Positions 1-36,084 of a stretch of 36,084 nucleotides of DNA are shown piece by piece. The notes beneath the pieces are model-generated. The model saw nothing but the letters and a program-made list of their open reading frames with translations, was not told where the DNA came from and ran no database searches. How positions within the stretch are numbered: position 1 is the stretch's first letter; each line of letters starts with the position of its first letter. The position numbers and the translations under genes were made by a program. Where the stretch lies: contig NZ_JARIDH010000005.1 in assembly GCF_029267215.1 (NCBI RefSeq), positions 1-36,084 of the forward strand, written 5' to 3'. Source of the DNA: Clostridium sp. GTDB taxonomy: Bacteria; Bacillota; Clostridia; Clostridiales; Clostridiaceae.

Positions 1-124
<124 letters not shown>

Positions 125-174
125 TTAAATTCAAATAAACTCTACCTAGCGTGTTGTGTTTTCCTTATTTTGGA

Positions 175-250
175 TGGAGCTCACAATCGGGATTGAACCG
201 ACGACCTCCGCCTTACCAAGGCGACGCTCTACCGACTGAGCTATGTGAGC
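175..250 (-). tRNA. tRNA-Thr (anticodon GGT)
   Basis: Read on the minus strand, the 76 bases fold as a full cloverleaf. The 7-bp acceptor stem is GCTCACA with TGTGAGC, and the 3' CCA is encoded. The TTCAATC T-loop is present and the anticodon loop is TTGGTAA, giving anticodon GGT (threonine, codon ACC). The gene lies between a consensus promoter and tuf. Confidence 0.96.
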
Positions 251-285
251 ACCTTACATTCATTTAATTTACCTATGCCATAAAA

Positions 286-314
286 ATTTTACTACTAATA
301 AAATTCTTTGTCAA
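286..314 (-). promoter_or_regulatory. Sigma-A-type promoter of tRNA-Thr and tuf
   Basis: On the minus strand there is a perfect -35 TTGACA (309-314), a 17-base spacer and a -10 TAAAAT (286-291). The tRNA begins 35 bases downstream. The strength of the match fits a highly expressed tRNA/EF-Tu transcript. Confidence 0.8.
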
Positions 315-332
315 TACTTTTGAATAATTGCA

Positions 333-980
333 TTATTTAATATCTAAACATTTTTCTAGCTTTCTTTTAACCCTTTGTAAAGCATTATCTATAGACTTTG
401 CTTCTCTATCTAAATCGCAAGCAATTTCTTGATATGACTTTCCATCAAGATAAGAATTTAAAACTTCTAGTTCTAATTCTGAAAGCACGCTGTTAATTGC
501 ATTTTCTATATTTTCAACCTCTTCTTGACCTATAACTAAAGATTCAGGATCGGTTATTGTTATACCAACAACTGTATCCAATAATGTCCTATCTGATTCC
601 TCTTCATATATAGGTTTACTTAAAGAAACATAGGTATTTAATGGAATATGTTTCTGCCTTGTTGCAGTTTTTATAGCTGTTATTATTTGCCTCGTTACAC
701 ATAATTCAGCAAAACTTTTAAAAGATACAAATTTATCCGGATTAAAGTCTCTTATAGCTTTATATAATCCAATCATACCTTCTTGATATATATCCTCTTT
801 ATCTGCCCCTATAAGAAAATATGATTTTGATTTAGCTTTTACAAACTGTTCATACTTACTTATTATATATTCTTGGGCTCTACCATTTCCACTTTTAGCT
901 AGTAAAACAATTTCTTTGTCTAATAATTCCTTAAATTCTTCGCAATTATCAAGCTTGGCTAAATCATAAGTAATCCCCAT
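333..980 (-). CDS. sigH: RNA polymerase sporulation/stationary-phase sigma factor SigH
   Basis: This is a sigma-70-family protein of 215 residues, the usual size for SigH (Spo0H), which directs early sporulation and transition-state transcription. Region 2 spans about residues 60-115, with the -10 recognition segment containing DIYQEGMIGLYKAIRDF. Region 4 (about 178-211) carries the helix-turn-helix SYQEIACDLDREAKSIDNAL. The start is ATG at 978-980 with a GGGGGTG ribosome site. The position after rlmB and rae1 matches Bacillus subtilis, where the order is cysS-mrnC-rlmB-rae1-sigH. It has its own consensus-like promoter in the rae1-sigH gap. Confidence 0.95.
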   Translation of the reverse strand: MGITYDLAKLDNCEEFKELLDKEIVLLAKSGNGRAQEYIISKYEQFVKAKSKSYFLIGADKEDIYQEGMIGLYKAIRDFNPDKFVSFKSFAELCVTRQIITAIKTATRQKHIPLNTYVSLSKPIYEEESDRTLLDTVVGITITDPESLVIGQEEVENIENAINSVLSELELEVLNSYLDGKSYQEIACDLDREAKSIDNALQRVKRKLEKCLDIK

Positions 981-1032
981 ATTCTCTACACCCCCAGATA
1001 AAAACCTTGCATTCCAATAAATTACAAATTAA

Positions 1033-1061
1033 ATTATAAGATTTATATTTGACTTAGTCAA
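1033..1061 (-). promoter_or_regulatory. Sigma-A-type promoter of sigH
   Basis: On the minus strand: -35 TTGACT (1056-1061), exactly 17 bases of spacer, and -10 TATAAT (1033-1038). The -35 begins 3 bases after the rae1 stop codon and is part of a short palindrome, TTGACTAAGTCAA. SigH is therefore probably transcribed on its own as well as by read-through. Confidence 0.75.
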
Positions 1062-1063
1062 TA

Positions 1064-1576
1064 TTACCCTCTTCTCATTTTTTCTAATTTTTCAAATACA
1101 CTTTCTTCTAATGTATCTCCTAAGAGATTCTTACCCAATTCACTTCTATTCTTTTCCGCCTTTTTTCTGATATTATCTTGAACTTTTAATACCTCATTGT
1201 AGAATTCAATAGATGACATTCTGACTGCCCCTCTTTGAAAGATAGTTTGTTGTTCTAACCTATCAGAGGTTACAACAACAACTTCAACTTTTCTTCCTAA
1301 TTCATCTACCATTCTCTCAATATATGCATCAGCAATTTCGCCTTCTTTGGTAAAGACAGTAAATATATTATTTCCAGATGCCTCTTTACTTTCTATATTT
1401 CCAGCAACTTTATGCGCATCAAAAACCAAATATATTCTACAAGAGTTAAAAGAGGCATAATTTTCAAGCATTTCAGTAAGTTCTGTTCTTGCTATGTCGT
1501 AGCTATAATTTTTTGACTTTTTTAAATTTGGCCAACTATTTATAACATTATAACCATCTATAAATATAACTCTCAT
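1064..1576 (-). CDS. rae1: NYN-domain ribosome-associated mRNA endonuclease (Rae1/YacP family)
   Basis: This 170-residue protein is the YacP family, whose B. subtilis member Rae1 enters the ribosomal A site and cleaves mRNA during translation. The NYN/PIN-like fold begins with FIDGYNVIN (residues 5-13), where D7 and N10 are expected acidic/polar active-site residues. A second acidic patch lies around EIADAYIERM, and VVTSDRLEQ is the third conserved block. The C-terminal tail is charged and probably helical. The start is ATG at 1574-1576. It sits 18 bases downstream of rlmB and is probably co-transcribed. The function is assigned by family and synteny. Confidence 0.88.
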   Translation of the reverse strand: MRVIFIDGYNVINSWPNLKKSKNYSYDIARTELTEMLENYASFNSCRIYLVFDAHKVAGNIESKEASGNNIFTVFTKEGEIADAYIERMVDELGRKVEVVVVTSDRLEQQTIFQRGAVRMSSIEFYNEVLKVQDNIRKKAEKNRSELGKNLLGDTLEESVFEKLEKMRRG

Positions 1577-1594
1577 CTTATCACTCTTTTTCTA

Positions 1595-2467
1595 TTATTT
1601 TAGCCTTGATTTTAATACCTCATACATCATTATACCACCTGCAACTGAAGCGTTTAAAGAGTTTATTTTACCAACCATTGGTATTTTAACCAACTTGTCG
1701 CATTTCTTTTTAGTTAAATTAGACATACCTCTTCCTTCACTACCTACTATTATTCCACAAGCACCACTAAAGTTTGTTTCATAACTGTATGAATCTCCAT
1801 CTATATCAGCACCATATATCCATATATTCTTAGCTTTTAATTCTTCTATTGTATTGTTAATATTCGTAACTTTTGCTATTTTCATATGTTCTATAGCACC
1901 AACCGATGCTTTGTACACAGTCCCAGTTACTCCAACATTTCTTCTTTTTGGAATTATAATACCATGAGCTCCACATAATTCTGCTGTTCTTACTATTGAA
2001 CCTAGGTTATGAGGATCTTCTAATTCATCAAGTATAACTATGAATGGGTCTTCATTCTTACTTTTAGCTAAATCTAATATTTCTTCCACTGTGCTATATT
2101 TAAATGGCGTTATTTGAGCTATTACTCCTTGGTGTGCTCTTGTTTCACTCATTAAATCTAGTTTCTTTCTATCAACTTCTTTTACAACTATTTTCTTTTC
2201 TTTAGCTAATCCTAGTATCTTATTTATTGAGCCTTCCATTTTTCCATTAGCTATGAATATTTGTTCTATTGTCTTATCTGATTTTAATAATTCAATAACA
2301 GCATTTCTTCCTTCAACTAAATCTTCTCTTCCTTTTAATTCTGTTTCTTGAAATTCATTTCTACTGTTATTTCTAGCGTATTTTTCTTCTCTTGCTCTTT
2401 GTTCTCTTTCTAAAGCATACTTTTGCTTACGAGTTAATTGTCTATATTTATTTTCTGATTTTGTCAT
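1595..2467 (-). CDS. rlmB: 23S rRNA (guanosine-2'-O-)-methyltransferase RlmB, SpoU family
   Basis: A TrmH/SpoU-family 2'-O-methyltransferase of 290 residues; RlmB methylates the 23S rRNA P-loop guanosine (G2251 in E. coli). About 50 charged N-terminal residues precede the substrate-binding domain (about 52-125). The SPOUT catalytic domain follows, with motif 1 in DPHNLGSIVRTAE, motif 2 in IVGSEGRGMS and motif 3 in IPMVGKINSLNASVAGG (about 262-278). These form the trefoil-knot SAM site. The start is ATG at 2465-2467 with an AGGAGAG site. The lysine/arginine-rich N-terminal extension is longer than in E. coli RlmB but is common in Firmicutes. Confidence 0.94.
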   Translation of the reverse strand: MTKSENKYRQLTRKQKYALEREQRAREEKYARNNSRNEFQETELKGREDLVEGRNAVIELLKSDKTIEQIFIANGKMEGSINKILGLAKEKKIVVKEVDRKKLDLMSETRAHQGVIAQITPFKYSTVEEILDLAKSKNEDPFIVILDELEDPHNLGSIVRTAELCGAHGIIIPKRRNVGVTGTVYKASVGAIEHMKIAKVTNINNTIEELKAKNIWIYGADIDGDSYSYETNFSGACGIIVGSEGRGMSNLTKKKCDKLVKIPMVGKINSLNASVAGGIMMYEVLKSRLK

Positions 2468-2488
2468 TTTTTTCTCTCCTTAAATTTT

Positions 2489-3226
2489 CTATTTTCCTAA
2501 ATATAATTCTCTCATTTCTTTAAGTTTTCCACAGCACATCTTACCTTCTGGACAAGGTCCTACTACACAACTTGGACCTGCATTTTTAAATAAAATAGGT
2601 GCTACTTTTTTAACTTCATGAACCATTTGTTCTGCCATATTTCTTATTTCCCACTGAGCTCTATCACAGCATCTATGATGGAAAAAGTTCATCAAACTTC
2701 TAGCATTCATTGTGAAAACAACTTTTGTTTCACAAGCATTCGGAAATACATATCTAGCATCCTCTATAGCCTTTTTTTCAGCTGGTTTTTCATTCATACC
2801 ATCTTCTATGTACTTGTATTTTAATCTTTCAACAATTTCATCATATACTTTTTGAGCACCTTCCATCTGTTCTACAAATAGATTTTTAGCCACATCATCT
2901 GCTTCTATTGCAGGTGGAACTATGTATTCAAACTGATCTAATTTAACATATCTTTGAGATTGTTGAGAATAAGATGCAATTCTATGTCTAACTAATTGAT
3001 GAGTTAAACTTCTTGAAACCCCTTCTACAGCAAAAGTAAATGAAACATGTTCTATTGGTGACATATGTCCATATGACATAAGCATATTTAAAAATTTATC
3101 TGTACTTTCATCAGTTGAATTTTCTAATATATCATCAACACCTACTGCACTATAACATAACTTAGCTGCCGCAGCTATTGTTTTTTCTGGCTCTGGTGTG
3201 TATTGTAATAATTTAACTTTCAACAT
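2489..3226 (-). CDS. thyX: Flavin-dependent thymidylate synthase ThyX
   Basis: ThyX makes dTMP from dUMP using FAD, NADPH and methylene-tetrahydrofolate, and replaces classical ThyA. The signature RHRX7S is visible as [13 protein letters not shown] (residues 80-92), and other conserved parts include SPIEH (56-60) and [14 protein letters not shown]. The 245-residue length is normal. The C-terminal tail has a cysteine cluster ([14 protein letters not shown]), seen in some clostridial ThyX proteins; its role is unknown to me. The start is ATG at 3224-3226 with a GGGGAG site. It lies between mrnC and rlmB, 15 bases after mrnC, so it probably belongs to that operon. Confidence 0.96.
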
Positions 3227-3241
3227 TTATAATTCTCCCCT

Positions 3242-3652
3242 CTAAAGTTCTACTTCTATACACTTCACTAGGAAATTATTTAATCTTTCTTCCTGTCCAC
3301 TTAAATATAAATATCCTACTAAAGCTTCAAATCCAGTTGCATTTCTATAATCTCTTACATCTGCATTTTTAGGAACTGTTGCTGACTTAGCATTTCTTCC
3401 TCTTTTAAATATGTAAAGTTCATCTTCTGTAAGTTCACTTTCTAAAGCATTTATTATATCGCTTTGTGCCTTAGCTTTTACATATTGTATAGCTTTCACA
3501 TGTATTTTATGTGCAGATAAACCAACATTTTCACTTAATATATAGTTTCTTATAAAAATCTCATAAACTCCATCTCCAATTAAAGCCAACTGAAGTGGAT
3601 TAAGCATTCTAGCTTCCTTTTCTGAAAACTCTCTGTTCAATAAATTCTTCAA
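3242..3652 (-). CDS. mrnC: Mini-ribonuclease III, 23S rRNA maturation
   Basis: Mini-III is an RNase III catalytic domain without the double-stranded RNA-binding domain; it trims 23S rRNA precursors. The catalytic block is LALIGDGVYEIFIRNYIL, with D27 in the numbering used here, and a second acidic helix lies near the C terminus (GFEALVGYLYLSG). I chose TTG at 3650-3652 as the start. An AAAAGGAG site (3661-3668) lies exactly 8 bases upstream of it, and the protein then begins MKNLLNREFS. An in-frame ATG at 3680-3682 would add ten residues but has no ribosome site, and that site would fall inside its coding region. The resulting 136 residues match the size of characterised Mini-III proteins. 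Confidence 0.9.
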   Translation of the reverse strand: MKNLLNREFSEKEARMLNPLQLALIGDGVYEIFIRNYILSENVGLSAHKIHVKAIQYVKAKAQSDIINALESELTEDELYIFKRGRNAKSATVPKNADVRDYRNATGFEALVGYLYLSGQEERLNNFLVKCIEVEL

Positions 3653-3840
3653 TATTATATCTCCTTTTGTTTCTACTTTCATAAAATCAATATATAATTA
3701 ATCATTTTAAACTATTACTAAACAAATTTAAACCAAATTCTAATTACAAAATTCCTTATATATAAATTTATTTAACTTGAAAGTTCTAGTTACTTAATAT
3801 TACACTTTAATTTTAACACTTACAAATTAAAATTAACTAA

Positions 3841-3881
3841 AATAATAACTTGCAAAAGAAATTCTTCTGCAAGTTATTATT
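3841..3881 (-). terminator. Rho-independent terminator after cysS
   Basis: A perfect 14-bp inverted repeat (3841-3854 with 3868-3881, 13-base loop) lies 4 bases past the cysS stop codon. On the minus strand it is followed by a T-rich tract. It separates cysS from mrnC, so mrnC needs its own promoter somewhere in the AT-rich 3683-3840; I could not pick one with confidence. Confidence 0.75.
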
Positions 3882-3885
3882 CAAA

Positions 3886-5286
3886 CTATATTTGCTTCCA
3901 TCTTACACCCTGAGGAGTATCTTCTAAAACTATCCCTCTATCTTTAAGATCATCCCTTATTTTATCGGCTAAAGCGAAATCTCTATTCTTTCTTGCTTCT
4001 TGTCTTTCAGCTATCAAAGCTTCAACTTCTTCAGCAATATCACCCTTAGTTGATTTTTGTAACATACCTAATGGTGCTCCTAATTCTCTTATTAAATCTA
4101 AAGCCTTTTCAGATAACTCTTTTGAAGAATTTATTGTTATATTTGTATTAGTATCTCTTATTAAGTCAAATATAGCAGTTATTGCATCAGCAGTATTGAA
4201 GTCATCATCCATTTTTTCAATGTACTTGTCTCTATATTGATTTAATGATTCTAAGTAAACTTTCTCTTCTTCATTCATTTCTTCTCTTGAAACTTCATCA
4301 ATTAAGTTTTCTAAATTTCCTATAGCATTATATATTCTTTCAACAGAAGCCTTAGCTGAATCTAATAAATCTTCGCTAAAGTTTAATTGTTGTCTGTAAT
4401 GAGCTGATAACATTAAAAATCTTATAACATCAGCATCATATCTCTCTAATATTTCTCTTGCCGTAAAGAAGTTATTTAATGATTTAGACATTTTTTCATT
4501 ATTTACATTAACAAAAGCTGAATGCAACCAATATCTTGCAAATGGTTTTCCTGTTAATGCTTCACTTTGCGCAACTTCATTTTCATGATGTGGGAATGTT
4601 AAATCCGCTCCACCAGCATGAATATCTATAGTTTCACCTAAAAGTTTTTTAGCCATGCATGAACATTCTATATGCCATCCTGGTCTTCCCATTCCCCATG
4701 GACTGTTCCAAGCTGGTTCCCCTGGTTTTTGAGCTTTCCATATAGCGAAATCCATTGGATCTTTCTTTCTCTCATCAACTCTTATTCTAACACCTGACTG
4801 TAGATCTTCTATATTTTGACCTGATAATTTTCCATAGCCTTCAAATTTCTTAGTTGAAAAATAGACATCTCCATCTACCTCGTAAGCATATCCTTTATCA
4901 ATTAATCCTTTAACAAACTTTATTATTTCTCCAATAAACTCTGTAGCTCGTGGATTAACTGTAGCTCTCTCTATATTTAAAGTATCTGCATCTTGATAAT
5001 ACTCTTTTATATAAGTATCTCCAATTTTCTTTACAGTAGTTCCTTCTTCATTTGCTTTTTTTATCATCTTGTCATCTATATCTGTAAAGTTTTGAACAAA
5101 ATCTACTTTAAATCCTCTGTACTCAAAGTATCTTCTTATAGTATCAAAAACTATAAAAGTTCTTCCATTTCCTATATGGAAAAAATTATATACAGTAGGA
5201 CCACAAACATACATTTTAACTTCTCCTGGAGTTAATGGAATGAATTCTTCTTTTTTCTTGTTTAAAGTATTATAAACCTTAATCAC
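3886..5286 (-). CDS. cysS: Cysteinyl-tRNA synthetase
   Basis: A class I synthetase that charges tRNA-Cys, with the normal 466 residues. The HIGH-type motif is HIGN (residues 37-40), with the zinc ligand C28 in [10 protein letters not shown]. Further zinc ligands lie in WHIECSCMA and PHHENE. The KMSKS loop is intact in [13 protein letters not shown] (about residue 266). The C-terminal anticodon-binding part ends in [13 protein letters not shown]. The start is GTG at 5284-5286, with AGGAGG seven bases upstream. No T-box precedes it, unlike proS, although T-boxes are common before clostridial cysS genes. tRNA-Cys itself is at the right end of this window. Confidence 0.97.
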
Positions 5287-5316
5287 TAATTAATCCTCCT
5301 ACCTTAAATTATTAGT

Positions 5317-5346
5317 AACTCACCTTATTATTAAATAAGGTGAGTT
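5317..5346 (-). terminator. Terminator hairpin between proS and cysS
   Basis: A perfect 13-bp stem (5317-5329 with 5334-5346) with a 4-base loop lies in the 123-base gap after proS. The T-tract on the minus strand is weak, so termination may be partial. Its symmetric shape could also work on the plus strand. Confidence 0.6.
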
Positions 5347-5409
5347 TTAAATATTATATTCTAATTATATACAAATTTTTCTTTCTTATAAATTATTCTA
5401 TATTAAAAA

Positions 5410-7122
5410 TTATAAAGTTAAACCTGCTTTTTTGAATTCATCTTGTACTCTGTTGTATGCTTCTTCTATAGTTAAAGTTTCAACTTCTCCACCATTTCTT
5501 AATTTGAATTCAACTTGCCCTTCTCCAATAAGTTTTCCAACTGTAATTCTCATTGGAATTCCCATTAATTCTGAATCCTTAAATTTAACTCCAGCTCTTT
5601 CTTTTCTATCATCAAGCAATACTTCAACACCCATTTTTCTTAATTCATTGTATATTTCTTCCGCTTTAGTTGCTTGTTCTTCATTCTTAACATTAGCTGG
5701 TATAACTGATACATGATATGGTGCAACTTCTAATGGCCATATTATTCCATTTTCATCGTTATGTTGTTCAATTATTGAAGCAACTGTTCTTGTAACACCA
5801 ATTCCATAACATCCCATTATAAATGGTTTAGCTTTTCCATCTTCATCTATGAATGTTGCACCCATTGATTCTGAGTATTTAGTTCCAAGTTTGAATATAT
5901 GTCCAACCTCAGTTCCTCTTGAAATAGTTATTTCTTCTCCACATACAGGGCATTTTTCTCCTATAGTTACATTTCTGAAATCTCCAACTATTCCTTCAAA
6001 ATCTCTTCCATAGTTTACATTTTTTAAGTGCATATCAGTTTCGTTAGCACCAACTATGAAATTATACATATTAGCTACCTCTTGATCTACTAATAACATA
6101 TCAACTTTTATTCCTATAGGACCTGCAAATCCAACCGCAGCACCAGTAGCTTCCTTAACTACTTCTTCACTAGCCATTTCTAATTCTGTAACCTCACCTA
6201 TAGCATTTGATATTTTAACTTCATTAGCTTCTCTATCTCCCCTTAATACTACAGCTACAACTTTATCATCAGCTTGGAATATTAAAGTTTTTGCTATTTT
6301 CTTAGGAGAACATTCAAAGAATTTAGCTAAATCATCTATTGACCTAACAGCAGGTGTTTCAACTTTTTCTACTTCCATTAAAACTTCTTCTTCAGCTTTT
6401 TCTGGAGTTGATGGAGCTTTTTCTATATTAGCTGCATAATCACAAGATGTACAGAATACTACATCATCTTCTCCTACTTCTGATTTAACCATGAATTCAG
6501 CTGATCCTGATCCACCTATAGCTCCAGAGTCAGCAGCAACAGCCTTAGCATCTAATCCACATCTGTTAAATATATTAGTATATGCTTTTCTCATTTTTTC
6601 ATATGCTTCATCTAATCCTTCTTGATTTCTATCGAAGCTATATCCATCTTTCATTAGGAATTCTCTTGATCTCATAACTCCAAATCTTGGTCTTCTCTCA
6701 TCTCTATATTTAGTTTGAATTTGATAAAGATTTAATGGTAACTGCTTATATGATTTAATTTCATTTCTAACTAGATCAGTGAATACTTCTTCATGAGTTG
6801 GCCCTAAACAGAAATCTCTATTATGTCTATCTTTTAATCTAAACATCTCAGCCCCATAAGCATCCCATCTTCCTGATTCTTGCCATAATTCTGCTGGTAC
6901 TAAAGCTGAAGCTAAAAATTCTTGAGCATCTGCTTCACTCATCTCTTCTCTTATTATATTTTTAACATTTTCTATAACTTTTAATCCTAAAGGCATGTAG
7001 TTATAAACACCGGCAGTCATCTTTCTCATAAGACCTGCTCTTAACATAAGCTTATGACTTTCTATCTCAGCATCTGCTGGAACTTCTCTTAATGTTCCTA
7101 CTAACATTTTTGACATTTTCAT
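5410..7122 (-). CDS. proS: Prolyl-tRNA synthetase, bacterial type with editing insertion
   Basis: A class II synthetase of 570 residues, the length of the bacterial form. The catalytic core has motif 2 in [21 protein letters not shown] and motif 3 in [18 protein letters not shown]. Between them, about residues 225-405, lies the INS domain that hydrolyses Ala-tRNA-Pro. The HGxxxP-like anticodon-binding domain occupies the C terminus ([10 protein letters not shown] onward). The start is ATG at 7120-7122 with an AGGAGG site. The gene has a T-box leader and a perfect consensus promoter upstream, so its transcription should respond to uncharged tRNA-Pro. Confidence 0.97.
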
Positions 7123-7185
7123 ATTATATTACCTCCTCATTAAGCTCTATATAATCTTAATATTTATTGACTTATTAAAATGATT

Positions 7186-7213
7186 TGTTTTAAGAGAGTG
7201 TTGATTTTAGCTA
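7186..7213 (+). mobile_element. Decayed terminal repeat of the MITE family found at 34890-35205
   Basis: The 28 bases match the left terminal repeat of the 34890 element (its TGTTTTAAGA...GTGTTGATTTTAG core) with two mismatches. No partner end or target duplication is visible. It lies in the proS 5' leader, just downstream of the T-box terminator U-tract and upstream of the proS ribosome site. Confidence 0.6.
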
Positions 7214-7440
7214 GCAAAAAAATAAAAAAGCTCTACCCTAAAAAAATATTAGGGCGAGCTTATATTTCGCGGTACCACCTAAATTTGTACTCTCATCATT
7301 GTTAACGGTATTAAACCCGGTTAGTTTTTTGCTACGACTCCAAAGTAGGTTCAAAACTTGATGAAAATCTCTCAGCCTAGGATTTTCTCTCTGTATAAAG
7401 CGTTTCTACTAATCTTTTTCACAGTCTTTAAAAACTATTA
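7214..7440 (-). promoter_or_regulatory. T-box leader of proS, specifier codon CCU (proline)
   Basis: On the minus strand the conserved T-box AGGTGGTACCGCG occupies 7268-7280. The Stem I region has the AGAGAG motif, and GAA-CCT-ACTTTGG places the specifier codon CCT at 7347-7349. The T-box bulge UGGU can pair with the ACCA end of uncharged tRNA-Pro, which has discriminator A. Downstream is the terminator: a stem at 7229-7241 with 7249-7260, followed by a U-rich tract (7214-7228). The left edge is set by that tract and the right edge is approximate. It is predicted to let transcription through to proS when tRNA-Pro is uncharged. Confidence 0.92.
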
Positions 7441-7460
7441 AATTTTCTAAATCTTATAAA

Positions 7461-7489
7461 ATTATATCCTTATAAAAATAACATGTCAA
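7461..7489 (-). promoter_or_regulatory. Consensus promoter of the proS T-box transcript
   Basis: On the minus strand: TTGACA (7484-7489), 17-base spacer, TATAAT (7461-7466); both hexamers match consensus exactly. Transcription should begin near 7454, giving a leader of about 330 bases before proS. Confidence 0.85.
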
Positions 7490-7515
7490 TATACTGTCTT
7501 CTTATCTTATATTTC

Positions 7516-8193
7516 TTATTTAATAAATGCCTGAGCTAATATTAAATCTTCTGGAGTTGTTACTTTAATATTTTTGTAATCTCCATCAAAAAGATAAACA
7601 TCTTTTCCTAATATATCTATTATCATAGTGTCATCAGTAACAACAATCCCCTCACTTTTAACTTTATCATGACCTTTTTTAATTAAATCATAATTAAAAC
7701 ACTGAGGAGTTTGAACTGCTACTAATGTTGATCTATCGGGTGTATCAAGTGAAAAACCTCTTGAATCTTTTACTTTTATAGTATCCTTAGGCATTACCCC
7801 TGGTGCTGCTGCACCAAATTCCTTAGCATACTTTATACCATCTTTAATTATTCTTTTACTTACAAAAGATCTTGCTCCATCATGAATTAGAACAATATCA
7901 CAATCTTCTAATATTTTTAATGCATTATAAACTGAATCTTGTCTTTCTTTGCCACCTTCAACTATTTTTGATATTTTAAAATTAAATTTTGATTGAATTT
8001 CATTTTTAAAATACTCTATTTCATCTTTAGGTAAAACAAGAACAATTTCATCAATTTCTTTACATTCTTCAAAAGTTTTTAAAGTATAGTATATTATTGG
8101 TTTTTCGTTTATTTCTATGAATTGTTTGCTGACATCAGCACCCATTCTCTTTCCTTTTCCACCTGCTAATATTATACTAACTATCTTTCCCAT
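7516..8193 (-). CDS. ispD: 2-C-methyl-D-erythritol 4-phosphate cytidylyltransferase
   Basis: IspD transfers CMP from CTP to MEP in the non-mevalonate isoprenoid pathway. The 225-residue protein opens with the nucleotide-binding signature LAGGKGKRMG and SKQFIEINEKPIIYYTL. Also present are the family blocks IVLIHDGARSFVS, with the metal-binding aspartate, TPQCFNYDLI and VTDDTMIID. The start is ATG at 8191-8193 with an AAGGAG site. It follows yacL by 15 bases, the same order as in Bacillus (disA-yacL-ispD). No ispF gene follows it here, unlike in Bacillus. Confidence 0.95.
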   Translation of the reverse strand: MGKIVSIILAGGKGKRMGADVSKQFIEINEKPIIYYTLKTFEECKEIDEIVLVLPKDEIEYFKNEIQSKFNFKISKIVEGGKERQDSVYNALKILEDCDIVLIHDGARSFVSKRIIKDGIKYAKEFGAAAPGVMPKDTIKVKDSRGFSLDTPDRSTLVAVQTPQCFNYDLIKKGHDKVKSEGIVVTDDTMIIDILGKDVYLFDGDYKNIKVTTPEDLILAQAFIK

Positions 8194-8208
8194 AACTAAA
8201 TCTCCTTC

Positions 8209-9318
8209 TTAAGATTTAGACTTAGCAAATATCATTCTACCTGCCGCTGTTTGAAGCACCGAAGTAACAACAACTGTAATTTCTTTACCCATGTATTTTC
8301 TTCCACTTTCTACAACAATCATAGTACCATCATCAAGATAAGCAACCCCTTGTCCAGCTTCTTTTCCATCCTTAACAACTGTAAGTGTCATCTCTTCTCC
8401 TGGTAATACTACAGGTTTTATAGCATTTGCTAATTCATTTATATTTAGTACAGGAACTCCCTGAAACTCTGCTACTTTATTTAGATTGTAGTCATTTGTT
8501 ACAACCTTACCATTCAATTTTTGTGCTAATTTAAGTAATTTAATATCAACCTCTGCAATTTCTGGAAAATCTCCTTCCCACATTTGAACTTCAATTGAAA
8601 GTTCTTTCTGAATCTTATTAAGTATATCTAATCCTCTTCTTCCTCTTGTTCTCTTTAATGAATCTGAACAATCTGATATATGTCTTAATTCATCAAGAAC
8701 AAAGGTAGGTATTACTAAAGAACCTTCAATAAATCCAGTTTGGCATAAATCAAATATTCTTCCATCTATTATTACTGATGTATCTAAAACCTTTGGTGTT
8801 GCACCACTTTTCTTAGGTTGACTAGTTTTAGATTTTTTCTCCTTAGATTGATTTTTTCTAAAGTTTTCAAAATATCCAGCTATATCATCTCTTTTCTTAA
8901 CTGCTATATCAGCTCCAATAACCATTGCAATTATATTTATAATTACTGAAACTATTGGACCTAATATTTCGTTTATTGATCCACTTAAGAAGCTACTTAA
9001 AGGCAATGTTATAACTAATGCTAATATTAAAGCTACTATAGCCCCTATAGCCCCAAAAATTATTTCGCTTGGTGATAATTTTGATATACTTTTCTCAATA
9101 AATGTTATAAGTTTTCTTATGTACTTATAAATATAAGGAGAAAGTAAAAATAGTATAAATCCAAAAATAGCAATTAAAATTAAATAAAATGATACCTGTA
9201 AGAAAATATTTGTTAAATATTCCTTTCCTAGCGAACTATGCTTTATTCCGTCTGCTAAAACATAACCAACTAATACTCCTAAAATAGTAAAAATTACTCT
9301 AAAAAGTTTCTTTATCAC
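8209..9318 (-). CDS. Membrane-anchored PIN/TRAM-domain protein (YacL family)
   Basis: This 369-residue protein has four likely membrane segments (about 5-22, 40-60, 86-106 and 117-138). A charged linker follows, then a PIN nuclease domain starting at VLDTSVIIDGRIFD (178-190), where D179 and D185 are predicted metal ligands. A TRAM-type nucleic-acid-binding domain (about 295-355) ends the protein. This is the architecture of Bacillus YacL, conserved next to disA and radA. Nuclease activity is inferred from the fold; the cellular substrate is not established to my knowledge. The start is GTG at 9316-9318 with a strong AGGAGGTG site. Confidence 0.9.
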   Translation of the reverse strand: MIKKLFRVIFTILGVLVGYVLADGIKHSSLGKEYLTNIFLQVSFYLILIAIFGFILFLLSPYIYKYIRKLITFIEKSISKLSPSEIIFGAIGAIVALILALVITLPLSSFLSGSINEILGPIVSVIINIIAMVIGADIAVKKRDDIAGYFENFRKNQSKEKKSKTSQPKKSGATPKVLDTSVIIDGRIFDLCQTGFIEGSLVIPTFVLDELRHISDCSDSLKRTRGRRGLDILNKIQKELSIEVQMWEGDFPEIAEVDIKLLKLAQKLNGKVVTNDYNLNKVAEFQGVPVLNINELANAIKPVVLPGEEMTLTVVKDGKEAGQGVAYLDDGTMIVVESGRKYMGKEITVVVTSVLQTAAGRMIFAKSKS

Positions 9319-9397
9319 AAACTCACCTCCTATATAATTATTGACATGTTTAAAAGTTATAATTCACCTTTGTAAAACTTTATAATATTTTTACTTA

Positions 9398-9406
9398 ATT
9401 ATACCA
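9398..9406 (-). promoter_or_regulatory. Candidate extended -10 promoter of yacL-ispD
   Basis: On the minus strand TGG-TATAAT forms an extended -10 element about 80 bases before the yacL GTG. No good -35 is present 17 bases upstream, which is typical of extended -10 promoters. Confidence 0.4.
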
Positions 9407-9558
9407 TATTAAGTCATATTATTAATTATAAAATCTTCTTTGATATAACAATTAAGAAAATTACCCCCTATAAATATTTTTAAATTTGATTTATATTATA
9501 CTCAAGTTAACAAGCTAATTAGTTTTTAACATATATTTGGTTTTGCAACCTAAATAAT

Positions 9559-9588
9559 TTGACAAATATAACCAAAAAATTCTATAAT
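9559..9588 (+). promoter_or_regulatory. Sigma-A-type promoter of the 9630 gene
   Basis: TTGACA (9559-9564) and TATAAT (9583-9588) are both perfect, with an 18-base spacer, 41 bases before the start codon. The divergent gap 9319-9629 otherwise holds only the candidate yacL promoter and AT-rich sequence. I see no RNA gene or further ORF in it. Confidence 0.8.
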
Positions 9589-9629
9589 TATTATAGGGTC
9601 AAAGATTGGTATATAAGGAGTGAAACACT

Positions 9630-10031
9630 ATGAAAGACGTAATTTTTGACGATTTTCAAAATAGCGTTAATAATTCTTTACTAAGACACAAAAGCATATT
9701 AGATATATTAAGCAAGTATGAAGAATCACAGGCGCGAGCTAGTAGAGCAATATGTAAGGCTGTTACAAATTGTGGCTGTATAGAGATTTGTGCTAAAAAA
9801 CAAAGTATATTAAACGATGATGATATATCATTAGATGAACTTAATCCAAATCTAAGCTCCCATATTTCAGGAAGCTTATGTGAAAACTGCAGAGAAGTTA
9901 TAGAAAGAGAACTTGGAAATAACATTTTCTATTTAACCTCTCTATGTAATGCATTGGATTTAAACCTGTTTGATATCTTATTAAAAGAATATAATAAGAT
10001 TGATACTTTAGGTAAATTCACCTTTAGATAA
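9630..10031 (+). CDS. Conserved clostridial protein of unknown function
   Basis: A soluble, acidic, mostly helical protein of 133 residues. It has two cysteine motifs, NCGCIEI (about 47-53) and CENCREVIE (about 84-92). A helical C terminus, FYLTSLCNALDLNLFDILLKE then TLGKF, follows. From memory, clostridial homologues are labelled DUF1573, and the C-terminal helices faintly recall MazG-type nucleotide pyrophosphohydrolases; neither gives a function. The paired cysteines could bind metal. It stands alone on the plus strand between yacL and disA, with its own promoter, an AAGGAG site and a terminator. Confidence 0.85.
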   Translation: MKDVIFDDFQNSVNNSLLRHKSILDILSKYEESQARASRAICKAVTNCGCIEICAKKQSILNDDDISLDELNPNLSSHISGSLCENCREVIERELGNNIFYLTSLCNALDLNLFDILLKEYNKIDTLGKFTFR

Positions 10032-10038
10032 TACTCTT

Positions 10039-10068
10039 AAGTGCCAAATTAATGGCACTTCTTTTTTT
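10039..10068 (+). terminator. Rho-independent terminator of the 9630 gene
   Basis: An 8-bp stem AAGTGCCA with TGGCACTT (10039-10046, 10053-10060) is followed by a run of seven T at 10062-10068. It overlaps the last bases of convergent disA. Confidence 0.85.
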
Positions 10069-11131
10069 ATAAATTTTTATTTAAAGATACTTGTTCCCTT
10101 ATTCTTCTAAGACCGTTCTTGATAGCTCTTGCTCTCGCTTCTCCAATTCCTTCAACTTGATCTAAATCTTCGTTGCCTGCTTCAAGAATATATTTAAGTT
10201 TTCCAAAATGTCCAACCAGATTTTCTATTACACTTGATGGTATTCTAGGTACCTTGTTTGTAATTCTATACCCTCTAGGTGACACCAATGTGTCAATTAA
10301 AGATTTTCCTAAATAGCCTAATTCTTTAGCTATTATATCTAAATCCAATAAATCTTCTGATGATAACTCTTGTATTTCTTTATATACATCTTTATAGCCC
10401 ATTATATCGTAACAGTAATCTCTTATAAGAAGTACTCCATCTTGTTCTATACTTCTCACTAATTCATTTAACTGCATTGATATAAGTCTTCCTTCGTTAC
10501 CTAACTCAATAATATATCCTTCTATTTCCTCTACAATTCTCATAACCATCTCTGTTCTTTGAATTGCAGTAGCTACATCAAAAAGTGTTGCCAAATCTTG
10601 AAATTCTAATACATTTAAATTATTAGTTACTCTTTCAAGAACAGCTACGTATTTTTCTAAAGTCTGTATTGCTTGATTTGCTTTGCTAAGTATGACCCCA
10701 CTATCTCTTAAAACATATTTTATATCACCTTTATATACAGTGATTATATTTCTTCTTTGAGATATTGCAATTGCAATTTTATTTGTTTGTTTTGCAACTC
10801 TCTGAGCCGTTCTATGTCTTGTTCCAGTTTCAAAAGTACTTATAGATTGATTTGGCATAAGTTGAGCATTTGCATAAAGTATTTTTTTTCTATCTGAACT
10901 TATTACTAATGCACCATCCATCTTAGCAAGTTCATATATATAAGCTGGACTATACTCAGAATTTATGTTAAAACCACCATCTACTAAGTCTAAGATTTCT
11001 TCATTATCTCCTAAAACTATAAGCCCTCCAGTTTTTGCTCTTAATATATTGTCTAAACCCTCTCTTAATGAAGTACCAGGGCTCATCAATTTTAATATTT
11101 TCTTTAACTCATCATCATGTAAAGTTCTCAT
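10067..11131 (-). CDS. disA: DNA integrity scanning protein, diadenylate cyclase DisA
   Basis: DisA condenses two ATP into c-di-AMP and stops when bound to branched DNA, linking genome integrity to growth and sporulation. The N-terminal DAC domain has the catalytic DGA (residues 72-74) and RHR (105-107) motifs. A helical spine follows, then a C-terminal helix-hairpin-helix DNA-binding region (about 300-345, [19 protein letters not shown]). The 354-residue length is typical. The start is ATG at 11129-11131, 18 bases after radA; the pair is probably one operon, as in Bacillus. DarA, a c-di-AMP receptor, is encoded about 17 kb away at 27806-28135. Confidence 0.97.
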
Positions 11132-11149
11132 CTACCTACACCTATCCCT

Positions 11150-12511
11150 CTAAAATATCTTTCCTATTGCCTCTCTTACAGTTTTAACTCCTATAAGATT
11201 AAGTTTACTTCCCTTTAATTTTTCTAAGCTTCTGTATGGAACAACCGCATTCATAAATCCCATTTTTTCAGCTTCATTTAATATTCTGTCACAGTTTGCT
11301 ATAGGTCTTATCTCACCTGTTAGTCCAACTTCTCCAATAACTAAAAGTTTTTCTAACTTAGTTGGAGTTCCCTTAACAGATGATACTAACGATATAGCAA
11401 TACCTAAATCTGCTGTTGTTCCTTCAATTTCAAGCCCTCCAACAACGTTGACATATACATCAGTATTATAAAAAGGTACTCTTAATTTCTTCTCTAATAC
11501 AGCTAATATAAGACTTAGCCTTGAATTTTCAACACCAACTGCCGTTCTTCTAGGCATAACTGCCTTCGTTTCTGATGCTAATGATTGTATTTCTACAAGA
11601 ATAGGTCTAGTTCCCTCCATTATTCCAATAACAACTGACCCTTCTTGATTAAAACTAGTATCTTCTAGGAACATACTTGAAGGATCATAAACTTGCATTA
11701 ATCCTTCTCCTCTCATTTCAAAAACACCAATTTCAGAGGTTGTTCCAAATCTATTTTTCATTGTTCTTAATATTCTAAATTCCTCTGTTCTTTCCCCTTC
11801 AAAAGATAAAACAGTATCTACCATATGCTCTAAAACTCTTGGTCCTGCTAAATCTCCTTGCTTAGTTACATGAGCAACTATAAATAAAGGGATATTCTTT
11901 CCTTTTGCAATTCTCATTACAGCATTTGAACACTCTTTTACCTGAGAAACACTTCCTGGAGCAGAAGAAACAGTATCTCTATAAATAGTTTGTATTGAAT
12001 CTATAATTATGAAAGCTGGTGTAAGTTTATCAATATAAGCTTCTATTATGTCTAGATTAGTCTCTGAAACTATATAAAGATCTTCAGCATCAACACCTAA
12101 TCTATCACCTCTTATTTTTATCTGTTCTTCTGATTCCTCTCCTGATACATATAAAACCTTCCCATATTTTTTTGAAATATTATTAGCTGTTTGTAAAAGA
12201 AGAGTTGATTTACCTATTCCAGGATCTCCAGATATAAGTGTTAATGAGCCTTTTACAAGCCCTCCACCTAATACTCTATTAAGTTCTCCTATTCCAGTGT
12301 CATATCTCTCTTTTTCACCAGATTTTATATCTTTTATTTTTTTAAGTTCACCAATCTGTCTTTCAACTTTTTGAGCGACTTGAGTAGACTTAGTATCTCT
12401 AATTTCCTCAACCATTGAATTCCAATTATTACACTCTGGACATTTTCCCATCCATTTTGGTGACTCATATCCACATTTCTGACATACATATACACTTTTG
12501 ACCTTTGCCAC
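11150..12511 (-). CDS. radA: DNA repair ATPase RadA (Sms)
   Basis: RadA promotes branch migration and processing of recombination intermediates. At the N terminus is a four-cysteine zinc finger (C10, C13, C24, C27). The RecA-like ATPase has Walker A GDPGIGKST (95-103), a Walker B in FIIIDSIQT, and the RadA-specific KNRFG motif near residue 250. The C-terminal third is the Lon-protease-like domain. At 453 residues it is full length. The start is GTG at 12509-12511 with a GGAG site 8 bases away. In Bacillus radA follows clpC; here about 6 kb of other genes separate them. Confidence 0.97.
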   Translation of the reverse strand: MAKVKSVYVCQKCGYESPKWMGKCPECNNWNSMVEEIRDTKSTQVAQKVERQIGELKKIKDIKSGEKERYDTGIGELNRVLGGGLVKGSLTLISGDPGIGKSTLLLQTANNISKKYGKVLYVSGEESEEQIKIRGDRLGVDAEDLYIVSETNLDIIEAYIDKLTPAFIIIDSIQTIYRDTVSSAPGSVSQVKECSNAVMRIAKGKNIPLFIVAHVTKQGDLAGPRVLEHMVDTVLSFEGERTEEFRILRTMKNRFGTTSEIGVFEMRGEGLMQVYDPSSMFLEDTSFNQEGSVVIGIMEGTRPILVEIQSLASETKAVMPRRTAVGVENSRLSLILAVLEKKLRVPFYNTDVYVNVVGGLEIEGTTADLGIAISLVSSVKGTPTKLEKLLVIGEVGLTGEIRPIANCDRILNEAEKMGFMNAVVPYRSLEKLKGSKLNLIGVKTVREAIGKIF

Positions 12512-12680
12512 TATACCAACTCCATATATCTTTGTTTTTCTTTCAATTTTAATTATTTCCTAATATATCCTTAGATAATCATATCATATCATTATAACTA
12601 ATCACATACCTATTTATTACTATTTTCTTAAATAAGTTTATATAAAAGATTTAATACTTAAATTATTTATAAAACAAAAA

Positions 12681-12728
12681 AACTGCTTAAGAAAAGATTG
12701 GTATTTCCTCTCTTCTCTAAAAGCAGTT
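12681..12728 (-). terminator. Terminator after nagB
   Basis: Inverted repeat AACTGCTT with AAGCAGTT (plus partial inner pairing) lies 28 bases past the nagB stop. On the minus strand it is followed by a run of seven T. Confidence 0.75.
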
Positions 12729-12755
12729 ATATATTAATTCATGAGATAATAATAA

Positions 12756-13481
12756 CTATAATAATGAAGCAGCTGCCTCATCAACTATTAATACAACATT
12801 ATTATGCATTTGTAACATAGTTGCAGGAATTTCAGTTGTTATTTTTCCACTCATCATGGCTTTAACAACCTCAGCTTTTCCTTCTCCACTAGCTATAACC
12901 ATGATTTTCTTAGCTTTCATTATTCCACCAAGACCCATTGTTACAGCTTTTCTTGGAACATCCTCTATTGATTCAAAGAATCTAGCATTAGCCTCTATAG
13001 TTGATTCTTTAAGATCTGTTAAGTGAGTGCCTACACTTAATACTTCACCAGGTTCATTAAATCCAATATGCCCATTAGCTCCTAATCCTAATAATTGAAG
13101 GTCTATTCCTCCCATATTTTCAATTCTAGCATCATATGATTTACATTCTTCTTCTATGTTTTTAGCTAATCCGTTAGGAACAAAAGTTTTACTCTTATCT
13201 ATGTTTATATGATTAAATAAGTTTGTGTTCATGAAGTATCTATAACTTTGATCATGCTCCCCTGATAATCCAACATACTCATCTAAGTTTATGCTTGTAA
13301 CTTTTGAAAAATCTAATTCTCCATCATTGTACATTTTAATTAAGTTTTTATACATTCCTATTGGAGTACCACCAGTAGCTAATCCTAAAATTATTTCTGG
13401 ATTTGATTTTATACTATCAGCCATCTCATTTGCTGCAACTTTACTCATTTCATCATAAGTTTTAGTAACCATTAATCTCAT
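12756..13481 (-). CDS. nagB: Glucosamine-6-phosphate deaminase
   Basis: NagB converts glucosamine-6-phosphate to fructose-6-phosphate and ammonia, feeding amino sugars into glycolysis. Diagnostic parts are GLATGGTPIGMY (33-44), the catalytic D67 in SINLDEYVGL, and LGLGANGHIGFNEPG (131-145) containing H138 and E143. The 241-residue length is that of the short Gram-positive type, without the allosteric extension of E. coli NagB. Its ATG overlaps the end of the upstream regulator gene by 4 bases (ATGA), so the two are translationally coupled. nagA is not in the window. Confidence 0.96.
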   Translation of the reverse strand: MRLMVTKTYDEMSKVAANEMADSIKSNPEIILGLATGGTPIGMYKNLIKMYNDGELDFSKVTSINLDEYVGLSGEHDQSYRYFMNTNLFNHINIDKSKTFVPNGLAKNIEEECKSYDARIENMGGIDLQLLGLGANGHIGFNEPGEVLSVGTHLTDLKESTIEANARFFESIEDVPRKAVTMGLGGIMKAKKIMVIASGEGKAEVVKAMMSGKITTEIPATMLQMHNNVVLIVDEAAASLL

Positions 13482-14200
13482 TTCAATTTCCCCTCTCTTT
13501 TAGAAATATTAATTTCTAAGATATATTTATCTGATCTATAAATTGCGTCTTCAACATAAATTATTTTCCCATCAGAATCTAATGCTGTATTATGACTTTT
13601 TAAAAGTGGAACTTGTTTATCTACATTAAACAATCTCTTTAATTCATCATCCATTATTACTGCCGCTAAAGATGATTCAGTACTTTCTACTACATAACCT
13701 TTATCTTCTAGTAATTTAAATAAAGATCCTTCTAAATCAATCTGATTTACAAAGCCACAATATTCACATGGAATATACACAACTTCATTTGCAACAGCCT
13801 CCTCATCAACTATTCTTAATCTATTTATCTTATAGATTTTTTCACTTTCAAAGGTATCAGCTAATTCTTCTGGAGTGTTAATAATTTCGAATTCTATAAC
13901 TCTTGTTATTAACTTTCTACCTGCTTTTTTTATAATGTCTGAGAAACTCATCATATCTTCTTGTTTTACTTTAGGTTCACATACGAAAGTTCCCTTTCCT
14001 TTTTCTCTAACAAGAAGTCCTTCTTGTACTAACTCTCCTAAAGCCTGTCTGACAGTCATTCTGCTTACTCCATAAGTTTCTGTTAACTCTCTTTCGCTTG
14101 CTATACACTGCCCTACTTGCCAAATACCTTCTGATATTTTTTCTTTTATCATCTCTTTAAGTTGGTAATAAACAGGTATTGGACTATTTTTATCTATCAT
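13478..14200 (-). CDS. nagR: GntR/HutC-family repressor of amino-sugar use (NagR/YvoA type)
   Basis: This protein has an N-terminal winged helix-turn-helix (about residues 1-70: PIPVYYQLKEMI, then TYGVSRMTVRQALGELVQEGLLVREKGKGTFV). The UTRA effector-binding domain follows, and together they form the HutC subfamily. In Bacillus and Streptomyces, homologues NagR and DasR bind phosphorylated amino sugars and control nagAB. I start it at ATG 14198-14200 (MIDKNSPIPVYY, 240 residues) because TTAGGAGGAGA lies just upstream. An in-frame ATG at 14221 would overlap the -10 element. It is the first gene of a two-gene operon with nagB, and a DasR-like operator covers its promoter. Confidence 0.93.
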   Translation of the reverse strand: MIDKNSPIPVYYQLKEMIKEKISEGIWQVGQCIASERELTETYGVSRMTVRQALGELVQEGLLVREKGKGTFVCEPKVKQEDMMSFSDIIKKAGRKLITRVIEFEIINTPEELADTFESEKIYKINRLRIVDEEAVANEVVYIPCEYCGFVNQIDLEGSLFKLLEDKGYVVESTESSLAAVIMDDELKRLFNVDKQVPLLKSHNTALDSDGKIIYVEDAIYRSDKYILEINISKREGKLK

Positions 14201-14219
14201 GATTTCTCCTCCTAATTGC

Positions 14220-14255
14220 ATTATACTAAAATGGTTTTTACTTGTCTAGACCACT
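14220..14255 (-). promoter_or_regulatory. nagR-nagB promoter with overlapping NagR/DasR-type operator
   Basis: On the minus strand a 16-base near-palindrome, AGTGGTCTAGACAAGT (14240-14255), closely resembles the dre/NagR operator built around TGGTCTAGACCA. The -35 TAGACA (14243-14248) lies inside it. After 17 bases comes a perfect -10 TATAAT (14220-14225). A bound repressor would block RNA polymerase directly. The predicted transcript start leaves only about 13 bases before the nagR ATG. Confidence 0.82.
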
Positions 14256-14398
14256 ATACATTCTTTTCAATAATTTCATATTTAGTCTATGTTCTATTCT
14301 ATCATTTATTATTAATTTTTTTCCACTTTTATCAAAAATATTGAATATTAATTCTTTTTTTATCTAATACTAATAGAAAAAAGCTAGGAGGGATTCTA

Positions 14399-14566
14399 TT
14401 GAATATTAAATACAAGTTTATTAGTAATAATATTATTTCAGAAAACCCACTTCATTCTTCAACAACAGTATTAAGCAATTTATCTTCATTTATGAACAAT
14501 CATAACCAAAGCACCCTAGATAATTTAATATTTAATGATCATTTATATGATAACCAAATAAAATAA
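14399..14566 (+). CDS. Small ORF, 55 residues, unknown
   Basis: A TTG start (14399-14401) follows a strong AGGAGGG site by seven bases and opens 55 sense codons before TAA. The product begins MNIKYKFISNNIISENPLHS and is rich in Asn, Ser and Leu. It has no cysteine, no membrane segment and no motif I recognise. A weak promoter candidate lies at 14341-14370. It sits in the gap between divergent nagR and the glutaredoxin gene. The good ribosome site is the only strong argument that it is translated. It could instead be a decayed gene or chance ORF. Confidence 0.4.
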   Translation: MNIKYKFISNNIISENPLHSSTTVLSNLSSFMNNHNQSTLDNLIFNDHLYDNQIK

Positions 14567-14585
14567 TTGCACAAAATTTAATTTA

Positions 14586-14599
14586 TTGATTTAAATCAC
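14586..14599. promoter_or_regulatory. Candidate CRP/FNR-family binding site
   Basis: TTGAT-TTAA-ATCAC matches the FNR consensus TTGAT-N4-ATCAA at 9 of 10 defined positions. It lies about 90 bases upstream of the glutaredoxin-like gene. In this AT-rich DNA a chance match is possible, and I could not place a convincing promoter beside it. Confidence 0.3.
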
Positions 14600-14687
14600 A
14601 TATTTTGTACATATTTTTTAATTACAATATGAATATAGAAATGAATTTAATAATTTATGAAGATTATTTACATAGGAGATGATATAA

Positions 14688-14915
14688 ATGGTTAAAGTTT
14701 ATTCAACAAACTCTTGTCCATGGTGCGTAAAAGCAAAACAATACTTAAAATCAAAAAATGTTGAATTTGAAGATTTAAATGTCCAAACAGATATGGAAGC
14801 TAGAGAAGATATGCTTAAGAAAAGCAAACAAATGGGAGTTCCTGTTTTAGATATAAATGGAACTATAATAATAGGTTTTGATAAAAATGCCATAGATACA
14901 GCATTAAATGAATAA
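14688..14915 (+). CDS. Glutaredoxin-like redoxin (NrdH type), CPWC active site
   Basis: A 75-residue thioredoxin-fold protein with the CXXC active site CPWC at residues 10-13. The cis-proline loop is GVPVL and the end is GFDKNAIDTAL. It probably reduces disulfides, possibly as an electron donor to a reductase or peroxidase partner. Length and fold match NrdH/glutaredoxin-like proteins, but no ribonucleotide reductase gene is nearby. It is paralogous to the redoxin at 16608-16841. An AGGAGATG site precedes the ATG and a strong terminator follows, so it is a single-gene unit. Confidence 0.9.
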   Translation: MVKVYSTNSCPWCVKAKQYLKSKNVEFEDLNVQTDMEAREDMLKKSKQMGVPVLDINGTIIIGFDKNAIDTALNE

Positions 14916-14920
14916 TAAAA

Positions 14921-14950
14921 AAGAGAGATGATTTTCATCTCTCTTTTTTA
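14921..14950 (+). terminator. Terminator of the glutaredoxin-like gene
   Basis: Perfect 11-bp stem AAGAGAGATGA with TCATCTCTCTT (14921-14931, 14935-14945) with a 3-base loop, followed by T-rich sequence. It starts 5 bases past the stop codon. Confidence 0.9.
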
Positions 14951-14990
14951 TTATTTAAAATACCCTTTTCTAAAACTAGCATTATTCTTA

Positions 14991-15083
14991 GTCATAACCA
15001 ACCATAAAACGGGCGGCTTGCATTAAAGCTATAAGCATTTATTAAGCACCCGCATAGCAAGTAGTTTTATTTATGCTAAAAAT
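14991..15083 (+). mobile_element. Short IS200/IS605-like relic (internally deleted)
   Basis: About 93 non-coding bases carry a left end (GTCATAAC...TAAAACGGGCGGCTTGCA) and a right end (CATTTATTAAGCACCCGC...TTTTATTTATGCTAAA). Both match the longer element at 35621-35838, joined at one copy of CTATAAGC (15029-15036). The left-end hairpin sequence with GTAAAACGGGT-GGCTTGC is typical of subterminal hairpins of IS200/IS605 elements. No transposase remains. It lies between two terminators. Confidence 0.6.
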
Positions 15084-15088
15084 AAAAA

Positions 15089-15122
15089 AACTCCATGAAA
15101 GTTTTATACTTTTAATGGAGTT
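15089..15122 (-). terminator. Terminator after gapN
   Basis: On the minus strand AACTCCAT pairs with ATGGAGTT, with further pairing inside, and is followed by a run of seven T. It lies 25 bases past the gapN stop codon. Confidence 0.8.
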
Positions 15123-15146
15123 TTATGTTTATGTATTAAATTATTA

Positions 15147-16595
15147 CTATCTTATTGTAATTACTGTAGCCTTAGGTCTAGACATAGCCTCTATTGAATA
15201 TCTTATACCCTGAGTTCCCATACCTGAAGCTTTAACTCCTAAGAATGGGAAATGGTCTGGACCCCTCTCTGTCTTATTATTAACGTGAACTGTCCCAACT
15301 TCTAGTTTATCTGCAATATAGAATGCTTCATTTATATCATTGGTAAATACTGAAGACTGTAATCCATATTTTGAAGCATTAGCTATTTTTATAGCTTCAT
15401 CTTTGCTTTCAACTCTTATTATAGGTAATACTGGTCCAAATGGTTCTTCCCATGCTAATCTCATATCTGTAGTAACATTATCAAATAATGTTGGTTCTAC
15501 TAAATTACCATTTCTTCCACCACCACAGATAAGTTTAGCTCCTTTTTCTTTTGCATCTTCTATAAGTCCCATAACAAAATCAGCTGACTTATTATCTATA
15601 AGAGGAACTATTGTAGCATCTTCTATTTCTAATGGATTACCCATTTTTAATTTACTTATTTTTTCTTTTAGCTTTTCAACTAATTTATCTGCAATAGAAT
15701 TCATAACTAAAATTCTCTTAACAGCTGTACATCTTTGTCCTGAATATGAATATCCACCTGCAATTATATTGCTTACAGTTAAATCTAAATCAGCATCTTC
15801 TAAAACTATGGCAGCATCTTTTCCACCTAGTTCCATAAGTAATGGTTTCATCACTGTTATCTGTGATATTCTTTGACCAACCTCTGTACTTCCTGTGAAA
15901 TTTATAAAATCAATTTTCTTATGAGTTACACAATAATCTCCAATTTCGCTTCCTCTACCAGTAATAGTATTTAAAACTCCACCTGGAAGACCTGCTTCAT
16001 GGAATATTTTAGCTAAGTATAAAGCTGATAAACTTCCTTGAGTAGCTGGTTTTAATACAACACTATTACCTGCAACCAAAGCAGGTGCTATTTTAGAAGC
16101 TGAAAGATTAACAGGATAGTTAAATGGTGATATAGCTAAAACCACACCTAATGGCTCTCTTGTTACAACTGATATCTTACTTCTATTAAATCCTGGGAAA
16201 TTATCTGATGGAATGCTTTCTCCATCCATACTCTTAGCCGCATCTGCTGTAAATCTTATATAATCGGCAGTTCTTGTAACTTCTGATAATGCACTTTTTC
16301 TATCTTTAGCTACTTCTCTTATCATTATTTCTGCTAATTCATCCTTATGTTCCTCTAACAAATCAGCAGTTTTATAAAGAAGTTGTGCCCTCTCATTTAG
16401 AGGAACCTTATTCCAATCTTTTTGAGCCTTCTCAGCATTATTTATTATAATATCAACATCTTCTTGTGAAAGGCTTTGAATTCTTCCAACTAAACTTCCA
16501 TCTATTGGTGATTTTATATCTATAAATTTATCTGCTTCATTTTTATAGAAGTTTCCATCCATAAAATTATAAAAAACATTCGCTTTTATATTCAT
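15147..16595 (-). CDS. gapN: NADP-dependent non-phosphorylating glyceraldehyde-3-phosphate dehydrogenase
   Basis: GapN oxidises glyceraldehyde-3-phosphate straight to 3-phosphoglycerate, making NADPH without ATP. It is an aldehyde dehydrogenase-superfamily protein of 482 residues. The oxyanion-site N159 lies in ISPFNYP, the general base E255 in MELGGKD and the nucleophile C289 in YSYSGQRCTAVKR, the last being the GapN-type form of the motif. The start is ATG at 16593-16595 with an AAGGTG site. It follows the redoxin gene by 12 bases, so trxB-redoxin-gapN may be one transcript joining NADPH supply to disulfide reduction. Confidence 0.92.
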   Translation of the reverse strand: MNIKANVFYNFMDGNFYKNEADKFIDIKSPIDGSLVGRIQSLSQEDVDIIINNAEKAQKDWNKVPLNERAQLLYKTADLLEEHKDELAEIMIREVAKDRKSALSEVTRTADYIRFTADAAKSMDGESIPSDNFPGFNRSKISVVTREPLGVVLAISPFNYPVNLSASKIAPALVAGNSVVLKPATQGSLSALYLAKIFHEAGLPGGVLNTITGRGSEIGDYCVTHKKIDFINFTGSTEVGQRISQITVMKPLLMELGGKDAAIVLEDADLDLTVSNIIAGGYSYSGQRCTAVKRILVMNSIADKLVEKLKEKISKLKMGNPLEIEDATIVPLIDNKSADFVMGLIEDAKEKGAKLICGGGRNGNLVEPTLFDNVTTDMRLAWEEPFGPVLPIIRVESKDEAIKIANASKYGLQSSVFTNDINEAFYIADKLEVGTVHVNNKTERGPDHFPFLGVKASGMGTQGIRYSIEAMSRPKATVITIR

Positions 16596-16607
16596 ATTAA
16601 CACCTTC

Positions 16608-16841
16608 TTATTTAATCTTTTCTATAGCAGAATCAATTTTTTGCTTATCAAAGCCAACGATAACTTCTTCACCAATAACTGCCACTGGAACTGATCTTTG
16701 TCCTGAAACCTCTAAAACTTCATTTCTATCTTCTTTTCCATCAGCCACTGTTATTGTTTCATATTGAACACCTAATTTTTCTAAATATTTTTTTAATTTA
16801 TTACAAGGTCCACACCATTCTACTGAATATACTTTTACCAT
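16608..16841 (-). CDS. Small thioredoxin/glutaredoxin-like redoxin, CGPC active site
   Basis: A 77-residue thioredoxin-fold protein with CGPC at residues 10-13, the thioredoxin form of the active site on an NrdH/glutaredoxin-sized body. The cis-proline is in RSVPVAV and the end is GFDKQKIDSAI, like its paralogue at 14688-14915. Only 2 bases separate it from trxB, and its AAAGGAG site lies inside the last codons of trxB, so the two are translationally coupled. It is the likely substrate of that reductase. The pairing recalls the Cp34/Cp9 flavoprotein-redoxin pair described in Clostridium pasteurianum. Confidence 0.9.
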   Translation of the reverse strand: MVKVYSVEWCGPCNKLKKYLEKLGVQYETITVADGKEDRNEVLEVSGQRSVPVAVIGEEVIVGFDKQKIDSAIEKIK

Positions 16842-16843
16842 AA

Positions 16844-17782
16844 TTATCTCTCCTTTATATCTGCAATATATTTTTCTGCACTTAAGGCTGCTATTGTTCC
16901 ATCTGATACGGCAGTTGTTATTTGTCTAAACATTTTTTCTCTCACATCTCCTGCCACATACACACCCTTAATATTGGTTCTCATATTTTCATCTGCTACT
17001 ATATATCCGTTATCTTTAATATTTATAAATTCCTTAAACATAGCTGTTTTTGGTTCTGTTCCTATATATCCAAAAACACCACTTAAATCAATTTCTTTTT
17101 CTTCACCTGTTTTTGTATTTTTTATTTTGGCAGCTTTAACAAAATCTCCACCAATAACATCAATTAAATCCCAGTTGTACATTATTTCAATGTTTTCTTT
17201 TTTTAAAGCAGCTTCCAATGTTTTTGCTTCTGCTTTAAAATAATCATATCTTCTTATAAGAATTACTTTTTTAGCAATATTAGATAGATATAAAGCTTCC
17301 TCTAAAGCTGCATTTCCTCCACCTACTACTCCAACAATTTCATCCTGATAAACAGCACCATCACATACTGCACAATAATGAATGCCTTTACCTAAATATT
17401 TTTTTTCACTTGGAATAGGTAATTTTTTTGGTGTGGCACCTGTAGCTATAATTACAACCTTTGGTTTATATATATAATCTGAAGTTTCAACTATTTTTTC
17501 ATCATCTTTTAAATTTAAACTTTCTATAAAATCAAATTCATCTATTATTGCACCACAATCCTCAGCTTGTTCTTGTATTTTATCTGCTAGGTCATTTCCT
17601 GTTATCTCTTTAAAGCCAGGATAGTTCTCAACAGTATATGTTGATCTTACTTGACCTCCAATTATATTATCTTCTAAAACTAAAGTACTTAAATTTGCTC
17701 TCGAAGCGTATATTGCTGCTGTTAATCCAGCAGGGCCAGCTCCAATTACTATAACATCAATCTCTTTAAATTCTTTTCCCAT
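16844..17782 (-). CDS. trxB: Thioredoxin reductase-family flavoprotein
   Basis: A low-molecular-weight thioredoxin reductase of 312 residues. The FAD-binding motif GAGPAGLTAAIYAS is at 14-27, the redox-active CAVC at 137-140, the pyridine-nucleotide site GVVGGGNAALEEA near 151-163, and the C-terminal FAD motif GVYVAGDVRE is present. The stretch IRRYDYFKA stands where NADPH-specific enzymes have HRRxxFRA, so NADPH is likely but not certain. The start is ATG at 17780-17782 with an AAGGATG site. It leads a cluster with a redoxin and gapN. A palindrome resembling CsoR/CstR operators overlaps its -10 element. Confidence 0.92.
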   Translation of the reverse strand: MGKEFKEIDVIVIGAGPAGLTAAIYASRANLSTLVLEDNIIGGQVRSTYTVENYPGFKEITGNDLADKIQEQAEDCGAIIDEFDFIESLNLKDDEKIVETSDYIYKPKVVIIATGATPKKLPIPSEKKYLGKGIHYCAVCDGAVYQDEIVGVVGGGNAALEEALYLSNIAKKVILIRRYDYFKAEAKTLEAALKKENIEIMYNWDLIDVIGGDFVKAAKIKNTKTGEEKEIDLSGVFGYIGTEPKTAMFKEFINIKDNGYIVADENMRTNIKGVYVAGDVREKMFRQITTAVSDGTIAALSAEKYIADIKER

Positions 17783-17841
17783 ACTAACACATCCTTATAT
17801 GCAGTTAATTTTATTATTTCTACCATATAATCATATTATTC

Positions 17842-17860
17842 ATTATACCCCCTAAGGGTA
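17842..17860 (-). promoter_or_regulatory. trxB -10 element with overlapping CsoR/CstR-like operator
   Basis: On the minus strand TACCC-TTAGG-GGGTA (17846-17860) runs straight into TATAAT (17842-17847). The inverted repeat closely resembles operators of the CsoR family (copper sensors and persulfide sensor CstR). No -35 is recognisable, as A-tracts occupy that position. No CsoR-type gene is in the window, so the regulator is unknown. The rest of 17783-18017 holds only AT-rich sequence and the terminator at 17961-17999. Confidence 0.4.
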
Positions 17861-17960
17861 CATCTTTTTTTATAATTATAACTCTTATTTAATTACTTTT
17901 CAATAATAATTGTTATTATTTATTTTAGAGGATTAAATTTTATATTAATTTTACCAAAAA

Positions 17961-17999
17961 AGTCCTAGTGTATTATGTGATTTAAACTACACTAAGACT
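17961..17999 (-). terminator. Terminator of the small membrane-protein gene
   Basis: A 12-bp stem with one mismatch (17961-17972 with 17988-17999, 15-base loop) is followed on the minus strand by six T. It lies 18 bases past the stop codon of the gene at 18018-18362. Confidence 0.8.
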
Positions 18000-18017
18000 C
18001 AATTTATTTAATATAAG

Positions 18018-18362
18018 CTATTTTCTTTTTCTATTAACTTTAATCTTCTTCTTGGATTTAAAAAGAGTATTTATTCCGTTTATAATTCTTTTTTCAACAT
18101 ATATAAATAATGCTATAGCTCCTATTAAAAGAAATATAAATGAATTTCCCCATTTATCTATATTTAATGATATAGATATAAATAAAACTCCAAGCAAAGC
18201 TATTGGCGAAGCTAAGCTTTTACTAGTGTCAGTTTTATCTTTCTCTGTCATGCTTAATAATGCAGCCTCTTCAATTTTAAACTTAGACAATACATCCTTT
18301 TTCCAAACAAAAAAAGACACCCCAAAAGATATTATTCCTAGAATAATACATAAAACTTGCAT
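18018..18362 (-). CDS. Small membrane protein of unknown function
   Basis: A 114-residue protein with three likely membrane segments (about 2-19, 50-67 and 71-88), a polar loop with MTEKDKTDTSKS between the first two, and a strongly basic tail (SKKKIKVNRKRK). I do not recognise the family. The start is ATG at 18360-18362 with an AAGGAGAGGAG site. It lies downstream of clpC, beyond the clpC terminator, and upstream of its own terminator. It may therefore be a single-gene unit or receive read-through from clpC. The basic tail should face the cytoplasm. Confidence 0.75.
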   Translation of the reverse strand: MQVLCIILGIISFGVSFFVWKKDVLSKFKIEEAALLSMTEKDKTDTSKSLASPIALLGVLFISISLNIDKWGNSFIFLLIGAIALFIYVEKRIINGINTLFKSKKKIKVNRKRK

Positions 18363-18418
18363 ATAAACTCCTCTCCTTAATAATATAAATTACTCATTTT
18401 AATATATATTTACATAAA

Positions 18419-18454
18419 AATAAGGCTATATATACCACCATATACAACCTTATT
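18419..18454 (-). terminator. Terminator of the ctsR-clpC operon
   Basis: A 14-bp stem with two mismatches (18419-18432 with 18441-18454) is followed on the minus strand by TTTTT. It lies 12 bases past the clpC stop codon. Confidence 0.7.
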
Positions 18455-18465
18455 ACCCATTATAT

Positions 18466-20910
18466 TTAAACAATTTTCTTGAATTTTACAATATTATCTT
18501 CTAAAAATACATCAACTTCGCTTCCCTTTAGTATATTACCACTTAGTAATTCCTCACTTAATTTATCTTCTATATACTTAGTAATAACTCTTCTTAGTGG
18601 TCTTGCTCCATATTTTAATTCAGTTCCTTTTTTAACTAAAAATTCTTTACACTCATCACTGAAGTGAAGTGAAAGTTCTAATGCATTTAATCTATCTTTT
18701 AAAGAACCTATCATTAAATCAACTATTTTTATAAGATGTTCTTTCTCTAAACTATGAAAAACTACAATATCATCTAATCTATTAATAAATTCTGGCTTAA
18801 AACTATTTTTTAATTCTTCTAACATTAAAGCTTTCATACTTTCATAATTTCTTTCTTTGTCTTCAATAGCACTAAATCCAACAGCATTTTTCTTATCTAA
18901 TTTGTCAGCTCCAATATTAGATGTCATTATTATTATGGTATTTTTAAAATCAACGGTTCTTCCTTTACCATCAGTTAAAACACCATCTTCCAATATTTGA
19001 AGTAATATATTGAATATATCTGGATGAGCCTTCTCAATTTCATCAAAAAGTATTACTGAATAAGGGTTTCTTCTAACTTTTTCTGTTAATTGTCCTCCTT
19101 CTTCATATCCAATATATCCAGGAGGAGCCCCTATAAGCCTTGCTACACCATGCTTTTCCATATACTCTGACATATCTAATCTTATAAATTTATTTTCATC
19201 CCCAAACATAGCTTCAGCCAAAGCTTTACAAAGTTCTGTTTTTCCCACTCCTGTTGGTCCTAAAAAAGCAAATGAACCAATAGGTCTTTTCGGATCTTTA
19301 AGTCCAACTCTAGATCTTCTAACAGCTTTTGATATTGTTTTTATAGCTTCAAGCTGACCTATTACTCTTTCACTTAATTTACTTTCAAGTTTCAGTAATC
19401 TTAATGATTCTTTCTCCGTTAAACTTTCAACTGGAATCTGAGTCCACTTTGAAACAACTTTTGCAATATGCTCCTTATCAACTATATAAACCTTTGAGGA
19501 ATTTTCATTTCTCCAAATTTCTCTTTCATATTCTAATTCTTCTTTTAATAGAATTTCATCATCTCTAAGTTTTGCAGCTAATTCAAAATCCTGATTTTTT
19601 ATAGACTCTTCTTTTTCTCTTTTTACTTCTAATATTTCTTCTTCTTTTTCAACCAAATAATTCGGTGTAATCATTTTTTCTATTCTAACCTTAGCTGATG
19701 CCTCGTCTATTAAATCTATAGCTTTATCTGGTAAATATCTATCTGTTATATATCTATGTGATAAATTAACAGACGCCTCTATAGCTTCATCGGTTAATTT
19801 GACATTATGATGCTTTTCATACTTTTCTTTTATTCCATTTAATATTAAAATAGCATCTTCTTTACTTGGTTCATTAACAACAATAGGTTGGAATCTTCTC
19901 TCTAAAGCAGAATCTTTTTCTATATTTTTTCTATATTCATCAGTTGTTGTTGCCCCAATACATTGAATCTCGCCTCTTGCTAAGGCTGGTTTTAAAATAT
20001 TAGAGGCATCTATAGCCCCCTCTGCACCACCTGCTCCAACAATATTATGCATTTCATCTATGAAAAGTATTATGTCATCAGACTCTTTAACCTCATTTAA
20101 AACCTTCTTTAAACGTTCCTCAAACTCACCTCTATACTTTGCACCAGCAAGCATAGCTGTAATATCTAAAGTGTATAGTATTTTATCCTTTAATATATCT
20201 GGAACTTCGCCTAATACTATTTTTTGTGCTAATCCTTCAACAACGGCTGTTTTTCCAACACCAGGTTCTCCAATTAAACAAGGATTATTTTTCATTCTTC
20301 TACATAAAATTTCTAAAAGCCTTTGAGTTTCATCTTCTCTTCCTATTACAGGATCTAAACCTTCTTTTTCAGCCTTTTCTATTAAGTTAATACCATAAGT
20401 ATTTAATGTTGGAGTATCTTTTCTTTTTGGTTTTTCTTTTTCTTTAATATTCTTACTATCCCTACTTGGTATTTTACTTAATATAATATTTAACTTTTCA
20501 CTTATACCTTTAGTTTCACCTTTTAATATTTTATTTAGTATTAAGTTTGCTACTCCGTCATTTTCTTTTATTAATGCCCATAATATATGTTCTGGTCTAA
20601 CAATACTATGACCTAGATCCTTAGCTAAATCTAAACTTTTATCTAGAACCTTTTTACATCTAGGAGTAAAAGGTACCTCGTCTAAACTATAATTAACTTC
20701 TCCAATTCCAACATATAGTTTAATAAAACTCAGTACCTTTTCCTCAGTTACATTATTTTCTTCCAAAATCCTAGAACATTGTCCAGCTTCATTAATTAAT
20801 CCAATTAATAAATGTTCTGTTCCCATATACCCATGCTTTAGTATTAAAGAACTTTCTTTCCCCTTATTAATTACTATTTTGGAATTTTCATTTAAATTAT
20901 CAAGACGCAT
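18466..20910 (-). CDS. clpC: ATP-dependent unfoldase ClpC (Hsp100), partner of ClpP
   Basis: A full-length 814-residue ClpC. The N domain (about 1-145) keeps two acidic positions, E32 in GTEH and E107 in RPEH, which bind phospho-arginine in Bacillus ClpC. AAA+ domain 1 has Walker A GEPGVGKT and Walker [10 protein letters not shown] middle region with the UVR-like [17 protein letters not shown] follows. AAA+ domain 2 has GPTGVGKT and [12 protein letters not shown], with a VGF loop for docking on ClpP. The start is ATG at 20908-20910. It is the last gene of the ctsR-mcsA-mcsB-clpC operon, 22 bases after mcsB. Heat and misfolded-protein control by CtsR is expected. Confidence 0.97.
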
Positions 20911-20932
20911 AATTTACCTCCCAATACCCTAT

Positions 20933-21946
20933 TTATGTGTTCAAAGCATTTCTAATAATTTTAGCCCTCTCTAGTTTTATATTTTGTATATTTAACTTAG
21001 TTTTTAAAGTTTTGTTTATTATACTTGGTTGTATATTTATCATAGCTTCATTTACTGCCTTTAAACTAATATCATTGATAATACCTAACTCAATACCAAG
21101 CCTTACATAAGATAATAGTTTTAGCCCCTCACTTATATCTATGATATATGCATTTTTCAATGTTCCTAAAGCCCTATATATAGTGTCTTTAAGTTCAACC
21201 TCTCCTTCATCTAAAAGCTTATCTCGTTCTCTTTTCTCATTTATAACAAGTTTATTTGCTATAGATAGTAATGAATCTAGTATATCTTCCTCTGATAACC
21301 CAATTGTTTTGACATTGGAAATGTTATATATATTTCCAATATCTCTACTACCTAGTCTGTACATACTTCTTATGTTTATTCCAAATTCTGATAAATTTTC
21401 TTTTATATCTCTCATACTTCCACTTAGATTTAAAGCTGGTAAATGTAAAATAACTTTTCCAATTAATGCAGTCCCTAAATTTTTAATATTAGAAGTTAAA
21501 TATCCAAATTCATCATCAAAAGAATATTCAAATTTTCCATCTAACAAATCATCTAATTCATTTACTACTTTAAATGCACCTCTTAAATCTAAGCCACTCT
21601 TTGTAGATTCTATCCCAATATGCTCTTCTTCATTCAATAATATATTAAATTCTTCATTTTTACTCATAATTAATGCTGTATTATCACTACTTAAGAAGTC
21701 CTTAGATATTCCAAAACTCTCTTTTTCATAATCCACTAATTCATAATCACACTTTATATTTACTCTATATATATTTTCCGAAATACTACTTTCATCTAAT
21801 ACTCTTAGAACTTTATTTATTATTTCCTTACATTCCTCTTCTTTTAAAAGAGATGCAAATTTAAATCCCTTTATATTTCTAAAAATCTTAACTTTTGATG
21901 CAATAATAATATCTCTATTATTTTGAGGATTAACCCATTTTACCAT
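20933..21946 (-). CDS. mcsB: McsB-family protein, probably catalytically dead arginine kinase
   Basis: By position and overall similarity this is McsB, the protein-arginine kinase that marks proteins for ClpCP. It has 337 residues, somewhat shorter than Bacillus McsB. Conserved framework is clear: FGYLTS, HLPAL, GNIYNISN and VRLGIELGI. Key residues differ. The SSRIR arginines are K18 and K20, the arginine after NEEDHI is G111, the cysteine of SCPTNVGTGLR is N153, and its arginine is I162. The C-terminal RDxxRA phospho-arginine site is also eroded. The comparison is with the B. subtilis sequence from memory. The frame is open, with a GGAGG site overlapping the mcsA stop, so this is not a pseudogene in the usual sense. 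Confidence 0.88.
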   Translation of the reverse strand: MVKWVNPQNNRDIIIASKVKIFRNIKGFKFASLLKEEECKEIINKVLRVLDESSISENIYRVNIKCDYELVDYEKESFGISKDFLSSDNTALIMSKNEEFNILLNEEEHIGIESTKSGLDLRGAFKVVNELDDLLDGKFEYSFDDEFGYLTSNIKNLGTALIGKVILHLPALNLSGSMRDIKENLSEFGINIRSMYRLGSRDIGNIYNISNVKTIGLSEEDILDSLLSIANKLVINEKRERDKLLDEGEVELKDTIYRALGTLKNAYIIDISEGLKLLSYVRLGIELGIINDISLKAVNEAMINIQPSIINKTLKTKLNIQNIKLERAKIIRNALNT

Positions 21947-21959
21947 TCTTACTATCCTC

Positions 21960-22433
21960 CTAAATATTTTTTTTCATATTATCTATTTTTTCTTTAGTAA
22001 GAATAGCTTTATCATATTCCTCATTTAATATATTCATTTTAAGTTGTTCTTCTAATTGTAATATTTCTTTTCCTCTAAAATATTTTTCCAAACTATTTGG
22101 TCTTTTTCCAGTGTGTTTTCCATAACCTTTCCATTCTAAATACTCTCTTATTTTAGGTCTAAAATTTTCATAACACCTCTCACATCCAAGAACTTTATTT
22201 TCCTCAAAATCAATATACTCTGTACCACAATTTTTACAAGCCTCATAATCAATTTCTAAAAGTTCATCATCTAATATATAATCATTCAAATCTATATTCT
22301 CTTTATCAAAATAAGATTTCATTATATCAATAGCACAAGTCTCACAAAGCATTATACTATTCTTATCTCCTGAGCTATTTTGATTTATAAATTGTATTGT
22401 TGCCTCATTTTTATTACATATCTCACAAAGCAA
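21960..22433 (-). CDS. mcsA: McsA, zinc-binding modulator of McsB
   Basis: A 157-residue protein with four CXXC pairs: CEIC (3-6), CETC (about 30-33), CKNC and CERC, all intact as expected for the zinc domains of McsA. The C terminus carries a UVR-type helical pair (QLEEQLKMNILNEEYDKAILTKEKI). McsA activates McsB and CtsR-related regulation in Bacillus. The start is TTG at 22431-22433, the only usable start. Its ribosome site (GGGGG, or the nearer AGAG) is unremarkable. It lies between ctsR and mcsB in the standard operon order. Confidence 0.92.
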   Translation of the reverse strand: MLCEICNKNEATIQFINQNSSGDKNSIMLCETCAIDIMKSYFDKENIDLNDYILDDELLEIDYEACKNCGTEYIDFEENKVLGCERCYENFRPKIREYLEWKGYGKHTGKRPNSLEKYFRGKEILQLEEQLKMNILNEEYDKAILTKEKIDNMKKNI

Positions 22434-22454
22434 AACTCTAAACCCCCATAAAAA

Positions 22455-22910
22455 TTACTTTAACAATACCATAAGCATAGCTTTAAAAATATCTGCCCTT
22501 GTTTCATTTATATTCTTAGAATTTTGAAGAGTTCTATCATTTATAGCAATTTTAGTAAGATTAGATGTTTTTTCATCTATAATATTATGTTCAAACAAAT
22601 TATCTATAATAGCTACTGCATTATGATATGTAATTTTAGAACCTATTTCATCATATATAAGTTCTCTTCTATCAGCATGGACTTCGTGTATTATTTTTTT
22701 AATAATAATATATCCACCACCACCTCTTCTACTTTCTATAAGATAGCCTTTTTCATAAGTAAATCTTGTTGTTAATACATAATTTATCTGTGAAGGTGCA
22801 CAATTAAATTTATCTGCTAACTCATTTCTTCTTATTCTCAAATTTTTATCATCTGTCTTTTCTAAAGAGTCTTTTAAAAAAACTTCTATTGAATCAGATA
22901 ACTTAGCCAT
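22455..22910 (-). CDS. ctsR: Class III heat-shock repressor CtsR
   Basis: CtsR represses clp genes and releases DNA on heating. The helix-turn-helix (about 12-45: RRNELADKFNCAPSQINYVLTTRF) is followed by the glycine-rich wing RRGGGGYI, the thermosensing loop. A C-terminal dimerisation domain completes 151 residues. I start it at ATG 22908-22910 (MAKLSDSIE). The AAGGAG site (22919-22924) is 8 bases upstream, whereas the earlier in-frame GTG at 22917-22919 overlaps that site. It is the first gene of the operon and is autoregulated through the CtsR box at 22928-22944. Confidence 0.95.
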   Translation of the reverse strand: MAKLSDSIEVFLKDSLEKTDDKNLRIRRNELADKFNCAPSQINYVLTTRFTYEKGYLIESRRGGGGYIIIKKIIHEVHADRRELIYDEIGSKITYHNAVAIIDNLFEHNIIDEKTSNLTKIAINDRTLQNSKNINETRADIFKAMLMVLLK

Positions 22911-22927
22911 ATATATCACTCCTTAAA

Positions 22928-22944
22928 TTTGACCTTTTCTGACC
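22928..22944 (-). promoter_or_regulatory. CtsR operator
   Basis: On the minus strand the heptamers GGTCAGA and GGTCAAA are separated by AAA, the 7-3-7 tandem arrangement of the CtsR box (GGTCAAA-N3-GGTCAAA) with one mismatch. It lies between the promoter and the ctsR ribosome site. Confidence 0.9.
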
Positions 22945-22958
22945 TTTATATACAATCT

Positions 22959-22987
22959 ATATTAATACATTTCACCTACTTATTCAA
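22959..22987 (-). promoter_or_regulatory. Promoter of the ctsR-mcsA-mcsB-clpC operon
   Basis: On the minus strand TTGAAT (22982-22987), 17-base spacer, TAATAT (22959-22964). Transcription would begin about 8 bases before the CtsR box. Confidence 0.6.
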
Positions 22988-23099
22988 TGTAATAAGGTTA
23001 TTTCACTAAAATTATTAAAATAAATTATTCTTATATTTTATGGTTTATTTTATACATATGTGTCAATAATATAAATAATTTTATATTGGAGGAAATAAA

Positions 23100-23753
23100 A
23101 TGAATATTTATTGGTTTGGACATTCTTGTTTTTTAATAAAAACTAAATTAGGGAAAAGAATTCTCATGGATCCTTTTGATATAGATATTGGATACACTCC
23201 TTATAAAAATGATGTAGATATAGTGACCATAAGTCATATGCACTTTGATCACAATTGTACAAATTACATAAACAAAGAAGCAAAAATATTCAAAGACTTA
23301 GTTAATTATGAAAATGATTATTGCAAAATAACCTCCTTTCATTCATTTCACGATAATTGTATGGGTCTTAAAAGAGATAAAAACTTTATTTTCAAAATAA
23401 TATGCGATGGAATCTCACTTTGTCATCTAGGTGATTTAGGTCATACACTCTCTCACAGAGTATTAAGTAAAATTGGTTATGTAGATGTTTTATTTATCCC
23501 AGTTGGTGAACAAATAACTTTACCTATAGAAGAAGTTATTAAAGTTATAGATGATATTAATCCTAGAGTTGTTATTCCAATGCATTATAAAACAGAAAAA
23601 ATTAATTTGCATTTAAATTCATTAGATGGATTTCTTATGAAAATAAGAGGATTTAAGCTTAAGCGCTCTTCTGTATTTTCTTTATATAGCCATAACCTAC
23701 CTTCCGAAAAAGAGGTGCATATACTAGATATTTCCCATTCAGATTTAATATAA
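23100..23753 (+). CDS. Metallo-beta-lactamase-fold hydrolase (UlaG-like)
   Basis: A 217-residue protein of the zinc-dependent MBL superfamily in the short form resembling UlaG and YtkL. Metal ligands are visible: H8 in FGHSCF, SHMHFDHN with H46, H48, D50 and H51, then LGDLGH and IPMHYK. The substrate cannot be told from sequence. The start is ATG at 23100 with a GGAGG site eight bases upstream. It is transcribed away from ctsR and shares a bidirectional terminator with the convergent Mur-ligase gene. Confidence 0.88.
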   Translation: MNIYWFGHSCFLIKTKLGKRILMDPFDIDIGYTPYKNDVDIVTISHMHFDHNCTNYINKEAKIFKDLVNYENDYCKITSFHSFHDNCMGLKRDKNFIFKIICDGISLCHLGDLGHTLSHRVLSKIGYVDVLFIPVGEQITLPIEEVIKVIDDINPRVVIPMHYKTEKINLHLNSLDGFLMKIRGFKLKRSSVFSLYSHNLPSEKEVHILDISHSDLI

Positions 23754-23756
23754 AAA

Positions 23757-23785
23757 AACTTATTAAGTTTTAAGCTTAATAAGTT
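23757..23785. terminator. Bidirectional terminator between convergent genes
   Basis: Perfect 11-bp stem AACTTATTAAG with CTTAATAAGTT (23757-23767, 23775-23785), T-rich on the plus strand and with six T on the minus strand. It serves the MBL-fold gene and the Mur-ligase gene. Confidence 0.88.
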
Positions 23786-23791
23786 TTTCTT

Positions 23792-25453
23792 TTAGTGCAA
23801 AGAATCTAAATTTAATTCTATTAACTTTCCTTTTGTCTTATCTAAATATTCATTTATAACTGGAATAACAACTTCTAAATGTTGAGTGAAATCAACAATT
23901 ATATCTCCTTTTTCTGCAATTGCTAAAGCTTTTTCAACAGCTTCTTTCTCATCCAATATAGGAAAAATATCAACATCCTTATTTGCACTCTCTTTTATAC
24001 CCTCTGTCAATAAATTAGTTATTTCTAAAGGATTTCTTCCTCTTCTATCAAAGGTTTCTTTTATAAATATTATATCTGAACTCTTTCCAGCTATTTCTCC
24101 AAGTTTTTTTATGTAATCATCCAATCTATCACCTGGAGAAGAAATTATTGATATGATTTTATTCTCTTTTAAAGAACTAGCCAGTAAAAATACCTCTTCA
24201 AAAGCCTCTGGATTATGTCCATAATCTAATATAACCTTAAATTCATTTATATCTAATACATTTTGTCTTCCCAAATTTGAATTAATATCACACTCAATAT
24301 CTTTTAAAGAGTTTATTACTTCCTCTAATTTAGGATGTACAGTAAAAAGGGCTGCTAAAGCAGATAAAATATTGTTTACATTAGTTTTAGATTTACCTTC
24401 GTGAGTAAATTTAAAATCACATATATTTAAAATAACCTTTTCACATTCTCCATCAAAAAAAATAACATTACCATTCTCCACATACCAAGCTTCTTTACCA
24501 TTTTTAATATGCCTTTTTATACATTCATTCTTTTCATTATTAAATAAAACTAAATTATGCTTTGTTTGAAGTATTTTATAAAGTTTATGATCAGCTTTAA
24601 TAATAACCTTACCATCATCACGTACTTCCCTAGTAGTTACAAGTTTTATATCCATTAAATCATCAAGAGAGTTAATACCTTCTGCCCCAATATGATCTTC
24701 ACTTAAAGAAGTTATAATGGCAACTTTTGACCCTTTAAATCCTAATCCTTTTCTTAATATCCCTCCTCTAGCGGTTTCTAAAACAGCCATTTCAACCTTA
24801 GGATTAGTAAGAACAGTTTTTGCGCTATAAAATCCAGTAGTATCCCCCTTTTTAATTACCTCATCATTGATAATAATAGAACCTGTACTAGCTAATCCTG
24901 TATAATAACCAATATTATTTAAGGCCTTATATATTAATCTTGAGGTAGATGTTTTTCCATTAGTTCCGGTAATAGATATTATAGGTATTCTTCCATCTTC
25001 CTTTAATGTAAAATCATAATCCCCACTTTCAAATTCCTTTTGATTTATTCTCTTTGAGTTAACTCCATATCCAATAACTACTGAATCCTCATCTACAAAG
25101 AAATCAATATCCTTCTTTGAACATTCATGTAAAAGGTTATATTCCCAAAGTTCCCCCCTCTTACTCACAGCTTCTTTCAATAAGTCATCAGCATTAACTC
25201 CATCTATCAAGTTCTCAATAATAAATAAAGCAAGTTCCTTATGTAAATAAGTTAACCATGCTTTTCCTCCATATTCATCATATATGACATCTCTAAGTGT
25301 TCCTTCTATATTCATTTGTCTACAAATAAACTCATAATCACTTATAAGCCAATAAAGTTTTTTTCTCTCTGCCTCTCCTATATTTATATATATTAGTCGC
25401 TCCTCACCTTTAATATTTCTTCCTTCTAGTAATTTTAAATCTATAAGTTTCAA
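23792..25453 (-). CDS. Cyanophycin synthetase-like Mur ligase lacking the ATP-grasp domain
   Basis: A 553-residue protein. Residues 160-540 form a Mur-ligase domain with ATP-binding GTNGKTST (163-170), the cyanophycin-synthetase-like ETARGGILRKGLGF (226-239), and SLSEDHIG. Residues 1-110 resemble the N domain of cyanophycin synthetase CphA (start MKLIDLKLLEGRN, then EYGGKAWLTYLHKELAL). The central ATP-grasp domain that adds aspartate in CphA is absent; about 50 residues stand in its place. It could ligate an amino acid to an unknown acid, but the substrate cannot be inferred. The start is TTG at 25451-25453 after a GGAAGGGTG site. No cphB-like or second ligase gene is adjacent. Confidence 0.8.
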   Translation of the reverse strand: MKLIDLKLLEGRNIKGEERLIYINIGEAERKKLYWLISDYEFICRQMNIEGTLRDVIYDEYGGKAWLTYLHKELALFIIENLIDGVNADDLLKEAVSKRGELWEYNLLHECSKKDIDFFVDEDSVVIGYGVNSKRINQKEFESGDYDFTLKEDGRIPIISITGTNGKTSTSRLIYKALNNIGYYTGLASTGSIIINDEVIKKGDTTGFYSAKTVLTNPKVEMAVLETARGGILRKGLGFKGSKVAIITSLSEDHIGAEGINSLDDLMDIKLVTTREVRDDGKVIIKADHKLYKILQTKHNLVLFNNEKNECIKRHIKNGKEAWYVENGNVIFFDGECEKVILNICDFKFTHEGKSKTNVNNILSALAALFTVHPKLEEVINSLKDIECDINSNLGRQNVLDINEFKVILDYGHNPEAFEEVFLLASSLKENKIISIISSPGDRLDDYIKKLGEIAGKSSDIIFIKETFDRRGRNPLEITNLLTEGIKESANKDVDIFPILDEKEAVEKALAIAEKGDIIVDFTQHLEVVIPVINEYLDKTKGKLIELNLDSLH

Positions 25454-25554
25454 AATATTTCACCCTTCCTACCATTGCTAATATATATTTTCCCATGACT
25501 TTCCTTATTTTATTCAATAAATTTCTTATAAATTTATTTTTAGACAAAAAAAAA

Positions 25555-25574
25555 GAGTAGTCATAAGACTACTC
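25555..25574 (-). terminator. Second tandem terminator after ferredoxin
   Basis: Perfect 8-bp stem GAGTAGTC with GACTACTC and an ATAA loop on the plus strand, followed on the minus strand by nine T. It lies immediately beyond the first terminator at 25574-25600. Confidence 0.85.
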
Positions 25575-25600
25575 AAAAAAAGACCATCCGAAGATGATCT
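25574..25600 (-). terminator. First terminator after ferredoxin, UUCG tetraloop
   Basis: On the minus strand the stem AGATCATC/GATGGTCT is capped by TTCG and followed by seven T (25574-25580). The C-UUCG-G tetraloop is unusually stable. It lies 10 bases past the stop codon. Confidence 0.9.
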
Positions 25601-25610
25601 TAATTAAATA

Positions 25611-25781
25611 TTACTCAGCAACTGGTGATCCTACTGGACAAACATTAGCGCAGTTTCCGCAATCGATGCAAGTATCAGCATCTATAACGAATTGAGTATC
25701 TCCTTGTGATATTGCTTCTACAGGACACTCAGCAGCGCATGCTCCACAGCTTACACATGTGTCTAATATTTTGTATGCCAT
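25611..25781 (-). CDS. fdx: Clostridial-type 2[4Fe-4S] ferredoxin
   Basis: A 56-residue ferredoxin with two cysteine motifs: C9, C12, C15 and C19, then C38, C41, C44 and C48, each CXXCXXCXXXCP. It carries low-potential electrons for pyruvate:ferredoxin oxidoreductase, hydrogenase and related enzymes. The sequence (MAYKILDTCVSCGACAAECP) is very close to what I recall of C. perfringens ferredoxin. The start is ATG at 25779-25781 with a perfect AGGAGGTG site (25789-25796). It is a monocistronic gene with its own promoter and two tandem terminators, suggesting very high expression. Cys, Asp and Gly codons also look biased to favoured forms. Confidence 0.97.
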   Translation of the reverse strand: MAYKILDTCVSCGACAAECPVEAISQGDTQFVIDADTCIDCGNCANVCPVGSPVAE

Positions 25782-25825
25782 AATAAAACACCTCCTAAAA
25801 TGTTTAGTATAAAAATACCATATTT

Positions 25826-25854
25826 ATAGTACCATACTTTTATTTATTTTTAAA
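25826..25854 (-). promoter_or_regulatory. Candidate ferredoxin promoter
   Basis: On the minus strand TTTAAA (25849-25854), 17-base spacer, then TGG-TACTAT as an extended -10 (25826-25831). It lies about 45 bases before the start codon. Confidence 0.5.
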
Positions 25855-25952
25855 GTATTTAATATTTTATTTAGATATATTTAAATTATTGTACTCAAAA
25901 TAATATTAATACTAAATTAAATACATTTATACTATTAAAAATATAAAATTAT

Positions 25953-26858
25953 TTAATTTTCTCTAATTAAATTTTTAATTAAAGCTTTATCACTTTCATC
26001 AGTAACCTCAAGTCTTATATTTGTCTCCTCAATTTCTCCTTCATAATTTCCTGAAATCAATTTAACATCATACATCTTAAAATCTTGAATAAACTCTTCA
26101 TTCTTTCTTGATAATTTAACTCTAACTAATTCTTTTAAAACATTATTAGAAATAACTTCTCCCTTTCCAAGTTCTGTTTCTACAATTGAACCAACTCTTG
26201 GAAGTTCCTTTCTTATTTCTTCATATGTTGATTGTTCATAATTTAAACAACACATAAGTCTTCCACAAATTCCTGAAATCTTAGTTGGATTGAGTGATAA
26301 GCTCTGTTCCTTAGCCATTTTTATAGAAACAGATGCAAAATCGCCTAGGAAAGTTGAACAACAAAGTGGTCTTCCACATGGGCCAAGTCCACCTATCATC
26401 TTAGCTTCATCTCTAACTCCTATTTGTCTAAGTTCTATTCTTGTTTTAAATATTGTTGCTAAATCTTTTACTAATTCTCTAAAATCTACTCTTCCTTCTG
26501 CTGTGAAATAAAAAATTACTTTATTATTATCAAAAGTATATTCAACATCTATTAACTTCATAATAAGTTTATGCTCTTCTATTTTCTTTAAGCATATATC
26601 AAAAGCTTCTTTTTCCTTAGATTTATTATCTTTATGTTTTTGTATATCCTCTTCAGTGGCCAATCTAAGCACTGATTTTAAAGGTGCAACAATATCTTCT
26701 TCCTCAATTTTTCTAATACCTATTACACATTCTCCAAACTCAATGCCTCTCGCAGTTTCAACAATTACATTTTGACCCTTTTTAATCTCTATACCATTAG
26801 GTCCAAAGTAATATATCTTACCAGCTTTTTTAAATCTGACCCCAATTACTTCAATCAT
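25953..26858 (-). CDS. ricT: PSP1-domain protein RicT (YaaT)
   Basis: RicT is one of the RicA/F/T proteins which, in Bacillus, form an iron-sulfur complex that stimulates RNase Y and phosphorelay activation of Spo0A. This 301-residue protein has the PSP1 domain with the cysteine-rich core GPCGRPLCCSTF and GICGRLMCCLNYE, the probable Fe-S ligands. The C-terminal part has a KOW-like stretch (VGSIVETELGKGEVI). The start is ATG at 26856-26858, 2 bases after holB, with the GGAGGAA site inside the end of holB. The neighbours darA-holB-ricT keep the Bacillus order without yaaR. Confidence 0.94.
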   Translation of the reverse strand: MIEVIGVRFKKAGKIYYFGPNGIEIKKGQNVIVETARGIEFGECVIGIRKIEEEDIVAPLKSVLRLATEEDIQKHKDNKSKEKEAFDICLKKIEEHKLIMKLIDVEYTFDNNKVIFYFTAEGRVDFRELVKDLATIFKTRIELRQIGVRDEAKMIGGLGPCGRPLCCSTFLGDFASVSIKMAKEQSLSLNPTKISGICGRLMCCLNYEQSTYEEIRKELPRVGSIVETELGKGEVISNNVLKELVRVKLSRKNEEFIQDFKMYDVKLISGNYEGEIEETNIRLEVTDESDKALIKNLIREN

Positions 26859-26860
26859 CT

Positions 26861-27784
26861 TTATTCCTCCAATATACCAATAAGCATACTATCTAAAGTA
26901 AGCCATAAATTAGTATTACTTTTTAAATTATTTCTGGCTTCATTAACTGCTTTAATTATCTTATTTAACTTCTTATAAGATAAATTATTTGCAATTTCTC
27001 TAATATCCTCTATCTTATCTCCATTTATAATGGATAAATTATTTTCTATTTCTTTAAATACAATGGAATCTCTTGCAAAAATAGTTATGGTCTCTAATAT
27101 TTCGCTTTCATTTCCTTTCATACTATAAAACTTATCTGAATATTTTATTGGAACATTAATATTTCCATTTCCAATATCCTTAAGCATTTCTATTACTGTA
27201 TTTCTTATATCCCTAAAAATTTCATCACTCATGAATTTATCTACTCTACCTGGTATTCCTTCACTAAATGATATGAGTGTTCTATTTAATTTTTCATTAA
27301 CATTATTATATTTTTCATTAATATAAAGATTAATTTCTTGTCTGTTTAAAGGTGCTAATCTATGTATTTGACATCTAGATCTTATAGTTTCAAGTATTGA
27401 ATCTATATCTTTACTTAGAATTATTATGAAAATTCCAGTTGGAGGTTCTTCTATTGTTTTTAGCAAGGCATTTTGCGCAGCAATTGTTAATTTTTCTCCG
27501 TTATGAATTATAATTACCTTCCTATCACATTCATAAGGTTTCTTATTAGCCTCTGAAATAATACTTCTAACTAAATCAACACCAAAAGAAGCCTTTTCTG
27601 ATTTATAATGAACAACATCAACATGTTCTTTTTGAGATGGTATTTCTAAAATCTTATAAGCAAATTCATCAGCTAAAAGACTTTTTCCTATTCCATCCTC
27701 CCCAATAATTAAATGAGCATGGGAAAGTGCATTTTTGCTTACACTCTTATTAAATCTTTCTCTAACTTTATTGTGACCTATCAT
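26861..27784 (-). CDS. holB: DNA polymerase III delta-prime subunit
   Basis: A clamp-loader AAA+ subunit of 307 residues. It has a P-loop-like GEDGIGKS (about 29-36), the sensor region LLKTIEEPPTGIFIIIL and the conserved SRC motif in IRSRCQIHRL. No zinc-binding cysteine cluster is obvious, unlike many delta-prime subunits. The start is ATG at 27782-27784, 21 bases after darA. It is probably co-transcribed with darA and ricT. Confidence 0.93.
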   Translation of the reverse strand: MIGHNKVRERFNKSVSKNALSHAHLIIGEDGIGKSLLADEFAYKILEIPSQKEHVDVVHYKSEKASFGVDLVRSIISEANKKPYECDRKVIIIHNGEKLTIAAQNALLKTIEEPPTGIFIIILSKDIDSILETIRSRCQIHRLAPLNRQEINLYINEKYNNVNEKLNRTLISFSEGIPGRVDKFMSDEIFRDIRNTVIEMLKDIGNGNINVPIKYSDKFYSMKGNESEILETITIFARDSIVFKEIENNLSIINGDKIEDIREIANNLSYKKLNKIIKAVNEARNNLKSNTNLWLTLDSMLIGILEE

Positions 27785-27805
27785 TTTTGCACTTTCCTTC
27801 CTATC

Positions 27806-28135
27806 TTAAATCTTCACAAATTTATCTACATCAACAACAAATATTGTAGCTCCACCAATTTGAACTTCCATTGGATATGGAATATAAACTCCTGAAGGCT
27901 CTGAAACACTTGTAGGTGCACTAACAACACCTTTTCTTGTTTCACATACCTCTTTTATTATATCTATTACATAATCAACCTTTTCCTTTTGTACTCCCGC
28001 TAAAAGTGTAGTATTTCCTGATTTTAAAAATCCACCAGTAGTAGCTAATTTTGTTACACTATACCCTTTTTCATTCAAAGCATCTACTAAATCTAAAGCA
28101 TCATCATCTTGAACTATAGAAATTACTAATTTCAC
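27806..28135 (-). CDS. darA: PII-like cyclic-di-AMP receptor DarA (PstA/YaaQ)
   Basis: A PII-like trimeric signal protein of 109 residues that binds c-di-AMP. The family parts are LVISIVQDDDALDLVDAL, the ligand-contacting TTGGFLKSGNTTLLAGV (about 32-48) and the C-terminal GGATIFVVDVDKF. Its downstream targets are not well known. The start is GTG at 28133-28135 with an AAGGAGG site eight bases upstream. It forms an operon with holB and ricT. The enzyme that makes its ligand, DisA, is encoded in this window at 10067-11131. Confidence 0.96.
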   Translation of the reverse strand: MKLVISIVQDDDALDLVDALNEKGYSVTKLATTGGFLKSGNTTLLAGVQKEKVDYVIDIIKEVCETRKGVVSAPTSVSEPSGVYIPYPMEVQIGGATIFVVDVDKFVKI

Positions 28136-28185
28136 AATTACCCCTCCTTACTCTTTACCCTAATTTCAAAAATATATTTTAGATA

Positions 28186-28194
28186 ATTATATCA
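28186..28194 (-). promoter_or_regulatory. Candidate extended -10 promoter of darA-holB-ricT
   Basis: On the minus strand TGA-TATAAT occurs about 50 bases before the darA GTG; no strong -35 is present. Confidence 0.4.
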
Positions 28195-28268
28195 TTATTT
28201 ATCACTCTAAACCAAACCTTATGAAATGTTTCTTGATATAACTTATGGAATTAACTTTTTATTTAAAA

Positions 28269-28856
28269 CTATCTCATATTTTTTATTGTTGAAACAACTT
28301 CATCTATACATTCTTTTAAATCATAGTTATTATAAAATTTTTTAATATTATTAGCCTCTAAATTTTTTTCACTAAAATCTTCACTGTCAGCTAAAAATCT
28401 TCTACACATTTCACTATAATTAGGAATCTTCTGCCCTCTTTCCCTAGCTAAAGCCCTCTCAAGTCTAACTCCATCATCTATATTTATGTATATAGGAACT
28501 AACTTTTCATCACCAAAATATTTTCTAAAGTCAGAATAAGCTTCTAATGTAACAATAACTATATAATTATTATTGTCTAAGTCTATCTGTCCATCATCTA
28601 TTGTTGAATAATACCATTTCCCATGAACAGTATTATAAACTCTACACTCGATTATTTTTCCACATTTATGGAAATAATCGAGTTTTTCCTTATCTATAAA
28701 GAAATATTCCACTCCATCAGTTTCATTATTCCTTTTTGGTCTAGTTGTATATGTAACTATAGTTTTAAGATTTAATCCTTCTATATTATTTATTTCTTTT
28801 AAAATAGTATCCTTTCCAGAACCACTCTTTCCCATTATGCAAAATATCTTACCCAT
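28269..28856 (-). CDS. Guanylate kinase-like nucleoside monophosphate kinase
   Basis: A 195-residue P-loop kinase. The P-loop is GKSGSGKDT (about 9-17), with Asp where typical guanylate kinases have Gly/Ser/Thr. The GMP-binding block is TYTTRPKRNNETDGVEYFF, and a lid-like LERALARERGQ follows. These match the guanylate kinase family, but the YNTVHGKWYYST segment departs from the usual gnYGT form. In Bacillus this position holds the thymidylate kinase gene tmk. It is probably a second, specialised family member rather than the main gmk, and its substrate is uncertain. The start is ATG at 28854-28856 with a GGAG site. Confidence 0.8.
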   Translation of the reverse strand: MGKIFCIMGKSGSGKDTILKEINNIEGLNLKTIVTYTTRPKRNNETDGVEYFFIDKEKLDYFHKCGKIIECRVYNTVHGKWYYSTIDDGQIDLDNNNYIVIVTLEAYSDFRKYFGDEKLVPIYINIDDGVRLERALARERGQKIPNYSEMCRRFLADSEDFSEKNLEANNIKKFYNNYDLKECIDEVVSTIKNMR

Positions 28857-28930
28857 AATTACTCCAATCTATATAAAACATTATTTTTCCTAAAGTATAT
28901 AAAAAATTATATTACTATTTTTCTCTTAAG

Positions 28931-28990
28931 TTCTTTTAAATTAAGTAGGTCTAAAGAAAATCTAAAATCATCATTAGCTTAAAACAGACC
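28931..28990 (-). mobile_element. Truncated end of the MITE family found at 34890-35205
   Basis: Read on the minus strand from 28990, the sequence starts GGTCTGTTTTAAG and continues TGATTTTAG...AGACCTACTTAATTT. It matches about the first 60 bases of the 34890 element, including an identical 15-base inner block. The other end is missing. It fills part of the 250-base gap 28857-29107, where I see no gene. Confidence 0.65.
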
Positions 28991-29064
28991 TTAATTTAAA
29001 TAAATCTCTGTATAACAAGGATATTATATCAAATTTGCTTAACATCCCATATATTTAATGACAA

Positions 29065-29090
29065 AATCCAACTAGAAAACTAGTTGGATT
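29065..29090 (-). terminator. Terminator after the decarboxylase-family gene
   Basis: Perfect 11-bp stem AATCCAACTAG with CTAGTTGGATT and a 4-base loop, 17 bases past the stop codon. The minus-strand T-tract is short. Confidence 0.7.
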
Positions 29091-29107
29091 CCCACATTTT
29101 CAAAATA

Positions 29108-30532
29108 TTATTTAACAACTTTTATCTTTCCATCTTTTAATCCTATTATATCAACACCATTTTTCATATATTCTTTAATAAGACTTATATGCTTTTCTTC
29201 AATAATCTCTCCCATAATAAGCATAGGCACTCCAGGTGGATATGGAACTACACTTTCAGAAACTATTTTTCCTTTAGATTCTTCAAAATTAATTCTTTCA
29301 TATTCACAATCCAAAACTTCAAAGGGCTCTAAACCCTTTTTAGGTATTTCAGTAAGATAAAAGTCAACTTCCTCATCTCTTAAAACTTCTATATTACACT
29401 CTTGTAATGCCTTAGCTAAAATTTTAAAATCATCTTCTGTATTAAATGGTGATGGAATTAAAACTACATTCTTATTATCACTCATTTCGCATTGAACTTT
29501 CTTTTCTCTTAAATACTCTAAAAGCTTGTTTCCATTTAAACCTTCTTCTAAATTAATAACAATTCTACTTTTATCTATCTTAACATCATTAATTTCAATG
29601 TTTTTTTCTAATCCATCTAAAAGTAATCCTTCATCTAAAATAGTAAAATAATCCAATTTTTCCACTTCATTCTTAAAACCTTTTATTATTTTATCTAACC
29701 TTTCATAAGCCTCTTCTCCATAAAGCTCTAAAAAGTTTCTTGAATAATCAAGACTCATCATAAAAATATAAGAAGGACTTGTACTCATAAATATATTTTT
29801 ATAAAACTCAACTTCTTCAATAAATTTCTCATTATTTAAATGAAGCCAAGCAGTCTGTGTTAAACTTGGTAAAGTTTTATGTGCACTCATTACTACTATA
29901 TCAGCCTTTAGTTCTTGTACACTTTTAGGAAGATATTTACTAAAGCCAAAATGTGCACCATGTGCCGAATCTATTCCAACTTTAAGATTTGATTCTCTTG
30001 CAATCTTAACTGTTTCCTCAATATTTATTCCAACACCATAATAATTTGGATATGTTAATATAATTCCTTTTAAATCATCATTATTTTCAATTTGTTTTTT
30101 TAAATGATTTAAATCTATTCCAATTGGTGCTTTTAATTTTGAATGAAATATATTATTTATAAAAACTGGCTTAAGTTTTCTCATTATTATTCCATTCATT
30201 ATACTTTTATGACAATTTCTTTCTACTAAGATTTTGTCTCCCTCTTTAAATAAAGAAAAAATCATTATTAAATTACCACATGTACTTCCATTAACTAAGA
30301 AATAACTTTTTTTACTTTTATATAACTTAGAAAGCTTATCTTCAGCATCTTTTATTATTCCTTCAGGATGTTGAAGATTATCTAATCCATCAACCTCTGT
30401 TAAATCACCATTTATAAGTATATCTTTTATACTCTCAAATCCTCTTCCCATTTTATGTCCTGGCATTGAAAAAGGAACTATTTCTTCATTTAAGTACTTA
30501 ACTATCCCATTTATCATTGGAATATTATTCAA
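29108..30532 (-). CDS. Orn/Lys/Arg decarboxylase-family PLP enzyme (YaaO type)
   Basis: A fold-type I PLP enzyme of 474 residues in the short form, without the N-terminal wing domain of the large inducible decarboxylases. PLP contacts are visible: the start block FSMPGHKMGRGF (21-32), NGSTCGN (81-87), D188 in IDSAHGAHFG, and the Schiff-base K219 in MSAHKT. The C-terminal domain ends VPYPPGVPMLIMGE. The substrate (arginine, lysine or ornithine) cannot be read from sequence. The start is TTG at 30530-30532, six bases after AGGGGGG; the next ATG is 15 bases further and poorly spaced. It follows gin by 17 bases, matching the csfB-yaaO region of Bacillus. Confidence 0.9.
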   Translation of the reverse strand: MNNIPMINGIVKYLNEEIVPFSMPGHKMGRGFESIKDILINGDLTEVDGLDNLQHPEGIIKDAEDKLSKLYKSKKSYFLVNGSTCGNLIMIFSLFKEGDKILVERNCHKSIMNGIIMRKLKPVFINNIFHSKLKAPIGIDLNHLKKQIENNDDLKGIILTYPNYYGVGINIEETVKIARESNLKVGIDSAHGAHFGFSKYLPKSVQELKADIVVMSAHKTLPSLTQTAWLHLNNEKFIEEVEFYKNIFMSTSPSYIFMMSLDYSRNFLELYGEEAYERLDKIIKGFKNEVEKLDYFTILDEGLLLDGLEKNIEINDVKIDKSRIVINLEEGLNGNKLLEYLREKKVQCEMSDNKNVVLIPSPFNTEDDFKILAKALQECNIEVLRDEEVDFYLTEIPKKGLEPFEVLDCEYERINFEESKGKIVSESVVPYPPGVPMLIMGEIIEEKHISLIKEYMKNGVDIIGLKDGKIKVVK

Positions 30533-30549
30533 ACTTATCCCCCCTAAAT

Positions 30550-30726
30550 TTATCCTAATTTTTTCTTATAAATCTCTTCTTTTAGTCTATTCTTATAGAA
30601 TTCATAAAAGTCACTATTTATATCACAATCTATGGCTTTTTTCTCACACTCAGTACAAATTAATTTACCACATATCATTATACCACAGCCTTCTTTTCCA
30701 CAAATTATACAAACTGACTTACTCAT
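30550..30726 (-). CDS. Gin/CsfB-type anti-sigma factor (sigma-G inhibitor)
   Basis: A 58-residue cysteine-rich protein with the Gin pattern CIIC...ICTEC (C6, C9, C24, C27, plus C14 and C19), followed by FYEFYKNRLKEE. In Bacillus CsfB/Gin binds zinc and inhibits sigma-G, and sigma-E later in sporulation. Assignment rests on the cysteine pattern, size and position in front of the YaaO-type gene. I start it at ATG 30724-30726, with AAGGAG eight bases upstream; an upstream in-frame GTG at 30733-30735 overlaps that site. Confidence 0.85.
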   Translation of the reverse strand: MSKSVCIICGKEGCGIMICGKLICTECEKKAIDCDINSDFYEFYKNRLKEEIYKKKLG

Positions 30727-30882
30727 AGATAACACTCCTTATAATTCTTGTTTTCTATATTTCTTTCCAAATAGTAGCTTTCTATACATACTATGCTGTA
30801 AAAATATTAAAGTAAATAAAAAATAAATATTTTTCTTATTGTAGCACAAACTAAACATATAAAAATTTAGGAGGTTTTTTCA

Positions 30883-32055
30883 ATGAGACAAGAAGTTATT
30901 TCTTATTTATCTACAGAAAAAGAAAACTTATATAACCTATGCAAGTTTCTCCATGATAACCCTGAAGAAAGTTACAAAGAATATGATGCTTGCAAATATA
31001 TAAGTAATTTTCTAAGAGAAAGAGATTTTGAAGTTCAAGAAAAATTCTTAGACTTAGATACTGCTTTCTATGCAGAAAAAGGAACCGGTTACCCTAAAAT
31101 ATGTTTTTTATGTGAATATGATGCTATAAAATCTAAAGGTGGACATATAACAGGTCATAATCTTCTTACCACTATATCTGTTACCAGTGCATTAGGATTA
31201 GGTAAAGTTATAGAAAAATCTGGTGGTACTGTAGTTTTAATAGGGTGTCCTGGAGAATACTTAGGTGGAACAAAATCTACTTTTGTTAGACAAGGTGTAT
31301 TTGATGATATAGATGCTGTCTTAGTAGCCCACCCTGACTTAGTTACATCAGAAAGTGGAACATCCAAAGCAATTATTCCATTAAAAGTTTCTTTTAAAGG
31401 AAAAGATGGATTAAGCTTTTTAGATTTTGATAATTTCACCTCATTAGATGGAATAATGCTAACTTTCAACATAATAAATACTCTATCAAAAGGTCTTTGC
31501 AATAAAGCTAGTATAAACTCAATACTTTCTCAAGGAGGAGTAACTCCACTACTAAGACCTACAGAATCAGAAGGAAAGTTATATATAAGAGCCAAAAATA
31601 CAGAGATAGCAAAATGTTTAGAAAATAAAATTAGAAATATAGTTTGTTGCGTGGCAGATTCAATGAATTTAGATAGTAAGATTTGTTTATATGAACCACC
31701 AAGTGAAGAACTTTTATCAAACCAAATTCTAAATAGATTATATTCACATAATCTAAAAGAAAATGGAATCATAAATATAGGAAAACCTCGTGATATAGAT
31801 GCAGGACTTTCTTTAGGTGCTGTAAGTCATAAGGTACCTTGTATCCATCCTTATATAAACATAATTGATGATTTAAACATAGAATATGGAACAAAAGAAT
31901 TTGCAGATGCAACAATAAAACCATTTGCCCAAAAACAAGCACTCTCAGCTTCATATTCATTAATATCTACAGCTTTAGATTTAATAGAAAGCAAGTTCCT
32001 TCTTTCTGAAATAAAAGAAACTTTTAATCTCTCAAAAGAAGAATTATATAAATAG
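30883..32055 (+). CDS. M20-family amidohydrolase-like protein with altered metal site
   Basis: A 390-residue protein of the M20 peptidase/amidohydrolase family (AbgB/ACY1L2-like). The fold markers are present: FLCEYDA (75-81), an H-x-x-G-H block (88-92), GCPGEYLGGTKS (121-132), VLVAHPDL with H150, and SHKVPCIHPYI near the C terminus. Two expected dimetal ligands differ: the Cys of HxCGH is T90 and the second Glu of PAEE is Y126. It may be a pseudo-hydrolase, a mono-metal enzyme or a binding protein. The start is ATG at 30883 with an AGGAGG site. It is a single gene ended by the terminator at 32139-32196. Confidence 0.83.
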   Translation: MRQEVISYLSTEKENLYNLCKFLHDNPEESYKEYDACKYISNFLRERDFEVQEKFLDLDTAFYAEKGTGYPKICFLCEYDAIKSKGGHITGHNLLTTISVTSALGLGKVIEKSGGTVVLIGCPGEYLGGTKSTFVRQGVFDDIDAVLVAHPDLVTSESGTSKAIIPLKVSFKGKDGLSFLDFDNFTSLDGIMLTFNIINTLSKGLCNKASINSILSQGGVTPLLRPTESEGKLYIRAKNTEIAKCLENKIRNIVCCVADSMNLDSKICLYEPPSEELLSNQILNRLYSHNLKENGIINIGKPRDIDAGLSLGAVSHKVPCIHPYINIIDDLNIEYGTKEFADATIKPFAQKQALSASYSLISTALDLIESKFLLSEIKETFNLSKEELYK

Positions 32056-32138
32056 TTTACCTAATAATTTAGCTTAAAATAATTATAAAGCTAAATTAAT
32101 TATATATATCTTATAATAAAAATTTATTATATAAAACA

Positions 32139-32196
32139 AAGGGGCTGTATCAAAATATAATAATAAAACTTATTTTGATACATGCCCTTCTTTTTT
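32139..32196. terminator. Long-stem terminator between convergent genes
   Basis: An approximately 18-bp stem (AAGGGGCTGTATCAAAATA with its near complement at 32171-32189) is followed by CTTTTTT on the plus strand. On the minus strand T-rich sequence follows too. It serves the M20-like gene and the convergent gene at 32198. Confidence 0.8.
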
Positions 32197-32197
32197 G

Positions 32198-32695
32198 CTA
32201 ATACGCTAAGTTTTTCTCTAACTTACAAACTAACTCTTTACTTGGTTTGAAATAAAACTTATGATATTTATCATTCTTTTTATATATACAACAATAATGA
32301 CCAGTTCTGTCTAGTAAACTACAAACATACTTTTTGCAAGAATCAGTTTTAAACACTCTTGCTTTCTTAGAATCCTCTTTACCTAAATAAACTATATTAT
32401 TTAATTTAGCATTTTCTAAAATTTCCTGTTCATTACCTTTCATTTTATGGATCATTAATTGATTAGCTACAATTGAATACTTATAGCTTGTCTTACATTT
32501 TCTATATTCTCTAAAGAAGATTACTAATGTTAATATCACAAATATTGGATCAGTTATAACCTCTGCATTAAATGAATCAAACTTAATATTTCCAATTAAG
32601 TTTGATAGACTAATAGTTAAACTCATACAAATTATGCTTACAACTATAGCTATGTCTCTTCTTTTTGTTACTACTTCCTTGTGCATAGTGCCCAT
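32198..32695 (-). CDS. Membrane protein of unknown function
   Basis: A 165-residue protein with two likely membrane segments (about 14-35 and 47-63) and a basic, cytoplasmic C-terminal domain of about 100 residues. The segment YSIVANQLMIHKMKGNEQEILENAKLNNIVYLG resembles the beta-strand pattern of bacterial PH-like domains, but this is a guess. Four cysteines fall between about residue 119 and 140. I do not recognise the family. The start is ATG at 32693-32695 with a GGGGGA site. It converges on the M20-like gene and is divergent from corA. Confidence 0.75.
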   Translation of the reverse strand: MGTMHKEVVTKRRDIAIVVSIICMSLTISLSNLIGNIKFDSFNAEVITDPIFVILTLVIFFREYRKCKTSYKYSIVANQLMIHKMKGNEQEILENAKLNNIVYLGKEDSKKARVFKTDSCKKYVCSLLDRTGHYCCIYKKNDKYHKFYFKPSKELVCKLEKNLAY

Positions 32696-32887
32696 TTTAA
32701 AAATCCCCCGACTTTTATATTACAAACAAAACACATTATACTAAGTTTCATAAATTAAATCTACTAGATTCAAATCAAAATTTTATTCTTAATTCTCCAT
32801 AATACAAGTTTATACGAAACATATTACTCCTATCTCTCTTTTTCTACAAGTTACTTAAAAATATATAATTTTTTTATTAAATTAACC

Positions 32888-32916
32888 TTGATTTTATCCT
32901 TAATAACTTGTTTAAT
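32888..32916 (+). promoter_or_regulatory. Candidate corA promoter
   Basis: TTGATT (32888-32893), 17-base spacer, TTTAAT (32911-32916), 45 bases before the start. The gap 32696-32960 shows no magnesium riboswitch or other RNA structure I can recognise. Confidence 0.4.
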
Positions 32917-32960
32917 TGTAATAGAATAAAAATATAACTTAATACTTTGGGAGGGGTAAA

Positions 32961-33905
32961 ATGATTCAGATATATAAATCTTTAAGCGAAAATGATGGTT
33001 CTTTAAAGAAAATTGACTCCCTTGAACCAGGTTGTTGGGTTAATATAATAGCACCTTCACAAGAAGAACTTCTTCTCATATCAAAGAAAACAGGAGTACC
33101 AATAGATTTTCTAAAAGCTCCATTAGATGATGAAGAAACATCTCGTATTGATATAGAAGGTGATGTCATATTAATTATAGTCGATATTCCTTTTACAGAA
33201 ATGGAGGACAACTCTTTAACATATGATACTTATCCACTAGCAATAATTCATACTAAAAATGAACTTATTACTGTATGTTTAAAAAATAGTAAGGTATTAA
33301 CTGATTTCTCCTCAAATAGAATCCGTAATTTCTATTCATTTAAGAAATCAAGATTCATTCTACAAATTCTAAATAGAGTTTCTACATATTATCTTTTATA
33401 TTTAAGACAAATAGATAAAAAAAGTGTTATGATAGAAAAACGACTTCATAAATCTATGAAAAACAGAGAATTAGTTCAATTACACTCTTTAAGCAAATCA
33501 CTGGTTTATTTCTCAACATCATTAAAATCAAATGAAATAACCTTAGAAAAAATGCTTAAATTAGACGTTATTCAAAGATATGAAGAGGATAAAGATATAT
33601 TAGAGGATGTTATCATAGAAAATAAACAAGCCATAGAAATGACTGATATATATAGTAATATTTTAGGTAGTACAATGGATTTCTTTGCATCAGTAATTTC
33701 AAACAACTTAAATATAGTTATGAAAGTATTAGCTTCAGTTACAATACTAATGTCTACACTTACAGTAATATCTGGTATATATGGAATGAACTTTACACAT
33801 ATGCCATTACTTACTCATCCATATGGATTTTATATAATAATGTTTATATCAATACTTTTATGTGGATTAATTGCATTCATATTATATAGAAAAGATATGT
33901 TCTAA
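32961..33905 (+). CDS. corA: CorA-family magnesium/divalent-metal transporter
   Basis: A 314-residue 2-TM-GxN channel. A large cytoplasmic N-terminal domain with long helices (to about 250) leads into TM1 (about 252-273). The signature YGMNF follows with the selectivity GMN tripeptide, and TM2 (about 286-308) ends in a short basic tail. Members carry Mg2+ and sometimes Co2+ or Ni2+. The start is ATG at 32961 with GGGAGGGG upstream. A terminator follows, directly ahead of ldcA. Confidence 0.94.
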   Translation: MIQIYKSLSENDGSLKKIDSLEPGCWVNIIAPSQEELLLISKKTGVPIDFLKAPLDDEETSRIDIEGDVILIIVDIPFTEMEDNSLTYDTYPLAIIHTKNELITVCLKNSKVLTDFSSNRIRNFYSFKKSRFILQILNRVSTYYLLYLRQIDKKSVMIEKRLHKSMKNRELVQLHSLSKSLVYFSTSLKSNEITLEKMLKLDVIQRYEEDKDILEDVIIENKQAIEMTDIYSNILGSTMDFFASVISNNLNIVMKVLASVTILMSTLTVISGIYGMNFTHMPLLTHPYGFYIIMFISILLCGLIAFILYRKDMF

Positions 33906-33973
33906 ATAAAACTAAACATATATTAAATAGTATTAATTTAAAAATATAAAATCATATAATAAAAAGAACTAAT

Positions 33974-34000
33974 GAGAGCGTATAAGCTCTCTATTTTTTT
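33974..34000 (+). terminator. Terminator after corA, abutting the ldcA ribosome site
   Basis: The stem GAGAGC with GCTCTC (33974-33979, 33986-33991) is followed by TATTTTTTT. The T-run touches the AGGAGG site of ldcA (34001-34006). A TATAAT at 33955-33960 lies upstream, so the hairpin could sit in an ldcA leader and act as an attenuator. Confidence 0.7.
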
Positions 34001-34011
34001 AGGAGGATTTT

Positions 34012-34890
34012 ATGAAAATTAAAAAATTAAAGTTAGGAGATACAATAGGTATAATAGCTCCAGCAAGTGGAGACAAAAATGAAGTAATTGATTATAACAT
34101 ATCATCATTTAAAAACTTAGGTTTCAAAGTAAAAGAAGGAAAATATATTAGAAATAAACAAGATTACCTTTCAGCTTCTGATAAAGAGCGTGCAGAAGAC
34201 TTTATGAACATGATTAAAGATAAAGATGTAAAAGCTATATTTGCTTATAGAGGTGGTTATGGCTCAATAAGAATTATACCTTACCTAGATTTTAATACAA
34301 TAAAAAAGAATCCCAAGATATTATGTGGATATAGTGATTTAACAATACTCTTAAATCATATAACCCAAAAAACAGGAATACCTACATTTCATGGACCTAT
34401 GATAAATTCTAAAATATCATCAGATAAAATAACTAAAGAAAGTCTTCTATCAATGCTAACAAAAGAAAATAATTCTATAAATATTCAAACTAAAAATTTA
34501 AAAATAATAAATCCACTTCATTTCAAAGGAACACTTTGTGGTGGAAATTTAACAGTATTATGTAGTTCCATTGGAACGCCCTATGAAATAAATACTAGAA
34601 ATAAAATATTAATGATTGAAGATATAAACGAAGAAAACTATTCTATAGATAGATTATTAACTCAATTAAAGTTTTCTGGCAAACTTAGCTCTTGCAAAGG
34701 CTTTTTAATAGGTCATTTTACTCCATATAATCCTAAAACTTTAAATGTAATACTCTCAATACTAAAACCTTATAACAAGCCAATAATATGTGGTATTCCA
34801 TTTGGACACGATTATCCTAATCTAACCCTTCCATTGGGATCTACAATAAGCTTTAATCCTAATACTGAAGAATTGAAGTTAAAATATTAG
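34012..34890 (+). CDS. ldcA: LD-carboxypeptidase (peptidase S66, LdcA/MccF family)
   Basis: An S66 serine peptidase of 292 residues that trims the terminal D-Ala from murein tetrapeptides during recycling; some relatives inactivate microcin C. The nucleophile S108 is in CGYSDLT. The catalytic Glu lies in MIEDINEE and the His in IPFGHDYPN, giving the Ser-Glu-His triad. YRGGYGSIRI (79-88) is the conserved substrate-side block. No signal peptide is present, so it acts in the cytoplasm. The start is ATG at 34012-34014 with AGGAGG. The stop TAG takes its last base from the adjacent MITE; the pre-insertion stop would have been TAA, so the protein is unchanged. Confidence 0.94.
   Translation: MKIKKLKLGDTIGIIAPASGDKNEVIDYNISSFKNLGFKVKEGKYIRNKQDYLSASDKERAEDFMNMIKDKDVKAIFAYRGGYGSIRIIPYLDFNTIKKNPKILCGYSDLTILLNHITQKTGIPTFHGPMINSKISSDKITKESLLSMLTKENNSINIQTKNLKIINPLHFKGTLCGGNLTVLCSSIGTPYEINTRNKILMIEDINEENYSIDRLLTQLKFSGKLSSCKGFLIGHFTPYNPKTLNVILSILKPYNKPIICGIPFGHDYPNLTLPLGSTISFNPNTEELKLKY
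34882..34889. repeat. Left 8-bp target-site duplication (AAATATTA)
   Basis: AAATATTA directly precedes the MITE and is repeated exactly after it at 35206-35213. It overlaps the last codons of ldcA. Confidence 0.9.
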
Positions 34891-35205
34891 GTTCTGTTTT
34901 AAGATGGTGTTGATTTTAGCTATCCCATAAGACCTACTTAATTTTAAGTGAAAATCAAAATTTTGAATTTTGTATTTTAAACTTACACCTTCCAATGAAT
35001 ATGAGATTGTACTTTTTATTTAAGTTTGAACATTTTATTTAAGTTTAAACATTTCAGAATAATAGCTAAAGCTAAGAAACTCCCTTTGGTCAAACAACTT
35101 CGCTTTTTAACACTATTATTCTTCCATATTCAATGAAACTCTAAACTACTTATTAAGGTGGTCTTAAAGTTCTATCTAAAATCAACACTAGTTTAAAACA
35201 GAGCC
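34890..35205. mobile_element. 316-bp MITE with about 31-bp inverted repeats, ISL3-like
   Basis: The ends are GGTTCTGTTTTAAG... on the left and the complement of GGCTCTGTTTTAAAC... on the right, sharing GTGTTGATTTTAG, about 27 of 31 bases matched. Exact 8-bp duplications flank it. There is no transposase or ORF of note. Inside are two tandem copies of a roughly 20-base unit (TTTTATTTAAGTTTRAACA, about 35013-35052) and a further inverted repeat AGAATAATAG/CTATTATTCT. Eight-base duplications and GGYTCT ends fit the ISL3 family, so mobilisation by an ISL3-type transposase elsewhere is an inference. Confidence 0.85.
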
Positions 35206-35213
35206 AAATATTA
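35206..35213. repeat. Right 8-bp target-site duplication (AAATATTA)
   Basis: This is an exact copy of 34882-34889, directly after the right end of the MITE. Confidence 0.9.
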
Positions 35214-35620
35214 AAATCTAATTTAATTATGTTTATAAAATATCATCAGAGATTTATTAAATTCATAACAAGCCAATATAAACCTTAAATAAAGAACTAG
35301 AGTTAATATCATGAACTTAGAAAATTTTATAATAGAAAACTTAAATAATAGGCTATTATCCATTTATATTAAATAACTTATAAGAAATTTATTTATATTA
35401 TAATTATTCTTTCCAGTCTATTATACATTTATATTAAATAATTTATTTAAAATACACGTTTGTTAAGAAACTACTTCTTTCTTAATATAAAAATACTACT
35501 AGATATAAATTGAAAGATAATCAAGAAACCTCTCAAAAAGTAGAGAAAATATTGTGAAGAACTAGATGTAATTTACAAGTTAATAAATAAATTATCTAAT
35601 ATATACTAATTAATCTATAA
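35214..35620. other. AT-rich gene-free stretch
   Basis: No ORF with a ribosome site, no RNA gene and no promoter that I trust. It contains the 29-base direct repeat described separately and an isolated 8-bp hairpin (TTAAGAAA with TTTCTTAA, 35463-35485) without a T-run. It probably represents decayed sequence between the ldcA locus and the tRNA genes. Confidence 0.6.
35353..35446. repeat. Imperfect 29-bp direct repeat, two copies
   Basis: Copies at 35353-35381 and 35418-35446 match at 27 of 29 bases (CTATTAT-CATTTATATTAAATAA-TTAT core), with 36 bases between them. The sequence is AT-rich but too similar for chance. Only two copies are present, so it is not a CRISPR array. Confidence 0.7.
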
Positions 35621-35838
35621 GTCATAACTACCCGTAAAACGGGTGGCTTGCACTAAGACTATAAGCCCCCAAAATAAATAGATTTGTTTTTTCATTAAAA
35701 CTTTCTATTTATTTTTAATTACCTTAAAAAATATATTTTTAAATTTAAAACTATTTTTTAAGATAGAGATTTCTTCTTATTGCTATAAGCATTTATTAGC
35801 CACCCACATAACAGGTGTTTTTATTTATACTAAATAAG
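35621..35838 (+). mobile_element. IS200/IS605-like relic without transposase (longer copy)
   Basis: The left end holds the hairpin ACCCG-TAAAA-CGGGT (35630-35644) then GGCTTGCA, typical of IS200/IS605 subterminal hairpins. The right end (CATTTATTAGCCACCC...AGGTG...TTTATACTAAA) matches the relic at 14991-15083. The interior (35667-35782) has two perfect 10-bp hairpins (35672-35681 with 35705-35714; 35723-35732 with 35753-35762) and no ORF. CTATAAGC occurs at both borders of the interior (35659-35666 and 35783-35790). Confidence 0.65.
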
Positions 35839-35842
35839 AAAA

Positions 35843-35871
35843 AAGTGAATTTATCAAAGACAAATTCACTT
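35843..35871 (-). terminator. Second terminator downstream of the tRNA genes
   Basis: Perfect 10-bp stem AAGTGAATTT with AAATTCACTT, followed on the minus strand by six T. It stands behind the first tRNA terminator at 35927-35956 as a back-up. Confidence 0.75.
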
Positions 35872-35926
35872 AATCCTTAGTGTTTGGAATAAAATTTAGT
35901 GTGTATATGTAAATTTTCTACAAAGC

Positions 35927-35956
35927 AAAAACCTCAGTAGAATTACTGAGGTTTTT
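35927..35956 (-). terminator. Terminator of the tRNA-Phe/tRNA-Cys transcript
   Basis: A 13-bp perfect stem (35927-35939 with 35944-35956) with a GAAT loop on the plus strand; the minus-strand product ends in TTTTT. It lies 2 bases past the tRNA-Cys CCA. Confidence 0.9.
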
Positions 35957-35958
35957 CA

Positions 35959-36033
<75 letters not shown>

Positions 36034-36037
36034 ACAC

Positions 36038-36084
36038 TGGTGGCTCGAGCAGGAATCGAACCAGCGACACGAGGATTTTCAGTC
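36038..36084 (-). tRNA. tRNA-Phe (anticodon GAA), 3' part only
   Basis: The 47 bases visible contain the anticodon segment GACTGAAAATC (anticodon GAA), the T-arm with TTCGATT, the acceptor 3' strand TCGAGCC, discriminator A and CCA. The 5' half is beyond the right edge. It is part of a tRNA cluster read leftwards. Confidence 0.88.

Follow-up and report, generated by a model that had tools for sequence, protein, structure and literature searches.

A probable McsB pseudokinase, with its active site replaced, in the ctsR-clpC operon of a Clostridium species and its relatives

What is left for a McsB to do when its active site appears to be lost and its gene is still found, unbroken, between mcsA and clpC? 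The question is raised by a gene in the window, a stretch of 36,084 nucleotides from Clostridium sp. (NCBI RefSeq assembly GCF_029267215.1, contig NZ_JARIDH010000005.1, positions 1 to 36,084 of the forward strand). An earlier note on this DNA had proposed a pseudokinase-like McsB inside the operon and offered three options: a non-catalytic adaptor, a changed chemistry, or another kinase making the mark. Our analysis confirms the pseudokinase-like McsB, in a pattern that is clade-wide rather than confined to a single gene; among the options, the adaptor is the best supported and the other two are disfavoured. In B. subtilis, McsB has been described as both a kinase and an adaptor of ClpC (PMC8957991); conserved, kinase-dead McsBs make it testable how far the two roles can be separated. 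Structural background on McsB is available from PMC7235348, PMC12467219 and PMC8370763.

Table 1. Features of the operon and of the McsB pseudokinase gene in the window
Feature	Position	Strand	Basis
mcsB pseudokinase gene (predicted), 337 aa, ATG start	20933..21946	-	McsB matches, alignment, AlphaFold model, fold match
ctsR, 151 aa from ATG	22455..22910	-	PF05848 (1.2e-34) and PF17727 (1.8e-18)
mcsA, 157 aa, TTG start, with four CXXC pairs	21960..22433	-	matches McsA chain 8wtb_B, E 4.3e-11
clpC, 814 aa	18466..20910	-	Clp_N, AAA, AAA_lid_9, UVR, AAA_2 and ClpB_D2-small domains
CtsR-box-like operator GGTCAGAAAAGGTCAAA, directly upstream of ctsR	22928..22944	-	one mismatch to RGTCAAANANRGTCAAA
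K18-K20 codons (R29, R31 of B. subtilis McsB)	21887..21895	-	alignment
G111 codon (R125)	21614..21616	-	alignment
N153 codon (catalytic C167)	21488..21490	-	alignment, including to 8gqd
I162 codon (R176)	21461..21463	-	alignment
L198 codon (E212)	21353..21355	-	alignment
F143-Y149, equivalent of S. aureus McsA-docking loop Y147-Y153	21500..21520	-	alignment to 8gqd; ends conserved
R258 to E273, equivalent of S. aureus salt bridge R262-E277	21128..21175	-	alignment, conservation

The genes are arranged in the order ctsR-mcsA-mcsB-clpC, all on the minus strand, with mcsB placed between mcsA and clpC in a predicted CtsR-controlled operon (Table 1). The mcsB frame is open, as the earlier note had read it, and a frameshifted or broken gene can be rejected on this ground. 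The mcsA product, which contains all four of the CXXC pairs previously claimed, gave no match in a Pfam search and matched NF053706 at 4e-18, under the cut-off of that model; for ctsR, an alternative GTG start at 22919 is possible. With RGTCAAANANRGTCAAA as the CtsR-box consensus, a search of the window allowing at most one mismatch returned the operator upstream of ctsR as its sole match (0.02 expected), while allowing up to three mismatches gave seven matches against 7.6 expected, which is the chance level. A 196-residue frame opposite mcsB, known from the listing of open reading frames alone, was set aside. The second gene upstream of ctsR encodes a Mur-ligase-type protein of 553 residues (TTG start, 23792-25453, minus strand, PF08245 and PF02875), and two further frames, of 369 residues (8209-9318, minus strand) and 390 residues (30883-32055, plus strand), have no Pfam match at 1e-10.

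The window protein aligns with G. stearothermophilus McsB (6fh1) over residues 4-335, with an E-value of 1.1e-57. An AlphaFold model calculated from an input of 39 pseudokinase-type sequences has a mean pLDDT of 89.1 and a pTM of 0.86; its best matches in the PDB are the McsB proteins of G. stearothermophilus and B. subtilis, with TM values of up to 0.92. As judged from the alignment and the modelled fold, the protein belongs by descent to the McsB family and has the fold of both the kinase and the dimerization domain. By its features, it falls outside the protein-arginine kinases; five NCBIfam protein-arginine-kinase models match it, all under their cut-offs, the best score to the equivalog being 291.5 bits compared to a cut-off of 385. 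The window genome, which is 95.9% complete, contains one PF00217 match in total and no second McsB was found in it; a second copy was rejected on this ground. With the phosphagen (arginine/creatine) kinases of PF00217, the window protein shares the kinase-domain fold (TM about 0.5-0.6), but it has no match to the phosphagen-kinase N-terminal domain and its active site is lost.

In the following, residues are numbered as in B. subtilis McsB. In the window protein, Arg29, Arg31, Arg125, Cys167, Arg176 and Glu212 are replaced by Lys18, Lys20, Gly111, Asn153, Ile162 and Leu198, respectively. Glu212 is an acidic residue of the McsB active site. The replacement of four arginines that hold ATP phosphates, and of the conserved cysteine by Asn153, had been proposed in the earlier note and proves to be real in the alignment; the change of Glu212 had been missed. 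Arg193 had been thought the only arginine of the usual set to be retained. It does correspond to Arg207, but Arg34 (Arg23 in the window) and Arg341 (Arg327) are kept too. From the essential arginines 29, 31, 34, 125, 176 and 207, the window protein thus retains only Arg34 and Arg207, and the phospho-arginine-pocket residues Arg337 and Asp338 are Ile323 and Lys324.

For B. subtilis McsB, the mutants R29K, R31K, R34K, R125K, R176K, R207K and R337K have each been reported to give no phospho-signal in vitro, and C167S to be inactive as a kinase (PMC7235348). Since the window protein is altered at Arg29, Arg31, Arg125, Cys167, Arg176 and Arg337, each of which abolishes activity when changed in B. 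subtilis, a working kinase is very unlikely. HMMER, MAFFT and the fold match agree on these assignments, and an alignment artefact was rejected; alignment with known and clostridial McsBs does not place the catalytic residues elsewhere in the protein, and chance or alignment error is excluded because 48 other genes show this pattern too. Erosion of the RDxxRA motif near the carboxy-terminus had been counted as an additional sign of a pseudokinase. The erosion is there, but it was rejected as a sign because the Arg-Asp pair at 337/338 is present in only 41 of the 74 McsBs with an intact active site. The other 33 lack it, so this allosteric pocket is variable even in proteins that are probably active kinases.

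To describe how far the loss extends, we call the window's genus g1 and a related genus group, which includes Clostridium chromiireducens DSM 23318 (G008), g3; Inconstantimicrobium porci (G181) belongs to g34. A search of 206 genomes of the family with PF00217 gave matches in 156, with low scores in g1 and most of g3 and high scores in most other genera. At the operon, 147 loci were examined, yielding 116 McsBs of the family and seven from other families of the order; residues were therefore scored in 116 of the 156 matching family genomes and in a remnant in G200; the other 39 matches all lie outside g1 and g3. Seven core residues were considered (Arg29, Arg31, Arg125, Cys167, Arg176, Arg207 and Glu212). 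All seven are kept in 74 McsBs and two to seven are lost in 49, including one (G062) that lacks its amino-terminus at a contig end and was scored as lost at two sites. The losses comprise 41 of 41 McsBs in g3, five of five in g1, two of two in g11 and one of two in g34, that of I. porci. A full McsB is missing from 24 of the 147 loci: 22 in g3, one in G202, where there is none, and one in G200, where there is a truncated remnant. For g3, the locus was examined in 63 of 68 genomes; the other five (G012, G033, G037, G044 and G056) have no McsB or CtsR match.

Full-length open frames, of 328-351 residues, are found for 48 pseudo-McsBs. In 45 of them, five or six of the seven positions of the B. 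subtilis mutant set (Arg29, Arg31, Arg34, Arg125, Arg176, Arg207 and Cys167) are changed. Among the 49 McsBs with losses, position 167 is a serine, asparagine, aspartate, threonine, lysine, phenylalanine or histidine, and a cysteine once. The commonest replacements in this set are R176K (34), R29K (29), C167S (26), R207K (24) and E212D (18). Some sets are partial: G067 has lost Arg29 and Arg31 only, G038 keeps Arg29, Arg31 and Glu212, and I. porci McsB has lost Cys167 and Arg207 only. Either the residues were lost in a different order in different lineages, or there have been a few reversions.

Among the 80 loci that carry a species name, McsB has every one of the seven residues in 77; the three exceptions are those of C. 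chromiireducens, I. porci and one with its amino-terminus cut off. Seven other records that carry the name Clostridium (L271-L277) are all intact, so the loss is a trait of g3 rather than of Clostridium as broadly defined. In a tree of ClpC sequences, g1 and g3 lie together on one side of a branch with an SH-aLRT value of 98.2 (46 of 126 rows), with g11 and I. porci separate, and a second ClpC tree with 126 rows agrees on the grouping of g1 and g3. If the root lies among the intact kinases, catalysis would have been lost at least three times, and the tree analysis has several active-site positions lost repeatedly. As reconstructed from these alignments and trees, the loss is common to two genera, with at least two further origins within the family; it is not the oddity of one lineage that it had been taken for.

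A parallel loss concerns YwlE, the arginine phosphatase that erases the mark. It was searched for with a DNA pattern for its P-loop and with a YwlE profile, the listed scores of which fall into two groups, one of 110 bits or more and one of 71 bits or less. Of the family genomes examined, all 67 that have an intact McsB also have YwlE, compared to seven of 73 in which McsB is a pseudokinase, a remnant or absent. No YwlE-type arginine phosphatase was found in the seven genomes of g1, which are 95-100% complete; the one such match in the window genome is a phosphatase of another type, with the P-loop CVHNSCRS. The seven YwlE homologues that occur without an intact kinase are all in g3 and are all altered. 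Five have the P-loop CTANTCRS (G017, G018, G025, G031 and G057), one has CTVNTCRS (G066), and in one (G021) APYG replaces DPYG, with loss of the aspartate. Five of these seven were themselves rows of the YwlE profile, and the P-loop DNA pattern matched six g3 genomes, lying within the phosphatase frame in G021 only. The altered homologues are at L250-L255 and L257, and two of the seven genomes have no McsB. Both McsB and YwlE are missing from g6 (17 genomes), G154-G156, G178 and G187; G155 is 82% complete, and relatives of the genomes without McsB and YwlE within g25, g33 and g40 have both proteins.

An independent-pairs test on the tree found three pairs; in most pairings YwlE changes in the expected direction in all of them, the average being 2.9 of 3, which is not significant (p 0.25). 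The association between McsB and YwlE is thus numerically strong, but the independent events behind it are few. As for the order of loss, dead kinases exist beside a surviving YwlE homologue while none of the 67 genomes with an intact kinase is without YwlE; the writer was therefore probably lost first and the eraser later. Taken across both genera, the loss of the active site and the loss or change of YwlE suggest that the tag was given up and that the protein was kept for another job, probably helping ClpC.

The pattern of what is retained in the pseudokinases is uneven. At least 95% conservation among the intact kinases defines 62 sites, seven in the active site, 45 elsewhere in the kinase domain and ten in the dimerization domain. 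Weighted average retention of these sites in the pseudokinases is 0.18 for the active site, 0.65 for the rest of the kinase domain and 0.96 for the dimerization domain, and the ratio of kinase-domain to dimerization-domain divergence is 0.84 in kinases and 1.04 in pseudokinases. In S. aureus McsB, residues Tyr147-Tyr153 have been described as an McsA-docking loop and Arg262-Glu277 as a salt bridge (PMC12467219). In the 48 pseudokinases, the corresponding residues (window numbering) are kept in 45 for Phe143, 48 for Gly148, 47 for Tyr149, 46 for Arg258 and 48 for Glu273; the second S. aureus contact, Phe261-Arg271, is variable in kinases and pseudokinases. Changing Arg255, Arg272 or Arg341 of B. 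subtilis McsB to lysine is reported to remove the stimulation by McsA, though not all autophosphorylation (PMC7235348). These McsA-response arginines are present in 46, 46 and 48 of the 48 pseudokinases, respectively. Two others of the same class are not: Arg86 is found in none of the 48 pseudokinases and 11 of 74 kinases, and Arg281 in 12 of 48 and 20 of 74. The McsA cysteines are also kept, at all 48 pseudokinase loci (47 for one position), and where McsB has been lost in g3, at 22 loci, McsA is missing as well, as judged at the locus. All 48 pseudokinases have Arg34, although it is essential for the kinase of B. subtilis; loss of catalysis alone is therefore insufficient as an explanation.

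We thus consider it likely that the window gene encodes a McsB pseudokinase that has lost the ability to make phospho-arginine and is kept as a non-catalytic McsA-McsB adaptor or activator of ClpC. The protein would still fold, dimerise and bind McsA, and the McsA-McsB scaffold would meet ClpC without catalysis, with release of CtsR where CtsR is present; the adaptor role is transferred to the window protein by analogy with B. subtilis. The constant partner of pseudo-McsB at the loci is ClpC. The genomes of four pseudokinases (G197, G199, G101 and G102) gave no CtsR match, which excludes CtsR as the sole client. MecA (PF05389), another ClpC adaptor, gave only two weak matches in the 206 family genomes. 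ClpC itself does not help to decide whether the mark is read. Its Glu32 and Glu107, the phospho-arginine-binding residues pointed out in the earlier note, are indeed kept, but they are invariant in 126 of 126 ClpCs, 23 of which are from genomes where the McsB gene is absent or reduced to a remnant; they thus carry no information on phospho-arginine reading and were rejected as a sign of a reader.

The main rival is slow decay, in which kinase function has been lost and McsB, by now without any function, is drifting towards deletion. ClpC is present without McsA-McsB at the locus in at least 22 g3 genomes, G200 and G202, which makes the scaffold dispensable and means that decay has to be taken seriously; the 22 are among the 63 g3 genomes examined, the two others are from the window's own genus, and several sites have been lost repeatedly. 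Substitution rates bear on both sides of this question. With dS near saturation in most pairs, weight was put on pairs with dS below 0.7. In 20 of 21 close pseudokinase pairs, which overlap and are from g3 and g11 with none from g1, dN/dS is 0.10-0.33 (median of the 21, 0.18); the outlier, G040-G048, has a value of 0.69 and an inconsistent dS. The corresponding range for eight close kinase pairs is 0.02-0.14. For same-genus pairs with dS below 1.5, the median is 0.457 in 748 pseudokinase pairs compared to 0.141 in 79 kinase pairs, and the window gene enters four pairs, with values of 0.35-0.71 at a nearly saturated dS of about 1; saturation of dS probably inflates both the window-gene values and the all-pairs medians. 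Because there is no close pair in g1 and dS is about 1, the case for purifying selection is less firm in that genus. In the close pairs of g3 and g11, pseudo-McsB is constrained, but less so than the kinases. Decay sits poorly with this constraint in the close pairs and with 48 full-length frames, as it does with a dimerization domain, McsA-response arginines and McsA contacts that have survived nearly complete beside an erased active site, and with the retention of the CtsR box and the operon. We regard it as unlikely.

A phosphotransferase that remains active with a changed chemistry, for instance with a lysine-lined phosphate site and another acceptor, would fit the conservative nature of the commonest replacements (R29K, R176K, R207K, C167S and E212D) and the invariance of Arg34. 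We give it little credence: single arginine-to-lysine or cysteine-to-serine changes are reported to abolish activity in B. subtilis (PMC7235348), the window protein has glycine, asparagine, isoleucine and leucine at four of the sites, the replacements differ between lineages, and YwlE is lost or altered. A sensor, binding ATP or phospho-arginine and regulating ClpC without catalysis, could account for Arg34 and Arg341 being invariant in all 48 pseudokinases and for Arg207 being kept in the window; with the Arg337/Asp338 pocket pair absent from 48 of 48 and most phosphate-binding arginines gone, it appears highly improbable. The idea that phospho-arginine comes from another kinase and is still read by ClpC, as the kept Glu32 and Glu107 might hint, has a negligible chance of being right, given the single PF00217 protein of the window genome, the lack of YwlE in all seven g1 genomes and the equal invariance of both glutamates in genomes without McsB.

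The non-catalytic adaptor or activator of ClpC remains the reading we prefer for the window gene. Extending it to the clade is rather more tentative, but on balance we lean towards a history in which g3 (Clostridium in the narrow sense) and its sister genus, that of the window, gave up arginine phosphorylation; the writer would have died, the eraser decayed and McsA-McsB turned into a non-catalytic activator of ClpC, with similar independent losses in g11 and I. porci. Loss of catalysis in the writer would have preceded that of the YwlE eraser, and in several lineages the scaffold may then have been lost altogether.

The known McsB kinases (B. subtilis 6tv6, G. stearothermophilus 6fh1 and S. 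aureus 8gqd) share with the window protein the full-length fold, the gene order ctsR-mcsA-mcsB-clpC, the ends of the McsA-docking loop, the dimerization domain and Arg34, Arg207 and Arg341. They differ from it in Arg29, Arg31, Arg125, Cys167, Arg176, Glu212 and the Arg-Asp of the phospho-arginine pocket, all replaced in the window, in its NCBIfam scores below cut-off and in the YwlE partner, which was not found in its genus. The closest laboratory counterpart is the kinase-dead C167S mutant of B. subtilis McsB, for which an adaptor effect on MgsR turnover has been reported, with an MgsR half-life of 12.3 min compared to 17.7 min upon deletion of mcsB (PMC7235348). Loss of catalysis is common to both, but here it came about in nature, extends to most of the catalytic positions and has become fixed in more than one genus. 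With bacterial Ser/Thr pseudokinases (PMC12599244) the pseudoenzyme principle is shared, while kinase family and chemistry differ; in that paper, McsB is named twice, both times in the reference list. No description of a clostridial pseudokinase McsB was found in the open-licence PMC papers searched.

If our reading is correct, it is unsafe to assume that these clostridia tag proteins with phospho-arginine, a gene with the Pfam name ATP:guanido phosphotransferase would not be one in function, and nature would have separated the adaptor role of McsB from its kinase role. With intermediates still surviving, the joint disappearance of writer and eraser would offer a natural record of how a post-translational mark is lost. 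Among such intermediates is the locus of G200 (L258, g1), where a truncated mcsB remnant with stops lies at about 3535-4352, between clpC and an McsA-like frame of 129 residues with three of the four CXXC pairs. At the locus of G202 (L259, g1), ctsR, mcsA and mcsB are absent beside clpC, and PF00217 and CtsR matches are absent genome-wide. Elsewhere (L052, L053, L117, L118 and loci of g35, g40, g43 and g46), mcsA-mcsB-clpC occurs without ctsR at the locus, and the McsB encoded there is either intact or dead.
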